Source of the DNA: Halorientalis sp. IM1011
Lineage (GTDB): Archaea; Halobacteriota; Halobacteria; Halobacteriales; Haloarculaceae
Direction: 5' to 3'
Assembly: GCF_001989615.1 (NCBI RefSeq)
Contig: NZ_CP019067.1
Location: 2,852,001-2,916,000, forward strand
DNA: 64,000 nt
Below are positions 1-64,000 of the stretch, in pieces (positions within the stretch are counted from its first letter, which is position 1; every line of letters begins with the position of its first letter). A program made the position numbers and the translations under genes. Under the pieces are notes generated by a model. It did not search any database. It was not told the origin of the DNA and was given only the letters and a program-made list of their open reading frames with translations.

Positions 1-1
1 G

Positions 2-709
2 ACGCGGGACCTGGCGCTCGACCGGCCGGGGAACTACAGCGACGCCGCGGCGGTGATGCTGCGCACCGGCGAGCAACCGCCGATCACGATGGGCGCGAGT
101 GGCCAGCCCGTCGACATCTGGTACTGGCGGGCCAGCTGGCAGTACGCGAACGACAGCGCTGAGGGGGCGGGCGACATGTACAGCTACCCCCACCCGGACA
201 ACGAGACCCGACCCGGAACTGCGGCCGGGAACCCGATTTCGCAGGCCACCTACGACGACTTCGGCCAGAACTACTACGCGAAGGGCTTCGGCTCGCTGAG
301 TGACGCGCCGACGCAGACCGTGCGGGCGAACGGCGAGCGGACCGAGGACGGCTGGCAGGTCGTGTTCGTCCGCGAGCGCGACACCGAGGGTCAGTACGAC
401 GCGACGTTCGGCACGGACGAACCCGTCTACCTCGCCTGGGCGGTCTGGAACGGGAGCGCCGACGAGGTCAACGGCAAGAAGTCGGTCTCGCTGGAGTTCA
501 CGAAGCTGACGAGCGACGGCTCGCAACTCGTCGCCGCGGACAGCGGCCCCGGCGACGGGACGCCCACGCCGACGGAGAACGCCACGACGACTACCGGGAG
601 CGGTGACGGCCTGCTCGGCGGTGACCTCGGCAGCTACCTCGTGATGCTCGTGCTGGCGACCGGCCTCGCGTGGCTGTACAGTTACCGGAAGTTCGGAGGT
701 GAACAATGA
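2..709 (+). CDS. Haem-binding (ethylbenzene dehydrogenase-type) subunit of a respiratory molybdoenzyme, 5'-truncated
   Basis: The frame is open to the first base, so only the last ~235 residues are visible. They resemble the EB_dh haem-b domain, the gamma subunit of type II DMSO-reductase-family enzymes (nitrate, chlorate and selenate reductases, ethylbenzene dehydrogenase). The typical segments are PVDIWYWRASWQ, GWQVVFVRERD and a late AVWNGS..VNGKKSVS. A Thr/Pro-rich linker and one C-terminal membrane helix (SYLVMLVLATGLAWLY) with a basic tail suggest an externally placed, membrane-anchored subunit. Its stop overlaps the next ATG (ATGA), so the two are translationally coupled. Haloarchaeal nitrate reductase clusters carry such a subunit, but the catalytic genes lie outside the window, so the substrate is open. 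Confidence 0.75.
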   Translation, partial: TRDLALDRPGNYSDAAAVMLRTGEQPPITMGASGQPVDIWYWRASWQYANDSAEGAGDMYSYPHPDNETRPGTAAGNPISQATYDDFGQNYYAKGFGSLSDAPTQTVRANGERTEDGWQVVFVRERDTEGQYDATFGTDEPVYLAWAVWNGSADEVNGKKSVSLEFTKLTSDGSQLVAADSGPGDGTPTPTENATTTTGSGDGLLGGDLGSYLVMLVLATGLAWLYSYRKFGGEQ

Positions 710-1656
710 CCGACTTCGCGATGGAGAGCGCCCGCGGTCGGGCGCTGGACGACGGTGACGGATCGATCTCCGAGGCGCGGCTCCGTACCGCCCTCTCGGA
801 CGAGGACGCCGGGACACGCCGCGACGCGGCCCTCGCGCTACTCGACCGCGCGCGGGACACCGGCGTCGCCGACGAGACCCGGAAGGCGCTGGCGGCTGGC
901 GCACGTACCGACGACGACCCGGACGTCCGCCAGTTCGCCGTCGAGGCGCTGGGCGCGGCCGGCGGACCGGTCTCGGCGCTTGCGGCCGCGCTCTCGGACG
1001 ACGACGAGTGGGTCCGCGCCGAGGCGGTCGTCGCCCTCTCCCGCGTCGAGGGGGACGTTTCCGAGCCGATCCGGACGGCGGCCGACGACGACAGCGGCTG
1101 GGTCCGACGCAACGCGGTCATCGCGCTGGGCAAGCGCGAGGCCGCGAGCTGGGACCTGCTCGCCGACCGGCTCAAGAACGACCCGCACCCGCCGGTCCGG
1201 GAGTACGCGGCGGCGTTCCTCCCGGGGTACGCCGACGCGGCCGGCGACGAGGACGCCGTGCGACTGCTGGCGGCCGTGCTGGCCCGCGACCAGAACGCCT
1301 TCGTCCGCGCGAAGGCCGCCGTCTCGCTGGGTGACTTCGGGACCGACCGTGCCCAGCAGGCACTGGAGGAACAGGGCCTGCAGGACCGATCGGACGACGT
1401 GCAGCGGGCCGCGAAGCGCGCGCTGGCCCGCGCCCGCGGCGAGGACCCCGACGACGTCGACGTGTCGGACTGCGGCCCGGACGTGCCAGGTGGCGAACTG
1501 GCCCCGGACGGGACCAGCACCCACCCGGACGTACCGGGACAGGGCGGATCGAGCGGACGACAGCCGAGCGGCCCCGGCCCGTCTCCCTCGCGCGAGGGAA
1601 TGGGCGGTTCGAACCGGCCGCGCCCGAACGACGGCCCGGGAGGGCCGGGCTACTGA
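706..1656 (+). CDS. HEAT-repeat (PBS-lyase-like) protein of the molybdoenzyme operon
   Basis: A protein of 316 aa made of ~30-residue alpha-helical repeats. The recurring pattern is D-x-D-x-x-V-R-x-x-A-x-x-A-L (for example DPDVRQFAVEALG, DEWVRAEAVVALS, SGWVRRNAVIALG, NAFVRAKAAVSLG), spanning about residues 25-240. The last ~70 residues are a Pro/Gly-rich disordered tail. HEAT repeats are protein-binding scaffolds. Four-base overlap with the haem subunit upstream and an 10-nt gap to the next gene place it in the same transcript. A role in assembling or holding the molybdoenzyme is inferred from context only. No enzymatic residues are recognised. Confidence 0.8.
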   Translation: MTDFAMESARGRALDDGDGSISEARLRTALSDEDAGTRRDAALALLDRARDTGVADETRKALAAGARTDDDPDVRQFAVEALGAAGGPVSALAAALSDDDEWVRAEAVVALSRVEGDVSEPIRTAADDDSGWVRRNAVIALGKREAASWDLLADRLKNDPHPPVREYAAAFLPGYADAAGDEDAVRLLAAVLARDQNAFVRAKAAVSLGDFGTDRAQQALEEQGLQDRSDDVQRAAKRALARARGEDPDDVDVSDCGPDVPGGELAPDGTSTHPDVPGQGGSSGRQPSGPGPSPSREGMGGSNRPRPNDGPGGPGY

Positions 1657-1666
1657 GGGGATACCC

Positions 1667-2224
1667 ATGACCGACACGGACACCAGCACCGACGAATCGC
1701 TCGCGGTATCGATCCCGGACGAACACGCCGGCGCGTTCGTCGCCGAGGTCTTCGAGGACGCCGAGCGCTCGACGACGTGGGAGGATGCCGTCGACGCGAT
1801 GGTCGCCCCCTCGGCGCGCGACGCCTGGGAGGAACTCTCCCCGAAGGAGCAGGTGATCGAGGTCCTGCAGAAGGCCGACGAGTACGACGAGCGCGCGGCC
1901 GAGCTACTCGAAGACGTGCCGCTCCGCGGGAGCGACCCCTCGCCGGAGACCCGGGAGACCTTCGAGGACGCGCTGCGGATCCGTCGCAACGCCGACGTGT
2001 TGCGCGACGGCATCGCCGACGCGTACGCGTCGGGGGTGATCGACGGCGACGAACTGGAGGCGGCCGTCGAGGCGGTCGGGTACGACACCGAGACCATCGC
2101 CCGCCGCGAAGACGTGCTGGAGGACGTGGCCAGCGTCTACGAACTCGACTTCCGGCCCTACGGCGGCACGCTCATCCAGGAGGAGGGCGACGGCGCGGGG
2201 ACGACCGAGGCCGACGCGTGGTAG
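1667..2224 (+). CDS. Small acidic protein at the end of the molybdoenzyme operon, unknown function
   Basis: An acidic, helix-rich soluble protein of 185 aa. It has no signal peptide, membrane segment or recognised motif. The ATG at 1667 follows the previous stop by 10 nt. In this frame the open reading extends far upstream, but that part is a shadow of the HEAT gene. Its position after a haem subunit and a HEAT protein suggests an accessory or chaperone role. It does not show clear NarJ/TorD-family features by eye, so no function is assigned. Confidence 0.7.
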   Translation: MTDTDTSTDESLAVSIPDEHAGAFVAEVFEDAERSTTWEDAVDAMVAPSARDAWEELSPKEQVIEVLQKADEYDERAAELLEDVPLRGSDPSPETRETFEDALRIRRNADVLRDGIADAYASGVIDGDELEAAVEAVGYDTETIARREDVLEDVASVYELDFRPYGGTLIQEEGDGAGTTEADAW

Positions 2225-2244
2225 GCTGCCTGAGGCCCGGTAGC

Positions 2245-2766
2245 TTACCCCGCGACAGCGTCCACGACTCGCTCGCCGCCGAGGTGGACGAGGTACAGCA
2301 GCGTGACGGAGACGGCGATGAACGCCGCGTCTTCGACCGTCGAGAGCAGACCGAGCGAGACGATCAGCGTCGTCGCACAGGCCGGCGCGTGTTCGGTCCC
2401 GGTCGCGCGCATCCCCGCCGTCGTCAGCACGACCGAGACGACGGCGCTCGTGATGAGACGGAACTGCCCTGCGGAGTAGGCGGGTTCGGCCGGGACGATG
2501 GCGAGCCCGCTGGCGATGGTGTGGTAGGCGATCAGCCCGGCGACGATGCCGATCAGGTGGCCGCCGATCACGCGCCGCCCTGTCTGGATCTCGGTGTGGA
2601 CCGTCGCGAGCAGGTACGCGGTCGGGCCGAGGCTGGGGAAGACGAACGCCTCGCCGGTCACCCACGCCAGCGTGCCGGTCACGACGAGCAAGACGCCGGC
2701 GTAGCCGGCATCGACGAGTGGTCGTGCGCGCGTGAACGCGGCCCAGCCGAACGACGACTCCTGCAT
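2245..2766 (-). CDS. HPP-family integral membrane protein
   Basis: A 173-aa protein of mostly hydrophobic sequence with about five membrane helices. The motif FVFPSLGPTAYLLATV near residues 42-57 is characteristic of HPP-family proteins, in a variant where the HPP triplet is not kept, and a GGHLIG segment follows. Some HPP proteins of cyanobacteria and chloroplasts are implicated in nitrite transport. The gene converges on the molybdoenzyme operon with a 20-nt gap. If that operon is a nitrate reductase, nitrite movement would be a plausible job, but this is inference. The single ATG at 2766 gives the usual family length. Confidence 0.75.
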   Translation of the reverse strand: MQESSFGWAAFTRARPLVDAGYAGVLLVVTGTLAWVTGEAFVFPSLGPTAYLLATVHTEIQTGRRVIGGHLIGIVAGLIAYHTIASGLAIVPAEPAYSAGQFRLITSAVVSVVLTTAGMRATGTEHAPACATTLIVSLGLLSTVEDAAFIAVSVTLLYLVHLGGERVVDAVAG

Positions 2767-2868
2767 CCGTCGCCCACTGGCCGGTTCAGGGGTTTATGGC
2801 TGACGAATCGAGCGGGTGAAAACTGGCCGGACGGTCGGTTCGGAACGTCGCTCCCGCGAGTCGCGCCG

Positions 2869-3822
2869 TCACTCGTCCAGCACGATGTCGGCGAACTCGG
2901 GTGCCCCGTTCTCGTACTCTGGGGACTCGTCGGAGTCGCGGAACCGTCGGACGCTCTCGACGACCTCCGTGACGTCGGCGGCGTGTGCGATCCCGTCGAT
3001 GCTCTTTTGCTCCGCTTCCTCTGCGAGTGCCTCCTGGAACGGCAGGAACGGGTAGATCACGCAGGGGGTGCCCGCGACGACCGTGTCCGCGATCGAGGAG
3101 AAGCCGGTACAGACGACCACGTCTGCGGCCCCCGTGTATGGCGTCATCGCCGGCGTGATGTCCCAGTCGTCGTCGGTGACCGACCGGACGTGCAACCCGT
3201 CGGCTTCGAGGCGCTCCCGAATCTCGTCGAAGTTCTCCCCGTGCGTGCCGGGGTTGATGAGCACGTCGAAGGGTTCGACCTCCTCCTCCACCTTGCCCTC
3301 CTGCGCGAGTGGGCCGACCCGGGTGATACCCTCGGGATCCGGCTCGTCGGCCCACAACGACGTGACGATGATCCCCTCCGCGAACTGCAGTGAGATCTTG
3401 TTGTATATCGCCAGCGGTCCCCGCCAGACCGGGTCCAGCAGGTCCTCCGTCAGGTGGTCGATCCGGTAGAACTCGATGCCCAGTTTGGCCGCCGCCAGCC
3501 CCGCGAACACGTCGTCGGTGATCAGCGTGTCCGGGTCCTCCGTCTCGAGCCACTGATAGACCTCTTTCATCCGCTTGGCCGCGGAGGGGACCAGATCGAA
3601 CGCCGTGTGTTCCAGAAACTCGACGGGGGTACTCCCCTCGACCGTCACCGTGGTGAGGCCGGGGTGGTCGAAGCCGTTGATCTCGACGAACTTCTTGCCC
3701 TTCCCGCCGCCGGCCATCGCGACGTCGACGCCGCGGGACTGGAGTTCCTTCGCGACCGGGATGGCCCTGGCCGCGTGGCCCGCGCCGTCACACCAGTAGA
3801 CTATCGCGACTTTCTCCGTCAT
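2869..3822 (-). CDS. GT-B-fold glycosyltransferase (MurG/UDP-glycosyltransferase-like)
   Basis: 317 aa from the ATG at 3822; the frame is open further upstream, but that extension overlaps the divergent gene and lacks coding character. The N-terminal GT-B motif YWCDGAGHAARAIPVAKEL (about residues 9-27) and the C-terminal donor-binding region VVCTGFSSIADTVVAGTPCV followed by FQEALAEE (about 240-270) fit glycosyltransferase family 28-like enzymes that use a nucleotide sugar. It is divergent from a phosphatase/sulfatase-fold enzyme (99-nt intergenic region), with a flippase-like gene next. This suggests envelope glycolipid or polysaccharide work. Donor and acceptor are unknown. Confidence 0.78.
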   Translation of the reverse strand: MTEKVAIVYWCDGAGHAARAIPVAKELQSRGVDVAMAGGGKGKKFVEINGFDHPGLTTVTVEGSTPVEFLEHTAFDLVPSAAKRMKEVYQWLETEDPDTLITDDVFAGLAAAKLGIEFYRIDHLTEDLLDPVWRGPLAIYNKISLQFAEGIIVTSLWADEPDPEGITRVGPLAQEGKVEEEVEPFDVLINPGTHGENFDEIRERLEADGLHVRSVTDDDWDITPAMTPYTGAADVVVCTGFSSIADTVVAGTPCVIYPFLPFQEALAEEAEQKSIDGIAHAADVTEVVESVRRFRDSDESPEYENGAPEFADIVLDE

Positions 3823-3921
3823 ACCCCCCACAAGACCCCTGTCGGATAAATCGCATGTGGTTCCGATCGGGCGGCCGATAGAAGTCACAGTTACTAATAC
3901 GCCCCCGACGTGGGATCCGCC

Positions 3922-5286
3922 ATGGAAGACGTCGCTACGGGGACGAAAAACGTCGTGTTCCTCGTTCTGGACTCGCTGCGGAAGGATCGGACCTCCGTCT
4001 ACAACGAGGACGTCGACTTCACGGGCCACATGCAGGAACTCGCGGACTCGGGCGTCGTCTTCGATGACGCCGTCACGCAGGCCCCGTGGACGCTCCCGTC
4101 GCACGCGTCGATGTTCACCGGCGAGTACCCGTGGGATCACGGGACGACTCACGCCAGAAGCTACTTCGACGGCCGGGACACGTTCGTCACGGCGTTCGCC
4201 GACGCGGGGTACTCGACCGCGGCCATCACCCCGAACGTCTGGATCACGCCCCACAAGGGCATGACCGACGACTTCGATCACGTCGAGAACTTCCTCGGGA
4301 AGGCCGACAATCCGGTGAGCGTCAAACTCTCGCGGCTCGGGGCGAAGCTGTTCGACACACTCGGCGATGGTACGCGTCGCGTGCTGGGCCGCCAGCTCGA
4401 CCGCATCTTCAGGCTGTTCGGCGTCGACGACTCGACGAAATCCGAGGAGACCGTGGGGGCGGTCGAGGAGTACCTCGACGCCCGGGGCGCGGACGGGGAG
4501 GACTTCTTCCTCTACGTCAATCTGATGGAACCACACGAACCGTACCATCCCCCGACGTCCTACAAGGATCGCCACGGCGTGACCGACGAGTCGGCGATTC
4601 CCCACCGGCAGAAGGACATGTTCACGAAGGAGGACATCGACTTCGACGAGCTCCGGAAGGTCTACGACGCCTCCGTGGACTACACGGACGACCTCGTGGG
4701 GCGGATCACCGACGCGCTCGAAGCCAACGACCTCGACGAGGACACCGTCGTGGTGGTGCTATCCGACCACGGGCAGGCCCTCGGCGAGGACGGCGAACAG
4801 TTCGGCCACCAGTTCACCGTCTCCGAACCGGTCGTGAACACGGTGTTACTGGTCGACCACCCGGATCTCGATCCGGACCGCGAGGACCGACCGATCGAAC
4901 TCCGGCGGCTCCACGACCTGGTGCCCTACTACGCCGGCATCGCGGACCGTCCCGAGGGGGTTTTCAGTGAGACGGTAAAAGGCGGCATCGAGTACCCCGA
5001 GAACTTCACGGGCTACATCCCGCGGGACCGCTGGGACGAGTACTACCGGAAGCTCAGGTACGCCAAACGCGACGGGCGGAAAGTCGTCAAGTCGGTCGGC
5101 GAGGACGGCGACGCGCACTACGACGCCTACGACCTCACGACCGACACCGAAATTCCGGTTCCGGACGACCTCAGAGCAGCGGTCGACGAGATCGGATCGG
5201 CCGAGACCGCCGGCGAGGACGGCGACCCCGACCACGAGATGGACGAGGAAGTCGAAAAACGGCTCGAAGAACTGGGCTACAAGTAA
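3922..5286 (+). CDS. Sulfatase/alkaline-phosphatase-superfamily hydrolase or transferase with Thr at the nucleophile position
   Basis: 454 aa from ATG 3922 (a GTG at 3910 is less likely). Metal-site motifs of the superfamily are present: VVFLVLDSLRKD (Asp17) and VVVLSDHGQALGEDGEQFGH (about 280-300). The active-site segment reads T-L-P-S-H-A-S-M-F-T-G with Thr57 where sulfatases have the Cys or Ser of C-x-P-S-R. Cys/Ser is needed for formylglycine, so a classical sulfatase is doubtful. Thr nucleophiles are known in phosphoethanolamine and phosphoglycerol transferases of this fold. No signal peptide or membrane anchor is visible, so it appears cytoplasmic. Neighbours are a glycosyltransferase and a flippase-like protein. 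Confidence 0.8.
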   Translation: MEDVATGTKNVVFLVLDSLRKDRTSVYNEDVDFTGHMQELADSGVVFDDAVTQAPWTLPSHASMFTGEYPWDHGTTHARSYFDGRDTFVTAFADAGYSTAAITPNVWITPHKGMTDDFDHVENFLGKADNPVSVKLSRLGAKLFDTLGDGTRRVLGRQLDRIFRLFGVDDSTKSEETVGAVEEYLDARGADGEDFFLYVNLMEPHEPYHPPTSYKDRHGVTDESAIPHRQKDMFTKEDIDFDELRKVYDASVDYTDDLVGRITDALEANDLDEDTVVVVLSDHGQALGEDGEQFGHQFTVSEPVVNTVLLVDHPDLDPDREDRPIELRRLHDLVPYYAGIADRPEGVFSETVKGGIEYPENFTGYIPRDRWDEYYRKLRYAKRDGRKVVKSVGEDGDAHYDAYDLTTDTEIPVPDDLRAAVDEIGSAETAGEDGDPDHEMDEEVEKRLEELGYK

Positions 5287-5463
5287 CCTATACCGGGACA
5301 TGCACGGACCCACACAGCCGACCGAACCGCGCCCACGAGAGCGTCACCCTCCCGAGAGCCGCTGGAACTCGCTCGGAACGGGGTCGGGACGCGGACCCGT
5401 CACCAACCGACGGGAGACCCGTCGGGGACCGAACCCGTCGGCGGAGACCATGGAGGGGTGTCG

Positions 5464-6489
5464 ATGCGACTCCCGATAACCATCGGCTGGAAGGGGGCGG
5501 CCTGGTTCGGCGTCACTGGCCTCCTGTTCGCCATACTGCTCTATCTGGCGGACCTCGGCAAGTTCCTGTCGTCGATCGGTCGGGCCGATCCCGTGCTGTT
5601 CACCATCGCAGTCGTCGTCGGGTTCTCGTCGTTGCTGGTCTGGGCACTGGTCTGGCACCGGTACTTCCGGCGGATGGAGATCGACACGACGCTCTCACGA
5701 ACCGTCCGAATGTTCCTCACGGGGCACTTCCTGAACTCGATCACCCCGCTCGGACAGTTCGGCGGGGAGCCGATCATGGCCTACATCGTCTCCGACAACA
5801 CCGACACCGACTACGAGACGTCGCTCGCGTGTGTCGTCTCGGCCGACATCCTGAACGCCACGCCCTTCTTCACGTTCACGCTCGGCGGGCTCCTCTATCT
5901 CGCCGTGTTCGGGTCGATAGAGGGATTGCTCGTCGATATCGCGATCCTCTCGGTCCTGATCGTCCTCGCCGGCGGGCTCGTGGCGTACCTGCTGTGGTCG
6001 GAGAACGGCGTGCTCGGAGCCGCCGTGAACCGACTCCTGACCGCCGTCGGGAGCCGGTTCGATCGCGCCGAATCCTTCGTCCGGTCGTTGAAAGAGCGCG
6101 TCGACCGGATCGAGGAGGCGTTTCAGGAGGCCGGGAGCGATCCCCGCTTCCTGCTGACGACCGCCGGCGTCTCTCACCTCGCGATCGTCGCACAGATCGT
6201 CTCGCTGTACTTCGTCTTCCTGTCGATCGGTCTCGAACCCGACTTCGTCCCGCTGTACCTCATCGTGAACCTCTCTGTGCTCGCCACCCTGTCACCGACG
6301 CCCGGCGGATCGGGGACCTACGAGGTGGCCTTTTCGGCGCTGGTGACGCTGTTTTTCCCGGTCGAACTGGCGACGGCGGTGACGGCCGCCGTGCTGTTCC
6401 GGCTGACGACCTACTGGCCCGGCCTGCTCGTCGGCTACGTGTCCATGCTGACGTTGCGGAGCCGACCGACCCCCGACGGGGCTGGATAG
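5464..6489 (+). CDS. LPG synthase/flippase-like membrane protein (UPF0104 family)
   Basis: 341 aa with about eight membrane helices and the family signature at residues ~88-100 (LNSITPLGQFGGEP) followed by late LSPTPGGSGTYEVA. These match the lysylphosphatidylglycerol synthase transmembrane domain family, whose stand-alone archaeal members are thought to move or modify lipid-linked substrates. A GGAGG Shine-Dalgarno at 5452-5456 lies 7 nt before the ATG at 5464, favouring it over the GTG at 5458. It follows the sulfatase-fold gene in the same direction, and its 3' end overlaps the convergent next gene by 55 bp. Confidence 0.8.
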   Translation: MRLPITIGWKGAAWFGVTGLLFAILLYLADLGKFLSSIGRADPVLFTIAVVVGFSSLLVWALVWHRYFRRMEIDTTLSRTVRMFLTGHFLNSITPLGQFGGEPIMAYIVSDNTDTDYETSLACVVSADILNATPFFTFTLGGLLYLAVFGSIEGLLVDIAILSVLIVLAGGLVAYLLWSENGVLGAAVNRLLTAVGSRFDRAESFVRSLKERVDRIEEAFQEAGSDPRFLLTTAGVSHLAIVAQIVSLYFVFLSIGLEPDFVPLYLIVNLSVLATLSPTPGGSGTYEVAFSALVTLFFPVELATAVTAAVLFRLTTYWPGLLVGYVSMLTLRSRPTPDGAG

Positions 6490-7301
6490 GACTCCGGCAC
6501 GCCGAACCCCGCCTCGCGCAATCGCTCGCGGCCCCCGGTGAGCCGCTCGACCCAGTCCCGTCCGGCGTCGGTGAGTGCCGTCGCGGCGTACCTGATCGGC
6601 GTTCCCCGGACCGTCCGGTCACCGAGATCGTAGGACGCCCGGGCGTAGCTATCGGCGGCCGCGGGCGCGGAGAAGTCGATGCGGTCCGGCAGCGAGACGT
6701 AGGGGAGGTCGCGCTCGACGGCCATGCTCCGGTAGACGAACGCGGCGTCCAGATCACCACGTTCGAGGACGTTCGCGAGGTCCGTCTCGGGGAGGATCCG
6801 GGACTCGGCGAGCGCGCGGTCGGCGTCGAGCGACTCCTCGTCGGCGGCCAGTCGGAGCGCCATCACCGTCCGGTAGCCCAGCGGGTCGACCGCGGGGTCG
6901 GTCCGGCCGACCGCGACCGCCGATCGCTGGACGGCCCTCGCCCAGTCCGAACGGATAGCCGCCTCGTGCGCGGAATCGGGGTTGTAGGCTACCACCAGCG
7001 CGTTCGTCGCGAACGCCGTCACCTCCGTCGCGATCCCCTCGAACAGCCGCGGGTCGGCGAGTGCGACCGCGTCCGGGTCGCGAAGGCCGTCCCTGACCAG
7101 CTGTCGCGCGGCGACGCTCCCGTGGGCCTCGACTGACGCGCCGGGAACCCCCGAGGCGACGCTCAGCAGACTCCCAGCGACCAGTGCGGACGGTTTTTGC
7201 GCTCCGTCGTGGGCCACACCGCCGTACACCGCCGTTCCGATCCCGCCCGCGACAGTCGTGGTACCCATCCCGACGAGCAAATCCCGACGTGTCAGATTCA
7301 T
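6435..7301 (-). CDS. Tat-exported molybdate/tungstate-type ABC substrate-binding protein
   Basis: A 288-aa protein. The N-terminus NLTRRDLLVGMG with the following hydrophobic stretch is a twin-arginine signal. There is no lipobox Cys, so it may be released or kept by its signal. Segments such as VTAFATNALVVAYNP, VGRTDPAVDPLGYRTVMAL and DLDAAFVYRSMA resemble the ModA/WtpA fold, where DP..DPxGYR lines the oxyanion site. No permease or ATPase gene is adjacent, so it is an orphan binding protein here. A link to the molybdoenzyme operon 4 kb away is possible but not shown. Confidence 0.72.
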   Translation of the reverse strand: MNLTRRDLLVGMGTTTVAGGIGTAVYGGVAHDGAQKPSALVAGSLLSVASGVPGASVEAHGSVAARQLVRDGLRDPDAVALADPRLFEGIATEVTAFATNALVVAYNPDSAHEAAIRSDWARAVQRSAVAVGRTDPAVDPLGYRTVMALRLAADEESLDADRALAESRILPETDLANVLERGDLDAAFVYRSMAVERDLPYVSLPDRIDFSAPAAADSYARASYDLGDRTVRGTPIRYAATALTDAGRDWVERLTGGRERLREAGFGVPESYPAPSGVGRLRNVSMDT

Positions 7302-7444
7302 CGTCTTTTCTACGGGGGGGTTGTAACTACAATCGGCAACGTTCGATCGGTTCTGTGGTCGAATATCGTTTCGGCCACGGTATAAATGTGGCCCCGAACG
7401 TCGTTCACCCAGGGGCGTTCCCGGAGGCTGGAAACGCCCTGTCG

Positions 7445-7451
7445 TTTATAT
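7445..7451 (+). promoter_or_regulatory. TATA-like box for the gene at 7477
   Basis: TTTATAT centred about 28 nt before the ATG at 7477 is the standard haloarchaeal spacing for a leaderless mRNA. A second TATA-like word (GTATAAAT) lies at about 7380-7387. A short GC-rich hairpin (ggcgttcc..ggaaacgcc) lies between the two. Confidence 0.5.
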
Positions 7452-7476
7452 TTGAGTGTCGGTCGCAGTTGGTTGT

Positions 7477-7803
7477 ATGTACGCGAGCACGACGCTCCTG
7501 GCCGCTGCGAAGGCGGTGACGCTGCTGTTCGGCGGGATACTTACGCTGCTGTCGGCCAGAGCGTATCGACGGACGGGATCGCCGGCTCTGCGTGCGCTGG
7601 CCGTCGGCATCGGACTCGTCACCGTGGGAGCCATCCTCGGCGGCGTCCTCCACCGGATACTCGGACTGACGCTGCAGACGAGCGCGACGCTCCAGAGCGT
7701 GTTCACCGCCTTCGGGTTCGGTGTCCTCCTCTACTCGCTGTACACGGAATCGCCGACGCCGTCACGCGAACGACGGTCGGGACATCGGCCCGGCGACGAC
7801 TGA
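7477..7803 (+). CDS. Small membrane protein of a haloarchaeal family found beside PadR-type regulators
   Basis: 108 aa with three hydrophobic helices (about residues 5-22, 37-57 and 67-85) and a short charged C-terminal tail. The ATG at 7477 fits the upstream TATA box; the GTG 21 nt earlier would add an unlikely leader. It converges on a PadR-like regulator 33 nt downstream. Similar small triple-helix proteins of unknown function (I believe the DUF7521 type) often sit next to winged-helix regulators in haloarchaea. No catalytic motif is visible. Confidence 0.6.
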   Translation: MYASTTLLAAAKAVTLLFGGILTLLSARAYRRTGSPALRALAVGIGLVTVGAILGGVLHRILGLTLQTSATLQSVFTAFGFGVLLYSLYTESPTPSRERRSGHRPGDD

Positions 7804-7836
7804 CCTGCCGGTCACCGAAATAAGAAGCGTCGACTG

Positions 7837-8160
7837 CTAGTCGAGCAGTTCGTCGAGGCTGTCGGCGTGGGACTGCAGGAGCGCCAGTCCGTCGGCGGTC
7901 AACGTGTATCGGTTCGTCCGCTTGTCGATCTCCCCGCGTTCGACGAGTCCGAGTTCGACGAGCTCGTCGAGGTTCGGGTAGAGGCGACCGTGGTTCACGT
8001 CGTCGTCGTATCGGTCCTCGAGGTGGCGCTTGATCGCCAGTCCGTAACTGTCCTCGTCGCTCGACTCCAGTCGTCGCAGGATGATGAGTACGTCCCGCTG
8101 GAACGCACTCAGGTCCGGGTACGTTACGTCGGTCGTGGTGCTGGATTCGCCTTCGGTCAT
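7837..8160 (-). CDS. PadR-family winged-helix transcriptional regulator
   Basis: 107 aa. The fold reads DLSAFQRDVLIILRRLE, SYGLAIKRHLED, NHGRLYPNLDELVELGLVERG and NRYTLTADGLALL. This is the PadR-like pattern of helix-turn-helix (G-x-x-I-x-x-x-L), recognition helix (G-x-L-Y-P-x-L-x-x-L) and wing (Y-x-L-T). There is no long C-terminal helix, as usual for short haloarchaeal PadR-like regulators. It probably controls the convergent small membrane gene or itself. The 195-bp AT-rich intergenic region upstream (8161-8355) holds promoters for this gene and for the divergent gene at 8356. Confidence 0.85.
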   Translation of the reverse strand: MTEGESSTTTDVTYPDLSAFQRDVLIILRRLESSDEDSYGLAIKRHLEDRYDDDVNHGRLYPNLDELVELGLVERGEIDKRTNRYTLTADGLALLQSHADSLDELLD

Positions 8161-8355
8161 CTGAGATCACTCGGCCCACCGTCACACCGCACCGCCCGTC
8201 CGCTCACTCGGGAGCGGAACCGTTCTCTATCAACAATCCTGTTTGTAGCACACTTAATTGTTACCACAACGGTCGCCAGCGAACCGCGTTCGTATATCGT
8301 GAGGCGACTGTAAAATGAAAATGAATTATACTGCTGCAGTCACTACGGTAGGACG

Positions 8356-8634
8356 ATGCAGCCGCCCCTGGCCTCCTGGATGACGCCGGTCGACCGCGAC
8401 GTGCTGGAGGTGCTCCGCAACGGAAACGAACGGGAGCTCGTTCTCACACCCGGCGTAATCGCGGCCAACACCGAGTGGAAACGACAGACCGTCCGTGAGC
8501 ACCTCCTCCAGCTATCGGACGAACGACTGGTCGCGTACCACGACGAGACGCGCGCCCTCTACCAGTTGACCGACCGCGGCCGGCGATACCTCCGTGGCGA
8601 TCTCGCAGCCGAGGCGCTCGAAGCCGACGACTGA
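8356..8634 (+). CDS. Winged-helix regulator of the PhiH1-repressor-like family
   Basis: 92 aa. The start MQPPLASWMTPVDRDVLEVL followed by TPGVIAANTEW, RQTVREHLLQL, LVAYHDETRALYQLTDRGRRYLRGDL matches small haloarchaeal winged-helix proteins named after the phiH1 virus repressor. A TATA-like AATTATACT at 8324-8332 lies about 28 nt before the ATG, so the transcript should be leaderless. The first-ATG start is kept because the provirus repressor at 43384 has the same N-terminal pattern (MRP..MNEVDDAVLEF). The target is unknown; the next gene is a membrane protein in the same direction 70 bp on. Confidence 0.75.
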   Translation: MQPPLASWMTPVDRDVLEVLRNGNERELVLTPGVIAANTEWKRQTVREHLLQLSDERLVAYHDETRALYQLTDRGRRYLRGDLAAEALEADD

Positions 8635-8704
8635 CCCGCAACAACTCGGCCGGTATCCGAAAGAAAGGAGTTCATAAGACCCTCCGGAGTATCGCCGCAC
8701 GGAC

Positions 8705-9505
8705 ATGATCGAGCCCCTCCTGCGGCTGGTCCTCGGCGTCGGTATCAGCGTCCTCGCGGTGCTGGTCGCGCTCCCGGTGACGCTCGCCCTCGCGCGAGCC
8801 TTCCGCCGAACCCTCGGAGGTAACTCCGTCCGGCGCGTCTGTGATCGACTCGGCGGCGACGGCTGGACTTTCGAACTCGCCGACAAGGTGGAGACGGCCA
8901 TCATCGGCGGGCTGATCGGCGGCGTCGTCTTCGCCAGCCTCAGCCCCGCCATCGGCCCCGCGATGTACGACTTCCACGTCGAGAGCGGCATCGTCGACAG
9001 CCCGACCCCCGACGTCGAAGTCCACCAGCTGGAAGTCCCCGACCGGGAACTCCAGGAGCGGTACAACCTCAGCGCAGGCAACTACACCGCCTACGAAGTC
9101 GAACTCGCCAACCCGGACCAGCGGACCCTCCAGAACTTCGACCTCAACGTCCGATTCCCCGGCTGTGTCGAACGCTCGGAGCTCGGGGCAACCAACTTCG
9201 GCACCGCTCTCGTCTCCAACCAGACCGAGGAGATCCGGGTCGGCGAGTACACCAACCGCTCGGCCAACGCCACCTGCTACGGTGCGGTCGCCACAGAGGA
9301 GTTCCCGCCCGGCAAGGCCGCCCACGTTACCTTCGTCGTCGACGAGAACTCCTCCACCGACCGCACCCGTCTCTACGACGACCCGGGATCCGGGTCGGTC
9401 CTGCTCGCCGACTCGTTCTCCTGGGAGTACAACGGCCGCAGCTACTCCGACCCGGCGAAACTGACCCGGCAGTCTCTGGGGGCGAATCGAACGCAGCAGG
9501 CGTAG
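8705..9505 (+). CDS. Membrane-anchored protein with an external beta-rich domain, unknown function
   Basis: 266 aa. There are two hydrophobic segments, about residues 6-30 (LLRLVLGVGISVLAVLVAL) and 62-85 (IIGGLIGGVVFASLSPAIG). A 180-residue hydrophilic domain follows with several N-x-S/T sites (YNLSAGNYT, SNQTEE, TNRSANATC) and Gly/Thr/Val-rich strands, likely outside the cell. The domain resembles no family I recognise. The N-glycosylation sequons suggest a surface protein. The gene ends just before the tRNA-Thr tail array. Confidence 0.6.
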   Translation: MIEPLLRLVLGVGISVLAVLVALPVTLALARAFRRTLGGNSVRRVCDRLGGDGWTFELADKVETAIIGGLIGGVVFASLSPAIGPAMYDFHVESGIVDSPTPDVEVHQLEVPDRELQERYNLSAGNYTAYEVELANPDQRTLQNFDLNVRFPGCVERSELGATNFGTALVSNQTEEIRVGEYTNRSANATCYGAVATEEFPPGKAAHVTFVVDENSSTDRTRLYDDPGSGSVLLADSFSWEYNGRSYSDPAKLTRQSLGANRTQQA

Positions 9506-9532
9506 TCACTCCTGGCACGGACGTGATGGTGA

Positions 9533-9826
9533 GCGGTAGGGGTGGAATTTGAACCACGGTCGCTCTCGTTCGCTCGCTGACTCGCGGCTTCGCCGCTCGT
9601 CTACCGAGGCGCGATGCGCCTCGCACCGCTCGCTCACATCCCGCTCCCTGATTCAAATCCCACCTGCTGCTCTTCGTCTCGTTTTACTCGACGAAGGAGC
9701 CAGGGGTGGGATATCGAACCGAGTCCAGACGGTCCGGGGTGCTCACTTCGTTCGCTCCCGGGCTGCGACTGGCCGGGTTCAAATCCCACCAGCGGCTCTA
9801 CGTCCTCGTAATACTCGGACGAAAGA
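9533..9826 (-). repeat. tRNA-Thr tail array: mirrored T-arm repeats with cores A and B
   Basis: Downstream of the tRNA 3' end (toward lower coordinates) lie several partial copies of that tRNA's T-arm and acceptor end in alternating orientation. First comes a linker hairpin (stems 9794-9805 and 9817-9829), then an inverted T-arm at 9775-9790. Core B follows (9721-9774), then a direct copy at 9698-9720 that repeats 16 nt of the tRNA end (GAGCCAGGGGTGGGAT on the plus strand). A second linker hairpin (cttcgtc..gacgaag) precedes an inverted T-arm at 9652-9664, core A (9556-9650) and a last direct copy at 9533-9555. Together 9775-9848 forms an almost perfect inverted repeat that includes the 3' part of the tRNA itself. 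No coding function is credible here. Confidence 0.85.
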
Positions 9827-9899
9827 GCCAGGGGTGGGATTTGAACCCACGAACTCCCGATTACAAGTCGGGTGCTTGGACCGCCCAAGCTCCCCTGGC
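9827..9899 (-). tRNA. tRNA-Thr (anticodon TGT)
   Basis: On the minus strand the 73-nt cloverleaf closes with acceptor GCCAGGG/CCCTGGC. The anticodon stem is CCCGA/TCGGG around loop CTTGTAA, and the T-arm is GTGGGTTCAAATCCCAC. The anticodon TGT reads threonine codons. No CCA is encoded and no intron is seen. The T-arm and acceptor sequences recur several times in the tail array at 9533-9826. Confidence 0.95.
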
Positions 9900-9916
9900 A
9901 CACTTTCGGATAGCGC

Positions 9917-10420
9917 CTACCCCTTTGAGTGATTATCGCTTTCCACCGACTTCTCCAGTTGCACCCTGTGGGGTTCGTACCCGTGCCGCCTGTAGAACCG
10001 CCGCGCCGCCTCGTTGGCGGCGAGCACCTCCAGCTTCACCGCATCGACGCCCCGCGCCGCCAGTTTTGCCTCGGCAGTCGCCATCAACTCGCTGCCGATC
10101 CCCCGGTCGCGGTACTCGGGACAGACGTAGAGGTTCTCTATGGTCCCCCGGGTCGCCGTCGTTGCCAGCAGTTCACTCCCCGCACTGAACATGACGAAGC
10201 CCAGCACGGTCCCGGGGTCGGCGTCGAACTCGTCGTCGGCTTCGGCGACGGCGACGTAGAGGCCGTCGGCGACGATGGCCCGGCGGGCGTTCTCACGGAT
10301 CGTGTCGCGGTTCTCGCTCGCCCGGAGGTGCGAGCCGACGGCGCGCTGTTCCTCGGCCAGGTCGACCCAGAGGTCGGCGATGGCGTCGGCCGCGTCCGTG
10401 TCCGGGCGTTCGACGTTCAC
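9917..10420 (-). CDS. GNAT-family N-acetyltransferase
   Basis: 167 aa beginning at a GTG (10420) that overlaps the pgk stop (GTGA), so it is coupled to pgk. The acetyl-CoA binding motif A is clear: ENLYVCPEYRDRGIGSELMATAEAKLAARG (R/Q-x-x-G-x-G/A as RDRGIG), followed by motif B VDAVKLEVLAANEAARRFYRRHGYEP with the Tyr used as general acid in many members. The N-terminal half carries the variable acceptor region. The substrate is unknown; pairing with pgk is positional. Confidence 0.88.
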   Translation of the reverse strand: MNVERPDTDAADAIADLWVDLAEEQRAVGSHLRASENRDTIRENARRAIVADGLYVAVAEADDEFDADPGTVLGFVMFSAGSELLATTATRGTIENLYVCPEYRDRGIGSELMATAEAKLAARGVDAVKLEVLAANEAARRFYRRHGYEPHRVQLEKSVESDNHSKG

Positions 10421-11610
10421 TCCTCGCGCAGCACCTCGACCGCCGGCAGTTCCCCGCCGGTGAGCAACCGGAGGGCCGCCCCGCCACCGGTGCTGACGTG
10501 GTCGAACCCCTCGATTCCCAGTTGCCGGAGCGACGCCGCGGTGTCGCCTCCGCCGACGATGCTGTACTCGGCGTTGGTCGCCGCGCCGAATATCTCGCGG
10601 GTCCCGTGGGCGAACTGCTCCTCTTCGAACACGCCCGGCGGACCGTTCAGGATGGCCGTGCCGGCGGTCTCGAACACGTCCGCGTAGGCGGCCGCGGTGT
10701 TCGTCCCCACGTCTAGCGCCGGCGCGTCGACCGGCAATTCGTCGACGGTGACTTCGACGCGCTCGCCGTCCTGATCGACGGCCACGTCCTCTGGGACGTG
10801 GATCTTCTCGCCGTGCTCGGCGAGCAGGTCCTCGGCCCGCTCGACGGCGGTCGCGTCGCGGTCGGTGATCGCGTTCATCGACGGCTCGCCGATGTCGACC
10901 CCGCTGGCCGCGAGGAAGGCGTTGCCGGTCATCCCGCTCGTGAGGATCTCGTCGGCCAGTCCGCGGTCGAGGACGCTCTCGGCCACGTCGAAGGCGTCGG
11001 CGATTTTCGCACCGCCGAGCGCGTACACGCGTGGTCGCGGGGTGTCCTCGATGTTGCTCAGTACGTCGAGTTCCCGTTCCATGACCCGGCCGGCGTAGCT
11101 GTCGACCCGCATCGGCAGGCCGACGATGGAGGGCTGTGAGCGGTGGGCCGCGGCGAACGCGTCGTTGACGAACGCGTCGACGACCGGGGCCAGCCGGTCG
11201 ACGAGGAAGGTCTCGGCGGCCTCCTCGGGCGGGAACTCCATGTACTCCTCGCTGTAGAAGCGGGTGTTCTCCAGCAGGACCGCCTCGCCCGAATCGAGGG
11301 CCGCGATGGCCTCGCGGGCGTCCGCGGAGAAGGTGGCGTCGCAGTACGATATCGGGTGGTCGAGTAATTCGCCGAGGCGGTCGGCGTGGTCTTCGAGTGT
11401 CGCGAACTCGTCGCCCCCGGGGCGGCCCTGGTGGGCGAGGACGGCGAGTTTGCCGCCACGGTCGAGCAGTTCCTGCAGCGTGCCGACGTGCGCGTGCAGC
11501 CGGGCGTCGTCGGCGAGGCGTCCGTCCTCGTCCAACGGGCTGTTGATGTCGACGCGCACCCCCACCGTCGTACCGTCGACGGCGAGGTCGGACAACGTCG
11601 GTATTCCCAT
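10417..11610 (-). CDS. pgk: Phosphoglycerate kinase
   Basis: 397 aa, full length for the family. It transfers phosphate between 1,3-bisphosphoglycerate and ADP in glycolysis and gluconeogenesis. N-terminal substrate motifs are VGVRVDINSPLDEDG (about 15-30), LAVLAHQGRPGGDEF (54-68) and AVLLENTRFYSEE (110-122). C-terminal nucleotide-domain motifs are YALGGAKIADAFDV (about 190-203), LNGPPGVFEEEQFAHGT (about 330-346) and VGGGDTAASLRQLG (about 358-371). The start is the ATG at 11610. A GNAT gene is coupled downstream by a 4-bp overlap. Confidence 0.97.
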   Translation of the reverse strand: MGIPTLSDLAVDGTTVGVRVDINSPLDEDGRLADDARLHAHVGTLQELLDRGGKLAVLAHQGRPGGDEFATLEDHADRLGELLDHPISYCDATFSADAREAIAALDSGEAVLLENTRFYSEEYMEFPPEEAAETFLVDRLAPVVDAFVNDAFAAAHRSQPSIVGLPMRVDSYAGRVMERELDVLSNIEDTPRPRVYALGGAKIADAFDVAESVLDRGLADEILTSGMTGNAFLAASGVDIGEPSMNAITDRDATAVERAEDLLAEHGEKIHVPEDVAVDQDGERVEVTVDELPVDAPALDVGTNTAAAYADVFETAGTAILNGPPGVFEEEQFAHGTREIFGAATNAEYSIVGGGDTAASLRQLGIEGFDHVSTGGGAALRLLTGGELPAVEVLREE

Positions 11611-11696
11611 GCTCCCCTCTCCCGCTCGGTAGAGGATATGTGTTTTGTTGTGGGGCGGGCCGGTTGAATGCGGACCGTCCCCCGACCGCGAAGGCG

Positions 11697-12272
11697 CTAC
11701 ACGTTCTTGCAGTCGCTACAGACCAGCTGCCCGTTGAACGTCGAGAGGTCGCGGCTCAGCGACCCACATAGCTCACAGATCCCCTGGTTCGAGTACTCCT
11801 CGTCGCCCGCCGCCCCGGAACCGGCCGTGGCGGCTACGGCCTCGACGGTCGACCCGCTACTTGTCTCGGGCCGCTCGCTCTCGACGCCGGGATCGAGCGT
11901 CGAAGCGGTCACCACGTCGTGTTCGGTGATCACGCCGGCCAGTTCGTCGCCCTCCGTCACGAGGAGGTGGCGCGAATCGGTCCCGGACATCCGATCGGTC
12001 GCGGCGGCCAGCGTCTCTCCCGGACCGACCGTCGGCGCGTTGTTCTGCATCACGTCCGCGACGGTCACCGACGCCAGATCGCCCCGTTCGACCGCTGTTT
12101 CGAGGACATCGCGCTGGGTGACCATCCCGATGGGGTCGGTCCCGCGCAACACGACGACCGTCTCGACGTCCTCTTCTAACATCAGCGCGGCCGTCTCCGC
12201 GAGCCCGTCGCCCTCGCTCGCGCCGACGTAGTCCCGTCGCATCACCTGTCCGACCGTGACGTTGCCGTTCAT
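11697..12272 (-). CDS. CBS-domain pair protein with C-terminal zinc ribbon
   Basis: 191 aa. Two CBS motifs occupy about residues 5-58 (VGQVMRRDYVGASEGDGLAETAALM..VVVLRGTDPIGMVTQRDVL) and 68-125 (VADVMQNNAPTVGPGETL..RHLLVTEGDELAGVITEHDVV). CBS pairs usually bind adenosine nucleotides. After a low-complexity linker the last ~30 residues form a zinc ribbon with C-E-L-C and C-S-D-C pairs. Stand-alone CBS plus zinc-ribbon proteins are common in haloarchaea and their partners are mostly unknown. It is transcribed alone, about 85 bp from pgk. Confidence 0.88.
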   Translation of the reverse strand: MNGNVTVGQVMRRDYVGASEGDGLAETAALMLEEDVETVVVLRGTDPIGMVTQRDVLETAVERGDLASVTVADVMQNNAPTVGPGETLAAATDRMSGTDSRHLLVTEGDELAGVITEHDVVTASTLDPGVESERPETSSGSTVEAVAATAGSGAAGDEEYSNQGICELCGSLSRDLSTFNGQLVCSDCKNV

Positions 12273-12370
12273 GTGCTACACTTTCACACACGGTATCTAA
12301 AAGCTACCTGCACCACGCTTAAGACTGCTCGTGCTCTACTTTCGAACCCTTCGAAGATTCCGGCGACGCG

Positions 12371-13132
12371 TCAGAAGTCCAGTTCCACGTCGGCCCCGGT
12401 CGCGCGGCACTCCTCCAGTGCGTGTTTGGCGGCCATCCCGGCTGTCTGTGCCGTCCGCCCGCGGCCGACGCCGACCTTGAGTTCCACGTCGACGGCCTCG
12501 TTCACGTGGTCGATGGCGTCCAGATAGTCCTCGGCGTCGAGGTCGGGACAGACCGCGATGACGTTGTCGCCGCCGACGAAGAAGGACAGCGAGCCGTGTG
12601 CCGTGCGCATGTATCGCATCAGCTCGGCGTAGCCCTGTTCGATGTGGATGAACGTGTCGAACTCGTTGAGTTCGTCCGTGTACTTGCCCGTCGCGTCGTT
12701 CACGTCGAAGTGGGCGATCTGAACGTCCGCGTCGGTCCGGAACTCCTCGTCGATGGTCCGGCCTCTAAGAATCTCCCGGCGGGTCTCGTCCTGCGCGCTC
12801 CCGGCGTCCTGGAGTTCGCCCGTGGCGTCGCCCAGCGCCTGCACCGGCGTCGTCCCCGTCGCGACGGCCATGCTCATGGTGACGGGATAGCGGTTGCCGA
12901 CCGATTCCTGAATCATCGCGTGGTCGTCCACGTCCAGCCCGTTGGACACCGCGATCATGTTGTCGAACCGGGTGAAAAAGACGTAGCCGTTCCGGTTCCC
13001 GAACAACTGCGAGAGGTCGGCGTACAGCCGTGACTGCAGGGTCTGTAAGTCCACCTCGCGCCGCGGCTCCGGGGTGACCGTCCAGGGACCGTAGTTGTCG
13101 ATCTGGACGTGTGTCACCTGCGTGTTCGTCAC
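12371..13132 (-). CDS. arfA: GTP cyclohydrolase III
   Basis: 253 aa from a GTG at 13132 (GTG-ACG-AAC-ACG, giving MTNTQVTHVQIDNYGPWTV). Archaeal GTP cyclohydrolase III converts GTP to the formylamino-pyrimidine nucleotide that feeds riboflavin and F420 synthesis. The protein shows its duplicated nucleotidyl-cyclase-like fold: QSRLYADLSQLFGNRNGYVF..RFDNMIAV (about 30-60) and a second half with SLSFFVGGDNVIAVCPDL (about 185-202). The end reads VKVGVGRGRTAQTAGMAAKHALEECR in variant form. The long open frame upstream of the GTG has no family similarity and overlaps the next gene. Confidence 0.93.
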   Translation of the reverse strand: MTNTQVTHVQIDNYGPWTVTPEPRREVDLQTLQSRLYADLSQLFGNRNGYVFFTRFDNMIAVSNGLDVDDHAMIQESVGNRYPVTMSMAVATGTTPVQALGDATGELQDAGSAQDETRREILRGRTIDEEFRTDADVQIAHFDVNDATGKYTDELNEFDTFIHIEQGYAELMRYMRTAHGSLSFFVGGDNVIAVCPDLDAEDYLDAIDHVNEAVDVELKVGVGRGRTAQTAGMAAKHALEECRATGADVELDF

Positions 13133-13158
13133 AGTAGCGACGGTTTGGTCCCGGGCCG

Positions 13159-13518
13159 CTATTTGTCTTCCGCTCTGATACAGATCTCCGGGCGCTCGCC
13201 GTCCAGTCGCGCCGTGAGTCGCGGCCCGCCGGTAAACTCGACGGTCCCCAGCAGCGAGTCGAACGCGACCACGCCAGTTGCCGTCAGCCGCGGCAGGTGA
13301 CACTGGTATAGTTCCGCGCGTACCCGCCGCGGGTCGGCCTCAGATCCCGCCAGTCGTTCGGCCAGGTCACCCACCACGACCGGTTCCTCCGCCTCCCGGA
13401 GCAAACGGAGCGACCGACGCCGCCGCCGCGACGCGAGCAAGCCGTCGACGACGTGTGGCGGTAGCTCCCCCGCTCGATCGATTTCGTCAGGTTCGGGGTC
13501 CGCTGTGTGGGTCGCCAT
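13159..13518 (-). CDS. Haloarchaeal winged-helix protein (DUF7344-like)
   Basis: 119 aa from the ATG at 13518. It has the layout of small haloarchaeal winged-helix proteins: HVVDGLLASRRRRRSLRLLRE, then VVVGDLAERLAG and RRVRAELYQCHLPRLTATGVVAFDS with a C-terminal wing. The phrase YQCHLPRLxxxGVVxxD is typical of what is now called the DUF7344 family of presumed regulators. It lies 26 bp upstream of the GTP cyclohydrolase gene in the same direction and may share its transcript. The target is unknown. Confidence 0.75.
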   Translation of the reverse strand: MATHTADPEPDEIDRAGELPPHVVDGLLASRRRRRSLRLLREAEEPVVVGDLAERLAGSEADPRRVRAELYQCHLPRLTATGVVAFDSLLGTVEFTGGPRLTARLDGERPEICIRAEDK

Positions 13519-13614
13519 AGCTCGGCGTAAAACTACGAGCCTCCGGCACAAGTATGTGTCGCGGTCACACGCAACAGCCGGTCGCGATTCGAGACGGTCA
13601 GTCCGGCGAGACGC

Positions 13615-13911
13615 TCAGGCCAGTTCGTAGGGCCAGTAGCCCGCGTCGCGCATCGACTGGCCGACGACCTTGTGGAAGTCCGGGAAGTCCTCGAACTCCT
13701 CCTGATCGACGTTGTCGAAGATGTCGGCCACGCTGACGACCGTCTCGTAGTCGATCCGGATCGGTTCGTCGCCGAACTCCTCGACGAACTCCGCCTGAGA
13801 GAGGGGGAAGTCCTCGTCTTCGTCGATTTTCTTCGCGAGAATCGCCTGTCCGTATTTGCGGCGTCCCTCGCTACCCTCGTCGCCGTCGGGATCGTGGGGC
13901 CAGTCGCTCAT
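13615..13911 (-). CDS. Conserved haloarchaeal acidic protein (DUF5785-like)
   Basis: 98 aa from ATG 13911. It is a very acidic soluble protein that begins MSDWPHDPDGDEGSEGRRKYGQA, then KKIDEDEDFPLSQAEFVEEFGD, and ends MRDAGYWPYELA. This is the recognisable layout of the short haloarchaeal DUF5785 proteins. No catalytic or DNA-binding motif is evident. It is single-gene transcribed, facing away from the pentapeptide-repeat gene (190-bp intergenic). Confidence 0.75.
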   Translation of the reverse strand: MSDWPHDPDGDEGSEGRRKYGQAILAKKIDEDEDFPLSQAEFVEEFGDEPIRIDYETVVSVADIFDNVDQEEFEDFPDFHKVVGQSMRDAGYWPYELA

Positions 13912-14101
13912 ACCACACGCTGGGGCCGAACCACGCAAAAACGTTACTCTCTCCGCGCGCGACGCGGGAACGCCGCCAGTTCGTTCACGCCAGAAGACAT
14001 TTCACGGTCGCTCGGCAATCGTCGTCCGATATGCATCAGGTCCCCAGAACGCCACGACTCCACACGCCTGCTCTCGTCCGCTCCAGTACCCTCGCCGACG
14101 T

Positions 14102-15055
14102 ATGAATCGCCGGAGTATCGTCGCCCTCGCCCTCGGGACCCTCCTCGTCCTCGGTATCGGGAGCACCGCCTTCGGCTTGTTCGACCCCTGCACAGGGGGT
14201 TCGATAGCACCAAGAGCGAACCTATCGGGCGCAGATCTCGCCGGCTGTGACCTCTCCGGGGTCGACCTCAGTTATGCGACGCTGAACGATTCCAATCTCG
14301 AGGATGCTAGCCTCTACGATGCGAACCTGTCCGGGGCGTCTCTCGATTACGTACGCCTTTCGGGGGCGAATCTGCTGGGTGCGGATCTGTCCGACGCGGT
14401 GCTGAAAAGCAGGTTAGACGGCTCTTTCGAAGCCCGGCAAGCGCGACTCGTGAGGGCGACGGTCGGCGTTCACGGTGCTCGGCTGGTCGCCGCGAATCTC
14501 ACTGGAGCAACGATCGAGGGCGCGAGCGAGTCGGACCTATCGAACGCGTCTCTCGTCGACGCGAACCTCTATACAGCCGCGCTACGGGGGTCGACGCTCG
14601 TCGGTACCAGCGTCGACGGTGCGGACTTCCGCGGTGCCAGTGTCGACGACGCGTCGATCAGCAGCGTCGACTTCACCGAGGCACGGACCATGAGTGCGTC
14701 CTTCGACGATTCGACGATCGAGAACAGCGACCTGTCGGGCACGCACTCGACGTACACGTCCCTCGTCGACGCGACCCTCCAGAACGTCACCGCCCGCGGG
14801 ACGAATCTCTCGGAAGCCGACCTGACCCGAGCCACGCTGATCTTCGTCGACCTGTCGGGCGGTGATCTCTCCGACGCGACGCTCCGGAACGCGTCGCTCC
14901 ACAGCGTCGACCTGACCGACGCGCGCCTCCAGCGCGCCGACCTGCAGGGAATGGCCACCCAGTCGGTCGAATTCGACGGTGCCGACCTCACGAACGCCAC
15001 CTGGGTCGACGGATCGACGTGTCGGACCCCCGACTGTGGAGGCCGGGCGTACTGA
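14102..15055 (+). CDS. Secreted pentapeptide-repeat protein
   Basis: 317 aa. An N-terminal hydrophobic segment (residues ~4-24) is a signal peptide or anchor. From about residue 37 to the end there are tandem A(D/N)LSG-type pentapeptides (ANLSGADLAGCDLSGVDLSYA, DLTRATLIFVDLSGGDLSDAT), which fold as a right-handed quadrilateral beta helix. Two Cys (CTGG near the start, CRTPDCG at the end) may close the helix ends. The frame is open 240 bp further upstream, but the signal sequence marks ATG 14102 as the start. Being extracytoplasmic argues against a gyrase-protection role; function is unknown. Confidence 0.85.
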   Translation: MNRRSIVALALGTLLVLGIGSTAFGLFDPCTGGSIAPRANLSGADLAGCDLSGVDLSYATLNDSNLEDASLYDANLSGASLDYVRLSGANLLGADLSDAVLKSRLDGSFEARQARLVRATVGVHGARLVAANLTGATIEGASESDLSNASLVDANLYTAALRGSTLVGTSVDGADFRGASVDDASISSVDFTEARTMSASFDDSTIENSDLSGTHSTYTSLVDATLQNVTARGTNLSEADLTRATLIFVDLSGGDLSDATLRNASLHSVDLTDARLQRADLQGMATQSVEFDGADLTNATWVDGSTCRTPDCGGRAY

Positions 15056-15108
15056 CCGTTACAGAGTCCCGGAACATACAGTGAACGACCCGGATACAGT
15101 CGAGTCGG

Positions 15109-15252
15109 CTACCGCCGGATCACGAACACCGCGATCCCGACCACCAGCAGCCCGATCCCCCAGTACACCGAATCGCCCGGCAGATACGCCAGCAACAGCG
15201 TCACGATCCCCGACGTGATGAGCGACCACCCGATCGTCGTCCGATAGGTCAT
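15109..15252 (-). CDS. Two-helix mini membrane protein
   Basis: 47 aa from ATG 15252: a short polar start (MTYRTT), helix WSLITSGIVTLLLAYLP, a turn (GDSVYW), helix GIGLLVVGIAVFVI and a terminal Arg-Arg. Proteins of this size and shape are common in haloarchaea with no known function. It sits between the convergent pentapeptide gene and the pirin gene. Confidence 0.55.
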   Translation of the reverse strand: MTYRTTIGWSLITSGIVTLLLAYLPGDSVYWGIGLLVVGIAVFVIRR

Positions 15253-15313
15253 ACCCTGTGGTCGATACGCTGCCCGTTCGGTGTACTGCAAGCATATGCA
15301 AGCTACCGGCCGA

Positions 15314-16078
15314 CTACCGGCCGATGGTCCCCTGCCGGGTGATTGGCGCGTCGGAATCCAGACTGAACGCGACCAGTAGCGAGTCCTCGTTGGCAGTGAC
15401 GGACACGTCGCCGTCGCCGATCACGAGCGCGCTCTCGGTGTAGCCGACCGACGCGTCGCCGACCGTCACCGCGCCCTCGAACACGTACAGATACGTGTCC
15501 CATCCCGGACGGGACGGGAGCGTGACCGTCGCATCCGCGTCGAGCTGGCAGTCGTAGAAATCGACGGCGTTCCGGACGTAAAGCGGGGCGTCGCCACCTT
15601 CCGGACCGAACAGGTGTCGCCACTCGCCGGCGACTGGATCGGGGATCGGTTCGTGCTGGATGTCGGGTTCGAGGTCGAGACTGTGCGGGCGGACGAAGAT
15701 CTGGAGCATCCGCAGCGGCGGGTCCTCGGCCAGCGTCTCCTCGGCGTGCCAGAAGCCGCTGCCCGCGTTCATCACCATCAGGTGGTCGGAATCGGTGACG
15801 AGTTCGTTCCCGTGCCGGTCGTCGTGGCGCATGACGCCCTCGGGGACCCACGAGATGATCTCCTCGTTGCGGTGCTGGTGCATCCGGATCAGCGTGCCGG
15901 GGTCCATGAACGACTCGACGACGGTCGCCAGCGGCCCGTAGCCGTGGTCGTCGTGTTCGGGAACCGCCCGCCCCGGGAAGTCGAAGTGCGTCCTGAACTT
16001 GCCCTGGTCCCGCGAGACGTCCGTCCGCGGTGCCGTGTGTATCCGCGGCTCCGACCGCCCCGACGCTGGATCGTTCAT
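15314..16078 (-). CDS. Pirin-family bicupin
   Basis: 254 aa. The N-terminal cupin holds the pirin metal motif: HDDHGYGPLATVVESFMDPGTLIRMHQHRNEEIISWVPEGVMRHDD, with the H-x-H-x-(n)-E/H ligands, followed by MNAGSGFWHAEETL. The C-terminal half is the second, metal-free cupin (VYVFEGAVTVGDASV region). Pirins are Fe-dependent cupins, some with quercetinase activity or transcription cofactor roles; substrate here is unknown. ATG 16078 is preferred over the TTG at 16084. It directly follows the tRNA-Ser tail array. Confidence 0.9.
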   Translation of the reverse strand: MNDPASGRSEPRIHTAPRTDVSRDQGKFRTHFDFPGRAVPEHDDHGYGPLATVVESFMDPGTLIRMHQHRNEEIISWVPEGVMRHDDRHGNELVTDSDHLMVMNAGSGFWHAEETLAEDPPLRMLQIFVRPHSLDLEPDIQHEPIPDPVAGEWRHLFGPEGGDAPLYVRNAVDFYDCQLDADATVTLPSRPGWDTYLYVFEGAVTVGDASVGYTESALVIGDGDVSVTANEDSLLVAFSLDSDAPITRQGTIGR

Positions 16079-16114
16079 CGACAACGCTAGAGCATCGAAC
16101 AGTATAGGGGTTCT

Positions 16115-16399
16115 GCGGTGGGATGGGGATTCGAACCGGAGCCAGACGGTCGCTCACTTCGTTCGCGCTGCGACTGGCAGGGCTCGAATCCCCATGCACC
16201 GCTCTCCGCTCACGTTCGTTCGCGAAGAAGCGGTGGGATGGGGATTCGAACCACGGTCGTTCCCGTTCGTTCGCTGACTCGCGGCTTCGCCGCTCGTCCC
16301 CCGAGGCGCTTCGCGCCTCGCACCGCTCACTCACCTCTCACTCCCTGATTCGAATCCCAACACCGAATTTGCCACTCACGAGTTGTTCGTGGCAAAATA
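16115..16399 (-). repeat. tRNA-Ser tail array: mirrored T-arm repeats with cores A and B
   Basis: This has the same architecture as at tRNA-Thr, with the local tRNA-Ser sequence. Going away from the tRNA 3' end there is a linker hairpin (tttgccac..gtggcaaa, 16367-16397). Next come an inverted T-arm (16347-16362), core A (16253-16346) and a direct T-arm/acceptor copy (16231-16252). A second linker (16202-16230), an inverted copy (16180-16201), core B (16138-16179) and a direct copy (16115-16137) complete the array. Core A closely matches the core A at 9556-9650, and core B shares CCAGACGGT, CTCACTTCGTTCGC and GCTGCGACTGGC with 9721-9774, although the flanks match different tRNAs. Confidence 0.85.
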
Positions 16400-16483
16400 C
16401 GGTGGGATGGGGATTCGAACCCCAGAGTCCGTGAGGACAACTGCTCTCAAGGCAGTCGCGTTAGGCCACTTCGCTATCCCACC
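16400..16483 (-). tRNA. tRNA-Ser (anticodon TGA)
   Basis: On the minus strand an 84-nt class II cloverleaf: acceptor GGTGGGA/TCCCACC, D-arm GCG..CGC, anticodon stem ACTGC/GCAGT with loop CTTGAGA (anticodon TGA), a long variable arm and T-arm TGGGGTTCGAATCCCCA. The discriminator is G, as in other serine tRNAs, and CCA is not encoded. Its T-arm recurs in both orientations in the adjacent tail array. Confidence 0.95.
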
Positions 16484-16523
16484 GCAGCCACCACTTTTCC
16501 CCGACCACTATAAGACCTGTCGG

Positions 16524-17273
16524 TCACTCCCGAACCAGTTCCGGCCCGTCCTCGCCAGCGACCACGTCAAGTCCCAACTCGGCCACACACTGCGCCGTGT
16601 GTGCGGGGTGGTTTCGTTCGGCTGTGGCCCGAGCGCTGATCTGAGCCAGCGCACTCACCAGATCCGATCGCGTCTCGACGACCGGCGTCGTCGGCAGGAA
16701 GTCCACGCTCAGGTCGGCCGCGACGCCGCGGTCGGTCAGCGTCTCCAGAACCGGCGGCTCGTAGGCGTCCTCGAAGTCGACTCCCTCGGCGAACCCGGCG
16801 TAGTACACCCGGCCGTCGCTCGCGGGACCGAGGACGACGGCGTGTCGCCGGAGCTTCATCGCCGCGTTGTCGACGATCGTGCGGGTCAGAAACGGCGCGG
16901 TCGGCTCGACCACTGCGGCCGAGGTGACCTGTTCCTGTTCGAGCAGGTGCGAGACCGTGTTGCCCGCTCGTGCCGAGAACGACGCGCCGACCTGTACCTC
17001 GTATCGTGCGTCGTCGGGCGAGTCCAGCGCCGGCGCGACGGCCGCCCGGAGCTGTGCCTCCGAGGATTCCCCGTCGTGCTCGGGCAGGTCCGCATCGTCG
17101 CGGTAGTTGACGAGGAGGTCGCCCCCGCTGGCTTCGACCGCGCGACACACGTCCCGGAGCATGGCGACGTACAGTTCGGTCGCCTCGGCCTCGGAGAGCG
17201 GCGTCTCCGCGACGAGTTTCGGCAGGACGAGTCCCTCGCGCGGCGGGTCCGCGAGTACGGCGACGGTAGTCAT
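16524..17273 (-). CDS. Nucleotide-diphospho-sugar-transferase-like protein (DUF2064-like)
   Basis: 249 aa. The N-terminus MTTVAVLADPPREGLVLPKL..TPLSEAEATELYVAMLRDV resembles the GT-A-fold DUF2064/CofC-like group (VAVFAKxPxxGxxKTRL..LSPxxAxxLYxAFLxD), but the basic K-T-R-L signature is replaced by L-P-K-L. The segment VTSAAVVEPTAPFLTRTIVDNA resembles a degenerate nucleotide-sugar site. It may have lost catalysis or act on another substrate. It lies alone, 40 bp after the tRNA-Ser on the same strand. Confidence 0.5.
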   Translation of the reverse strand: MTTVAVLADPPREGLVLPKLVAETPLSEAEATELYVAMLRDVCRAVEASGGDLLVNYRDDADLPEHDGESSEAQLRAAVAPALDSPDDARYEVQVGASFSARAGNTVSHLLEQEQVTSAAVVEPTAPFLTRTIVDNAAMKLRRHAVVLGPASDGRVYYAGFAEGVDFEDAYEPPVLETLTDRGVAADLSVDFLPTTPVVETRSDLVSALAQISARATAERNHPAHTAQCVAELGLDVVAGEDGPELVRE

Positions 17274-17364
17274 GGGTAGCCATCGACGCGGGCGGCCCTT
17301 GAACGCGCCGTTTCGAGCGCCGGAATCACCCCCGTTTATATGACCGGTGGACCAATCCCGGGAT

Positions 17365-17586
17365 ATGATCTACGAACAGATGACCGGATTCGTCGGGTCG
17401 CTGTTGATCGCCGGGATGCTCGTCGGCGGTGCCGTCGGCATAGGGACGCTGATCGCCGGCGTACCGCCGGTGACATCGGTCACGGCGGTCGGTGCGACGC
17501 TCGCACTCACCGCCCTCTTCGTCCTCGGCCTCGCGGCGGCCGGCACCGCCGGCAGCGGCGGCCGCGTCTCGAACCCGTACTGGTGA
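17365..17586 (+). CDS. Two-helix small membrane protein
   Basis: 73 aa from ATG 17365 with two hydrophobic helices (about residues 8-30 and 40-62) separated by a Pro-containing turn, and a short polar tail. TATA-like TTTATATG at 17335-17342 lies about 25 nt upstream, supporting this start and a leaderless mRNA. It converges on the uracil-DNA glycosylase gene with a 1-nt gap. Function is unknown. Confidence 0.6.
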   Translation: MIYEQMTGFVGSLLIAGMLVGGAVGIGTLIAGVPPVTSVTAVGATLALTALFVLGLAAAGTAGSGGRVSNPYW

Positions 17587-17587
17587 C

Positions 17588-18217
17588 TCAGCGGCCCCGC
17601 CGCCCCTTCGTCTGGCGGTAGTCACGATCCAGTAGCGACGCGAGGTGATCGAGCAGGGCCGCTCGCTGCTCGTCGGTCTGTTCCTCCGGGGCGATCACGG
17701 GGACCAGTTCGAATCCGCGCCCCCTGATCGTCGTCGCGTGGTCGTCTTCCACGTCGAAATCGTCGACCCGCTTCGTCGTATACTCGGCTGCCAGCGCGTC
17801 GAGCGGCCGCTGTCCGACGGGCAGGATGATCTCGGGGTTGATCATCCGGATCTCGGCCGTCAGGAATCCCTCGCAGTTGCGCACTTCGTCGTCTGTTGGT
17901 CCTCGTTCGGGATGGTGACACCGCGTCAGCGTCGTCAGAAAGACGTTCTCGACGGTCGGCTCGTCGCCGTCGGCGGCGTCGACGAACCCCAGTTCCGAGA
18001 GCATCGAGAGGACTGCGCGGCCGCCCTCGTCGTCGGTGAACGGGACGCCGGTCGCGTCCGCGCCTGATCCGGGGGACTCCCCGAGGACGAGGAAGTCGGC
18101 GCTCACGTCGCCGTAGCCGTGGACGATCTGCGTCCGGGTCTCACAGAGCGCTGGACACTGCCGGCAGTCCTCGTCCATCCCGAACGGGTTGGCCACCGTC
18201 TCCTGATTCGCGTCCAT
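17588..18217 (-). CDS. Uracil-DNA glycosylase, family 4/5-like
   Basis: 209 aa from ATG 18217. The N-terminus has an iron-sulfur type Cys group (C-R-Q-C-P-A-L-C). The catalytic motif A is LVLGESPGSGADATGVPFTDDEGGRAV, and a further motif reads LTTLTRCHHPE. These motifs are those of the superfamily that removes uracil from deaminated DNA. The C-terminal motif normally reading H-P-S is not obvious (VIAPEEQTDEQ), so activity is not certain. The frame extends 14 codons further upstream, but the ATG is the more natural start. Confidence 0.78.
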   Translation of the reverse strand: MDANQETVANPFGMDEDCRQCPALCETRTQIVHGYGDVSADFLVLGESPGSGADATGVPFTDDEGGRAVLSMLSELGFVDAADGDEPTVENVFLTTLTRCHHPERGPTDDEVRNCEGFLTAEIRMINPEIILPVGQRPLDALAAEYTTKRVDDFDVEDDHATTIRGRGFELVPVIAPEEQTDEQRAALLDHLASLLDRDYRQTKGRRGR

Positions 18218-18351
18218 ACCCGTCCCAGGGCCGGCCCGCGGATAAACGCCGGGGCGCAATCGATTCGCTGGCGATAGTGGTCGATTCGCTCCGCGGTGTG
18301 CGGTGTCAGTGGCGACAGTTGGGAGAAGGGGACGGCCGACGAGTCGCCGGG

Positions 18352-19584
18352 TTAGTCGTCGTCCTCGGTCGACTCGGCCCGGGTCGCGGCGTCCTCGGGG
18401 TCGTCCTGCGGACTCGACGGGTGGTAGTCGGTGTCGTACTCGCCGGGCCGGCCGTCGATGCGGTCGGGGTTGATCCGGCCGGACAGCAGCATGAAGTCCA
18501 GCACTGTGCAGGCGAGCATCGCCTCGACGACGGGGACGGCCCGTGGCGGCAGGACGGGGTCGTGGCGACCGACGACCTGAATCTCCTTGCGCTCGCCGTC
18601 CTCCCAGTCGGCGGTGGTCTGGGTCTTCGGAATCGAGGTGGGTGCGTGCCAGGATACTTCGCCGTAGATCGGTTCGCCAGTCGTGATGCCGCCCTGGAGG
18701 CCGCCGTGGTCGTTGCCGACGGGGACTGGGTCACCCTCCTCGCTCACCGTCTCGGGGTGGGACTCGCCGTCGTCGAACTCCCAGTCCTCGTTGCGGTCGA
18801 TGCCGGCCACGTCGCGGGCGTCGCGCCCGAGGCCGTACTCGAATGACGTCACGGCCGGGATGGCGAACATCGCCTTTCCGAGTCGCGCGGGCACGGAGTC
18901 GAACCGTGGCGCGCCGAGCCCGCGGGGGACGCCGCGACACTCGAAGTAGATCGACCCGCCGATGGAGTCGCCCTCCTGCTGGTACTGGTCGGCGACCTCA
19001 CGCATCTCCTCTGCCGTCTCGGGGTGCGCACACCGGACCTCGTTCTCCTCGGTGTGTTCGAGCATCTCCTCGAAGGTGACCTCGGGTGCCTCGACGTCGC
19101 CGATCTGGTTGACGTGGGCCTTGATCTGCACGTCGTACTCCGAGGCGTCGAGGACCTGCTGTGCGATCGCGCCCGCGGCGACCCAGTTGACAGTCTCTCG
19201 GGCCGACGAGCGACCGCCGCCGCCCCAGTTGCGCGTCCCAAACTTCGCGGAGTAGGTGTAGTCGCCGTGGGACGGTCGCGGGGCCGTGACGAACGGTTCG
19301 TACTTGCCGGAGCGAGCGTCCTTGTTCTGGATGACCATCCCGACGGGGGTGCCTGTCGTGTAGCCGTCTTGCAGGCCGCTGTTGATCGTCACCTCGTCCG
19401 GTTCGCCCCGGGAGGTGGTGATCATCGACTGGCCCGGTTTGCGCCGGTCGAGTTCCCGCTGAATCGCTTCCTCGTCGAGTTCCACGCCGGCGGGAACCCC
19501 CGAGACCGTACAGCCCATCGCTTCCCCGTGACTCTCCCCGTAGGTCGTCACCTGGAAGAGCCGTCCGAAACTGTTGCCGTTCAT
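18352..19584 (-). CDS. aroC: Chorismate synthase
   Basis: 410 aa from ATG 19584. It catalyses the FMN-dependent last step of the shikimate pathway (EPSP to chorismate). Signatures are GRLFQVTTYGESHGEAMGC at the N-terminus, RRKPGQSMITTSRGEPD near 40-56, HGDYTYSAKFGTRNWGGGGRSSARET (about 102-127), and a late NDHGGLQGGITTGEPI. A C-terminal acidic extension of ~25 residues (AESTEDDD end) is a haloarchaeal addition. The frame extends 32 codons upstream without similarity. Confidence 0.97.
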   Translation of the reverse strand: MNGNSFGRLFQVTTYGESHGEAMGCTVSGVPAGVELDEEAIQRELDRRKPGQSMITTSRGEPDEVTINSGLQDGYTTGTPVGMVIQNKDARSGKYEPFVTAPRPSHGDYTYSAKFGTRNWGGGGRSSARETVNWVAAGAIAQQVLDASEYDVQIKAHVNQIGDVEAPEVTFEEMLEHTEENEVRCAHPETAEEMREVADQYQQEGDSIGGSIYFECRGVPRGLGAPRFDSVPARLGKAMFAIPAVTSFEYGLGRDARDVAGIDRNEDWEFDDGESHPETVSEEGDPVPVGNDHGGLQGGITTGEPIYGEVSWHAPTSIPKTQTTADWEDGERKEIQVVGRHDPVLPPRAVPVVEAMLACTVLDFMLLSGRINPDRIDGRPGEYDTDYHPSSPQDDPEDAATRAESTEDDD

Positions 19585-19676
19585 TACTGCCTTCTGGGTG
19601 GTCCTGGCATTTGAAGGTTGAGAAAGCGTCGAACCCAGCCGTCTGCGTGTGAGTCCGGACGTGGGTCGCGGGACCG

Positions 19677-22001
19677 TCACGATCGTAGCGACCGCGCCGA
19701 GTTGACGACGACGAGGAGGCTGGAGGCAGTCATCGCGACCGCAGCGAACAGCGGGTTCAACAGGCCGGCGACGGCTATCGGGATCGCGACGCCGTTGTAG
19801 AGGAACGCCCAGCCGAGGTTCTGCCGGATGCGGCCGTGCGTGCCGTTGGCGATGTCGAACAGCGTGGCCACGTTCCGCAGGTCGTCGTCGAGCAGGACGG
19901 CGTCGGCGGCGTCGGCCGCCAGGTCCGTCCCGCTCCCTAGCGCGACGCCGAGGTCCGCGGCGGCCAGTGGGGGTCCGTCGTTACTCCCGTCGCCGACCAT
20001 CGCGACGGTCCCGCGACTCCGCAGGCGGTCGACCGTCTCGGCTTTGGCTTCCGGCGGGACGCCGGCGAACACCTCGTCCGCGTCGATGCGATCCTCGATG
20101 CGCTCGACCGCACCGCTCTCGTCGCCCGTCAGGACGACCACTTCGTGGTCGGCCGAGAGATCCGCGACGACCTCGGCGGCCTCCGGTCGCTCACGCTCAC
20201 CCAGCAGGAGCAGTCCCCGCGCCTGGCCGTCCCAGCCGACGAACACGGAGCGCTGGCCGGCAGCTGCCGCCCCCTCTGCTCGCTGTGCCAGCGAGTTCGG
20301 GATCGACAGCCCCTCGTCCCGGAGCAGGTCAGCCCGGCCGACAGTCACGCGATCGCCGTCCACGACGGCGCTGACGCCGGTCGAGTGGCGCTCGAAGTGG
20401 GTCGCCTCCGGTGGAGCGTCGGCCGACTCGGTGATCGCGGTGGCGACGGGATGGTTCGCCCGGGACTCGACCGCGGCCGCCCGGTCGCGGATGACATCGG
20501 GGTCGTCACCGACGACCTCGGCGACGCGCATCTCGCCCGTGGTCAGCGTCCCGGTCTTGTCGAACACCATCACGTCGACCTCTGGGACCGCCTCGAAGAC
20601 GGCCTCGGAGACGACGACGATGCCCGCGTCGGCGGCCTCGCGAATCCCGGCGGCGACGGCCAGCGGCGTCGCCAGCCCCAGCGCACAGGGACAGGAGACG
20701 ATCAGAACTGTGAGCCCGATCAGCAGTGCAGACACCGCGCTCCCGCCGGTCAACAGAACCCACGCCGCCGCCACGAGACCGAGCGCGATCACGGTCGGCA
20801 CGAACACGGTCGCGAGTCGGTCGGCCAGCCGTTGCATCCCCGGCCGGGTGCTCTGGATGGACCAGAGCAACTCGACGATGCGGTCGAGCGTGCTTTCGGC
20901 GTCGGCCGCGACCTCGACGGTCAGCGGCGAATCGGTGACGACGCTCCCGCCGATCACCTCCTCGCCCGGGACCTTCTCGACGGGCATCGGTTCACCGCTG
21001 AGCAGCGACTCGTCGACCGCGGCCGATCCCTCGACCACTTCGCCGTCGGTCGGGAGCCGCTCGCCGGCCTTGACGAGCAGGCGGTCGCCGGCCGACAGCT
21101 GCTCGACCGGGACCGTCTCCGTCCCGTCGGCTGTCAGGCGTCGCGCCTCGGTGACCCGGGATTCGGTCAACTCCGAGAGCAGGCCGACAGCGCGGTCCTT
21201 GACCCGGCCCTCGTAGTAGTTGCCCAGCGAGACCACGAGGACGATGGCCACGGTCACGTCGAAGTAGAGGTGGGTGCGGCCGAGCAGCATTGCGACGGTG
21301 CTGTAGCCGTAGGCGGCCGTGGCCGCGAGCGCGACCAGCAGGTCCATGTTTGGGTGGCCGGCCCGGATACTGACGTAGGCCCCGCGGAGGGTCGGCCATC
21401 CCGTGTAGAAGAGGACGATCGAGGTCAGCAGCCAGACGTTCCCGAACAGGTAGAGGCCGACGAGACTGTTCAGGTCGATGAAGGGCACGTCGTATCCGAA
21501 GTAGGTGGGGTACAGGAAGATGGCGTACCAGCCCATCACCATCATGCCGAAGAATCCGCCGAGCGCGAGCGCCCACGCGGACTCGTCGGCCTCGCTCTCG
21601 GACTCGATCCCCCGGGATCGGGCCGTGTACCCGTAGCCGGAGACGGTGTCGGCGAGGTCGTCGGCCCGGGTCTCGTCGGGATCGTAGACGACCCGCATCG
21701 TGTCCGTGGCGTAGCTGGCGGCGGCGTCGTGGACGCCCGACTGCTCGACGGCACGCGATTCGAGGAACGCCTCGCAGGTCCCGCAGTGCATCCCGTCGAC
21801 CGCGAGGTATCCGGTCTCGGCGTCCTCGGGCACCTCGATGTCGTCCGTGTCACGGCGCTCGTCGAGGTCGTCCTCGCTCGTCTCCACGTCGTCGAGCGCA
21901 CGGGCGACCGAGAGACAGCCCCGACAGCAGTACTCGCCGCCGTCGCCGTCGGTGATCGGCGGGTCCGGCGTCGGTCGATCACAGAGTGTACAGTCGGTCA
22001 T
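19677..22001 (-). CDS. Copper-transporting P1B-type ATPase (CcoI/CopA-like) with N-terminal Cys-rich metal-binding extension
   Basis: 774 aa. The order is: an N-terminal Cys4-type metal site (CTLCDRP..GGEYCCRGC, residues 4-30); an HMA domain with G-M-H-C-G-T-C at ~68-74; membrane helices; the actuator motif (SLLSGEPMPVEK); the membrane CPC site in VLIVSCPCALGLATPLAVA; phosphorylation motif DKTGTLTTG; HP locus (SRANHPVATAI); and the hinge GDGSNDGPPLAAAD. The N-terminal extension before HMA is typical of FixI/CcoI ATPases that load copper into oxidases. The position next to the ba3 oxidase operon supports that job. It overlaps the next gene upstream by 4 bp. Confidence 0.93.
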   Translation of the reverse strand: MTDCTLCDRPTPDPPITDGDGGEYCCRGCLSVARALDDVETSEDDLDERRDTDDIEVPEDAETGYLAVDGMHCGTCEAFLESRAVEQSGVHDAAASYATDTMRVVYDPDETRADDLADTVSGYGYTARSRGIESESEADESAWALALGGFFGMMVMGWYAIFLYPTYFGYDVPFIDLNSLVGLYLFGNVWLLTSIVLFYTGWPTLRGAYVSIRAGHPNMDLLVALAATAAYGYSTVAMLLGRTHLYFDVTVAIVLVVSLGNYYEGRVKDRAVGLLSELTESRVTEARRLTADGTETVPVEQLSAGDRLLVKAGERLPTDGEVVEGSAAVDESLLSGEPMPVEKVPGEEVIGGSVVTDSPLTVEVAADAESTLDRIVELLWSIQSTRPGMQRLADRLATVFVPTVIALGLVAAAWVLLTGGSAVSALLIGLTVLIVSCPCALGLATPLAVAAGIREAADAGIVVVSEAVFEAVPEVDVMVFDKTGTLTTGEMRVAEVVGDDPDVIRDRAAAVESRANHPVATAITESADAPPEATHFERHSTGVSAVVDGDRVTVGRADLLRDEGLSIPNSLAQRAEGAAAAGQRSVFVGWDGQARGLLLLGERERPEAAEVVADLSADHEVVVLTGDESGAVERIEDRIDADEVFAGVPPEAKAETVDRLRSRGTVAMVGDGSNDGPPLAAADLGVALGSGTDLAADAADAVLLDDDLRNVATLFDIANGTHGRIRQNLGWAFLYNGVAIPIAVAGLLNPLFAAVAMTASSLLVVVNSARSLRS

Positions 22002-22810
22002 GTGAGCGGCTGGTAGAACGGCACGGGTAGCATCGGGACGCCGACGCCGAGCAACATCAGGCCGTGTGAGAGAGGGATGTATCCCAGCAGGACGAAGGCT
22101 CCACCCAGCAGCCGATGGAGTGTCCGCCGGTGGCCGTCACCGAGCGTCCCCAGCACCGTGCCGTAGGCAAAGAGCGTCGGGACCGTCCCCAGTCCGAGGA
22201 TCCCGAGGCTGAGCGCGGCCCGGACGGGATCACCAAGCGCGAACGCGTAGACGTACGCGGGGTAGAGGATCGGACAGGGGAGGATCCCGTGGACCGCACC
22301 GAGACCGACGATCTTCGGCGAGCCGACCAGCCGGTCGACGCGAGCAGTGAGCCACCCGGTGATCCGCTGGAAGCCGCGCGTGACGACAGCGGGCGTGAAC
22401 CGGTCGAGGTGACCGGTACCGCCCAGCAGGTATCGGATACCCGTCGCGACGATGACCAGGCCGACGACGAGGCCAGCGACGATACGGATCGGGTTCGCGA
22501 TGCCGGGGAGGTCCCCGACCGAGGCGAACACCACGCCACCGGCTGCGGCCGCGAGCGCGCCGATAGCCGCGTAGCTGATCGTCCGACCGAGGTTGAACAG
22601 CAGGTGCTGGCGGACGGCGAAGGGCGTGAGCCGGCGACTCCGGTCGGTGCCCGTCCGTGCGTCCATCCGGTCGGCGTACAGCGTCACCAGCGGTCCACAC
22701 ATCCCCAGACAGTGCGCGCCGGCCAGCAGGCCGATCACGGCGAACACCAGCAGGTCGACGTTGCCCTCGACGGCGGTCACACCGGCCAGCTGGAGATACG
22801 TCGCGGTCAT
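21998..22810 (-). CDS. SafE/UreH-like membrane protein, probable copper-handling partner of the ATPase
   Basis: 270 aa with about six or seven helices. The N-terminal motif GLLAGAHCLGMCGPLVTLY (H-C-x-G-M-C) is the hallmark of the DsbD-like/urease accessory UreH-type group, which in bacteria is often found in cco operons. The second half has GAVHGILPCPILYPAYVYA, a mirrored Cys/Pro motif. The C-terminus overlaps the P-type ATPase start by 4 bp (ATGA), so the pair is translationally coupled. A role in copper delivery to the oxidase is inferred. Confidence 0.82.
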   Translation of the reverse strand: MTATYLQLAGVTAVEGNVDLLVFAVIGLLAGAHCLGMCGPLVTLYADRMDARTGTDRSRRLTPFAVRQHLLFNLGRTISYAAIGALAAAAGGVVFASVGDLPGIANPIRIVAGLVVGLVIVATGIRYLLGGTGHLDRFTPAVVTRGFQRITGWLTARVDRLVGSPKIVGLGAVHGILPCPILYPAYVYAFALGDPVRAALSLGILGLGTVPTLFAYGTVLGTLGDGHRRTLHRLLGGAFVLLGYIPLSHGLMLLGVGVPMLPVPFYQPLT

Positions 22811-22832
22811 ATATCGATCGGCTGGCTACCAC

Positions 22833-23045
22833 TCAGTTGTGGGCTGGGTCGGTTTCCCGTGCTTCGGCCTCGGTCGGCGAGAACAGCAGGTAGAGGCTCG
22901 TCGAGATCAGTACGACGTTCGTGACCGTGACGACGGCCGACAGGTAGAACGAACGGGTCGCGCCGAATACGACCACCGGCACCAGCGCCAGTAATCCAAT
23001 CGCGACGACGATTCGCGGCGAGAGCGAGTCGAATCCCCTGATCAT
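22833..23045 (-). CDS. Small two-helix membrane protein beside the oxidase
   Basis: 70 aa with helices at about residues 12-30 and 34-54 and a polar, acidic tail. It is transcribed with the copper module (22 nt upstream of the SafE-like gene) and divergently from the oxidase operon. Small proteins of this kind accompany haloarchaeal ba3 oxidase loci. It may be an accessory, but no motif proves it. Confidence 0.6.
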   Translation of the reverse strand: MIRGFDSLSPRIVVAIGLLALVPVVVFGATRSFYLSAVVTVTNVVLISTSLYLLFSPTEAEARETDPAHN

Positions 23046-23144
23046 ACCGACTCTTGGCGAACGTGGAGTATAATCGTGGGCGCTGTTCCCACGACGTGAG
23101 AACTCCCGGTATTGAATTTAACGAACATGTGCGAACACTCGATC

Positions 23145-23366
23145 ATGACCGAGACGGAGACAGACAGCGGAGTCGTCGGCGAGGACGCGTACGCCGACGG
23201 CACTCTGGTTCGGGACGCAGAGATCGATCGACCGCTCTCACAGGAGGAGTACGATCCGAAGGGAACGCTGGCGTTACTGTTCGTGTACTTCCTCATCCTC
23301 GCGTTTATGTGGACGTACATGTACTTCGTCGAGTTCCTGGGTAACGGTCCGACGGTGGTGGGGTGA
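23145..23366 (+). CDS. Cytochrome ba3-type oxidase small subunit (subunit IIa-like)
   Basis: 73 aa: an acidic cytoplasmic N-terminus followed by one membrane helix in KGTLALLFVYFLILAFMWTYMYF. This pattern (K-G-x-L-A, then x-Y-F-x-I-L, then M-W-x-Y-M) is that of subunit IIa of B-type haem-copper oxidases. ATGs at 23127 and 23145 are both possible; 23145 gives the cleaner acidic N-terminus. It is the first gene of the oxidase operon, 6 nt before subunit II. Confidence 0.8.
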   Translation: MTETETDSGVVGEDAYADGTLVRDAEIDRPLSQEEYDPKGTLALLFVYFLILAFMWTYMYFVEFLGNGPTVVG

Positions 23367-23372
23367 CCTGGG

Positions 23373-23948
23373 ATGCACGTTCACAACTACGAGAAACTGT
23401 GGCTGGGGGCGTCCCTGCTTTTGATCGTCGGGTTCGTCTCGACCGTCGTCTACGGTGCGGTCGGTGCCGGCGTCGTCATGGTCAACGACGAGGGCGGACA
23501 GGTGAACCCGAGTAACCTCGGAAACACGAGCGGGTTCGACGATCCGGGTGTTACGAAGGTCGGCCCCAACGAATACGAGGCCCACATCATCGCCATGCAG
23601 TTCGCCTACCAGCCCGGGACCATCGAGGTGCCCGCGAACAGCACGGTCACGTTCCACGTGACCTCCCGGGACGTGCTCCACGGGTTCGAGATCGCCGGGA
23701 CGAACGCCAACACGATGGTGATCCCCGGCGAGGTGGCGAAAGTCACCGTCGAGTTCGACGAACCCGGCCGCTACGGTATCGTCTGTCACGAGTACTGTGG
23801 CTCCGGCCACCACGACATGGCCGGCGAGTTGATCGTTCAGGAACCGTCAAACTTCACGATGGGGGACGACACGCAGACGGAGACGAGCGGAAACGGGACG
23901 ACGAACGCGACTGCAACCGCGACGCCGACCGGAGGTGAGTCGGCGTGA
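23373..23948 (+). CDS. cbaB: Cytochrome c oxidase subunit II, ba3-type (CuA)
   Basis: 191 aa: an N-terminal membrane helix (about 10-35) and an external cupredoxin domain. The CuA ligands are all present: His in DVLHGFEI, then C-H-E-Y-C-G-S-G-H-H-D-M with the Cys, Glu, Cys, His and Met ligands. It passes electrons from a periplasmic donor (halocyanin in haloarchaea) to haem b of subunit I. A Thr/Asn-rich tail follows. The 3' end overlaps the start of subunit I by 4 bp (GTGA). Confidence 0.95.
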   Translation: MHVHNYEKLWLGASLLLIVGFVSTVVYGAVGAGVVMVNDEGGQVNPSNLGNTSGFDDPGVTKVGPNEYEAHIIAMQFAYQPGTIEVPANSTVTFHVTSRDVLHGFEIAGTNANTMVIPGEVAKVTVEFDEPGRYGIVCHEYCGSGHHDMAGELIVQEPSNFTMGDDTQTETSGNGTTNATATATPTGGESA

Positions 23949-25711
23949 GTACCCCCGGTGAGACGACCGGCGAGACCGTCGACTCGGCCCGGGAGATGCT
24001 CCCGGACAACTCCTTTCTGATTCAGTTCCCCCACGTCTCGCGGGTCGTGCGGTCGCTGTTCCTGACGGCGTTCGTCGCCTTCGGGATCGGGGCGTTCATG
24101 GGCGTCCTCCAGGCACTCCACCGGACCGATATCGCCCGGCTCGTCCCGTCGGAGGACTACTACACCCTCCTGACGCTCCACGGCGTCTTGCTGGTGATCG
24201 TGTTCACCATTTTCTTCCTCGCGGGCGTGTTCGCGTGGGCGAACACGCGAAGCCTGGACCGTCCGCCGGTGAGCAAGCGGTTCACCTGGTTCTGGGTCAC
24301 TGCGATGTCGATCGGGACCGCGATGGCGGGTATCTCGATCCTCGCCGGACTGATGCCGGCATCGAACATCAGCGCGGACGTACTCTTCACGTTCTACGCA
24401 CCCCTGCAGGCACACCCGCTGTTCTACGTCGGCCTCGCGCTGTTTATCATCGGGACGTGGCTCGCCGGTATCGACTGGTTCCGCCAGTATCTCGCCTGGC
24501 GGCGCGAGAACCCCGGCGAGCGCATCCCGTTGCAGTCGTTCATGGTCCTCACGACGATGCTCATGTGGTTCATCGCCACCATGGGCGTCGCCGTCGAGGT
24601 CGTCGTCTTCCTGATCCCGTGGTCGCTCGGGCTCATGCCCGCGCCGAACCCCTTGCTCACGCGGACGCTGTTCTGGTTCTTCGGCCACCCCGTCGTCTAC
24701 TTCTGGCTGATGCCGGCGTACCTGCTGTGGTACACCGTGTTGCCGAAACTCGCGGGTGGACGGCTGTTCAGCGACCCGCTCGCACGCGTCGTGTTCGTCC
24801 TCTTCCTGCTGCTCTCGACCCCGGTCGGGATCCACCACCAGTACGTCGACCCCGGCATCGCGGAAGGGTTCAAGTTCATCGCGATGACGAACACGATGTT
24901 CCTCCTGCTGCCCAGTCTGCTGACGGCCTTCACGGTCGTCGCGAGCATCGAACACGGCGCGCGCCAGCGCGGCGGCACCGGCTACTTCGGCTGGCTGAAA
25001 GCGCTCCCGTGGCGCGATCCGGCCTTCACCGGGATGGCACTCGCGGGACTGATGTTCGCCGCCGGCGGGTTCAGCGGCATGGTCAACGCCGGGATGAACA
25101 TCAACTACCTCGTCCACAACACCATCTGGGTGCCGGGCCACTTCCACCTCACCGTCGGGACGGCCGTCGCACTCACGTTCATGGCCGCCTCCTACTGGCT
25201 CGTCCCCCGGATCACCGGCCGGAAACTCTACAGCCGTCCGATCGGCCTCTTCCAGGTCGTCCTCTGGTTCGTCGGCATGGTGTTCATGTCCGCGGCGATG
25301 CACCGGGGTGGCCTCGCGGGCATCCCGCGCCGGACCGCCGAACCGCAGTACCCGCAGGTCACCTTCGAGACGATCGCCGGATCGGTCACCAGCCTCCGGC
25401 TGCAACTGGCGTTCGGCGGCGTCCTGCTGTTCGTCTCGGCGCTGCTGTTCCTCATGAACGTCGCCCTGACCGCGATGAACAACGAGCCGGCTCGCGGACT
25501 CGACTCGGCGCTGCCGCCGGCCCTGTCCGGTCCGGAGCAGTCGCCGACCGTGCTGGACAACCTCAAGCTCTGGGCGCTGATCGCCGTCGTGCTCGTGATC
25601 CTCGCGTACTCGTTGCCGCTGTACAGCATCGTCCAGGGTGCCGGCCTCTACCCGGCCGGACAGGAAGCGTCGCCGGCAATCATCGCGCCGTTGCTGGAGG
25701 TGATCGCATGA
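23945..25711 (+). CDS. cbaA: Cytochrome c oxidase subunit I, ba3-type
   Basis: 588 aa with about 13 membrane helices. It starts at a GTG overlapping the subunit II stop. The low-spin haem His lies in LLTLHGVLLVIVF. The CuB/Tyr site is FFGHPVVYFWLMPAYLLWY (the H-x3-Y crosslink pattern of B-type oxidases). The His pair is in GIHHQYVDPG, and the haem pair is in VPGHFHLTVGTA. It is the terminal O2-reducing, proton-pumping subunit. The copper ATPase module lies divergently upstream. Confidence 0.96.
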   Translation: MSTPGETTGETVDSAREMLPDNSFLIQFPHVSRVVRSLFLTAFVAFGIGAFMGVLQALHRTDIARLVPSEDYYTLLTLHGVLLVIVFTIFFLAGVFAWANTRSLDRPPVSKRFTWFWVTAMSIGTAMAGISILAGLMPASNISADVLFTFYAPLQAHPLFYVGLALFIIGTWLAGIDWFRQYLAWRRENPGERIPLQSFMVLTTMLMWFIATMGVAVEVVVFLIPWSLGLMPAPNPLLTRTLFWFFGHPVVYFWLMPAYLLWYTVLPKLAGGRLFSDPLARVVFVLFLLLSTPVGIHHQYVDPGIAEGFKFIAMTNTMFLLLPSLLTAFTVVASIEHGARQRGGTGYFGWLKALPWRDPAFTGMALAGLMFAAGGFSGMVNAGMNINYLVHNTIWVPGHFHLTVGTAVALTFMAASYWLVPRITGRKLYSRPIGLFQVVLWFVGMVFMSAAMHRGGLAGIPRRTAEPQYPQVTFETIAGSVTSLRLQLAFGGVLLFVSALLFLMNVALTAMNNEPARGLDSALPPALSGPEQSPTVLDNLKLWALIAVVLVILAYSLPLYSIVQGAGLYPAGQEASPAIIAPLLEVIA

Positions 25712-25905
25712 GTCGCCTCTCGCCGGCCGCGCTGTTGATCGTCGGCGCGTTCATGGTGCCGGTGTTCATCGAACTCCCGGTCGTGCTATCCTTTGTCGGG
25801 ATCGATCTGCCGATGCCCGTCTCGCTCGGTATCGGCGTCGTCGCGTTCGCCCTCGTGCTGGTCTGGTCGGAGGTCAGCGAGACGCCCGACGCGGCAGACG
25901 CCTGA
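25708..25905 (+). CDS. Small membrane subunit of the ba3 oxidase operon (CbaC-like)
   Basis: 65 aa from ATG 25708, overlapping the subunit I stop by 4 bp. It has two hydrophobic helices (about residues 5-28 and 32-53) with a Pro-rich turn and an acidic tail. Fourth genes of this size close haloarchaeal ba3 operons. The exact role is unknown and the name rests on position. Confidence 0.65.
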   Translation: MSRLSPAALLIVGAFMVPVFIELPVVLSFVGIDLPMPVSLGIGVVAFALVLVWSEVSETPDAADA

Positions 25906-25962
25906 CCGGACGGCGGCCCCTTTTCGAAGCCGAATTACGCCGAAAAGTAGTCGTTCGGCCGG

Positions 25963-26196
25963 CTAGATGGACCGTCTACCGTCACCGAGCATCGGCTTCT
26001 GTTCGGTCAGCACGTACGCGACGCCCAGCAACAGCAGCACCGAGACGAGCGAGCCGACGAGGTAGCCGTTCGACCCGGGAACCGTCGGTCGCCCGAGCAG
26101 GAGCCACGCTCCAAGCGCCGTGTAGGCCACTGCGAGGAGGCCGACGACGCGGCCGATCCACATCGCCATGCGTTCCGCAGTTGTCTGTCGTGACAT
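25963..26196 (-). CDS. Two-helix small membrane protein
   Basis: 77 aa from ATG 26196 with helices about residues 12-33 and 44-62 and a basic tail. A TATA-like TTTGATA word about 27 nt upstream (near 26222) fits a leaderless start. It converges on the oxidase operon with a 57-bp gap. Function is unknown. Confidence 0.6.
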   Translation of the reverse strand: MSRQTTAERMAMWIGRVVGLLAVAYTALGAWLLLGRPTVPGSNGYLVGSLVSVLLLLGVAYVLTEQKPMLGDGRRSI

Positions 26197-26301
26197 AGTC
26201 ACCGTAAACTACGCGATGCGGTATCAAATCCGTCCTGTGCGTTCTCAGATCGTGAGAACCCTGGTAACGAAGGGAACGGCTGTCGCGTTCGCCCACGAGA
26301 G

Positions 26302-26388
26302 TTTATCAATGGGGCCGGAACCACCACCGCCCATGATCTGACGCATCGTCGCGGCCCAGCCCGCGATAGCACGGGACACTGGGCCGCG
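26302..26388 (+). other. Promoter-like box followed by a strong hairpin, possible small RNA
   Basis: In the 240-bp space between two minus-strand genes, a TATA-like TTTATCA (26302-26308) is followed by a hairpin with a 10-bp outer stem (CGCGGCCCAG at 26350-26359 with CTGGGCCGCG at 26379-26388). An inner 4-bp stem (CCCG/CGGG), an ACA bulge and an 8-nt loop complete it. An ATG-ATC-TGA triplet run sits at 26332-26340. It could be a plus-strand small RNA or the terminator of aroA on the other strand. No coding sequence is seen. Confidence 0.35.
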
Positions 26389-26436
26389 AGTCGCCCGTCC
26401 CGTCTGTTCGCCCCCACGTTCGCCTCCGCCGAGCCG

Positions 26437-27729
26437 TCACTCCTGGCTCACGTCTGCACCGATGCCGGCGAACACGTCGAAGAAGTCCGGGAACGACACG
26501 TCGACGTGTTCCCCGCCCTCGATCGTCGTCGTTCCGTCGGCGACCAGCCCGGCAACCGCCAGCGACATGACGATACGGTGGTCCGCACGGCCGTCGACCG
26601 TCGCGCCCTGGAGGTCGGTCTCGCCGCCGTGGATCGTGAGGCTATCCTGCTCCTCCTCGACCGACGCGCCCATGGCGGTCAGTTCCTCGGCCATCGCGCT
26701 CACGCGGTCGGTCTCCTTGTAGCGGACGTGCTCGCAGTCGGTGATCGTCGTCGTCCCGTCGGCGACCGCGCCCAGCACCGCGATGGTCGGTAGGAGATCG
26801 GGCGTATCCTCGACGCCGACCTCGATCCCCGACAGGGAGGACTGACGAGTCGTGATGACGCCCGCCTCGCGGTCCCACTCGATGTCGGCTCCCATCCGCT
26901 CCAGAATATCGACGATGGCCGCGTCGCCTTGCGCGCTGGGCTGTGCGCCCCTGACCAGAAGTTCGTCCTCGGCCGCCAGCACCCCGGCGGCCAGCAGGTA
27001 CGACATCGAAGAGAAGTCGCCGGGCACGGCGTACTCGCCGCCCTCGGGTGAGTACGTCTGTCCACCGGCAACCCGGAAGCCAGCGTCGGTCTCGACCCCC
27101 TCGACGCCGAACGCCTCCAGTACCTCGATGGTGATCTGCACGTACGGCGCGGATTTGAGTTCGGTCTCCAGGTCGATCTCGATCCCATCGTCGGTGACCG
27201 CGCCGGCCATCAACAGCGCGGTGATGTACTGGGAGGATACGTCGCCGGGGATCGAGACGCGTCCACCCTCGACGGGCCCCTTCACCACGAGCGGTGCCTG
27301 CCCGTTCCCGCGGGTGCTCTCGGCACGACCGTCCAGTTGCTCGACTGCGTCCAGCAGTGGCCCCTGGGGCCGCGACCGGAGCGACTCGTCGCCGGTCAGG
27401 ACGGTGATGCCGTCGGCCAGCGCTCCCGCGGCCGTCACCAGCCGCATCGTCGTCCCGCTGTTGGCGCAGTCGATCACGTCCGCCGGCACGCCTGGCTGGC
27501 CATCGAACCCCTCGATTTCGAGGGTACTGTCGTCGTCACCGCGATCGACGGAGCCGCCGTAGGCTTCGACGGCGCGCATGGTCGCCCGCGTGTCCGCGCT
27601 CACGAGCGGGTCGGTGACGGTCGCGCCGTCGGCGTACCCCGCCGCGAGGATCGCCCGGTGCGTGTAGCTCTTCGAGGGCGGAGCCTGAACCGTTCCGCCG
27701 ACCCGTGACGGTGAGATCTCGACGTTCAT
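26437..27729 (-). CDS. aroA: 3-phosphoshikimate 1-carboxyvinyltransferase (EPSP synthase)
   Basis: 430 aa from ATG 27729 (upstream open codons lack similarity). It joins PEP to shikimate-3-phosphate, the step before chorismate synthase. Family motifs: [23 protein letters not shown] near the start, [18 protein letters not shown] (about 84-101), [13 protein letters not shown] (about 164-176), a later [12 protein letters not shown], and the C-terminal [16 protein letters not shown] and [13 protein letters not shown]. All are intact. Confidence 0.97.
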
Positions 27730-27819
27730 GCGGGAGTCCTCGTAGTCGGCCGGCATGAGGGTACCGGACCCGAACGGTCGACCCACGAGGTTTTGTCGGT
27801 CGGGGACGCAGTCGGGCGT

Positions 27820-29013
27820 ATGGAACCCGATCTCTCCGCACTCGACGCCTTTCTAGACGAAACGGGCGTCGACGGCTTCCTGATCGACGCCGACGGCGAC
27901 GACTCCGATCAGCACTATCTCTCGGGATTTTCCGCTCCCGATCCGTTCCACACGCTCTACGACGGCGAGGTCCACCTGCTGGTCTCCAGCCTGGAGTACG
28001 GCCGCGCGAAGTCCGAGAGCCGGGCGGCGTCGGTGGAACGACACGTCGACTACGACATGCCCGCGCTGGTAGAGGAACACGGCCGACTGGAGGGCGGCCG
28101 TCGCGTCCTCGCCGACTTCCTCGCCGAGCGCGGCGTCGAGTCGGTCGCCGTTCCCTCGCGATTCCCGCTGGCGACCGCCGACGGCCTCCGCGAACACGGG
28201 ATCGAGGTTCGAGACCCCGAGACGCCGCCGATCGGCCGCGGCGGGACCAACGTGATCGAGGAGATCCGCGCGACCAAGACCGACGAGGAGGTCGACCACG
28301 TCCGCGCGGCCCAGAAATCCAACGAGGCCGCCATGAGCGCTGCCGAGGAACTGCTGGACGCCGCGACCGTCGCCGACGGTCAGCTCCACTACGAGGGCGA
28401 ACCGCTCACCAGCGAGCGCGTCAAAGAAGAGATCGAGGTGACGCTGCTCCGGGAGGGCTGTGCGCTCGACGAGACCATCGTCGCCTGCGGGACCTCCGCT
28501 GCCGATCCGCACGACCGCGGGAGCGGCCCACTGGCGGCCGACGAACCGATCATCGTCGACATCTTCCCGCGGGACAAGACAAGTTCGTACCACGCCGACA
28601 TGACCCGAACCTTCCTGAAGGGCCAGCCCTCCGAGGAGATCGGGCGGTGGTACGACCTGACCGCGGAAGCCAAACGGGCGGCCCTCGATGTCGTCGAACC
28701 GGGCGCAACCGGCTCGGACGTGCACGACGCGGTCTGTGACGTGTACGAGGACGCCGGCGAACCCACTCTCCGAAGCGACGAGACCACGGAGACCGGCTTC
28801 ATCCACAATACCGGCCACGGCGTCGGGCTGGACGTACACGAACAGCCCCTCGTGGGCCCGGGCGGTGACGAACTCGAACCCGGACACGTCATCACGATCG
28901 AACCGGGCCTCTACGATCCGGCGGTCGGCGGCGTCCGGATCGAGGACATCGTCGTCGTCACCGAGGACGGCTACGAGAACCTCACCGACTACCCCGAAGC
29001 GCTCGTCGTCTGA
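27820..29013 (+). CDS. M24-family Xaa-Pro dipeptidase-like metallopeptidase
   Basis: 397 aa from ATG 27820. The N-terminal creatinase-like domain is followed by the pita-bread catalytic domain. The metal ligands are visible: [20 protein letters not shown] (two Asp), [20 protein letters not shown] (His), [19 protein letters not shown] (two Glu). It probably cleaves Xaa-Pro dipeptides; in archaea related enzymes act in peptide turnover. Its 3' end overlaps the convergent lipoprotein gene by 25 bp. Confidence 0.92.
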
Positions 29014-29786
29014 GTGGTCCCGTTCCGGGGCGTCTGGGTCGCGTTGTCACTCCTGCGTGCCTCGTCGAGCCACTCCGGTGGCTGGATCGTCACGTCGCCG
29101 ACCGCCGTGATACGGTAGTCGAGAGTGTAGACGAACGGTTCTCCCCGCTGGGTGCCCCGCAGGTCGATGGACGCGCGGCGGATCACGCCGTTCGGCGCGA
29201 TCAGTATCTCACCCGAGGAGTGATTCAGCGTCACCGTCGCGTTCGGACCGGTGTTCACGCCGCGCAACTCGAAGGCGGTGTACCGCTTGCCATCGCGGGT
29301 GACGTTGCCGGCCGGTTCGAACTGCCCGAACTCGTAGATCCGCGCCAGCCGACTGAGTCGGATACCGTCGGTGTGAGCCGTCGAGAAACTGGCGTTCCCG
29401 AGCGCGGCGCGGCCGTATTCGGTCGTGCCGTTGGTGTCGACGCGGGAGAAGACGGCTGTGCTGTTCACGTAGCGGTCGAGTGTACCGTTCCGTGACTGCG
29501 TCCCGATCAGCTGTCGCTCGCCGTCCGGATCGCTCGCCACCGCGACGCTGGCGTTCCGGCTCCTGTTCGGTGTCTCGATAGTGACGTCGACGGAGAGTTC
29601 GTAGCTCTCGTTGGCCAGCACGGCGGTGTGATCGTTGAGCCGGCCGGTCGGGATGGTCCCCCCGTCGCCCTGCTCCGTCGTGTTCGCTTCGGTCGGGGGG
29701 TCGGTGTCCGGCTGTTCGACCCAGGAACACCCCGCCAGTACCATCGCGACGGCGACTACGGCCGCGAGCACCACCCGCCTGTTCAT
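28989..29786 (-). CDS. Haloarchaeal lipoprotein with LolA/LppX-like domain (DUF7537-like)
   Basis: 265 aa from ATG 29786. The N-terminus has a hydrophobic signal ending in the lipobox L-A-G-C at residue ~20, then an acidic Thr-rich linker with N-x-T sites. The remaining ~190 residues are beta-rich with repeated phrases such as YELSVDVTIETPNRSRN, YVNSTAVFSRVDTNGTTEYGR and RYTAFELRG. The pattern (measured substrate-conversion strands and a late IDLRGTQRGEPFVYTLDYRITAVGDVTI) is the common haloarchaeal DUF7537 lipoprotein layout. Ligand unknown; membrane-anchored, facing outside. Confidence 0.75.
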   Translation of the reverse strand: MNRRVVLAAVVAVAMVLAGCSWVEQPDTDPPTEANTTEQGDGGTIPTGRLNDHTAVLANESYELSVDVTIETPNRSRNASVAVASDPDGERQLIGTQSRNGTLDRYVNSTAVFSRVDTNGTTEYGRAALGNASFSTAHTDGIRLSRLARIYEFGQFEPAGNVTRDGKRYTAFELRGVNTGPNATVTLNHSSGEILIAPNGVIRRASIDLRGTQRGEPFVYTLDYRITAVGDVTIQPPEWLDEARRSDNATQTPRNGTTQTTSASG

Positions 29787-29870
29787 ACCGGATGCCCTCG
29801 GCGCGGCGGTAAAAGGCTCGCGGTCGTCGACCCGAACCGCTTTTGAGCGGGCCACGGTTACCACGTCCGC

Positions 29871-30611
29871 ATGAACGTACTCGTGGTCGGTGCCGGCGCG
29901 ATGGGCCGGTGGTTCGCCGACGCGGTCCGGGCGGACGACGTGGGGATCGCCTTCGCGGATCCCGACGACGCGGCCGCGAGCGCCGCCGCCGACGCCGTGG
30001 ACGGCCGGGCCGTCCCGCTCGACACCGACGAGTCCTTCACGGCGGTCTGTATCGCAGTCCCCATCCCGGTCGCCGTCGAGGCGATCGCCACCCACGCCGA
30101 CCGGGCCGAACGCGCGCTGATCGACGTGACTGGCGTCGCCGCCGAACCCGTCGCCGCGATGCGCGAACACGCGCCAGACCGCGAACGTCTGAGCCTCCAC
30201 CCGCTCTTCGCCCCGGAGAACGAACCCGGAAACGTCGCCGCCGTCGTCGACGCCGCCGGATCGACGACCGACGCGGTCCGGGACGCGCTGACGGCCCGCG
30301 GGAACGATGTCTTCGAGACCACGGCGGACGAGCACGACCGCGCGATGGAGACCGTCCAGGCCAAGACCCACGCCGCCGTCCTCGCCTTCGGGCTGGCCGC
30401 CGACCCGGTACCCGAGGAGTTCCAGACGCCGATCTCCACGGTATTATTCGACCTCCTCGAACAAGTCACCGGCGGCGACGCGCGCGTGTACGCCGACATC
30501 CAGGACGCCTTCGACGGGGCCGAGGACGTGGCTGCGGCGGCCGAGGAGCTCGCAGCGACCGACGCCGACGCGTTCGGCGCGCTCTACGATCGGGCGGGTG
30601 ACCACCGATGA
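29871..30611 (+). CDS. tyrA: Prephenate dehydrogenase
   Basis: 246 aa. The N-terminal Rossmann motif is MNVLVVGAGAMGRWFADAV. The segments CIAVPIPVAVEAIATHAD and SLHPLFAPENEPGN carry the substrate/NAD site typical of prephenate dehydrogenase (S/D-x-H-P-x-F/Y). It oxidatively decarboxylates prephenate to 4-hydroxyphenylpyruvate for tyrosine. Its stop overlaps the next ATG (ATGA), so it is coupled to the methyltransferase gene. It belongs with aroC, aroA, aroQ and aroK of this window in one pathway, though the genes are not all contiguous. Confidence 0.92.
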   Translation: MNVLVVGAGAMGRWFADAVRADDVGIAFADPDDAAASAAADAVDGRAVPLDTDESFTAVCIAVPIPVAVEAIATHADRAERALIDVTGVAAEPVAAMREHAPDRERLSLHPLFAPENEPGNVAAVVDAAGSTTDAVRDALTARGNDVFETTADEHDRAMETVQAKTHAAVLAFGLAADPVPEEFQTPISTVLFDLLEQVTGGDARVYADIQDAFDGAEDVAAAAEELAATDADAFGALYDRAGDHR

Positions 30612-32023
30612 ACGAAGCCCAGCGCGACGGGGTCCGGGACAACGCCCGGTACCTCCAGTCGGTCCGCCCCATCGACCCCGAGGAGATCCAGGAGTACGTC
30701 GAGGGGCGCCCCCATCCGGCGGCCATCGCGCAGGTGTTGCGGGAGGACGCCTTCGATCTCGGACTGCTGGAGAACGAGGACGGCACGTTCGAACCGGTCG
30801 AAGAAGGCTCTCTGTCGGTTCCTTTCCACGGCGTCGAGGCGTTCCCATCGGCGTACTCGTTGGCACTGGAGGACCTGTTCGTCGAGGAGTACGGCCCGGG
30901 CTGGCCGGAGGGCGAGTCGGGCGAGGCGATCCGCGAGCGCATCCGCGACCTGAAGGCCGACTACCTCTGGGGCAACGACGTGGCGTACGACGCGGAGACG
31001 GCGCTCTCCTACGCGCTCTATCACCTCCCCGACTACTACGCCGCCGTCCAGTACGTCCTCGCGGACCTGATCGCGGACGGTCTGCTCCCCCGGAAACTCA
31101 GGGTGCTGGACGTGGGTGCCGGTGTCGGCGGCCCGGCGCTGGGGCTGGCCGATCTGGTGCCCGAGGACGCGCTGGTCGAGTACCACGCCGTGGAACCCAG
31201 CGCTGCGACCGACGTGCTCTCGGCCATGCTGGAAGAGACCGGCCGGAATTTCCGGACGACGATCCACGAAACGACGGCGGAGGACTTCGAACCCGAGGGT
31301 GAGTACGACCTGCTCCTCTTTTCAAACGTTCTGAGCGAACTCGACGACCCCGCCAGCGTCGTCGACCGCTACCGCGAAGCACTCGCGGTCGACGGCTCGC
31401 TCGTCGCGCTCGCACCCGCCGACCGGGAGACCGCCATCGGGCTCCGGGAAGTCGAGCGCGCCGTCGAGGATGGGCTGACGGTCTATGCCCCGACGGTGCG
31501 GCTCTGGCCGAATGCCACGCCGACCGACGAGGGCTGGTCGTTCGACGTCCAGCCAGACCTCGAACCGCCGGGCTTCCAGCGCCGACTGGACGAGGCGGCC
31601 GGCGGCCCCGACCACGAACCCGGCGAGTTCGTCAACGTCGACGTGCAGTACGCCTACACGATCATGCGGCCGGACGGACAGCGCCGGATCGACTTCTCGC
31701 CCTCGGTCAGCGAGTTCGCCCGGATGGCCGACATGGACACGCACGTCTCCAACCGCATCGACGTGGCGGCGATCAAGTTGAGCCACGACCTCGCTGGCGA
31801 GGACGCCAACCCGCTGTTCAAGATCGGTGACGGGAGCGAACAGGTCGCTCACTACGCCGTGCTGACGAAGGAGTCGGCACTCAACGAGGACCTGCGAACG
31901 GCCGCGTACGGCGACCTCCTGCTCTGTGAGAACGTGCTGGCGCTCTGGAACGACGACGAGGAGGCCTACAACCTCGTGGTCGACGGGGAGAGCGTCGTCG
32001 ACCGCGTCCCCGCCGACGCCTGA
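30608..32023 (+). CDS. Rsm22-family SAM-dependent methyltransferase
   Basis: 471 aa. An N-terminal helical region is followed by a class I methyltransferase core: LRVLDVGAGVGGPALGLADL (motif I, about 161-180), YHAVEPSAATDVLSAML and YDLLLFSNVLSELDDPASVV (motif IV-like). The C-terminal part reads YAYTIMRPDGQRRIDFSPS and CENVLALWNDDEE. Rsm22-like proteins act on the small ribosomal subunit or rRNA. The typical Cys cluster is not obvious. It is coupled to tyrA by a 4-bp overlap. Confidence 0.8.
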   Translation: MNEAQRDGVRDNARYLQSVRPIDPEEIQEYVEGRPHPAAIAQVLREDAFDLGLLENEDGTFEPVEEGSLSVPFHGVEAFPSAYSLALEDLFVEEYGPGWPEGESGEAIRERIRDLKADYLWGNDVAYDAETALSYALYHLPDYYAAVQYVLADLIADGLLPRKLRVLDVGAGVGGPALGLADLVPEDALVEYHAVEPSAATDVLSAMLEETGRNFRTTIHETTAEDFEPEGEYDLLLFSNVLSELDDPASVVDRYREALAVDGSLVALAPADRETAIGLREVERAVEDGLTVYAPTVRLWPNATPTDEGWSFDVQPDLEPPGFQRRLDEAAGGPDHEPGEFVNVDVQYAYTIMRPDGQRRIDFSPSVSEFARMADMDTHVSNRIDVAAIKLSHDLAGEDANPLFKIGDGSEQVAHYAVLTKESALNEDLRTAAYGDLLLCENVLALWNDDEEAYNLVVDGESVVDRVPADA

Positions 32024-32024
32024 C

Positions 32025-32330
32025 TCACTCCGGAGCCAGACCGTCGCCGTTCTCGAACCACGTCGCGAACGACCCGAGCGCGAGCAGCCAGACGAACGCG
32101 AGCGTCCCCGCACCCAGCATTCCGAGGAGTACTGCGACCCACCACAGGTCGACGCTCCGCAGGAGCGCCGTGGTGGCCGCGACGAACGCCAGGAAACTCG
32201 TCGCCAGGCCGACGAAGACGATCGCGCTCCGGAGCCGGTCGGCTCGCGACTCGTCGAACTGTTCGAACAACAGCCAGCGGCACCGTCCCAGTACCGACAG
32301 GTTCTCCGGTGGTACCCGTTCCTCCGTCAT
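32025..32330 (-). CDS. Two-helix membrane protein under a palindromic operator
   Basis: 101 aa from ATG 32330. A polar N-terminus (MTEERVPPENLSVLGRCRWLLFEQFDESRADRL region) precedes two helices at about residues 39-60 and 66-90 and a short acidic tail. The promoter is unusually clear: a TATA box about 27 nt upstream with a palindrome between it and the start (see 32333-32361). Function is unknown. It converges on the Rsm22 gene with 1 nt between stops. Confidence 0.65.
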   Translation of the reverse strand: MTEERVPPENLSVLGRCRWLLFEQFDESRADRLRSAIVFVGLATSFLAFVAATTALLRSVDLWWVAVLLGMLGAGTLAFVWLLALGSFATWFENGDGLAPE

Positions 32331-32332
32331 AA

Positions 32333-32361
32333 TTTGTAACTTACAAAAACTATTATATAAA
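32333..32361 (-). promoter_or_regulatory. TATA box and TTTGTAA-C-TTACAAA operator of the gene at 32330
   Basis: A perfect 7+7 palindrome with a one-base centre occupies 32333-32347, right in front of the ATG and over the expected transcription start. On the minus strand the TATA box TTTATATAA (32351-32359) lies about 27 nt upstream of the ATG. This is the arrangement for repression by a dimeric winged-helix protein. The regulator is not identified. Confidence 0.6.
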
Positions 32362-32435
32362 ACTGGTCCCGACTCAGTCGCCGACCGTCGCGGGTGAGCG
32401 GTGGCCTTTTGCGACGGCCGGTCACAGGTTGCGAC

Positions 32436-33239
32436 ATGGCCGAACCGGAGATCCTGTTGACGAACGACGACGGCATCGAGAGCACCGGGTTCCGCGCCCT
32501 CTACGACGTGCTCTCGACCGTCGGGACGGTGACGGCCGTCGCCCCCGCCGCGGATCAAAGTGCCGTCGGCCGGACACTCTCGCACAACGTCGAGATCCAC
32601 GAGCACGAACTCGGCTACGCCATCGAGGGGACGCCGGCCGACTGCGTGGTGGCCGGCCTCGGCACGCTGGTCCCCGACGCCGACCTGGTCGTCGCGGGCT
32701 GTAATCAGGGGGCCAACCTCGGCGCGTACGTGCTGGGTCGGTCGGGGACCGTCAGTGCGGCCGTCGAGGCCACCTTCTTCGACGTGCCCGCCATCGCCGT
32801 CTCGCTGTACGTTCCCGTCAGCGAGGACACCAGTTACACGGACGTGGACGTGGACCGCTCGGCCTACGACAACGCGGCCAGCGCAACCCGCTATCTCGCC
32901 GAGCATGCCGCCGACGCTGGCGTGTTCGAGCACGCGGACTATCTCAACGTCAACGCGCCTGTTCCCGAGCAGGGCGGTGCGGGCCCCGCCGAGATGGTCG
33001 TCACCGAACCCTCCCGAACCTACATGATGGACGCCGAGCGCGACGGCGAGGAGATCACCCTCCACGACCGCATCTGGGAACTGATGGGCGAGGGAGAGAT
33101 TCCCGACCCCGAGGGGACCGATCGCCGCGCCGTCGTCGACGGGGCGGTTAGCGTCTCCCCGTTGACCGCGCCACACACCACCGAACACCACGAGGCGCTC
33201 GACGCGCTCGCCGAGACGTTTTCCGACGCCGACCGCTGA
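32436..33239 (+). CDS. surE: 5'/3'-nucleotidase SurE
   Basis: 267 aa from ATG 32436. Signature segments: EPEILLTNDDGIESTGFRAL (Asp-Asp metal pair, residues ~3-22), VAPAADQSAVGRTLS (about 41-55), a GTPADCVVAGL segment and VVAGCNQGANLGAYVLGRSGTVSAAVEA (Asn metal ligand; G-x-N in variant C-N-Q-G). SurE proteins hydrolyse nucleoside monophosphates. The canonical S-G-I-N-x-G is replaced by A-G-C-N-Q-G. The GTG 42 nt upstream is a less likely start. Confidence 0.95.
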   Translation: MAEPEILLTNDDGIESTGFRALYDVLSTVGTVTAVAPAADQSAVGRTLSHNVEIHEHELGYAIEGTPADCVVAGLGTLVPDADLVVAGCNQGANLGAYVLGRSGTVSAAVEATFFDVPAIAVSLYVPVSEDTSYTDVDVDRSAYDNAASATRYLAEHAADAGVFEHADYLNVNAPVPEQGGAGPAEMVVTEPSRTYMMDAERDGEEITLHDRIWELMGEGEIPDPEGTDRRAVVDGAVSVSPLTAPHTTEHHEALDALAETFSDADR

Positions 33240-33240
33240 G

Positions 33241-34644
33241 TTACTCCTCGTCGAGGTGTTCTTCCGTCTTCAACACGATCTGATCGTCGTCGATTCGCTC
33301 GACGTGGTCGCTCCGGATCGGGTAACTCTCCTCGTCGTCACCCCAGCCGAGCGTCGACATGACGCGTTCGGCGATGCCGTGGTGGGGATCGACGTACATC
33401 ATGTCTCCCTCCACATCGGTCACTGTCCCCACGTCGTCGCCGGTGGCGTCGACCACCTTCTTGCCGATTACGTCGTCGTCGAACTGGGCTTCCTGCCCGG
33501 CCGCGGCCGCCCCGGTCGTTTCCGCCGATTCGCCCATCTCGGTTCCGGGAGCGTCTGCCGACTCCTCGCCGACGACCTCGCGGGTGTCGATGATGTCCAT
33601 GTCGAGCCGTTCACCGTCCGTGGCGTCCGCGTGCATACGCGTCCGGGTGATGACCTCGTCTTCGACGGTTCGGCTTCGCTCGAACTCCGTCTGGATCCGG
33701 TCGTTCTCGTGGAATTCGCTCCGGACTTCGCTCTGGGCAAGCACGTCGTCGGCCGACTCGTCGGTGTCGAAGAGGCCGCCCTCGGCGATCGAACGGTGGA
33801 GTCCCTCCACGTCGATATCGTGGTCCTCGAGTGTATCGTCCTCGCTGATGTCGACTCCGGTCACGCGGCTCTCGACCGAGTACTGGTCGACGAGGTCGCG
33901 CGTGACCGACCAGGTCTCCCGCACGTCGAGCTGTGCGCTGTACGGGATCGCGTCGGCGTCGATCGGCGTCCGTTCGTCGCGGTCCTCGGCCATATCGGAC
34001 TCCCGTTCGGCCGTCGTATCGCCGGTGGGTTCCGCCTCGCCGCGAACGTCGCGCTCCGTGTCGGCCTGCGCACGGACCTCACTCCGGTCGGCCATCGCGA
34101 GGTAGCGGTCCCGGTCGAAGCCGTCCGTGGCCGACGCGTCGTCGTCGGCAAGCAGGTCGCAGTTCGTACACTCCCGGTCGACCAGTCGCACGTCGACGAT
34201 ATCGGCGTCGACGACGGTTCTGTCTACCAGTTCGCTCTCGACGGTCGCCTCCTCGTGGACGACCGTCTCGACGACGGAGGTCTCCTCGATCTGTGTGGTG
34301 ACCGTCTCCCCCTCCAGGATCCGCTCTTCGAACTCGGCGTCGTTCACGTCCGCCCGTGTCATCGCCGTCTGGCGGTCGGTGACCTCCATCGGTCGGTCTC
34401 CACCTTCGCCGTGATAGACCACGACGTGATCGCCCTCGTCGAGTCGGCCCTCGAACTCGGTCCACTCGACCCGCTCCTGGTCCGCCGTCATCTCCGATTC
34501 ACGGAGCATCGTGAACTGCTCTCCCTCGCCCGTGCTCCCCGGGGATCGGACGGGTACCACGTCGTGTTCCCGTGCCCACTCCCGGATGGTCTCTCGGTCG
34601 GTCGACATTCGGCGCTCCCGGTCGGTTCGCGTGTCCTCAGACAT
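33241..34644 (-). CDS. Acidic stress-type protein with C-terminal PRC-barrel domain
   Basis: 467 aa from ATG 34644. The protein is highly acidic. Residues ~80-170 carry repeated short strands built on V-x-E-T-V-V and V-D-R-T-V-V-D-A-D-I. A mid-part is Asp/Glu/Arg-rich, and the last ~80 residues form a PRC barrel (DVIGKKVVDATGDDVGTV, SYPIRSDHVERIDDDQIVL). PRC barrels bind proteins or RNA-processing partners. A Cys pair (CTNC) is present near residue ~185. The role is unknown; related haloarchaeal proteins are often annotated only by the PRC domain. Confidence 0.7.
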   Translation of the reverse strand: MSEDTRTDRERRMSTDRETIREWAREHDVVPVRSPGSTGEGEQFTMLRESEMTADQERVEWTEFEGRLDEGDHVVVYHGEGGDRPMEVTDRQTAMTRADVNDAEFEERILEGETVTTQIEETSVVETVVHEEATVESELVDRTVVDADIVDVRLVDRECTNCDLLADDDASATDGFDRDRYLAMADRSEVRAQADTERDVRGEAEPTGDTTAERESDMAEDRDERTPIDADAIPYSAQLDVRETWSVTRDLVDQYSVESRVTGVDISEDDTLEDHDIDVEGLHRSIAEGGLFDTDESADDVLAQSEVRSEFHENDRIQTEFERSRTVEDEVITRTRMHADATDGERLDMDIIDTREVVGEESADAPGTEMGESAETTGAAAAGQEAQFDDDVIGKKVVDATGDDVGTVTDVEGDMMYVDPHHGIAERVMSTLGWGDDEESYPIRSDHVERIDDDQIVLKTEEHLDEE

Positions 34645-34876
34645 AGCGGGTTCACTTGCGACGGCGACGTGGATAAACGCGGGACATCGTTCCGTGGGAA
34701 AGCCGTCCTTTCCTGTGAATCCGGCCGCTCGGCCGATCGATCGCACGTCTGTATCCGGCACTTACTCGCGGTCGGTACCGTCGGTCCGACCCGGTGGCGG
34801 AGGCGACACTGTCGATTCGGGTTCGGCCGGACGGACCAGACCCAAACCTTACCTGCCTGTTGCCCCGAGCGGGGGT

Positions 34877-35122
34877 ATGGCCAAGATCGAGATGGAGCTG
34901 TCCGACCGCGTCGAGAGCGACATCGAACGCATGGTGAATCAGGGCGAATTCGTCAACTGGGACGAGGCCGTCGAGAAACTGCTCACGCAGGGCCTGAACG
35001 CCTACGGCCCCGCCGAGGAGGAGACCGAGGAGATGGGCGGCGACATGTTCCAGCAGTCCGTCGCCGACCAGCAAGACCCCGCCATGCGGGATGAACCCGG
35101 CGACGACGAGTTCACCCTCTAG
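34877..35122 (+). CDS. Small ribbon-helix-helix-like protein (DUF7120-like)
   Basis: 81 aa from ATG 34877. The N-terminal half MAKIEMELSDRVESDIERMVNQGEFVNWDEAVEKLLTQGL reads as a beta strand followed by two helices, the shape of CopG/RHH DNA-binding proteins. The C-terminal half is an acidic, Gln-rich tail (GDMFQQSVADQQDPAMRD). Upstream open codons are a shadow of the minus-strand PRC gene's promoter region. The target is unknown. Confidence 0.7.
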   Translation: MAKIEMELSDRVESDIERMVNQGEFVNWDEAVEKLLTQGLNAYGPAEEETEEMGGDMFQQSVADQQDPAMRDEPGDDEFTL

Positions 35123-35234
35123 CGGCGATTCGCCGTGGGGGCTGCACCAGAGGGATTTCAGGCCGAGCACCGCGTTGTGTCGGTCCGGTGTGGGAAACCA
35201 AGAGTTACGTCGATACCGCGTCATTTCTCGGGGT

Positions 35235-35915
35235 ATGGATCAGACGTTCGTCGACCTGCTGGCGCGGAACGCCGACCACGCCGAGGCGTTCGACGGGCGG
35301 TTCGACGCCGTGCAGGACGCCCAGCACCCCGCCGTCGTCACCGTCTGCTGTTCGGACTCGCGCGTCCTGCAGGACCGTATGTGGGGGAACGACGAACCCG
35401 GTCGGATCTTCACCTGTGGCAACATCGGCAACCGCGTCGTCCAGCGCACCGCGGTCGGCGAGACCGTCTCCGGCGACGTCCTCTACCCCATCGAACACAC
35501 CGGCACCGAGATCGCCGTCGTCGTGGGCCACACGGGCTGTGGCGCCGTCACGGCCACGTACGACGCCCTGACACAGGGCATCTCCGAACCGGACGGGATC
35601 GGTCACTGTCTCGACCTGTTGAAGCCCCACATCGAACCGGGCGTGGATCGCCTGCCCTCGGACCTCTCCCGCCCGAATTCGATCAACCACCTCGTCGAGT
35701 ACAACGTCGACCGGCAGGTCGAATTCCTCCGCGAGAGCGACGACGTCCCCGATTCGCTCAACGTCGTCGGCGTCGTCTACGACTTCCAGGACGTGTACGA
35801 CGGCCGCCGCGGCGAGGTCCACGTGATCAACGTCGACGGCGAGACGGCGGTCGAAACCTTGCGCGCCGACCACCCCGAAATCGCGGACCGCATCGACCGT
35901 CGCTGGGAGTACTGA
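35235..35915 (+). CDS. Beta-class carbonic anhydrase
   Basis: 226 aa from ATG 35235. Zinc-site motifs: VTVCCSDSRVLQDRM (C-x-D-x-R) near residues 36-50 and VVVGHTGCGAVTATYDAL (H-x-x-C) near 94-111. Both Cys, the His and the Asp-Arg dyad are present, so the enzyme should interconvert CO2 and bicarbonate. Cytoplasmic; no signal peptide. Stand-alone gene. Confidence 0.94.
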   Translation: MDQTFVDLLARNADHAEAFDGRFDAVQDAQHPAVVTVCCSDSRVLQDRMWGNDEPGRIFTCGNIGNRVVQRTAVGETVSGDVLYPIEHTGTEIAVVVGHTGCGAVTATYDALTQGISEPDGIGHCLDLLKPHIEPGVDRLPSDLSRPNSINHLVEYNVDRQVEFLRESDDVPDSLNVVGVVYDFQDVYDGRRGEVHVINVDGETAVETLRADHPEIADRIDRRWEY

Positions 35916-35939
35916 GCGCCCACACCGACCGGATCGGGG

Positions 35940-36773
35940 CTATTCGCGAGAATCGTGTTCCTGGTAGATGACGTGCCCGCAGGCCTTGCAGTGGGACGCG
36001 TCCGGATCGTGGTAGGAGAGCCCACACTGCGGGCAGGTCACGTTGACCTTCTCCCGGGAGGTCCACTCCTTGAGAATCTTGCTCGCCTGGCGTGGGATGA
36101 CGATGATCGCCGTCAGGATCGAGGCGACGGTGATCCACCGCCCCGCCGCCGTCGCGGGGATGATGTCGCCGAAGCCGACCGTCGAGAGTGCAACCACCGT
36201 GTAGTAGAATGCGTCCCCGAAGGTGTCCACGCCCGGGTTGGCCGCGACCTCGGCGCTGTAGAAGAGGCCGGCGGAGGCGAACAACAACACGAGGATCGTC
36301 AACAGCAACTTCATCGACCGCAGCGTGTTGTCCGTCACGGTTCCGAAGAAAAACTCCGCGTCCTGCGTGAACCGGTAGAAGCGCAACACCCGGAGGATCC
36401 GGAGCACGCGCAGGAACCCGACGTTGACCGCGAAGAGCGAGGCCGGAAAGGCGACGAGCAACAGCGTCGGCAGGATCGCCAGCAGGTCGATCATCGTGTA
36501 CGTGTTCAGAAACTCCGCGATCCGGTCCCGCGCGCCGTAGAGCCGCAGGACGTACTCGACGAGGAACACGCCCGCGATGGCCACCTCGGCCGACCAGAGC
36601 AGGTCCCCGTACGCGTCGGCCACGGGGTAGGTATCGACTACGAACAGACAGACGAACAGGAAGTTCAGGGCCAGCAGGGCGATATCGATGGTCTTCCCCA
36701 GCGCCGTCCGGTGGTCCAGCAGGTAAAAGCGGACCGTCTGTCTGAACCCCGCTTCGCCCGGTGCGTCGTCCAT
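35940..36773 (-). CDS. Voltage-gated potassium channel with C-terminal zinc ribbon
   Basis: 277 aa. Six membrane helices: the S4 segment VGFLRVLRILRVLRFYRF has Arg at every third or fourth position (voltage sensor), and the pore reads TVVALSTVGFGDIIPA, with filter T-V-G-F-G-D. The cytoplasmic tail carries a zinc ribbon (C-P-Q-C, then C-K-A-C) at about residues 245-265. Ribbons of this kind on Kv-like channels are seen in haloarchaea; whether it gates the channel is unknown. Confidence 0.93.
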   Translation of the reverse strand: MDDAPGEAGFRQTVRFYLLDHRTALGKTIDIALLALNFLFVCLFVVDTYPVADAYGDLLWSAEVAIAGVFLVEYVLRLYGARDRIAEFLNTYTMIDLLAILPTLLLVAFPASLFAVNVGFLRVLRILRVLRFYRFTQDAEFFFGTVTDNTLRSMKLLLTILVLLFASAGLFYSAEVAANPGVDTFGDAFYYTVVALSTVGFGDIIPATAAGRWITVASILTAIIVIPRQASKILKEWTSREKVNVTCPQCGLSYHDPDASHCKACGHVIYQEHDSRE

Positions 36774-36910
36774 ACCCCGCGTTGTACCGGGGTCGTTACA
36801 AAACTGGCCGTCTATCGACTCTCGCGTTGCTCGACCTTGTTCAGGTATCGAACTGATGTAACAGGTTGCGAATTAATTTCCGGTATCCGTTGAACTGGTC
36901 GTCGGTAAAC

Positions 36911-37302
36911 TCACTCTATCAAATCGCTCGGACGGGCGGCACCGTTATCGAGGAGTTCTCCGTCGAAGGTCGCCAACGTAGTGTCGATGTCTTCCGCCAG
37001 GGCGAGAAGGACGCAATCAAGGGTGTAGAGGAGATTCTCCTGTTGGTGACTGTACGCCGATATCTGGTCACTGATCTCCGGCGCGTAGATGTCGACTTCG
37101 GTATAGATGTCGGAAATCACCGCTTCGACCCGCTCTTGCTCTACCTGCTTTTTCTTCGTCATCACTGACCGAATCTCCATCAGATTCAGAATAGACGTGC
37201 AGAAATCGTGGTTCTGGTTCAGAAACTCAGTCGCCACGTCTCCCCGTGCAGGCTCGTCCGTGAGACTCGCGAGGAAAAGTTCGTATCGACGAATACCTTC
37301 AT
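36911..37302 (-). pseudogene. vapC-type PIN-domain toxin, disrupted by a one-base frameshift
   Basis: Translation from ATG 37302 gives MKVFVDTN, the start of a PIN domain with its first catalytic Asp, and then stops early. The rest of the domain continues in the neighbouring frame: LFLASLTDEPARGDVATEF, SILNLMEIRSV, a TLDCVLLALAEDIDTTLATFDG end. The switch lies near 37272-37282 at an AAAA/TTTT run; inserting one base would join the parts exactly. All later PIN acidic residues (Glu in LMEIRS, Asp in TLDC and TFDG) remain. The antitoxin upstream is intact and overlaps by 4 bp. Either the toxin is dead, the shift is read through, or the base call is wrong. Confidence 0.8.
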
Positions 37303-37451
37303 CGACGCTCTCGTACGTCCCGCACCGCCTCGACTGAATCGACCTCGACATCAGCCAGTCGGCCCGATAACACGTCCCCGAGTCTGGCAGACGGGTCGTC
37401 GGACTCGTCACCGGAGTCGACCCAATCCGGCGGCGTCGCATAGCTTCCCAT
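37299..37451 (-). CDS. VapB-like antitoxin paired with the broken PIN toxin
   Basis: 50 aa from ATG 37451: MGSYATPPDWVDSGDESDD, then SARLGDVLSGRLADVEVDSVEAVRDVRERR. This motif-like C-terminus (DVLxGRLADVxVDSVExVRDxRERR) is recurrent in short haloarchaeal proteins that precede PIN toxins. The ATGA overlap with the toxin frame shows the usual coupling. No DNA-binding fold is obvious at this size. Confidence 0.75.
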   Translation of the reverse strand: MGSYATPPDWVDSGDESDDPSARLGDVLSGRLADVEVDSVEAVRDVRERR

Positions 37452-37529
37452 GAGCGTGGGGAGGAACGGTACCCGTATATTCCTTTGGACGACTGGCTCG
37501 GTTCAGGCGACTCGGTTTTTGGTCCGCAC

Positions 37530-37835
37530 TTAACGGGAATCCCGCTGCTCCACTTTGTTCAACTCGATCAACAGCCGGAAGACCGCCTTGACGAGGTTCG
37601 AGTCGACGTCGAACCGTTCGGCGTTCTCGCCGGCCCGATCCATCACGGCCTGTTCTTGCTCCTCGTCGGTCGTCGGGAGGCCCTGTTCGTCCTTGACGGC
37701 CGCGATGGTCTCGGCCACGTAGGTTCGCTGAGCGATCAACTCCACGAGTTCCCGGTCTATGGTCTCGATCTCCTCGCGGAGTTCGTCCAGATTCATCTCG
37801 TCTGTGCGCCGTCGGTCTGTGTCGTTGTCAGCCAT
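37530..37835 (-). CDS. aroQ: Chorismate mutase (AroQ type)
   Basis: 101 aa, all-helical. The AroQ motif runs MNLDELREEIETIDRELVELIAQRTYVAETIAAVKDEQGLP, with the active-site Arg, Lys and Glu at their usual spacing, then AVMDRAGENAERFDVDSNLVKAVFRLLIEL. It converts chorismate to prephenate, the substrate of the TyrA encoded 7 kb away. It overlaps the shikimate kinase gene by 43 bp in the same direction, so the pair is cotranscribed. Confidence 0.92.
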   Translation of the reverse strand: MADNDTDRRRTDEMNLDELREEIETIDRELVELIAQRTYVAETIAAVKDEQGLPTTDEEQEQAVMDRAGENAERFDVDSNLVKAVFRLLIELNKVEQRDSR

Positions 37836-38644
37836 GTGTTACCGTCTCGCTCCGTCCAGATGTCCCGCACTGTCTCTAGCGCGCTGTGCTCTCCGACCGC
37901 GGTGAAACTCGGGCCGGTCCCCGAGAGGGAGACGCCCTCGACGAGCGGCATCGCCTCGACGATCGGTTCCGTCGGGAAATCCAGCGCCGCGCAATAGGCG
38001 AGGCCGTTGACCGTCATCGCCCGCGCGAAGTCGCCGTCGAGGGCGAGGTCGGCCACCAGTTCGGCCATCGGCGCGATCTGCTCGCACCGCTCTACGTCCG
38101 CATCCGCCGAGAACGACCGCTCGGGCGGCGTCCACACCAGCACCGACCAGTCACGCTCCTCTCGGGCCAGCAACTCGTCCTCCGTGTTGTCGGTGACCGT
38201 GACGCCGCCGAGCATGCTCGCGCTCGCGTCGTCGAACGCGCCCGTCACCGTGACGCCGGCGTCCCGGGCGGCCTGCACGCCGATCCGGCAGGCGTCCTCC
38301 CGCGATATCTCCTCGCGAGCGTCGAGGGCCGACAGCGTCGCCAGGACGGTCGCGTTCGCGGCCGCGCTGGAACTCTTCAGCCCGGAGGCCATCGGCACCT
38401 CGCTCTCGGTGCGGACACGGCCGCCCTGTCCGTCGCCGAACCGTTCGACGACCAGTTCGACGCAGCGCTCGATCAATCGTGTGTCCGCGTCGGGTGCGTC
38501 GGCGATTTCGCCTTCGACACCGGCGGTGTCGGTCAACTCGACGGTCGCCGTCGTGTAGGCGTCGATGGCGAACGCCGAGCCCGTCCCGGTCGCGAGCGCG
38601 TTCAACACTGTCCCTGCCGCGGGGGCTCGTGCCCGACCTTCCAT
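37793..38644 (-). CDS. aroK: Archaeal shikimate kinase (GHMP family)
   Basis: 283 aa from ATG 38644. It is of the GHMP type used by archaea, not the bacterial P-loop type. ATP-binding motif: VPMASGLKSSSAAANATVLATL (about residues 84-105). C-terminal GHMP motif: VSLSGTGPSFTAVG (about 245-258). N-terminal: GTVLNALATGTGSAFAID. It phosphorylates shikimate before EPSP synthase. Upstream is the tandem repeat at 38696-38896; downstream it overlaps aroQ. Confidence 0.93.
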   Translation of the reverse strand: MEGRARAPAAGTVLNALATGTGSAFAIDAYTTATVELTDTAGVEGEIADAPDADTRLIERCVELVVERFGDGQGGRVRTESEVPMASGLKSSSAAANATVLATLSALDAREEISREDACRIGVQAARDAGVTVTGAFDDASASMLGGVTVTDNTEDELLAREERDWSVLVWTPPERSFSADADVERCEQIAPMAELVADLALDGDFARAMTVNGLAYCAALDFPTEPIVEAMPLVEGVSLSGTGPSFTAVGEHSALETVRDIWTERDGNTWLTTTQTDGAQTR

Positions 38645-38695
38645 CACCCTCTCCTCTCGTATCTCGGTACTTACCTGTGGTGGTTGCCGGTCGCG

Positions 38696-38896
38696 GTCCG
38701 GCTGAGCAGCGCGAAGCCGGGCTCGGGAGACGAGTGGAACGGGTCTGCCGGTGTCCTCGCGAGCGAAGCGAGCGGGGGCTCGACTGACGAGCAGAGCGAG
38801 TCAGTCGGCGTCCGGCTGAGCAGCGCGAAGCCGGGCTCGGGAGACGAGTGGAACGAGTCTCCCGGTGTCCTCGCGAGCGAAGCGAGCGGGGGCTCG
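38696..38896. repeat. Two near-identical 87-bp tandem repeats between aroK and the next gene
   Basis: Copies at 38696-38782 and 38810-38896 differ at only two positions by eye. They are offset by 114 bp. Each contains GCAGCGCGAAGCCGGGCTC and the palindrome-like word GCGAGCGAAGCGAGC. Similar words (GAGCGAAGCGAG at 38903-38914) continue after copy 2. One reading frame gives a tidy repeated peptide, but its Ser/Glu pattern arises from the repeat and no start is credible. The region is intergenic. Confidence 0.85.
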
Positions 38897-38964
38897 GTAG
38901 TCGAGCGAAGCGAGTCTACCGGTGGTCCGACGGGATTTTGCCCCCGCGCCCGAACACTTCGGGT

Positions 38965-39393
38965 ATGAGCAGTCGTGAGGAAGTCTCCCCACAGACCCTG
39001 CCGATCGAACTCACCGAGGACGGGATCACCGTCGAGTACGCGGACGGACGCGAGGCGTTCTACCGCGGCGTCCCCCAGAAGCGGGAGTCACCGCTCCGAA
39101 CCGCACCCGGCCGGGACGTGCACGTCCTCGTCACCGACGGCAGCGAGCAACAGGGCGTGTTGACCTACGTCAACGACCTGAAGACACACGCCGACATCCT
39201 GCAGGACACCGGCGTCGGCCGCGTGATGCTCGACAAAGACGAGCAGACGACGGTGTTCCCCGGCGTGGCCGTTCGCAACGAGGCCCACCGGGTCGTCGTG
39301 GAGGCCGACCTCGACCGGGCCGACGGCCGCGTGTTCGTCTTCGAGGAGAACCAGATGGGTGAACGGGCGTTCGAAATCGTCGCCGACGCCTGA
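38965..39393 (+). CDS. Conserved haloarchaeal protein (DUF5796-like)
   Basis: 142 aa from ATG 38965. An acidic soluble protein: LPIELTEDGITVEYADGREAFYRGVPQ, HVLVTDGSEQQGVLTYVNDL, TGVGRVMLDKDEQTTVFPGVAVRNEAHRVVVE. This is the recognisable layout of the haloarchaeal DUF5796 family, ~140 aa, function unknown. The upstream open codons come from the tandem repeat and are not used. Convergent with the next gene, with stops adjacent. Confidence 0.75.
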   Translation: MSSREEVSPQTLPIELTEDGITVEYADGREAFYRGVPQKRESPLRTAPGRDVHVLVTDGSEQQGVLTYVNDLKTHADILQDTGVGRVMLDKDEQTTVFPGVAVRNEAHRVVVEADLDRADGRVFVFEENQMGERAFEIVADA

Positions 39394-40386
39394 CTACTCG
39401 ATCCCGTCGGGCAGATCCAGCGGCACGCTCCCCTTCGTGTAGCCCTCGACGCGACCGTCGGGCCAGGCCCGGAAGACGACCGCGGGGCGGTGTCGGACCT
39501 CCGGTTGTTCGTCCAGTAGCGTCTCCCAGTGGTGATCCGCGAACGACGAGCAGTCCACGAACAGGGTCACGCCGCCCTCGTGTTTCGAGAGCTGGCCGCT
39601 GACTTTCGTCTCGGCGGTCTCGCGGATCGACTTGCTCGCCGAACTCGCGGCCCGCTCGGCGGGGGGCTGGGGCCGGGTCACCTCGACGAGGACCCCCTCG
39701 CCGTTCTCGTCGGCCCGGAAGTCGATGAAGTGGCCGGTCGTCACCTCGATCTCGGGGGTGACATCGTAGCCGGCCTCGTGAAGTATCTTGGCGACGGTGA
39801 ACTCGCTCATCGTCGAGCGCATCCGGCCAACGTTGAGATGTTCGCTCGTCCCGAGCTTCGACGCCATCGTGTAGCGGTCCGAGAGCGCGTCGGTCTTCAG
39901 GAACTCCTCGTAAAACCGCAGGGCCTCGTCGGGGTCGGCGTCGGGGAATCCGGCGGCGTGGTCGCGCAGGAACTCGCGGGTGGTGTGTCGGCCGTCCTTC
40001 GAGAGCAGGACGGGCAGGAAAAACCACGAGATGGTCGGGTAGTCGGCCAGCCACGGCGACTCCTCGTGTAACTGGGCGAGCAGTTCGCGTTCGGCCCACT
40101 CCGAAATCCGGTCGGGCACCTCCTCGAAGGTGTGCTTCTCGGTGCGCCAGAGGGCGCTGGGCGTCTCGGTGTTGCCCAGCCAGTAGCCCTGCCCGTTCCA
40201 GAGGAACAGCGCGATATCGCCGTTGTCCATCTCGAACCGGCGGGCCTCGTAGCCCTCGGGTTGCTTGAACCACGGGGTGCTCATCGTCGCGCCGAGGTTC
40301 GCGTCGAGCGGGCCCAGCAGATCCGACCGAACCCGACCCTCGGTCCAGCGTTCGTTCGACACCCGGAACCGGAGCGGCTTCGCCAC
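39394..40386 (-). CDS. Conserved haloarchaeal protein (DUF5784-like)
   Basis: 330 aa from a GTG (40386), MAKPLRFRVSNERWTEGRV. A shorter form from an ATG at 40284 is possible but loses conserved-looking residues. The C-terminal half carries a nuclease-like pattern, DVTPEIEVTTGHFIDFRADENGEGVLVEVTRP, with D, then E-V-x after a hydrophobic strand, reminiscent of PD-(D/E)XK folds but without the Lys. Haloarchaea share this long protein as DUF5784. Function is unknown. Confidence 0.75.
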   Translation of the reverse strand: MAKPLRFRVSNERWTEGRVRSDLLGPLDANLGATMSTPWFKQPEGYEARRFEMDNGDIALFLWNGQGYWLGNTETPSALWRTEKHTFEEVPDRISEWAERELLAQLHEESPWLADYPTISWFFLPVLLSKDGRHTTREFLRDHAAGFPDADPDEALRFYEEFLKTDALSDRYTMASKLGTSEHLNVGRMRSTMSEFTVAKILHEAGYDVTPEIEVTTGHFIDFRADENGEGVLVEVTRPQPPAERAASSASKSIRETAETKVSGQLSKHEGGVTLFVDCSSFADHHWETLLDEQPEVRHRPAVVFRAWPDGRVEGYTKGSVPLDLPDGIE

Positions 40387-40460
40387 ACCGACGCTTGAGT
40401 ATCGAGTGTTTTACGTGTTGCGCGTCGTCGCCGAAGAAAACGAGCGGTTACGACTCCTCG

Positions 40461-40583
40461 TCACGCCGGCACCGCGGTCGGGGACGGGTCGCCCCCGTTG
40501 ATGATCCGTTCCACGACATCACCGATATTCGGTGCCTTCCGGTCTTCGTCGTCGTCTCGCGGGACGTGCGGAGCGATCGGCAT
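40461..40583 (-). CDS. Possible 40-aa acidic mini-protein
   Basis: ATG 40583 opens a short frame: MPIAPHVPRDDDEDRKAPNI then GDVVERIINGGDPSPTAVPA. Codon use is haloarchaeal (GC-rich third positions) and the composition is acidic, unlike the basic shadow frames around it. It stands in the 415-bp space between DUF5784 and vapB, which otherwise holds only a tRNA-Arg fragment. It may be a remnant of a larger gene. Confidence 0.35.
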   Translation of the reverse strand: MPIAPHVPRDDDEDRKAPNIGDVVERIINGGDPSPTAVPA

Positions 40584-40679
40584 GGGAGTCGCACCCCATC
40601 AAAGGTCGGTTCTCCGCCCGAAAAACACTTGTGCTGGATATGGGCTGGCGGTAGAACTGTTTGACGCCTCCAACGACCC

Positions 40680-40700
40680 GGGCGCTGCAGGCTTGAATCC
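40680..40700 (-). repeat. tRNA-Arg 3'-end fragment
   Basis: GGGCGCTGCAGG (40680-40691) plus a variant T-loop (CTTGAATCC) matches the 3' end of the tRNA-Arg at 54501-54575. It lies 100 bp upstream of vapB and suggests an older attachment site or displaced tail copy, marking the outer edge of the island. Confidence 0.6.
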
Positions 40701-40801
40701 GATGACCGAACGAACCCACCTCTAGGACGTGATACGGCCGAATTCAGGGAATGTGAAGTGCACCGAAAGACACAGTAATCTGTGTTTCCATAGATTCCTA
40801 T

Positions 40802-41032
40802 ATGCCGACTATCACGGTCAACGTGGACGATGATCTCAAAGAGCGCATGGAGAACCATCCCGAAATCAACTGGAGTGAGGTCACGCGGCAGGCCATCCAG
40901 GAGAAAATCGACGCGCTCGAAGTGATGGACGAACTCACTAGCGAGAGCGAACTCACCGAGAGCGATGTGCAGGAGATCGCGGACAAAATCAACGAGAGTG
41001 GACGGAAGCGTGTCGACGAAGAATCGGACTGA
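40802..41032 (+). CDS. VapB-like antitoxin with ribbon-helix-helix start
   Basis: 76 aa: MPTITVNVDDDLKERMENHP, then EINWSEVTRQAIQEKIDALEVMDEL and an acidic tail. The strand-helix-helix start with I-T-V-x-V-D-D-D-L is typical of haloarchaeal VapB-type RHH antitoxins, which bind their own promoter. It is 8 nt before the toxin gene. The ATG sits at the end of an AT-rich promoter. Confidence 0.85.
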   Translation: MPTITVNVDDDLKERMENHPEINWSEVTRQAIQEKIDALEVMDELTSESELTESDVQEIADKINESGRKRVDEESD

Positions 41033-41040
41033 GCGTCACG

Positions 41041-41457
41041 ATGAAGCTGGTAATCGACGCCAACGTCGTCATCTCGGCACTCATCGCCGATTCAAAAACA
41101 CGAGAACTCATCGTCACACTCGAACCCGAACTTCTGACGCCCGCGTTCGTGCACGACGAGGTCGAGAACTACGAAGACCTGATCGTAGAGAAGTCCGGGA
41201 TGGAACCAGACCGAGTGGCACAGTTCATCGACCTTCTGTTCCAGTATATCGAAGTCGTGCCTGCCGACGATTTCTATCCGGCTATCGATAGGGCAAAAGA
41301 GGCGATCAACGATACCGATCCCGACGATGTACTGTATCTGGCATGTGCGATAGCCAGGGACGCGGCCATCTGGAGTGACGACTCCGACTTCGACGAACAG
41401 GATCTAGTCGAGACGTACTCGACGAGTGATGTCATCGACTCGTTCGACACGCTCTGA
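41041..41457 (+). CDS. VapC-type PIN-domain toxin
   Basis: 138 aa. MKLVIDANVVISALIADSK holds the first catalytic Asp, LTPAFVHDEVENYEDL the Glu, and DTDPDDVLYLACAIARDAAIWSDDSDF the later Asp residues. It is an intact PIN ribonuclease, the usual toxin of VapBC. It lies between tRNA-Arg fragments at 40680 and 41595, so it was probably acquired at the tRNA and may stabilise the island. Contrast with the broken pair at 36911-37451. Confidence 0.88.
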   Translation: MKLVIDANVVISALIADSKTRELIVTLEPELLTPAFVHDEVENYEDLIVEKSGMEPDRVAQFIDLLFQYIEVVPADDFYPAIDRAKEAINDTDPDDVLYLACAIARDAAIWSDDSDFDEQDLVETYSTSDVIDSFDTL

Positions 41458-41594
41458 CTCACTGTGGGATTAATTCACCAATAGTCCGGATGTCCGCGAA
41501 TTTTTGCAGACACGATCTACCTATCAAACAACGCGGCTACGTACAGTTTGAGGATTCCTACGGCTTTGCCGGGCGATTCCCGCCCTCGAAGAAG

Positions 41595-41717
41595 TGGGCG
41601 CTGCAGGATTGTGAACTACGTGGAGACGGTCGCCCTCGCCCTGCTCGGGCGCTGCGTCTCCCCTCGTTCAAATCCTTCGCGGCCACATTGCTGCCGCTCA
41701 CGGTTCGTTCGCGGCAG
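41595..41717 (-). repeat. Displaced tRNA-Arg tail element: mirrored T-arms with core B
   Basis: A copy of the tRNA-Arg end (TGGGCGCTGCAGGATT, 41595-41610, then GTGAAC) is followed by a core containing GAGACGGTCG and CGCTGCG (as in core B of the other two tRNAs). Then come an inverted T-arm (TTCAAATCC, 41667-41675) and a perfect 10-bp hairpin (TTGCTGCCGC at 41689-41698 with GCGGCAGCAA at 41711-41720) that runs into the att site. Before provirus insertion this array would have followed the tRNA-Arg 3' end directly. Confidence 0.75.
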
Positions 41718-41735
41718 CAAGATGGGCGCTGCAGG
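41718..41735. other. attL of the provirus
   Basis: CAAGATGGGCGCTGCAGG, identical to 54496-54513. It corresponds to the acceptor strand, part of the T-arm and four trailer bases of tRNA-Arg. A further GC(A) match extends the repeat with one mismatch on the outer side. Confidence 0.85.
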
Positions 41736-41782
41736 GACGGAGCGGCCTTCTAGCGTGCGTTACGTCGGTCTCCACTTGTGTG

Positions 41783-42829
41783 TTAGGAGTCATTGATGAA
41801 TTTCCAGCGTCGATCTGCTTTCTCACGTTCGTTCGCTCGGTCGTAGTGCATATCCAGGACCTCCTCGGAGCAGTCGAGCCGGTCCGCGACCACTCCTCGG
41901 GGCACACCGTCGTGCCGGTACTTCGTCACCCGGCCCTTCCGCACGTCGTGGGGAGAGCGAGCCGACGGGCACTTCGTCATCCCGACGTACTTCGTGTATT
42001 CGCAAGTCTCCGGGTCCTCGTCGTGCGGACACTCCTCACCGACGAAACACGGGCGCGTCCACCGATAGAACGCGTTCCGGATGCACGTCGGTGAGATTCG
42101 CCCGTGTTCCGTCGTCACGAGGGGCCGGCGGCCGTTGTCGTCGACCACATCTTTCCGGGGACCGTCGATGTAATCACCCAACACTGTCGCGACTCGCCGG
42201 CTAATTCGGTTGTAGCGCTCTCCCTTGTCGTCGTTCTTCAATGGGGTCCCGGTACCGGGCCGGTGCCGGTAGGTCAAGCCCGGTTCCGAGCCCTCTAACT
42301 CAACGTCGCCCAGGTCGAGCGCCCGGATACCGCCGAGTCTCGCTCCGGTGTGCCACACCAGAACCCAGACGACGTGATCTCGACTCGCGTACTGGTAGCT
42401 GTCGAGATAATCGAGGATCGGCGTCACCCGCTCCGGGGGCAGCCACGAATCGGATATCTGTTCGTTCCGACTGAGAGAGGGCAGTTGGACGCGCTCATAC
42501 AGGTCCTCCGGCACGGCCTCGATGGACGCGCAGGTACGGAGGAATGCGCGGACCGTCGAGAGAGCCGTGTGTAAGGTTCGCGGCGCGATCTCGTCGTTAC
42601 CTTTCGAGTATCCACCGTCACGACGCCACCGGCGGAACTCGTAGATATCCCGGCCCGTCAGTTCGTCCATCGAGTCGATACCGCCTTCCTCGCGGCACCA
42701 CTCGACCCAGGCCCGGAGATGGCTCCGGTGGCTGGTTTCCGTCCACTCGGCGGAGGTATCCTGCAGCTTGTCAAGGTGAAGCTCGACGGCCTCCTTCGGA
42801 GGAATCGGAATCAGGTCGTCGTCACTCAT
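41783..42829 (-). CDS. int: Provirus tyrosine integrase (SNJ2/XerD type)
   Basis: 348 aa from ATG 42829. An N-terminal SAM-like core-binding domain (to ~120) is followed by the catalytic domain. The Arg lies in WHTGARLGGIRALDL, a Lys in TPLKNDDKGERYNRISRRV, the H-x-x-R in SPHDVRKGRV and the nucleophile Tyr in DMHYDRANEREKADRRW. A Cys group (CPHDEDPETC..CPSARS) before H-x-x-R is typical of haloarchaeal integrases. The ATG overlaps the stop of the zinc-ribbon gene (ATGA), so expression is coupled. It acts at the tRNA-Arg att sites. Confidence 0.93.
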   Translation of the reverse strand: MSDDDLIPIPPKEAVELHLDKLQDTSAEWTETSHRSHLRAWVEWCREEGGIDSMDELTGRDIYEFRRWRRDGGYSKGNDEIAPRTLHTALSTVRAFLRTCASIEAVPEDLYERVQLPSLSRNEQISDSWLPPERVTPILDYLDSYQYASRDHVVWVLVWHTGARLGGIRALDLGDVELEGSEPGLTYRHRPGTGTPLKNDDKGERYNRISRRVATVLGDYIDGPRKDVVDDNGRRPLVTTEHGRISPTCIRNAFYRWTRPCFVGEECPHDEDPETCEYTKYVGMTKCPSARSPHDVRKGRVTKYRHDGVPRGVVADRLDCSEEVLDMHYDRANEREKADRRWKFINDS

Positions 42830-42933
42830 GCGCGACCTCCGCCGCACTTGCTCCAGCCGCACCGGTGGCAGAACGGGCACCCGCCCTCAGGGACGATATC
42901 GGGGTTCCCGCAATCAGGGCAGCACTCGGGCAT
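42826..42933 (-). CDS. 35-aa zinc-ribbon mini-protein coupled to the integrase
   Basis: Translation from ATG 42933: MPECCPDCGNPDIVPEGG, then CPFCHRCGWSKCGGGRA. Three or four C-x-x-C-type pairs (CPDC, CPFC, CGWSKC) make a compact zinc site. Its stop overlaps the integrase ATG by 3 bases. In SNJ2-type viruses two small genes are co-transcribed with the integrase and influence excision. This could be one of them, by position. Confidence 0.7.
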   Translation of the reverse strand: MPECCPDCGNPDIVPEGGCPFCHRCGWSKCGGGRA

Positions 42934-42934
42934 C

Positions 42935-43168
42935 TCAACTACTCACCTCTGGGTCGTCACTTGTGGTTGGCAAGCACCACATACTCGATCCGATGGCCGT
43001 CTGGCACTTAGGCCGTGCAGGGGCGTTTCCGGAACTTCCAGAAAACCCCGCTTTCTTGCTATTCTGCCGTGAGAGACTTGCTCCCGTTCGCTTCTCGATT
43101 TCCGGAAAGCGTTCCGGAAGTCCCCGACTGGGACCTGTCTTTTGCCGTGAGGGGTGCGCATCTATCAT
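42935..43168 (-). CDS. Possible first gene of the integrase operon
   Basis: A 77-aa frame (MIDAHPSRQKTGPSRGLPER ... DDPEVSS) ends one base before the zinc-ribbon ATG, the spacing expected of an operon. Its composition is basic and Ser-rich, unlike most proteins here, and nothing is recognised in it. Another overlapping frame exists (42943-43161). Kept because integrase operons of related viruses have three genes, but it may be untranslated leader. Confidence 0.3.
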   Translation of the reverse strand: MIDAHPSRQKTGPSRGLPERFPEIEKRTGASLSRQNSKKAGFSGSSGNAPARPKCQTAIGSSMWCLPTTSDDPEVSS

Positions 43169-43266
43169 GTCGTCACCTCAGAACGACACCCTCGGGCCGG
43201 GACCGGCCCGACAGACTCCTTTTCCGAAGTCGTCAGGTCGGTTGGCTGAGTGCATCGTTCCATATT

Positions 43267-43373
43267 GCTCAGACATACGCACCTTACTTATTTGTTTGCA
43301 CAATTTAGCTCAGTACCGAATACGATGACCCAGAGATACAGAGTGGTCGGTGGAATTAACACGTACTGCTCAG
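43267..43373. promoter_or_regulatory. Divergent promoter region with three GCTCAG words
   Basis: Between the leftward integrase operon and the rightward repressor, GCTCAG occurs at 43267, 43308 and 43368, each after T/C-rich bases. The repressor TATA-like AATTAACA (43356-43363) lies about 25 nt before its ATG. The AT-rich stretch 43285-43306 could serve the leftward promoter. These words are candidate repressor sites. Confidence 0.4.
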
Positions 43374-43383
43374 ATTTGCGGGT

Positions 43384-43680
43384 ATGCGCCCGCGTGTCGA
43401 AGGAATGAACGAAGTCGACGATGCCGTCTTAGAGTTCTTTGCTGCTCAGGAAGACGGCGTAGCTCTGCCTCCGACTGTGGTCTGGTACAACCTCCACGAC
43501 CGCCTCGAAGTTATAGACAAAAGTCGCGATACAGTTGCCCGTCGAATGCGAAAACTGACCGACAGGGGCCTTCTATCGAAGGTTTCGGAAGAGCGCGGGT
43601 ACTATCAAATGACTACCAAGGGGCGTGACTACCTCGCAGGCGATCTCAAAGCGGACGACCTACGAATTGATGATAAATAG
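43384..43680 (+). CDS. PhiH1-like repressor of the provirus
   Basis: 98 aa: MRPRVEGMNEVDDAVLEFFA, then LPPTVVWYNL, KSRDTVARRMRKLTDRGLLSKVSEERGYYQMTTKGRDYLAGDL. It is a winged helix with recognition helix DTVARRMRKL and a wing YYQMT, closely patterned on the host gene at 8356. Divergent from the integrase operon, so it is the likely lysogeny switch. The first ATG is chosen because the homologue shares this leader; ATG 43405 is an alternative. Confidence 0.85.
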   Translation: MRPRVEGMNEVDDAVLEFFAAQEDGVALPPTVVWYNLHDRLEVIDKSRDTVARRMRKLTDRGLLSKVSEERGYYQMTTKGRDYLAGDLKADDLRIDDK

Positions 43681-43734
43681 TTGCCCCCCTGTAGTGAGGA
43701 GAAGATATTTTTGAATAGCCGACAATGACGGATT

Positions 43735-44799
43735 ATGTTTGCTGACGATGAGTTATCAGAGAGACTATCGGAGTTTTTAGAGGGTTTTCAAGAACAATTA
43801 CGACTTGAATGGCGTCTTTTTCGGAAACAGTCATTCAATGCAAATACCAAGGGCGCAGCGTTAGAGGAGGCATTTTCGGGATTTCTCACAAAATATTTTG
43901 ATGGGATATATGACATACAGACCAGAACTGCAGTGATTGACGATTTATTCTACTGTGTCGATGTTTTTGATAATCCGCAACAGAATGAGATAGACGTACT
44001 TGCAATGTTTAAAAATTCTAAACCCAGTATTCTATTTGAGGCGGGTGAAATGAGTTGGGTACCTCTTTCCGGAGTAGCCTTCGTTTGTGAAATCAAAAGC
44101 AACCTCACGGTCCAGAACCTGGAATCTGATCTTGAGAAGCTTGAGAAGATTAAGCAATTAGAGGATAAGACTTCGTTCAATCATATCCCGATGACGTTCT
44201 CCGGTCAGGGGGAGGTGGTGGACCGGACGGCGAGATGTCTTGTATATGATGAAAAGAAGTCTGTAGACATGGACCGTATCACCTCCATCTTATCAGAGAA
44301 TACCGAATTATGGGATCTATTTCTTATTGTTGAAAGTAATGAATTTATATCAAGTCCGAATCTTCCATCTGGAACCTGGGCCTCAGAATATGAGGAAACA
44401 GTTGAAGCCATGGGTCTGACAGAAGAGGAAAAGAATGAATTCCTGAAATGGAAAGACTTGATTCAGGGCCGTGAGAACATATCCAATGATTTATTAATCC
44501 AAGATGACGGATTGTTTTTGTTTTTGTATTATTTGTCAATTTCAATTCCATTTGTTCCGGCCGTCGACACAACAAAGCCACTTCAAATGTTGGTTGGTTA
44601 TCGGGCAACCGAGAAACTTGAAGACCAATTTTTGATCGAATTTGCCCGAGAGATTGGAAGGCGGAGTGAGATTGAAAACCCTGATATTGACGATATCGAG
44701 CAACTGATTTCAGATGGAGATTACGATGCGAATGAGGTGCTGAATGGGGTTAAACCGGCATTCCTTGATAGACTGGAATCAGAAGATGTAGACATATGA
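43735..44799 (+). CDS. AT-rich cargo protein with PD-(D/E)XK-like core (DUF6602-like), possible defence function
   Basis: 354 aa. The segment NEIDVLAMFKNSKPSILFEAGEMSWVPLSGVAFVCEIKSNLT has Asp87 on one strand and E119-x-K121 on the next, with Glu44 in a preceding helix. This is the nuclease-type core seen in DUF6602-like proteins. A hydrophobic segment (LFLFLYYLSISIPFVPA, about 262-278) is buried or membrane-linked. GC content is markedly lower than in its neighbours, a sign of recent transfer. It stands as cargo between the repressor and the virion genes. Anti-virus or superinfection-exclusion activity is inference. Confidence 0.7.
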   Translation: MFADDELSERLSEFLEGFQEQLRLEWRLFRKQSFNANTKGAALEEAFSGFLTKYFDGIYDIQTRTAVIDDLFYCVDVFDNPQQNEIDVLAMFKNSKPSILFEAGEMSWVPLSGVAFVCEIKSNLTVQNLESDLEKLEKIKQLEDKTSFNHIPMTFSGQGEVVDRTARCLVYDEKKSVDMDRITSILSENTELWDLFLIVESNEFISSPNLPSGTWASEYEETVEAMGLTEEEKNEFLKWKDLIQGRENISNDLLIQDDGLFLFLYYLSISIPFVPAVDTTKPLQMLVGYRATEKLEDQFLIEFAREIGRRSEIENPDIDDIEQLISDGDYDANEVLNGVKPAFLDRLESEDVDI

Positions 44800-44813
44800 A
44801 TCACCGTTTGAAA

Positions 44814-45068
44814 TCATTTATCAACAGTAACGTTTTCTTGATATTCAATCTCATATATACTCGGTATCGTCAGTGTTTGAGCAATAGATCGCTTCTGTTC
44901 CGGTGTTAAGTCCTCGCGGTTGAGGATTTTTATTATACGCTCATCCATTCTGCAAGCGAAATCTGCGGATTTTACTAAAGCTATAGTCTTGTTACATTCC
45001 CAGAACTCGGCGGCCTGCTCAATTGTCTCAGTTCGATGCGCGTGTTTCCCGTCCTCGCGGATTCGCAT
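44814..45068 (-). CDS. Small haloarchaeal accessory protein (DUF7692-like)
   Basis: 84 aa from ATG 45068 (a GTG 9 nt earlier is possible). MRIREDGKHAHRTETIEQAAEFWECNKTIALVKSADFACRM resembles short haloarchaeal proteins with an N-terminal strand and an E-T-I-x-x-A-A-x-F-W helix, usually found in mobile elements. The end ILNREDLTPEQKRSIAQTL is typical of that group. Probably a regulator; no catalytic site. AT-rich like the convergent cargo gene (14-bp gap). Confidence 0.6.
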   Translation of the reverse strand: MRIREDGKHAHRTETIEQAAEFWECNKTIALVKSADFACRMDERIIKILNREDLTPEQKRSIAQTLTIPSIYEIEYQENVTVDK

Positions 45069-45204
45069 ATCCACCACTCGTGAACACGACGGCGTAAAAC
45101 ACAGTCAGAGTGGGTTACTGAAACCCATCTCACTCATAAATCCCAGCCGATTCTACCGGCCGACCGCCTCGATCTCTCCAAACTGTCGGTCAAGTCCGGT
45201 CGAG

Positions 45205-45237
45205 TATGCACACGGCCAGCGCCAGCTCGTGTGCATA
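45205..45237. repeat. Perfect 10-bp inverted repeat in the provirus
   Basis: TATGCACACG (45205-45214) and CGTGTGCATA (45228-45237) with a 13-base spacer. It is in the 293-bp space (45069-45361) that otherwise contains no convincing gene. It could be an operator for the gene at 45362 or a recombination/replication signal. Confidence 0.6.
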
Positions 45238-45361
45238 TCACAGATCATCGGAATCTCGATGCGCGACCCCCTGGGGTCGTGGCAAGGCTTCCGATACGGT
45301 TCCGGCTACGATTTCAGGACAAACTACAAGACAGAAAAGCGACACTCACAACTGTCGCAAT

Positions 45362-45907
45362 ATGGAAGCCGCCACTGAATCCCACACGGAAATCCTTCGC
45401 GATCATGTCCCAGATGGTGAACAGTTGCAGGAATACTACACAGGATCGAACAACAAAGGCACAACACGGACCATCGCCGTCACCGACCGCCGTCTCCTGA
45501 AAATAAACCAAGACGAGGACACAAATCAAGAAGAGATTGACATTCGGAGTACGCTTCTCACAGGTCCCAGTGTGACCGGGACTCGGTACCACCGAGAAGA
45601 AGAATCGCGAGCACCAATGCAGATTTTCGGCAGTATTTTGGCAGTTTTGGGCGGTATCATGACTTTCTTTGGCGTTCTCGGGATGGGGAACGGAGACGGT
45701 AGCGCTGGTGTGTTGGCAGTAGGAGGGCTCCTACTGCTCAGTGCCGGGATATATATTATATATGAAGCAGATGGCCGAACATCCGGTGATGTCGAAATAA
45801 CGGTTGAACGCTCTGGGGTGGAGAATGTGACCGTGGAACTACCACAGGGGCAGGTCGACGTACCTCAAGCCGTTTCACGAGTTGTAGCGTCCAGACACAG
45901 CGAGTAG
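45362..45907 (+). CDS. Membrane protein with YokE-like PH domain
   Basis: 181 aa from ATG 45362. Residues ~18-60 (LQEYYTGSNNKGTTRTIAVTDRRLLKI) match the bacterial PH-like/YokE pattern (x-x-T-D-R-R-L-L). Then come two membrane helices (about 88-108 and 115-135) and a second beta-rich tail (GDVEITVERSGVENVTVEL). The frame is open 156 bp upstream, but that part includes the inverted repeat. It precedes the virion block and may be cargo or an envelope-associated viral gene. Confidence 0.6.
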   Translation: MEAATESHTEILRDHVPDGEQLQEYYTGSNNKGTTRTIAVTDRRLLKINQDEDTNQEEIDIRSTLLTGPSVTGTRYHREEESRAPMQIFGSILAVLGGIMTFFGVLGMGNGDGSAGVLAVGGLLLLSAGIYIIYEADGRTSGDVEITVERSGVENVTVELPQGQVDVPQAVSRVVASRHSE

Positions 45908-45950
45908 AGTACATACACTGCACACCCTGTCTTTTACCGGATTACCTAGA

Positions 45951-45985
45951 CGTGCGACTGTCGTCTCACTGACGACAGTCGCACG
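45951..45985 (+). promoter_or_regulatory. Perfect 15-bp hairpin abutting the VP3-like start codon
   Basis: CGTGCGACTGTCGTC (45951-45965), loop TCACT, GACGACAGTCGCACG (45971-45985); the ATG begins at 45986. In RNA it would be a very stable hairpin ending exactly at the start codon. It could terminate transcription from the upstream gene, control translation of the virion operon, or serve as a nicking/replication site. Confidence 0.7.
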
Positions 45986-46375
45986 ATGCAAGGAAAATTC
46001 GACTTAGACGACGTGGTGGTCAGCCCGCTGTTCGTGCTGTCCTCCGCGATCGCGACCGGCCTGATCAGCTTCTCGCTGTTCGGGTTCGACTTCGCAAGTA
46101 CCGCCTTCCAATTCGCGAGTGAGAACTACAAGACGACCATCTCCTACGCGAGCATCATCTCGGTGCTGGCCCTGCTCGCCGCCTACGCGAGCAACCGCCG
46201 GGACCTCTCGCAGATGACAAACGTCGAGCGGTGGATCACCCTGGCGACGATCGGCCTCGTGCTGTTCCCGCCGTTCATGCCGCTGTTGGAAGGTATGCTA
46301 AGTAACCAGATCGCCGGCCTCGTGGCCGTGATCGTCCAGGCGGGCGGGTTCTACTCGCTCTCCTACGCGGGGTGA
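45986..46375 (+). CDS. VP3-like small virion membrane protein
   Basis: 129 aa with four hydrophobic helices: about residues 10-32 (PLFVLSSAIATGLISFSLFGF), 48-66, 82-100 and 106-128. A small multi-TM protein directly before the spike gene is the constant first member of the pleolipovirus structural block, where VP3 lines the inside of the membrane vesicle. The stop overlaps the codons before the spike ATG. Confidence 0.75.
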   Translation: MQGKFDLDDVVVSPLFVLSSAIATGLISFSLFGFDFASTAFQFASENYKTTISYASIISVLALLAAYASNRRDLSQMTNVERWITLATIGLVLFPPFMPLLEGMLSNQIAGLVAVIVQAGGFYSLSYAG

Positions 46376-46377
46376 CC

Positions 46378-47907
46378 ATGCGGGAACTCACCCAGCGAGT
46401 CCTCGCCGGGCTGCTCGCGATCGCCCTCGTCTCGTCGGCGGTCGCGCCGGTCGGGACCGCGGCAGCAGCAAACGGCGATGACTGCGAACCTATCAAAGCA
46501 GGTATGGAGAATAACATCGGGCCAATGCCGAACTACTACGCAATGGCTGGCGAAGTTGTCTCTTGCCTAACTGATAGTAGTAGTGTTGATCAGGACAAAA
46601 TCAACGAAAACCAAGCACACCAGACCCACGCAGACCTGTTCACGGGGTACAAGGGTGCTACCGCGCAGCATGAGACGCTAAACACCACCTTCCAGAACCT
46701 CGGGAGTGGGCTAAAGACCGTTCGGCGAATCGAAGGCAAAAACGCTTTCATCCGGTCTCTGAACACGTCTCAAAGCAAGGCAGAGTCCATAACGACGGCA
46801 AAGCGTGCAGTCAAAGACAACTACTCTGCCTCTCAAGTGCAGTTAGCAAGATCCTTCGAGTCTCGCGCCCGTCACTTGGAGGACATAGCCTCTAAGGCCG
46901 ATTCTGAGCAAAATCTGTCTTCGGAGGACATTATCAGGTTCGACACCACACAGGGAGATCCCGGTGGTGTCGCGGTCGTCAACGTGCAGGACACGACCGT
47001 CACCCTCGTAAACGGGACCTCATACCAGACCGAGGAGATCGTCTTAGAGAACAGCGGAGGCGCGGGCCACACCTACGACGTAACCAACGAGGGGCAGGGT
47101 TCGGTCAGCGGCGGACCTCTGCAATCTGTGGACGTGGTTCCCCCGGATCAATTGGACTCTGAGACCCGCTTAGAGTCGTTCACTGGCACCTACAGCAGTG
47201 AATGGTCTGAGCTAGAGTCACAGGCGAATACCGTCGCTTCGAATGTCGGGGATTTCGCCAATAGAACCTATGATGCGTGGTCTGCTGGCGTAATAGATCG
47301 CTCGGACTTGGTGGACCCGTATCTCGGGGCTCGGAACTACGAACCGGACGCCGCGGACGGGTCAACGTGGACCCTTCGCAGCCTCACGTCTCTCGGAATC
47401 TCCCCCCCAGAGGACCTAAACAATATCCGCGCCATGCAGATCCGCGACGGGCGAACCGGGACGGTCCATAACGGGACTCTGATGAGTGACGCGATTCCCG
47501 GAGACGGCTTTGTTGTGGGGCAGACCTACAACTCATCGAAGATAGCCGGCCCTCAGTATGTCGTAACTGAGTCTGGAGATACTGTACCCCTCAAGAACGA
47601 GTTTACGCTGGTCTCTGCGGACGGATTCGAGGGGGCAAACTACTCTGACGGGGATACCGTGAAATACACGAATCCCACGAGTACGAGGACAACCAACCTC
47701 TCCGAGTTCGCTGCACTGTCGGACAAATATCAGAACCTGACGGTTCGGCTTGAGGCCCGTGAGAGGAAATTAGAAAACAAGTCTGCTGGCGGAACTGGCG
47801 GACTGTTCGACTTCGACGGCCTCGGGGCCTCGCTCCCGTTCGGTGGCGCTGGTGTCGTCGTCGCGATCGGCGCGATCGTCACCCTCGGACTCGTCACCCG
47901 GAACTGA
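46378..47907 (+). CDS. VP4-like pleolipovirus spike protein
   Basis: 509 aa from ATG 46378. A signal peptide (MRELTQRVLAGLLAIALVSS, cleavage near ATAAAAN) is followed by a large external domain rich in Ser/Thr/Asn. A predicted coiled coil lies near the end (YQNLTVRLEARERKLEN), then a C-terminal membrane helix (FGGAGVVVAIGAIVTLGLV). This is the layout of pleolipovirus VP4 spikes that mediate attachment and fusion. Third-position GC is lower in the middle part (46500-47700), as expected for a fast-evolving surface gene. Confidence 0.8.
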   Translation: MRELTQRVLAGLLAIALVSSAVAPVGTAAAANGDDCEPIKAGMENNIGPMPNYYAMAGEVVSCLTDSSSVDQDKINENQAHQTHADLFTGYKGATAQHETLNTTFQNLGSGLKTVRRIEGKNAFIRSLNTSQSKAESITTAKRAVKDNYSASQVQLARSFESRARHLEDIASKADSEQNLSSEDIIRFDTTQGDPGGVAVVNVQDTTVTLVNGTSYQTEEIVLENSGGAGHTYDVTNEGQGSVSGGPLQSVDVVPPDQLDSETRLESFTGTYSSEWSELESQANTVASNVGDFANRTYDAWSAGVIDRSDLVDPYLGARNYEPDAADGSTWTLRSLTSLGISPPEDLNNIRAMQIRDGRTGTVHNGTLMSDAIPGDGFVVGQTYNSSKIAGPQYVVTESGDTVPLKNEFTLVSADGFEGANYSDGDTVKYTNPTSTRTTNLSEFAALSDKYQNLTVRLEARERKLENKSAGGTGGLFDFDGLGASLPFGGAGVVVAIGAIVTLGLVTRN

Positions 47908-47928
47908 CGAAACTACGCTTTTCAGACC

Positions 47929-48507
47929 ATGAATCTACCAATCCGATACACTCGGCTGCTGGCCGTCGGCTGTAGCGTTCTCCTCGTCGGAATCACCGTC
48001 GCGTTCCTGGCGATCGGGACCGGCGCGGCCACTGCACAGACTACTAACCAGACCAACCAGACTGGCGGCGAAGTCGTCACCGACGGGCTGACGCTCGTCA
48101 ACACAAGCTACGAACCTGTGGAAGACGGTGGGAACGGCACCCTCTCGCTCACCTTCCGGGCGGACGGCCCGCAAGCAGTCACACTCTACGACGCGGGCGC
48201 GTTCCGTCAGGGCGGCCAGCTCCCCTCGAAGACGAAAGTCATCGAAGGCACCGTCACCGTCGAGATGCCCGTCACCCGGCAAGGCAATTTCGTTGGGGTG
48301 ACCGTCGTTACCGGGAACACCCGCTACGCCGTCCCCCACCGGATCGCTGGCGAGTCCGGCGACAGTCACCTGTTTCGTGGCCGGCCGACGTGGCAGGACA
48401 CCCAGATCGCCGGCCTCTCCGGCTTCGCAGGCGGTCTGCTGGTCATCTCTGGCGTCGCGTATCGTCGCGTCACCAAAGACGAAGGGGAGGTGACTCGCGT
48501 CCTATGA
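47929..48507 (+). CDS. ORF6-like virion-block protein
   Basis: 192 aa: signal-like N-terminal helix (LLAVGCSVLLVGITVAFLAI), Thr/Asn-rich linker (TTNQTNQT), a beta-rich external domain (LTLVNTSYEPVEDGGNGTLSLTF), and a C-terminal helix (AGLSGFAGGLLVISGVAY). It corresponds in size, topology and position to the conserved ORF6 of pleolipoviruses, whose exact role is unknown. The stop overlaps the next ATG. Confidence 0.7.
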   Translation: MNLPIRYTRLLAVGCSVLLVGITVAFLAIGTGAATAQTTNQTNQTGGEVVTDGLTLVNTSYEPVEDGGNGTLSLTFRADGPQAVTLYDAGAFRQGGQLPSKTKVIEGTVTVEMPVTRQGNFVGVTVVTGNTRYAVPHRIAGESGDSHLFRGRPTWQDTQIAGLSGFAGGLLVISGVAYRRVTKDEGEVTRVL

Positions 48508-49289
48508 ACCGACGCGAAGCCGCCGTCGAACTGCTGACCGCGTATCGGTGGTGGATCGGTAGCGCGACCGTCGTCACCGTCGGGCTGGCCCTGTGGTTCG
48601 GCCTACCCGAGCCGCCGGAGATCCCGCGCGAGCCGCGTCTGTTTGCTGTGGGCGCGCTCGCGGCAATCGCACTCGGCTACGCGCCCGCCATGCGCATTGT
48701 CGACTGGTTGTATTCCCCCGGCGGGACGTATCTGGTCGATATCGACGCCCGGGACAACGGCTTCGCGGTGTTTCGCTTGAGTCCTGAGAAGTGGGAGAAG
48801 CTGACCGTCGAGAGTGGCGAACTCTACCGGCTCAAGACCAGCGCGGATGCCTACGCCTGTCGGCAGTACTGGCCCGACTACGACGTGTGCATCGGCACCT
48901 GGCGCGGCTCGGCGTCGGACCTGGAACTCCTCGAACAACGCGAACGCATCGACGAGATCCGGACCACGCTCGAACAGCAGGCTCAGGAAGGACTCTCCAT
49001 CCGAACGCGCATGGGCAGTATCGTGCGCACGGCCGTCCGCGGCATCGTCAACGATCTCGTGAGTCAGTACGAGGGCACTGCCGTCCACAAGGGCGAACGC
49101 ATCGAGGAAGCCGTCCAAGACGCGCTTGACGACCACGACATTCAGGACCTCGAAGAACGGGAGCGAGACGAGCAACGCCAGACCGAACACCAAGACGGTG
49201 AGGAGTTCGGCCCCGACCCCAAACCCGGCGAGACGCCAGGGACGGGCCAGCAACCCGCCGCGACGGACGGAGGTGAGGTAGATGAGTAA
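48504..49289 (+). CDS. ORF7-like virion-block membrane protein
   Basis: 261 aa from ATG 48504. Two membrane helices at about 17-37 and 44-64 are followed by a cytoplasmic domain with VDIDARDNGFAVFRLSPEKWEKL and a strongly charged helical C-terminal half (LELLEQRERIDEIRTTLEQQAQEG ...) ending in an acidic, disordered tail. It matches the position and shape of the pleolipovirus ORF7. It overlaps both neighbours by 4-8 bp. Confidence 0.7.
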   Translation: MNRREAAVELLTAYRWWIGSATVVTVGLALWFGLPEPPEIPREPRLFAVGALAAIALGYAPAMRIVDWLYSPGGTYLVDIDARDNGFAVFRLSPEKWEKLTVESGELYRLKTSADAYACRQYWPDYDVCIGTWRGSASDLELLEQRERIDEIRTTLEQQAQEGLSIRTRMGSIVRTAVRGIVNDLVSQYEGTAVHKGERIEEAVQDALDDHDIQDLEERERDEQRQTEHQDGEEFGPDPKPGETPGTGQQPAATDGGEVDE

Positions 49290-50403
49290 GGAAGCCTCCG
49301 AGCAGGTTACCTACTCGGCCGCGCAACTCCGCAAGCGCGTGACCGAGGGCGCGGTCGAAGAATCGCACCCGCACGCGGGCATGGCCCCGGACGCCGATCC
49401 GCGCGAGCTTCTGAACACGCTCGCGACCGCGTTCGACCCGAACGCGCACCCAGGACTCGATTCGGTCGAAGACTCCGAACTCTACCAGACGATCCTCCGG
49501 AACGAAGCCACCGACGCACTCACTGACGCCGTAGAAGCCGGCAACGTCAGTCAGATGCAGTACGCCGTCGGCATGGTCAACCACGAGAAAGATGCTGAGA
49601 GCGGGAGCTACCGCCGCTGGTTGCACTCCACGCTCCTCTCGGAGGCTTCGGTGCTGTTCGTCACTGGCGGAATGGGGTCGGGCAAGACCGATTGGGGTCT
49701 CTCCGGCGCTGACGAGTGGCACATGGTCACCCGCGGCCGGATCGTGACGAACGTGGAGAGCGCCGCCAAGAAGAACGAACACGTCGAGTTTGCCAGTAGT
49801 TACGAGGAAGTCGAGACGCTGTTCAAGGAGTCGACCGACGACTTCTACCTGCTGATCGACGAGACCGGCCAGGGTCTCACTGGCGTCGGGAGCGACCAAC
49901 AGAAAGCGAACGCGCTCGCGAGGCTGCTCAAGCTCGTGCGCAAAGGGAACGCACCCGCGGGCACGAAACGGTGCATCTGCTTTATCGGCCAGACCGTCAC
50001 CGACCTCTCGCGAGATCTCCGGCGACTCGTCGCGCAGACCGGTGCGTTCGTTCACAAGCCCGGAAAGAAGCGCCTCGAAGTCTACGGGGACGAACTCGTC
50101 GACGCAACCGAGATTCAGAAGGCCAAACCGAAAACGACCTTCAATGGCATCAAGAAGAGCCGCCTCCGCTTCTCGACGACCGAAGAACCCGTCTTCGACA
50201 TGAGCGGGGCCGTCAGCGACGGTGAGAGCACCGAGAGCCCGGAGGACGTGCGGAAAGACGAGAAGGTCCGCCAGGCCCAACGGCTTCGAGACAAGGGCAT
50301 GAGCGGGACGGAGGTGGCTGATATCGTCGGAATGTCCAAGACCTGGGTCTACAACAACACCGACGACCCCGCGGAATCAGACTCGGAATCTGACCCAGCG
50401 TGA
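49282..50403 (+). CDS. VP8-like P-loop NTPase with C-terminal helix-turn-helix
   Basis: 373 aa. Walker A GGMGSGKT at 129-136, Walker B FYLLIDE at about 188-194, and a sensor-like Q-T segment near 235. The last part carries an HTH (RLRDKGMSGTEVADIVGMSKTWVYNN, about 333-358). VP8-type ATPases close the structural block in pleolipoviruses and may help in packaging or budding. An added DNA-binding end would suit DNA handling. The stop is followed by an AT-rich region at 50404-50633. Confidence 0.8.
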   Translation: MSKEASEQVTYSAAQLRKRVTEGAVEESHPHAGMAPDADPRELLNTLATAFDPNAHPGLDSVEDSELYQTILRNEATDALTDAVEAGNVSQMQYAVGMVNHEKDAESGSYRRWLHSTLLSEASVLFVTGGMGSGKTDWGLSGADEWHMVTRGRIVTNVESAAKKNEHVEFASSYEEVETLFKESTDDFYLLIDETGQGLTGVGSDQQKANALARLLKLVRKGNAPAGTKRCICFIGQTVTDLSRDLRRLVAQTGAFVHKPGKKRLEVYGDELVDATEIQKAKPKTTFNGIKKSRLRFSTTEEPVFDMSGAVSDGESTESPEDVRKDEKVRQAQRLRDKGMSGTEVADIVGMSKTWVYNNTDDPAESDSESDPA

Positions 50404-50633
50404 ATCACCAGCCGGCGGCGCGTTTCTTCCGATTCCATTTCCGCCAGGCGAGTATATCTCTATAATATATGCGCGTATATGCGCGATTCTCCGGAACCCG
50501 GGGGCGGTAAATCCGCGGTCCAGGGGTCATTTCAAGATCGCTATCTGGACTTGAGTAATATAACACCGATCTTATCGAGCTTAAACACGAAGAGAATACT
50601 ATTTCTACCACATATAGTATAATAATACCAAAC
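50404..50633 (+). promoter_or_regulatory. AT-rich promoter region with repeated TATATGCGCG words
   Basis: 230 bp with no credible gene. ATATGCGCG occurs twice in tandem (about 50467-50485, within TATATGCGCGTATATGCGCG). A cluster of TATA-like words (CATATAGTATAATAATACC, about 50610-50628) sits just before the ATG at 50634, too close for a standard TATA box. The tandem word could be a protein-binding site. Confidence 0.4.
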
Positions 50634-51020
50634 ATGCTTTCTCGATTATTAGCGCGGATTGCGCCAACCGGCGAGATAGCTAATGAAGCGAAAAATGCTA
50701 TTGACTACTGGAGAGAGTACAAAGGAAAGAGGATTAGAATTGAAAGAGTGAAGGTGACTGATATTGGGTCTGGCAACATACAACAAAAAAGGAAGAATAT
50801 CCACGGAATAGAAGGGACGGTGGAGAAGGTGATGTCGCTTCCACCTGGATTTGTTTTAAAAGATGCTATCGAATTTACAGATGCAGAAGTGCTTGACGCG
50901 TTAATCGAGAGGACGGAAATTAGCCAGGAAGACATTGAACAGGCAGAAGGAGGCCATGATCGGATCTTTGTCTCGTTTTCAAGCGTTGAGAGAATCACAT
51001 TTGTGGAGGAGGGCGACTAA
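50634..51020 (+). CDS. AT-rich provirus protein of unknown function
   Basis: 128 aa: MLSRLLARIAPTGEIANEAK, then a basic/mixed domain (YKGKRIRIERVKVTDIGSGNIQ, GIEGTVEKVMSLPPGFVLKDAIEFTDAEVLDALI), which looks like a small beta barrel followed by a helix. It is Lys-rich and AT-rich, foreign to the host composition. A surface-binding beta barrel (such as an SH3- or OB-like fold) is possible, but no family is recognised. Confidence 0.6.
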   Translation: MLSRLLARIAPTGEIANEAKNAIDYWREYKGKRIRIERVKVTDIGSGNIQQKRKNIHGIEGTVEKVMSLPPGFVLKDAIEFTDAEVLDALIERTEISQEDIEQAEGGHDRIFVSFSSVERITFVEEGD

Positions 51021-51094
51021 TCTGAAATTTCGCGCGCCGCCTGCGGCGGAGCGGTGTGGTGTATTTTGATGAGGTGGTCTTAGCCACACCCTTA

Positions 51095-51153
51095 ACGGGG
51101 AACACGACCCCCCGGGTCGTGCTTCCCCGTCGGGTGGCCGGGCCAGCCCGGCC
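51095..51153. terminator. Two strong hairpins between the convergent provirus operons
   Basis: Hairpin 1 pairs ACGGGGAACACGACCC (51095-51110) with GGGTCGTG-C-TTCCCCGT (51114-51130), one bulged base. Hairpin 2 pairs GGCCGGGC with GCCCGGCC (51136-51153). The whole 249-bp gap (51021-51269) has no gene. They can stop both operons, but their length and the flanking GC repeats make them candidates for a replication signal too. Confidence 0.5.
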
Positions 51154-51269
51154 AGCGCGACCGCTCGCCGGTCTCGATCTCGACTGAGCCCAAGGCTATC
51201 CAGGGGTCAAAACCGACGAATCACGGGAAAATCAGGGGTGGGCGGGAGTGTTGCCACTCACCGCGGCGC

Positions 51270-52919
51270 TCACAGAGTTCGAGCGTTCCGCGCCAGGAAC
51301 CGCCATATCTCGGTCCGTTGCCCGTTGAACTCGACGACACCATTTCGGAACGTCGACTCGTCGCGGTTCATGGCCGTCCAGCGCTCGAAGGCCTGCCGGA
51401 CCAAGAAGGCCGGATCGGGGTCCGCGTCTGGATCCAAGTCACCCAGGCGGAGCTTCATCCGCGCGTCCCGGCGGTCGTCCACGTCGACTCCGTACTTCGC
51501 CGCCCACGCCAGGAACGCGCTCGTGCGTTCGTCCAGGCCGCGCTCGGCGGCCTCCAAGGCACGCGCGCCCGCCTCGGCGGCCTTCTGCACGGTGTCTCGC
51601 GCTTCCTGTACCGCGTCGTGAACCAACTCCGCGACGTAGGTACTCCGCAACGACACCGACCCATACTCGCGGTCCACCATGTCCTCGATCTCCCGGAGCG
51701 CCCGCCGCACGCTATCGACGTGCCGGCCGTGTTCGTCGGCTATGTCCGCAGGCGCGACCTCGCCGCCGTCCGACACCAACGTATCCAGGGACTCCCACTG
51801 CACCGGGCTCAGGCCGTCTGCCAGGTGTTTCACCACCACCGATTCCTGTTCGTGCCGAATATGCGCCAGGTCCAACGAAACCGCCTCTCGGTGACCCTCA
51901 CCCACCGACATGTCGAAGTACGCATCAGAAACGAAGGGGCCGTCCCCGTGTTCCGGCGCGATATCGAGCCCCGCATCAAGCAGGACACTGTGAACGGTCT
52001 GACTCAACTCGGCGGCCAGCTCCTCCAGACTCTCCTCGTCGACGGGAATGTGCTCGTCGTCGGGCATCAGACTCGCCTGATAGCTCGACCCCACCTTCGG
52101 GTGCCGGAGCGGGTGGTCTCTGTCGAATGAGAGCGCCTGCCGGCTGTAGTAGTGTTTCACCTCTTTCGGCAGGCGGTGGTCCGGGAACGCCTCGCGAATC
52201 CGTCGCCGGTCCAACGTCGCCGTGTGGTAGTAGCCCGGCAGGTTCTGGCCGTGGTCATCGTCGTCGTTCTGCACCACCTTCCGGTAGCCTCGGCGGTCGT
52301 TCTCCAGCAAGTGGCCCATCGAAGCGATCGGTCCATCTCGCGCGTGGACCGGCCCGCTCGCGTCGGTGTGCAGCCGGACGTACATCTCGGCGTCCTGCAC
52401 GTTGCTGTACTCGTGTGGTTCCTCGAAGTACCGGCCGTTAATCCCGACCGACAGCGCCGCTTTCTTCAACAACCGCCGGTAGCGGGTGAACTCGATATTG
52501 CTGCCGTTCACCCGGACGTTCACCGCCTCGTCGATCTCCTCGGGCACGTCCAACTCGAACGTGTCGCCGTCGTTCTTCTCCACCTCCATGCCCTGCCAGC
52601 GCGGGGCCAGGTGCGCATTGAAATCCTGCTCGCCCACCGAATCCTCGCTCGGGTGCCGCTGTACTGAAAGCCGGAACTCACGCATCTCGTCGAGTAGCCA
52701 GTCCGTCCCCGTCGGCGTCTGTCGACCGGGATGCACGATCCCGCTGTCTTGGTAGTAGAGTTTCACGACCCACTCCTCGCCGTCGTCGACGAACGTTCCG
52801 CGCTGACTCCCGCCGCCAGCCTTCACTTGGGAGTCAGCGGCGAAGAACGGTGCGAGACCGTCCTCCGCGAACAGGAAGTTCGCGGCGAACTCGTGGGGAG
52901 CCGGGTCGACCGCGCGCAT
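51270..52919 (-). CDS. Large provirus protein in the position of a replication protein (DUF7845-like)
   Basis: 549 aa from ATG 52919, three bases after the previous stop. It has a hydrophilic N-terminal half with FVDDGEEWVVKLYYQDSG and many conserved-looking aromatic pairs. The central segment contains LSPVQWESLDTLVSDGGEVAPADIADEHGRHVDSVRRALREIED (a winged-helix type HTH), followed by a long helix and a short C-terminal domain. Large reverse-strand proteins of this position are conserved in betapleolipoviruses and thought to act in replication. No polymerase or helicase motif is visible, so this is by position. Confidence 0.6.
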   Translation of the reverse strand: MRAVDPAPHEFAANFLFAEDGLAPFFAADSQVKAGGGSQRGTFVDDGEEWVVKLYYQDSGIVHPGRQTPTGTDWLLDEMREFRLSVQRHPSEDSVGEQDFNAHLAPRWQGMEVEKNDGDTFELDVPEEIDEAVNVRVNGSNIEFTRYRRLLKKAALSVGINGRYFEEPHEYSNVQDAEMYVRLHTDASGPVHARDGPIASMGHLLENDRRGYRKVVQNDDDDHGQNLPGYYHTATLDRRRIREAFPDHRLPKEVKHYYSRQALSFDRDHPLRHPKVGSSYQASLMPDDEHIPVDEESLEELAAELSQTVHSVLLDAGLDIAPEHGDGPFVSDAYFDMSVGEGHREAVSLDLAHIRHEQESVVVKHLADGLSPVQWESLDTLVSDGGEVAPADIADEHGRHVDSVRRALREIEDMVDREYGSVSLRSTYVAELVHDAVQEARDTVQKAAEAGARALEAAERGLDERTSAFLAWAAKYGVDVDDRRDARMKLRLGDLDPDADPDPAFLVRQAFERWTAMNRDESTFRNGVVEFNGQRTEIWRFLARNARTL

Positions 52920-52921
52920 CC

Positions 52922-53035
52922 TCAGTCGTCCTCGGCAGTCACTATCGCGTGTTTGACCTCGGCGTCTGTCGCACCCCGGCGGAGTTCCGACGCCCGCACG
53001 AACTCCACTGGCCAGGGCACGTCGTCGGGACTCAC
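52922..53035 (-). CDS. 37-aa coupled mini-protein
   Basis: GTG 53035 overlaps the preceding stop (GTGA). The peptide reads MSPDDVPWPVEFVRASELRR, then GATDAEVKHAIVTAEDD. Acidic and compact, it ends 3 nt before the large gene. The arrangement matches the rest of this operon, in which every gene overlaps the next. No function is recognised. Confidence 0.5.
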   Translation of the reverse strand: MSPDDVPWPVEFVRASELRRGATDAEVKHAIVTAEDD

Positions 53036-53238
53036 GTCGACCCCTCCGTGTCGAGTCGGGTCCGCGCTCGACGGAGCAGGTTGCTCACCGTCCCCGGCGA
53101 CCGCTGAGTATATCGCGCGTACTCCCGCGCGCCGTAGGGCCCCTGATCGACGGCCTCGTAGACCTCGCGTTCGGCCTCGGTCAGTCGGGACAGGTCTGGT
53201 TTGGCGAAGTCCCAGAGGTTCGCCTGCTCGGCGCTCAC
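53032..53238 (-). CDS. Small sigma-70 region 4-like HTH protein
   Basis: 68 aa: LTEAEREVYEAVDQGPYGAREYARYTQRSPGTVSNLLRRARTRL. The pattern L-T-x-x-E-R-x-V-Y then a helix-turn-helix (AREYARYTQRSPGTVSNLLRRAR) is that of sigma-70 region 4-like HTH domains used by small archaeal regulators. ATG 53238 overlaps the methyltransferase stop. Probably a viral transcription factor. Confidence 0.75.
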   Translation of the reverse strand: MSAEQANLWDFAKPDLSRLTEAEREVYEAVDQGPYGAREYARYTQRSPGTVSNLLRRARTRLDTEGST

Positions 53239-53933
53239 GCCTGCCCACCTCCCTGGATCGAGAACTCAGCAAGCGGCCGCTGTCTGAGCGCGTCAGGTAG
53301 CGGAACGTCTGGGATGCTCGGACAGTAGTGCAGCAGGTACTGCACGAACTCACGCGGGATGGCCGACCGGATCTCGGACTCGGACCACTCGGCCGGAATT
53401 CCCTTGGCCGCCGCGAGTTCGTGCCGCACGTAGTCCTTCCCAATCGGTATTTCGGCCGTGCCACGGTCCCGAGCGTCGGGAACAGGAAAGCTCGTCTCGA
53501 AGTGGCGCTCGTTGTTGATCGGCAGCCCGAACGCCAGCCCGTTCAATCGGCACGGCTCCCGGAGATCGTCGCAGGTCGCGACGTTCTCGATGATGTAGTG
53601 ATCCGGGTCCACCGCGTCGATGACTGCCCGGACGTTTAGGTCTGCGAACGTCGGATACCGCTCTTTCGGCGTCTGGTCCCAATCGTACCGGCCCGCGTTC
53701 GCGTAGGAGAGCTTCGAATACGCCTGACACCGCGGCGAAACCCAGAGCAACGACGGGGACGGGAACCGCGACATGAACGGGACGTGAGAGGCGTCGGCCT
53801 GCACGAACTCGCCGGGATAGGTCTCGCTGTAGTCCTGGATATCAATCCCGAGGTGGCGCACGTCAAGTTCGTCCAGGGCCAGCCCGACACCGCCTGGCCC
53901 ACTGTAGGCGTCGATCACCAACGGCCGGCTCAT
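53235..53933 (-). CDS. Mini C5-cytosine DNA methyltransferase lacking a normal target-recognition domain
   Basis: 232 aa, against 300-400 for typical enzymes. Motif I is DAYSGPGGVGLAL (from Asp8), motif II/III GIDIQDY..VQADAS, motif IV SPRCQAYSKL with catalytic Cys69 (P-R-C in place of P-P-C), and motif VI IIENV at 114-118. Motif VIII is GLPINNERHFE, and a motif IX/X-like end reads KGIPAEWSESEIRSAIPREF. Between motifs VIII and X only ~30 residues remain, so the target-recognition domain is almost absent. No restriction enzyme is near. It may protect viral DNA or mark it. Stop and start overlap both neighbours. Confidence 0.82.
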   Translation of the reverse strand: MSRPLVIDAYSGPGGVGLALDELDVRHLGIDIQDYSETYPGEFVQADASHVPFMSRFPSPSLLWVSPRCQAYSKLSYANAGRYDWDQTPKERYPTFADLNVRAVIDAVDPDHYIIENVATCDDLREPCRLNGLAFGLPINNERHFETSFPVPDARDRGTAEIPIGKDYVRHELAAAKGIPAEWSESEIRSAIPREFVQYLLHYCPSIPDVPLPDALRQRPLAEFSIQGGGQA

Positions 53934-54091
53934 GACTCATCACCGTCCGCGGCCTCGATCGCTTTCTGAACGATCTCGGGGAACCGGGCCACCAGTTCGA
54001 AGTACCGGTCGGCGTATGTCCGAAGCCGTTCGTTCTCCTTTCGGAGCGCCTTGTTCTGAGCTTCGACGAGCGCTTTCGGCCGGTCAGACAT
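53930..54091 (-). CDS. 53-aa coiled-coil mini-protein
   Basis: From ATG 54091: MSDRPKALVEAQNKALRKEN, then ERLRTYADRYFELVARFPEI. A heptad pattern suggests a short coiled coil, perhaps for dimerisation. ATG overlaps the stop of the gene upstream, and its own stop overlaps the methyltransferase ATG. A partner role for the methyltransferase (as dimer or specificity helper) is a guess from coupling. Confidence 0.6.
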   Translation of the reverse strand: MSDRPKALVEAQNKALRKENERLRTYADRYFELVARFPEIVQKAIEAADGDES

Positions 54092-54314
54092 GGCGCTCAC
54101 CTCCGAAGCACTCCGGATTCCCACAGAACTCGTAGTGCGGCCGATACGCGACCGTCGGCACTGTGGTGAACTCCCCCTCGCGATTCTGTTCCCAGCAGGC
54201 TGGCCGCGGCTCGTCGCGGTCCGGATCGGGCCGATGCAGGGTGTCGGCGTACTGTGAGCGGTTCCGAACCGTCGTCTCCGGGACTTCGGACCCGGAAGCG
54301 GCGGATTTGCTCAC
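54084..54314 (-). CDS. Small protein opening the reverse provirus operon
   Basis: 76 aa if started at the GTG 54314 (MSKSAASGSEVPETTVRNRS); the frame is open to a TTG at 54389. The C-terminal part carries CWEQNREGEF and HYEFCGNPECFGG, a possible zinc site (C..C-x4-C). It overlaps the next gene by 8 bp, as the whole operon does. Start is uncertain because no ATG exists. Confidence 0.5.
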   Translation of the reverse strand: MSKSAASGSEVPETTVRNRSQYADTLHRPDPDRDEPRPACWEQNREGEFTTVPTVAYRPHYEFCGNPECFGGERHV

Positions 54315-54495
54315 GCCCAACACCCCGTTTCGGCCGCTCGGTTGTATTGAGTCACCGCCAGACGGCGGCGGGCCGCAGTTGGTCCCCAATCGAACCCGAT
54401 TTCAGGGGCCGATTTTGATATCTCCGAACAGGCCGAATGTCCGAACAACAGACGCTCTATCGGCTGTTGGGTTTTGTATTCGTTCCGTGCCGCAA

Positions 54496-54513
54496 CAAGA
54501 TGGGCGCTGCAGG
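54496..54513. other. attR of the provirus, within tRNA-Arg
   Basis: CAAGATGGGCGCTGCAGG covering the tRNA acceptor 3' strand and the first trailer bases. It matches attL exactly. The provirus side thus restores the tRNA end, and the gene stays functional. The space 54315-54495 next to it holds no gene. Confidence 0.85.
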
Positions 54514-54575
54514 ATTTGAACCCGCGACAGCTTGGTCCGAAGCCAAGTACTCTGTCCAGACTGAGCTAAGCGCCC
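54501..54575 (-). tRNA. tRNA-Arg (anticodon TCG)
   Basis: Minus-strand cloverleaf of 75 nt: acceptor GGGCGCT/AGCGCCC, anticodon stem CTTGG/CCAAG with loop CTTCGGA (anticodon TCG), T-arm TGCGGGTTCAAATCC variant, discriminator A. No intron and no encoded CCA. It is the integration target of the provirus. Fragments of its 3' end also occur at 40680 and 41595. Confidence 0.95.
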
Positions 54576-54714
54576 TCGGCCGTTCGGTAATCAACCGCCC
54601 CTGTTAAACGACTCGGTTGGCGTCGGTGGATGTGCCACTGTATCGCGGTCCGCAAACCGCCCAGCAGCGCGACGTATCGGGTGGTTTATCACTCGGTCGT
54701 CGGCAGAAGGGGAC

Positions 54715-55575
54715 ATGGGAACGGCGGAGCGCGTTCGCGGGCTGGTAGAGTTGACGCGGCCGGTCAACGCGATCGCGGCCGGGGCGTTGACGTTCATCGG
54801 TGCGTTCGTCGCCGTCGGCGGGTCGCTCCCGGCCGTGCCGGTCGTCGCGGCCGTCGCCGCGACCGTGCTGGCGACCGGCGCGGGCAACGCGATCAACGAC
54901 TACTTCGACCGGGAGATCGACCGGATCAACGCGCCCGACCGTCCGATTCCCCGGGGTGCGGTCTCACCGCGCGGGGCGCTCCTGTTCAGCGTCGCGCTCT
55001 TTCTCGTCGCAGTCGTACTCGCGCTGGCGCTGTTACCGCTGCTGGCCATCGCCATCGCGGTGTTCAACCTGCTCGCGCTGATCACCTACACGGAGCTGTT
55101 CAAGGGGCTCCCCGGTGTCGGGAACGCGCTGGTGGCGTATCTCGGCGGGAGCACGTTCCTGTTCGGGACGGCGGCGGTCTGGCCGGTGGAGCCGACGGTA
55201 CTCGCGTCGGTGGTGGTCCTCTTCCTGCTGGCCGCGCTGTCGACGCTCGCCAGGGAGATCATCAAGGACGTCGAGGACGTGGCGGGGGACCGCGAGGAGG
55301 GGCTGAACACGCTGCCGATCGCCATCGGGGAACGGCGGGCGCTCGGTCTCGCGGCGGCGCTACTGGTCGTCGCCGCCGTCGCGAGTCCAGTGCCGTATCT
55401 GCTTGGGACGTTCGGGGTAGCCTATCTCGTCGTCGTCGTGCCGGCGGATCTGGTGATGCTGTACGCGGGCTACGAGGGGTTCGGAGATCCGACGGCCGGC
55501 CAGTCACACCTCAAATACGGGATGTTTCTGGCGGCGGTCGCGTTCGTCGTCGGACGTGCAGTACTGCTGGCGTAG
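54715..55575 (+). CDS. ubiA: UbiA-family prenyltransferase, probable digeranylgeranylglyceryl phosphate synthase
   Basis: 286 aa with about eight or nine helices. Two Asp-rich prenyl-PP/Mg sites: NAINDYFDREIDRINAPDRPIPRG (about 60-83) and IIKDVEDVAGDREEGLNTLPIAIG (about 181-204). It attaches the second geranylgeranyl chain to glycerol phosphate in archaeal lipid synthesis. Other UbiA substrates cannot be ruled out. Length and motif pattern fit. It is read away from tRNA-Arg. Confidence 0.9.
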   Translation: MGTAERVRGLVELTRPVNAIAAGALTFIGAFVAVGGSLPAVPVVAAVAATVLATGAGNAINDYFDREIDRINAPDRPIPRGAVSPRGALLFSVALFLVAVVLALALLPLLAIAIAVFNLLALITYTELFKGLPGVGNALVAYLGGSTFLFGTAAVWPVEPTVLASVVVLFLLAALSTLAREIIKDVEDVAGDREEGLNTLPIAIGERRALGLAAALLVVAAVASPVPYLLGTFGVAYLVVVVPADLVMLYAGYEGFGDPTAGQSHLKYGMFLAAVAFVVGRAVLLA

Positions 55576-55698
55576 TCGCGCTCGCGGGTTCAACGGCGGT
55601 CAGCACACAAAAGCATATATGTGTGCCCACAGCAGAATGTAGTACACGGAGTTAGACCGTGGTCCGCACGCGGTCGACCTGTTTCAACGAGACCATTC

Positions 55699-56334
55699 AT
55701 GTACGATTTGGGAACCGAGTTCGGAGACGCGACGGTGGATCCCGGGACCAACATCCTCGTCGCCGGGCCGCCGCTGTCCGGCAAGCGTGAACTGGCGATG
55801 CAGGCCCTGGAGGCCGGGGCCGAGCAGGGAGAGGGTTCGATCGTCGTCACGACCCGGGACAACTCCGAGCGCGTCCTGACGGACTTTCGCTCGCTGCTCA
55901 CCCATCCCGAGGACGCACACATCGGTGTCGTCGACTGTGTCACCAAACATCAGGGGCAGTCGGCCTCGGACACCGATACGGTCAAGTACGCCTCGTCGCC
56001 GGTCGACATGACCGGGATCGGGATCAAGTTCTCGGAGTTCGTCGAGGAGTTCTACCGCGAGCGCAACAGCAAGCGCAACCGCGTCGTGGTCGACTCGCTG
56101 TCGACGCTGCTGCTCTACTCGAACCTCCAGACCGTGTTCCGGTTCATGCACGTGTTCACCAGTCGCATCGAGAACGCCGACGCCGTCGGTATCCACGTCA
56201 TCGAGTCGACGGCCCACGACGAGGAGACGATGAACACGCTCATCCAGCTGTTCGACGGCGTCGTCCGCACCGACGAGGACCGCTCGGTCACCCTCCAGCT
56301 CCCCGGGGTCGACACCGAAGCGGTCGAACCCTGA
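55699..56334 (+). CDS. RAD55/KaiC-like RecA-superfamily ATPase
   Basis: 211 aa from ATG 55699. It begins with the Walker A region NILVAGPPLSGKRELAMQAL (G-P-P-L-S-G-K) and continues with RNRVVVDSLSTLLLYSNLQTVFRF, a Walker B-type strand and S-L-S-T segment of the KaiC/RAD55/GvpD group. Archaeal members are regulatory ATPases. The upstream 120 bp contain TATA-like CATATATGTG (about 55613-55622). Partner and role unknown. Confidence 0.82.
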   Translation: MYDLGTEFGDATVDPGTNILVAGPPLSGKRELAMQALEAGAEQGEGSIVVTTRDNSERVLTDFRSLLTHPEDAHIGVVDCVTKHQGQSASDTDTVKYASSPVDMTGIGIKFSEFVEEFYRERNSKRNRVVVDSLSTLLLYSNLQTVFRFMHVFTSRIENADAVGIHVIESTAHDEETMNTLIQLFDGVVRTDEDRSVTLQLPGVDTEAVEP

Positions 56335-56376
56335 CCTCCGGACAGGTTTTTGGTCGTTCCCGACCTCCGTTCTCCC

Positions 56377-56787
56377 ATGCCAGTCGAAACTGACGACGAA
56401 CTCCGGGAGATTCTGGAGCTGGAAACCATCGCCGTCGTCGGCTGCTCGTCGACCGCCGGCAAGGCCGCCCACGACATTCCGGCCTACATGCAACGGCAGG
56501 GCTACGAGATCGTCCCCGTCAATCCCTACGCCGACGAGATCCTGGGCCGAGAGGCTGCCGACTCGCTGGCCGAGGTCGAGGAAGACATCGACATCGTCGA
56601 CGTGTTTCGCCCCAGCGAGGAGGTGTCGGGAATCGTCGACGGGGTGCTCGAACGGGACGACGTGGAGGTCGTCTGGATGCAACTCGACATCACGGACGAC
56701 GACGCGGCCGCACGGGCCGAAGACGCCGGGCGTCGGGTCGTGCAAGACAGGTGTCTGAAAGTCGAACACCAGCGGCTCATGGGCTGA
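56377..56787 (+). CDS. CoA-binding domain protein (YccU type)
   Basis: 136 aa from ATG 56377. ETIAVVGCSSTAGKAAHDIPAYMQRQGYEIVPVNPYADEILG is the Rossmann-like CoA-binding motif, and DIVDVFRPSEEV plus VVWMQLDITDDDAAARAEDAG follow as in the YccU group. These ~135-residue proteins bind CoA; physiological roles are unsettled. Single-gene transcript; it converges on the next gene. Confidence 0.9.
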   Translation: MPVETDDELREILELETIAVVGCSSTAGKAAHDIPAYMQRQGYEIVPVNPYADEILGREAADSLAEVEEDIDIVDVFRPSEEVSGIVDGVLERDDVEVVWMQLDITDDDAAARAEDAGRRVVQDRCLKVEHQRLMG

Positions 56788-56806
56788 GGGCCGCGCGATC
56801 CGCCAC

Positions 56807-57145
56807 TCAGTCCTCTGGTTCGGCGGCGCTGCCGCCGGCCGCGCCGCTGGTTTCGGCGCCGTTCTCGGCACCGTTCTCGGCGCTCTCCCCGGTGTCGGCC
56901 TCCTCGATGGCGGCTTCGGCCAGAACCTCGTCCACGTCGATCCCCTGTTCGCTGGCCAACTGCTCGACCAGCACCCGCTGTTCGTCGAGGTCGTGTGCCA
57001 TCGTGTCGACCTGTTCGCTGGTCTTCTCGACCTTCGAGCGGAGGTCGTCGATCTCCGCCCGCAACTGGTTCATCTTCTCGTAGAGGTCTTCGGCCGCCGA
57101 GATCATCTTCTCGATCTTCTTTTTCGTGTCACCGAGTCCGACCAT
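56807..57145 (-). CDS. Coiled-coil acidic protein (DUF5798-like)
   Basis: 112 aa from ATG 57145: MVGLGDTKKKIEKMISAAED, then a long heptad-rich helix (about 20-75) with EIDDLRSKVEKTSEQVDTMAHDLDEQ, and a Glu/Ala/Gly-rich disordered tail. The MVGLGxTKKKIEKMxxAAExLYxKMN start is a recognisable haloarchaeal family (DUF5798). Function is unknown; a cytoskeletal or scaffolding role is conceivable. Confidence 0.75.
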   Translation of the reverse strand: MVGLGDTKKKIEKMISAAEDLYEKMNQLRAEIDDLRSKVEKTSEQVDTMAHDLDEQRVLVEQLASEQGIDVDEVLAEAAIEEADTGESAENGAENGAETSGAAGGSAAEPED

Positions 57146-57248
57146 GCGGCATCGTTTAGCGCGCACGCTTGTGGCCGTTTCGGCTGACCGGCGCGTCTGA
57201 TCGCCCGCACAACGCCGCGATTAAGTCCTGTCGGCGACCAGAGGGGGT

Positions 57249-57644
57249 ATGGACGACCTCCGGATCGCCCCGCTCGTCGGTATCGTCGGCTGTCTGGCCG
57301 TCCTCCTCGCCCTGGCCGCGCCCTACGTCCTCGTCGAAGACGTGGCCGGCGTCGGCCTCTACTACGGATCGGGTGCGATCAACCCGCTGCTGGCCGGGCT
57401 GTTCGCCGCAGTCGCCCTCATCGCGCTGGCCGCCGGCCGCGAGGGGCGCTCCGATCCCGCACTCAGTGCCGGCGTCGCGCTGGTTCTCGGTGCGGTCATC
57501 GCGGTCATCGCGGTCGCGTGGGCGCTGACCGTCCGCGTGGACGTGGTCGCTATCGACACGGCCCACCGCTGGATCGTCGCCGGGGCGAGCGTGTTCGTCC
57601 CCGCCGGCTCGGCGTGGTTCGCCCGTGCGCTGGGGTTGCTCTGA
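57249..57644 (+). CDS. Four-helix membrane protein of unknown function (DUF7548-like)
   Basis: 131 aa. Hydrophobic helices at about 8-27, 45-62, 72-90 and 105-125, with VLVEDVAGVGLYYGSGAINPLLAG in the first loop. Haloarchaea share such short proteins. No active-site motif. It precedes the SRP RNA gene in the same direction but with its own promoter space between. Confidence 0.65.
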   Translation: MDDLRIAPLVGIVGCLAVLLALAAPYVLVEDVAGVGLYYGSGAINPLLAGLFAAVALIALAAGREGRSDPALSAGVALVLGAVIAVIAVAWALTVRVDVVAIDTAHRWIVAGASVFVPAGSAWFARALGLL

Positions 57645-57740
57645 GTGGCGGCCCGAGCGACGGACGCATTGACCACGTGGAAATCGGGCGACGGGGGCGC
57701 ATCCGAAAGGCCCTTATGGGGCTCCGGATAAGGAGGGAGT

Positions 57741-58045
57741 GGACTAGGTCGGGCAGTTAGGCCCTGCCCTGAACCCGCGATATGGTCTTTAGCGGGGACC
57801 GAAGCTCGGGGGCGTCCGGTCAGACGGACGCGGGCCCCGCAAGCCAACGTCGAAGCCTCGTCCTGCGGGGGCGGCGGTCCCCACTGGCTCGCCTGCAGGG
57901 GCGATCCGGTGCGGTTAATCGGGGACACCCCGTCAGGCGCGGAAGCGAGCAGCGGATCCCCGGACACCCGTCGCTCGTAGGGTCGCGGGGTGGAGGAGGC
58001 ACGCGGGATTACCCGCGCCCGAACGCCGGGCAATCCCGAGGTCCA
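57741..58045 (+). ncRNA. ffs: 7S signal recognition particle RNA
   Basis: About 305 nt. The 5' end GGACTAGGTCGGGC pairs with the 3' end CCCGAGGTCC (helix 1). GGGCAGTTAGGCCCTGCCC is the Alu-domain start typical of archaeal SRP RNA. The S-domain core GTCAGGCGCGGAAGCGAGCAGC (57930-57955 region) contains the SRP54-binding GGAAG loop. A TATA-like CTTATGGG at 57711-57718 lies upstream and a T-rich stretch (CGTTTTCTCT, 58061-58070) downstream. The RNA scaffolds SRP19 and SRP54 for membrane targeting. Ends are approximate to a few bases. Confidence 0.93.
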
Positions 58046-58060
58046 TTCCATTCATACCGT

Positions 58061-58070
58061 CGTTTTCTCT
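58061..58070 (+). terminator. T-rich terminator after the SRP RNA
   Basis: CGTTTTCTCT about 16 nt after the SRP RNA end fits archaeal T-run termination. On the other strand, TCTTTTTTGG (about 58115-58124) lies below the stop of the DUF4397 gene and may end that transcript. Confidence 0.45.
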
Positions 58071-58185
58071 CCATAGATGCACGTAAACTCGCCATCGTGT
58101 CTCGTTCACGCGTCCAAAAAAGAGGGGTCGCGACCGCGACGGATCGGGGGACACACCCGAATCGACGCTGGACTCGTGGCGCTCG

Positions 58186-59268
58186 TCACTCCTCGGGCGT
58201 GGCCGTCTCGGTCTCCTCTCCCTCGTCCTCGTCGTCGGCGACCTCACCGTCGGTTTCCTCGGTGTCGTCTTCGTCGTCGGGTTCTTCCTCAGTTGCCGCT
58301 TCGTCTTCATCCAAGGCGTCCTCGTCGGTCGCCTCGCCGTCCTCGTCTGTGGTGTCTTCGTCGGCGGTGTCTTCGTCGGGTTCCTCGATGTCACCGTCGA
58401 TCACGTCGGATTCGCCGATCTCGATCGGTCCGGCTTCGGTTTCGTTTTCGGCGTCTTCAGTTTCGTTCTCGGTGTCTTCTTCGTCGGTATCGTCCGCCGC
58501 GTCACCGTCGGGTTCGGGGACGATATCGGGTGACAGTTCCTCCGGGCCAGTGGGGTCGGTCAGCTGGAGAACCTGGAGGGTCTCGTTTTCGTCGTCCGAA
58601 CCGATGGCCAGCACCGTGGCCGCCTCACCGGCGGCGAGGTCGGCGTCGACGGTCTGGACGACCTCACCGTCCGGGCCGCCGGTGCGGATGTCGAGGGTGT
58701 AGTCGCCCTGGGGGATCGTCTTGTACGGCGAGGATTCGCCGAACGCGACGTCCTCGAACACGACGCCGCCGGTCTCGTTGAGCGTCACCGTGACCGCGGA
58801 GGCGTTGGGGACGAGATGGCCGACCCTGATGGACCCGAACTCGGCGTTCGGCTGGGTCGCGTTGTCGAGGAACACGACTGGGTCGACCTGTGCCTCACCG
58901 TCCTCGAACTGGCCCGCGGCCGCGACGGTGTAGTTCCCGCGCTCTTCGGTCTCGATCTCCGTGTCGAGCACGACGCCACCGGGTTCCTCGGCCGCGACCA
59001 TCACGATGGAGTGGTTCCCGGGTTCGACCTCCTGATAGCTGGCAACCTCGCCGGGATCCACCTCCTGAAGGACACGATCACCGTCGATGTACACGTCCAC
59101 GGCGGGACCGCCGGGCACCGCGTGTACGAGACGGATCTGAGAGCCGGGTTCCTGCTCGTCGTCGTCCTCCTGTGCGACTGTGGGGCTGACCGCCGCCAGA
59201 CCCCCGACGGCGACCAGAAGCAACGTAATCGCCACCACCTGCGTACTGCGTTTTCTTGCTGAAACCAT
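58186..59268 (-). CDS. Secreted DUF4397 protein with long acidic tail
   Basis: 360 aa from ATG 59268. A Sec-type signal peptide with a basic start (MVSARKRSTQ) and hydrophobic core (VVAITLLLVAVGGLAAV) is followed by two DUF4397 beta modules: IRLVHAVPGGPAVDVYIDG (about 44-62) and a second with VGHLVPNASAVTVTLN (about 145-160). The last ~130 residues are almost all Asp, Glu and Thr. The modules resemble extracellular adhesive domains. The tail suggests binding of cations or the S-layer. The frame runs further upstream without coding sense. Confidence 0.82.
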   Translation of the reverse strand: MVSARKRSTQVVAITLLLVAVGGLAAVSPTVAQEDDDEQEPGSQIRLVHAVPGGPAVDVYIDGDRVLQEVDPGEVASYQEVEPGNHSIVMVAAEEPGGVVLDTEIETEERGNYTVAAAGQFEDGEAQVDPVVFLDNATQPNAEFGSIRVGHLVPNASAVTVTLNETGGVVFEDVAFGESSPYKTIPQGDYTLDIRTGGPDGEVVQTVDADLAAGEAATVLAIGSDDENETLQVLQLTDPTGPEELSPDIVPEPDGDAADDTDEEDTENETEDAENETEAGPIEIGESDVIDGDIEEPDEDTADEDTTDEDGEATDEDALDEDEAATEEEPDDEDDTEETDGEVADDEDEGEETETATPEE

Positions 59269-59922
59269 GCACCACCAGTTCACCACAGGCCAATCCTTGG
59301 TTATGCGGAAAGTAGTAGACGCGACGACTGTTGCACGCACAGGTAAGTGCAGGCGGCCGGAACTGTCACTGGTGGTGAATATAGCCACCGACCGCCGGAA
59401 CTGGCTCGGTACTGTCCGCGAGCGTGAACGAGTGCATCCGGCGTATGGACTGTCAAACCCAGGTACAGCAGGGGTCCGAACCGATCCGCAGGAATCCGGT
59501 ATCCGAGAGCCCGACGGTTCTCGATTCCCGGGTTCTTTCGAGTTTGTCCGGCTTTCTGTCGGCAGACGGATCGGACGAGCGGCGGGAGCGCCCCGGAATC
59601 GACTCGCGGGGACTGACTGTCGCCGGTGACGAAACGTTGCGCCAGTTGCAGTCGCGGTAAGCCGATCCCCTGTCGTTTCGCTGGCGGCCGGCATCCGGAT
59701 TACCGGGGCGCGAGGGCGACCCGACCCCGCTCGCCACGCTGATCGGCGGTGGCCACGGTGGCATGGTGAAGGGGAGCGAGCCAGAGCCTGCCGGATGTCC
59801 GGCCGGCCGCTGACGGTTTCGGACACGCACGGATACACTCGGTTTCGCTGCACCACGGTCGACCCGTGGGGCTGGTACGCGCTGGATTACAATCTCGGAG
59901 TCCGCTCTTCCCGACGGGAGGG
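59269..59922. other. Intergenic stretch with no convincing gene
   Basis: 654 bp between the divergent DUF4397 and TauE/SafE genes. Open frames here are short, basic and Pro/Arg-rich, unlike the haloarchaeal coding pattern, and no tRNA, repeat or CRISPR was seen. It holds the two promoters. It could carry an unrecognised RNA or a decayed gene. Confidence 0.6.
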
Positions 59923-60933
59923 ATGTCCGGAGGACGGATCACGGAGATAGAGGACGTCGAACCGGCGTACGGGAATAGAGACATCGACGCCGTGGCGCGG
60001 GAACTCGATCGGCAGTCGCTGGCGGAACGGGCCCGGATCGGTCAGCGGACCCGCCGCCGACTCGGCTGGCTCGCGGTCGTGTTCGTCGCTGGCTTCCTCA
60101 CGAGTGTCTGGATTGCTGGCGTCCGGCCGGCCGATCCCGCCGCTGTGGGTCGGCTGTTCGTCCCGTCGGTGATCGTCGCCGGCGCGGTCTTTCAGACACT
60201 CGATTCGGCCGCCGGGATGGGGTTCGGGACCGCGCTCTCTCCGCTCCTGTTCTCGCTGAACTACGCGCCGCTGGAGGTTGTCCCGGCCCTCCTCGTCACC
60301 CAGAGTATAAGCGGCTTACTCGCCGGTGCGATGCACCACGAGTTCGAAAACGTCGAGTTCTCGATCCGGCCGCCACTGACCGACGCGACCCGTGCCGTGC
60401 TCGTGCTGACCGCAGGTGGCGTCGTCGGTGCCGTCCTGTCGATCCTGATCGCATACCTCGCGCTAGGGCTCCCCGGAACCGTGATCGAGGGGTACGTCGC
60501 CGTTCTCGTGATCGGCATGGGGGTAATCGGTGTCGCCAGACAGTATCTCCCGCGCTCGAACGTCTACCGCCCGCGCCGGCTGGTCGGGTTCGCCCTGCTG
60601 GCGGGCGTCAATCAGGGTATCTCCGGCGGTGGCTTCGGCCCCGTCGTGACGCTCGGGCAGATCTTCGCCGGTGTCTACGAGAAGACCGCGGCGGCGATCA
60701 CCGCGCTCGCGGAAGGGCTGGTTTCGATCGTCGGAACGCTCCTGTACCTGACGCTGTTCGCAGTCGGCCTCTCCGTCGAGTTCGTGTTACTCCCCTCCCT
60801 GCTCGTCGGATCGGTTTTCGCCGCCGTCCTCGCACCGTACCTGGTCCGGGTTGTCCCTGGAAAACTGCTGGCGTATCTCATCCCCGTCTACGCCTTCGGG
60901 ATCGGGCTTGTCGTGCTCTTGCAACTCGCGTGA
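59923..60933 (+). CDS. TauE/SafE-family permease
   Basis: 336 aa from ATG 59923. An N-terminal charged region (~50 residues) is followed by about eight helices. The family motif G-x-x-x-G-F-G-x-x-L-x-P-L appears as AAGMGFGTALSPLLFSLNYAPLEVVPALL (about 105-130), with a second half GVNQGISGGGFGPVVTLGQ (about 230-248). TauE/SafE proteins export or import sulfite, sulfoacetate and other small organic anions. No sulfur-metabolism gene is adjacent. Confidence 0.88.
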   Translation: MSGGRITEIEDVEPAYGNRDIDAVARELDRQSLAERARIGQRTRRRLGWLAVVFVAGFLTSVWIAGVRPADPAAVGRLFVPSVIVAGAVFQTLDSAAGMGFGTALSPLLFSLNYAPLEVVPALLVTQSISGLLAGAMHHEFENVEFSIRPPLTDATRAVLVLTAGGVVGAVLSILIAYLALGLPGTVIEGYVAVLVIGMGVIGVARQYLPRSNVYRPRRLVGFALLAGVNQGISGGGFGPVVTLGQIFAGVYEKTAAAITALAEGLVSIVGTLLYLTLFAVGLSVEFVLLPSLLVGSVFAAVLAPYLVRVVPGKLLAYLIPVYAFGIGLVVLLQLA

Positions 60934-61196
60934 CCGTCACCTGTGGGTCGTAGGCGCGTTCAAATACGACTGTGGCGAATACGCTCCCGTTAACAGGCTC
61001 GTACTGACCGCGTACTAACGGATGACTGGCCCGACGCTCGGTGAAAGATGCGACTGGCCACCGACGGCTGGGACGAACGCCCCGCCGAGACCGGCAGTCG
61101 GTGTCGGTGCGGTCGGCTGCCGCCGCTGTGTCACCGATTGCGATGCCAGAGCCGTGCTCGATCCGGCGATCAACTTCGGTCGGCAGCCGTCCGCCA

Positions 61197-64000
61197 ATGA
61201 AACGGCGTGCCCTCCTCCTTGCGATCGCAGTGACCGCCATCGGTGCGGGACTGTTGCTCGCCGGGCCCGGAACTGGCGACGCTGGAACGGTCGCCGATGA
61301 CTGCGACGCGACCGATAGCACGACGACCCCCCGCGTCACACCGTCCCCGACCACGCTGACCGACGACTGCGGGGAGGCCGGGGGTGACGACAGCGACGCG
61401 GAGACACCGATCGTTGACCCGGAAGAGACCGACGCCCCCGACGATGGCGACGGAGCCCCGCCTGACGAGTCGGACGACGGTCCCGTGACACCGACAGACG
61501 ACGAACCGGCGAATGGCGGCGACTCACCCCCAGGCGAGTCGGACGACGGCGACGGGACATCGGCGGACGGCGACGAGTTGGTGGGTGGGGACGAACCGAC
61601 GGACGGGGAGACACCGGCCGATGGAGAGACACCCGCCGACGGCGGCGTCCCCGGCGACGGTGAAACGCCTGCTGACGGGGGCGACGGAGGAGTCACACCC
61701 ACTGCGGACGGATCGTCGCCGGGCGAGCAGACGCCGACCGACGGTGTGCCCGTGGAGACGCCGTCCGCTCCGTCCGACGGTGAGTCCCCCGCCGACGGAG
61801 ACACGCCTGCGGGTGAGCCCACTACCCCGGAGTCCGGGACGACACCGACCGACGGCGGAGGCGGTACACCCGGGAACCAGACGACGCCGACGCCAGGCGA
61901 CGGTACCGGGACGCCGACCGACGGAGTCCCGGGTGACGGCACCGACCCCGGCAACCAGACCGGACCGGGGTCACAGCCCGACGACGGTAACCAGACGACT
62001 CCTGGAGGGGATGCCGGTCCAACACCGGAACAGACGGAACCGGTCGCGGGCGAACCCGACCTCGAGGCGTTCGCGCCCAACCGGACCGTCCAGCCCGGTG
62101 TCGACCGGCGACTGGCGATAAGCGTCGTCAACTCCGGCACTGTCGAGGACGGCGGAACCGGGACCGACCCCGAGGCGGAACAGGCGGTCACGACGGCCAG
62201 GAACGTCCGGGTGACACTCACCGAGGGGGACGCGCCCGTCACCGTCGAGTCCGGGACGGTTCCACTGGGCGATCTGCAAAGCGGCGCAGTCTCGCGTGCA
62301 GGGTTCGACATCGCCGTCGACGACGACGCCGATCCGGGGACCTACGAGCTCGACGCCGAGATCGAGTACGAGTTCACGGAGGAGATCGACGCGAACGACA
62401 GCGACAGGGACGAGGAGAGCGTCACGGTCCCGGTCGAACTCGTCGTCACCGAACAGGGCCGCTTCGAGGTGGAATCGGTCGACGCCGACCTGCAGATCGG
62501 CGAGCAGGGAACGGTCGAACTCGATCTGGAGAACACTGGCTCCGCGGACCTGACGGAGGCTTCGGTACTGATCCGCTCCCAGACCGGTGCGCTCCTCGTC
62601 GACGGGAGCGCCGGCCGGCAGGGAACCGGCGAGAACGACGGGGCCGCCGGTGCCGGGGCGTCCCGCTTTATCGGCGACTGGGACGCCGGCGACACCGAGT
62701 CGATCACGTTCTCGGCGACGCCGACCAACCGCTCGGCGACACAGGAGTACGCACTAGAAGCCGTCGTCCGGTACGTCGATCCCGACGGCGACCGACGGCG
62801 CTCGCGCGACCTCACCTTCGGCGTCACGCCCGAGGAGGAACAGGAGTTCTCGCTGTCGGATCTGGAGGGCGACCTCGAGGTCGACGCCGACGGCACCATT
62901 AGCGGGGAGATCACCAACGAGGGGCCGGATCCGGCCACCGACGCCGCGGTCCGGTTGGTCACCGGCGCGGACGTGGCCGTCACCGCCACCGGCGAGACCG
63001 ACGCCACGGTCGTCGCCCGCCGCGAGTCGGTGTCGCTGAGCGATCTCGACGCCGGCGAGACGGCCGACTTCGAGATCCCGGTCACGGTGCCCGACGACGC
63101 CGAACCCGGCCCCGTGCAGGTGCGACTGGTCGTCGACTACCTGAACGCCGACGGCGACCCGCGCGAGAGCCGACCGCTACGTGGTTCGGTCGAGATCGAC
63201 GACGAGGAACCAGACTTCGACCTCGACGAAGTCGACGGCGACGTGCAGGTCGGCGAAGCGGGGACTGTCTCGCTGGAACTCGACAACGAGGTCGGCGAGG
63301 ATCTCACCGAAGCGCGCGTGTCGCTCACCTCCCGGAGCGGCGACCTGCTCGTGGACGGGAGCGCGAACGCCTCCCGGTTCGTCGGCGACTGGGAGGACGG
63401 CGACTCCGAGACCGTGACGTTCGACGTCACCGCGACCAACGACTCGACCGTCGCCGAGTACCCCCTCACAGTCAGAGTCGCGTACACGGTCGACGGGGAC
63501 GACGAGCGGTCGGACCCGATCCGGACGAGCGTCGAACCCGACGCCGAGCAGGCGTTTACGATCCGGAACGTCAGTGCCACGCTCCGGGTGGGTGATGACG
63601 GCACCGTAGAGGGACGCGTGGAGAACACCGGGTCTCGGAACGTCTCGAACGCCGCGCTGGTCGTCGAGACCGGCGACGAGACCGTCACCGCCGACCGGCC
63701 GTCGGTCCCGATCGGTGACCTCGCGGTGAACGAGAGCGAATCGTTCACCTATCCGTTCGAGTTGGCCGACGACGCCGAACCCGGCCCCCGCCAGCTCCGC
63801 TTTGCCGTCGAGTACGAGACCGAGGACGGCGACCGCCGGCGGAGCGACCGGGACACCGTCACGGTCACGGTCAGCGCGGAACGCGACGGCTTCGCGGTCG
63901 TCGACACGACCGTCGAGACGCAGGTGGGCGATACGGGCACACTGACGCTAACAGTCGTAAACCGGCGGTCGGAGACGGTGAGCGACGCACGGGTCGGGCT
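61197..64000 (+). CDS. Large secreted acidic surface protein with CARDB/COG1361-type repeats, 3'-truncated
   Basis: At least 934 aa from ATG 61197; the frame is open past the window end. A signal peptide (MKRRALLLAIAVTAIGAGLLLAG) leads into ~240 residues of Gly/Asp/Thr/Pro low complexity with recurring DGETPADGE and PTDGVPGDG units. Then come repeated beta-sandwich modules of ~150 residues, each with phrases like VGEAGTVSLELDNEVGEDLTEARVSL and VTFDVTATNDSTVAEYPLTVRVAY. Similar CARDB-like modules in haloarchaeal surface proteins bind or space receptors. Functions of cell adhesion or S-layer linkage are plausible. Confidence 0.82.
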   Translation, partial: MKRRALLLAIAVTAIGAGLLLAGPGTGDAGTVADDCDATDSTTTPRVTPSPTTLTDDCGEAGGDDSDAETPIVDPEETDAPDDGDGAPPDESDDGPVTPTDDEPANGGDSPPGESDDGDGTSADGDELVGGDEPTDGETPADGETPADGGVPGDGETPADGGDGGVTPTADGSSPGEQTPTDGVPVETPSAPSDGESPADGDTPAGEPTTPESGTTPTDGGGGTPGNQTTPTPGDGTGTPTDGVPGDGTDPGNQTGPGSQPDDGNQTTPGGDAGPTPEQTEPVAGEPDLEAFAPNRTVQPGVDRRLAISVVNSGTVEDGGTGTDPEAEQAVTTARNVRVTLTEGDAPVTVESGTVPLGDLQSGAVSRAGFDIAVDDDADPGTYELDAEIEYEFTEEIDANDSDRDEESVTVPVELVVTEQGRFEVESVDADLQIGEQGTVELDLENTGSADLTEASVLIRSQTGALLVDGSAGRQGTGENDGAAGAGASRFIGDWDAGDTESITFSATPTNRSATQEYALEAVVRYVDPDGDRRRSRDLTFGVTPEEEQEFSLSDLEGDLEVDADGTISGEITNEGPDPATDAAVRLVTGADVAVTATGETDATVVARRESVSLSDLDAGETADFEIPVTVPDDAEPGPVQVRLVVDYLNADGDPRESRPLRGSVEIDDEEPDFDLDEVDGDVQVGEAGTVSLELDNEVGEDLTEARVSLTSRSGDLLVDGSANASRFVGDWEDGDSETVTFDVTATNDSTVAEYPLTVRVAYTVDGDDERSDPIRTSVEPDAEQAFTIRNVSATLRVGDDGTVEGRVENTGSRNVSNAALVVETGDETVTADRPSVPIGDLAVNESESFTYPFELADDAEPGPRQLRFAVEYETEDGDRRRSDRDTVTVTVSAERDGFAVVDTTVETQVGDTGTLTLTVVNRRSETVSDARVG

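Follow-up and report, generated by a model that had tools for sequence, protein, structure and literature searches.

Two tRNA genes in the 64,000-nt stretch of Halorientalis sp. IM1011 DNA analyzed here (the window) are each followed by an array of repeats, which raises the question of what kind of element can sit behind different tRNAs and match the local one in each case. The original prediction was of an element family that takes up the 3' end of whichever tRNA it adjoins. Our reading, to which we assign a probability of roughly one half, is that these arrays are built from tRNA-anchored, recombining hairpin cassettes that make up a family of short, non-coding elements in haloarchaea.

The anchors of the two sister arrays, tRNA-Ser(TGA) at 16399/16400-16484 and tRNA-Thr(TGT) at 9825-9899, were placed by ARAGORN and Rfam on the minus strand, where all parts of the arrays lie as well. 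Read 5' to 3' on the tRNA strand, a unit consists of a hairpin (H1, which begins directly after the tRNA), an inverted copy (I) matching mainly the T-loop and T-stem, a core, and a direct copy (D) of the whole tRNA 3' end from the T-loop to the discriminator base. Unit 1 at tRNA-Ser comprises H1 at 16368-16399 (from sequence and folds; stem GCCAC/GTGGC with tandem G.A, C-GA-AC...GT-GA-G), I at 16349-16367 (inverted T-arm/acceptor, TTCGGTGTTGGGATTCGAA), core A of type t2 at 16252-16348 (TCAGGGA...GACCGTG flanking a long hairpin), and D at 16231-16251, a 100% exact copy of the 21-nt tRNA-Ser 3' end at 16400-16420 (GTTCGAATCCCCATCCCACCG). Unit 2 repeats this layout with H1 at 16202-16230, I at 16184-16201 (inverted T-arm/acceptor, CGGTGCATGGGGATTCGA), core B of type t3 at 16137-16183 (CCCTGCCAG...CTGGCTCCG), and a D at 16116-16136 that again reproduces the 21-nt tRNA-Ser 3' end without a mismatch. 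At tRNA-Thr, unit 1 has H1 at 9796-9825, I at 9778-9795 (CCGCTGGTGGGATTTGAA), core B at 9720-9777, and a D at 9698-9719 with one extra base inside the T-loop (GTTCGATATCCCACCCCTGGCT), followed by unit 2 with H1 at 9670-9697 (different from the Ser H1), I at 9652-9669 (CAGCAGGTGGGATTTGAA), core A at 9555-9651, and a decayed D at 9535-9554 (GTTCAAATTCCACCCCTACC). H1 was considered as a kink-turn and rejected on inspection, since the tandem G.A is present and the 3-nt bulge is absent. Only tRNAs and a full-length archaeal SRP RNA gene (57737-58048) reach Rfam gathering scores in the window, and no Rfam family matches the cassettes.

The comparison of the two loci bears out what had been noticed from the letters alone. 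Core A is identical at 85 of 97 positions between 16252-16348 and 9555-9651, the 131-nt repeat family that spans it shows 85% identity between Ser and Thr, and core B is likewise present at both loci (16137-16183 and 9720-9777). The order of the cores away from the tRNA is indeed swapped, with A preceding B at Ser and following it at Thr, and the T-loop in the arms is that of the local tRNA (TTCGAAT for Ser, TTCAAAT for Thr). By inspection, among the positions that differ between the two copies of core A, two form a pair (T-A to C-G, twice), and these paired changes indicate that the copies diverged while their structure was kept. The two-core array thus stands as described, to which the H1 hairpin and further core types have to be added.

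Such arrays are abundant in this 3.78-Mb genome. The surroundings of nearly all its tRNA genes were fetched and 44 loci with a recognizable T-loop were tested, calling a D at 15/21 or more identities to the local tRNA 3' end; at least one D was found at 23 of these 44 loci, with 38 D copies in total. The frequency of D per locus is 0.86 with the locus's own tRNA compared to 0.030 with the 3' ends of other isoacceptors (29x). Because of this local excess, and because none of 200 shuffles folds as well as Ser unit 1, the pattern of the Ser and Thr arrays is beyond chance. Core types were defined from the sequence adjoining the arms: t1 is GTAGACC...GGGCGTG, t2 (core A) and t3 (core B) are those described above, with t3 beginning with either CCCTGGAAG or CCCTGCCAG and ending in TCYG, t4 is CGAGA...GCGTG, and further types exist. 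Units are around 70 to 180 nt long, and the spacing from D to D is 70 to 119 nt in 124 of 146 units. In about one fifth of D copies the T-loop is longer by one base (e.g., TTCAACATCC and TTCACAATCC; in the window at 9698-9719 and further at L105, L106, L114, L118, L119, L133, L140, and L146), and this additional base recurs across tRNAs and genera as though a bulge were selected.

Two other features came up in the survey of tRNA surroundings. A compact cluster of around 30 same-strand tRNA genes, some of them weak-scoring, is devoid of cassettes (L019 734-4717, that is, G000:C1:2240734-2244715) and also occurs in G004:C22 and G005:C4, i.e., in three Halorientalis species; it makes up an unusual second tRNA set, perhaps of viral origin. 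Separately, tRNA-Pro(CGG) on a 120-kb replicon (L058, contig C3; L269 in G004) has a repeated motif behind it, CACACCGRGTTTCCGGTGAAA, whose sequence resembles a Cdc6/Orc1 origin box, so that this tRNA may adjoin a replication origin.

The family extends well beyond this species. The t2 pattern matches at least 120 stretches in named genomes and, among the matches listed, all are haloarchaeal; in a sample of the class, the t2 core is present in 187 of 292 haloarchaeal genomes and in 65 of 77 genera. It was found in none of around 310 genomes of the phylum outside the haloarchaeal class, and the reversed t2 pattern has no match in the class sample among the matches listed. The expectation that the cores are confined to tRNAs holds, with 28 of 30 class-wide sample matches lying at most 200 nt from a same-strand tRNA end. 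Of the two exceptions, L213 keeps an upstream tRNA 3' fragment and L215 does not. Across 80 fetched loci (matches at contig edges left out), nearly all t2 matches start 33 to 80 nt after a same-strand tRNA or lie 1 to 3 units further. Within the genus Halorientalis, a core-only pattern gave the same picture: all matches flanked by T-arms sit behind a tRNA, and the remaining ones have no arms, with a single case among them forming a hairpin (L294); on this basis we rejected the cores as general intergenic repeats. A few units are detached and have only a tRNA or D fragment upstream (L213, L122, and L100), probably owing to later insertions or rearrangements within an array. A second structured element family, CCCACTTTTT...AAAAACGTGGGSGAAAAA...GTGAACCGCG-hairpin-CGCGGATGCT, was seen directly behind tRNAs or D copies (L021 398-535, L026 323-464 on the minus strand, L035 575-770, L055 375-502, L245 435-612, and, by eye, L043).

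It had further been predicted that the flanks co-vary with the host tRNA, and this is what we observe, to different degrees for the two arms. Of 12 positions scored beyond the T-loop, D shares 9.9 with its neighboring tRNA compared to 5.2 with other isoacceptors, and its agreement extends to the discriminator base. The inverted arm agrees at the variable T-loop base in 0.97 of cases against 0.64 for other isoacceptors and at the first T-stem positions in 0.91, 0.81, 0.60, and 0.50 against 0.63, 0.45, 0.25, and 0.36, and then drops to background. We therefore rejected the idea that the inverted copy takes in the entire tRNA 3' end, given that without gaps only T-loop and T-stem match; a gapped test gave a weak added acceptor signal (3.40 vs. 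3.09, sd 0.07). The tracking is also seen at the same tRNA in another species, G002, where tRNA-Ser has the T-arm ATGGGTTCAAATCCCAT and the arms of its unit match it. At positions where D departs from the tRNA, I is complementary to the tRNA 17 times and to D twice, so that I:D pairing is not strictly kept, and U.G pairs stand opposite a host T in 36 of 91 cases. An element family at tRNAs with flanks that track the local one is therefore supported, but the notion that it simply takes up the tRNA 3' end has to be amended, since I follows its host less tightly than D and since H1 and the arms remain in place when a core moves.

The pairing of I with D turns the tRNA-sense strand of a unit into one long hairpin with the core at its tip. 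Folded as RNA, Ser unit 1 reaches -79.6 kcal/mol (z -4.7, 0/200 shuffles as good) and as DNA -40.9 kcal/mol (z -3.9), forming H1 plus this single long I:D hairpin. Among 92 distinct t2 cores the tips are paired over almost their whole length, some in short perfect stems and others in stems interrupted by G.A, and in 44 tips of fixed length 0.94 of cells are standard pairs compared to 0.79 with shuffled partners (maximum 0.83). In a unit-by-unit comparison, folding is better for the sense strand than for the antisense strand in 83 of 84 units. While the cores vary widely in sequence, their pairing is kept on the tRNA-sense strand, and together with the better folding of that strand this points to selection on it, probably in a single-stranded form.

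Which nucleic acid is selected is a more delicate matter. By our own count from the listed cores, the short stems of t2 cores contain 9 G.U and 0 A.C, and this preference for G.U over A.C on the sense strand fails to separate RNA from single-stranded DNA; the mismatch-type test is also confounded by I lagging behind C-to-T changes of the host. Counted with a simple loop finder, on which this argument depends, 81 of 108 apical loops are triloops and 33 of these are GNA, with no GNRA or UNCG loop among those listed. GNA triloops form unusually stable DNA mini-hairpins (PMC4686876), which we take as a moderate hint in favor of DNA over RNA.

Closely related genomes differ in the units and cores of these arrays, which we compared with the congeners G004 and G005 (the latter with sequences matching the Halorientalis regularis loci L140 and L088). 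Arrays differ between species by whole units. At tRNA-Leu(CAA), one unit plus D is present here and G004 has a clean single-copy site with the same downstream sequence (CTGTTGGCCACTACGGCCCCTCGCA), and at tRNA-Lys(CTT), G004 has an extra unit between the tRNA and the shared unit. Set against a CRISPR-like array, in which the repeat is duplicated at each insertion and new units lie beside the leader, the cassettes show D repeats and one tRNA-proximal difference (at Lys-CTT) that could be a gain or a loss alike. The empty sites could also be deletions between direct repeats. At tRNA-Ser(GGA), all three genomes keep H1, I, and the downstream flank, but the core is of type t3 in this genome and G004 and of type t2 in G005; the core is likewise swapped between this genome and G004 at tRNA-Ser(CGA), and units 1 and 3 at tRNA-Lys(TTT) of G004 have identical H1 and I with different cores. 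Counted over 74 units, pairs at different tRNAs share the core without H1 in 85 cases and both in 2, while pairs at the same tRNA of different species share H1 without the core in 27 cases and the reverse in 11. H1 thus belongs to the tRNA locus and the core is the part that travels; only the core passes from one tRNA to another, and H1 and the arms stay put. Cores switch at GAA and GTTC, the T-loop sequence that every tRNA shares.

We propose that a new unit would originate at the tRNA 3' end, which would be duplicated upon gain, and that arrays may lengthen and shorten through recombination between D copies. Cores would be exchanged at the palindrome GATTYGAA/TTCRAATC, the sole sequence common to all tRNA T-loops, via gene conversion, template switching, or a putative recombinase. 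Given that this palindrome is universal, a core could enter an array at any tRNA, and the local arms would be kept because I must pair with D when single-stranded. Single-stranded DNA of a strand-specific mobile or recombining repeat seems to us more likely to be the selected form than a host RNA. No enzyme, circle, or junction was found for the cassettes, which counts against a mobile or recombining element. More tentatively, and at somewhat less than even odds in our estimate, the cassettes could be a new class of mobile hairpins exclusive to tRNA 3' flanks, in which a single-stranded DNA core enters the T-loop palindrome and the local D bounds the unit; bounded in this way, one element could colonize any tRNA and leave it intact. 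SMR-A repeats of Haloquadratum, around 110 bp long, insert inside palindromes by an unknown mode of movement (PMC3119063) and are a precedent for palindrome-targeted small repeats in haloarchaea.

The main rival to recombining cassettes, possible in our view though not probable, is a host function as RNA, with the units being transcribed as tRNA trailers and forming structured RNAs that could serve as tRNA-like substrates of RNase Z or RNase P, as insulators against D-tRNA misfolding, or as regulatory RNAs. The sense orientation, G.U tolerance, and read-through position of the units would suit RNA as well as single-stranded DNA: they occupy the same strand and the immediate 3' position at every tRNA, pair strongly on the sense strand with compensatory changes, and tolerate U.G opposite host T. 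Orthologous units have also been kept at tRNA-Val and tRNA-Trp in several genera of the Natrialbaceae, and such persistence of a core type at a given tRNA in several genera of one family suggests some function. Yet around half of this genome's tRNAs lack a unit, and congeners vary in the presence, number, and core type of units at the same tRNA; the lack of GNRA and UNCG among the listed apical loops and of any Rfam match also speaks against a functional RNA.

Mobile DNA of archaea lands most commonly at tRNA 3' ends. The D copies could be identity blocks left as att scars by tyrosine integrases at tRNA 3' ends, with the units as remnants or mini-elements, and we did find that a direct repeat of the tRNA 3' end bounds the insert and that D, like an att identity block, reaches from the T-loop to the discriminator. 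Archaeal integrases prefer the 3' end of a tRNA as their site and leave that tRNA restored (PMC8371274), and prophage-linked tRNA duplications of 22 and 43 nt are known from Haloquadratum (PMC3119063), both in keeping with such scars. We nevertheless consider this origin unlikely, since it leaves modularity, conserved structure, the inverted arm, and swapped cores unexplained and the units are too short for an integrase gene. A viral or plasmid origin was rejected on the basis of searches in which three core patterns were absent from 2.9 million viral contigs, phage records contained no unit, and plasmids gave weak partial matches only (at most 23% of the query). A neutral by-product of tandem duplication and hairpin-templated repair, giving quasi-palindromes near tRNAs without function or mobility, would fit the three identical 108-nt units in one array of G005 as plain tandem duplication and the frequent GC-rich palindromes of this genome (partial matches) but is very improbable, because repair predicts perfect palindromes and the cassettes have conserved tandem G.A mismatches and unpaired internal loops kept class-wide (NNAG/CGTG and CCCT/TCYG).

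No known family fits the cassettes, and SMR-A comes nearest. Both are haloarchaeal, non-coding, and present in high copy, SMR-A being around 110 bp long with inverted terminal repeats (PMC3119063) and the cassettes having D spacings mostly of 70 to 119 nt with I and D inverted. SMR-A targets IS605-type/PATE palindromes, has near-identical copies, and makes no target duplication, whereas the cassettes target the tRNA 3' end (28/30 behind a same-strand tRNA), have diverse and exchanged cores with arms that match the local tRNA, and close each unit with a duplicate of the tRNA 3' end, which is single-copy at the empty site of tRNA-Leu(CAA) in G004.

The rtT repeats of the Escherichia coli tyrT operon are arranged in tandem behind a tRNA and each contain a copy of its 3' end, as the cassettes do; to our knowledge they are limited to one tRNA in one species group and lack an inverted T-arm, exchangeable cores, and spread over isoacceptors, unlike the cassettes. 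REP/BIME palindromes are short, strand-specific, imperfect intergenic hairpins in many copies that are mobilized by RAYT (Y1) transposases. The cassettes resemble them as strand-specific imperfect hairpins, with core type t1 also beginning with GTAG, though we know of no tie to tRNAs, tRNA copy, or arm co-variation among REP/BIME. Integron attC sites are imperfect hairpins with an outer pairing box, an unpaired spacer, an inner box, and a variable tip, in arrays anchored at one end. The cassettes share the boxed hairpin layout, an inner AAC...GTT, and the one-end anchoring. However, the outer box GTTRRRY of attC is replaced by the tRNA T-arm, across the archaeal chromosome and without cassette genes, and the arms GATTYGAA(C)/GTTCRAATC depart from the R boxes RYYYAAC/GTTRRRY in having C instead of a purine at position 4 of the R box. 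Taken together, for each of SMR-A, att scars, attC sites, and Rfam families, the cassettes lack one or more of the defining features tested. We found no description of such arrays in the open-access literature (subscription literature lay outside the search) and judge the family to be new to the literature.

If the arrays are the work of a core-swapping element that copies tRNA ends, they would represent a new mode of insertion beside essential genes; if they act as RNA instead, they would be a new layer of tRNA trailer RNA. Both readings are testable given that culturable Haloferax species carry units, for example behind tRNA-Glu(CTC) in Hfx. elongans or Hfx. larsenii (L096 and L117). The arrays lend themselves to strain typing as ready markers, and they probably confuse the prediction of att sites and the annotation of tRNA pseudogenes in haloarchaea.
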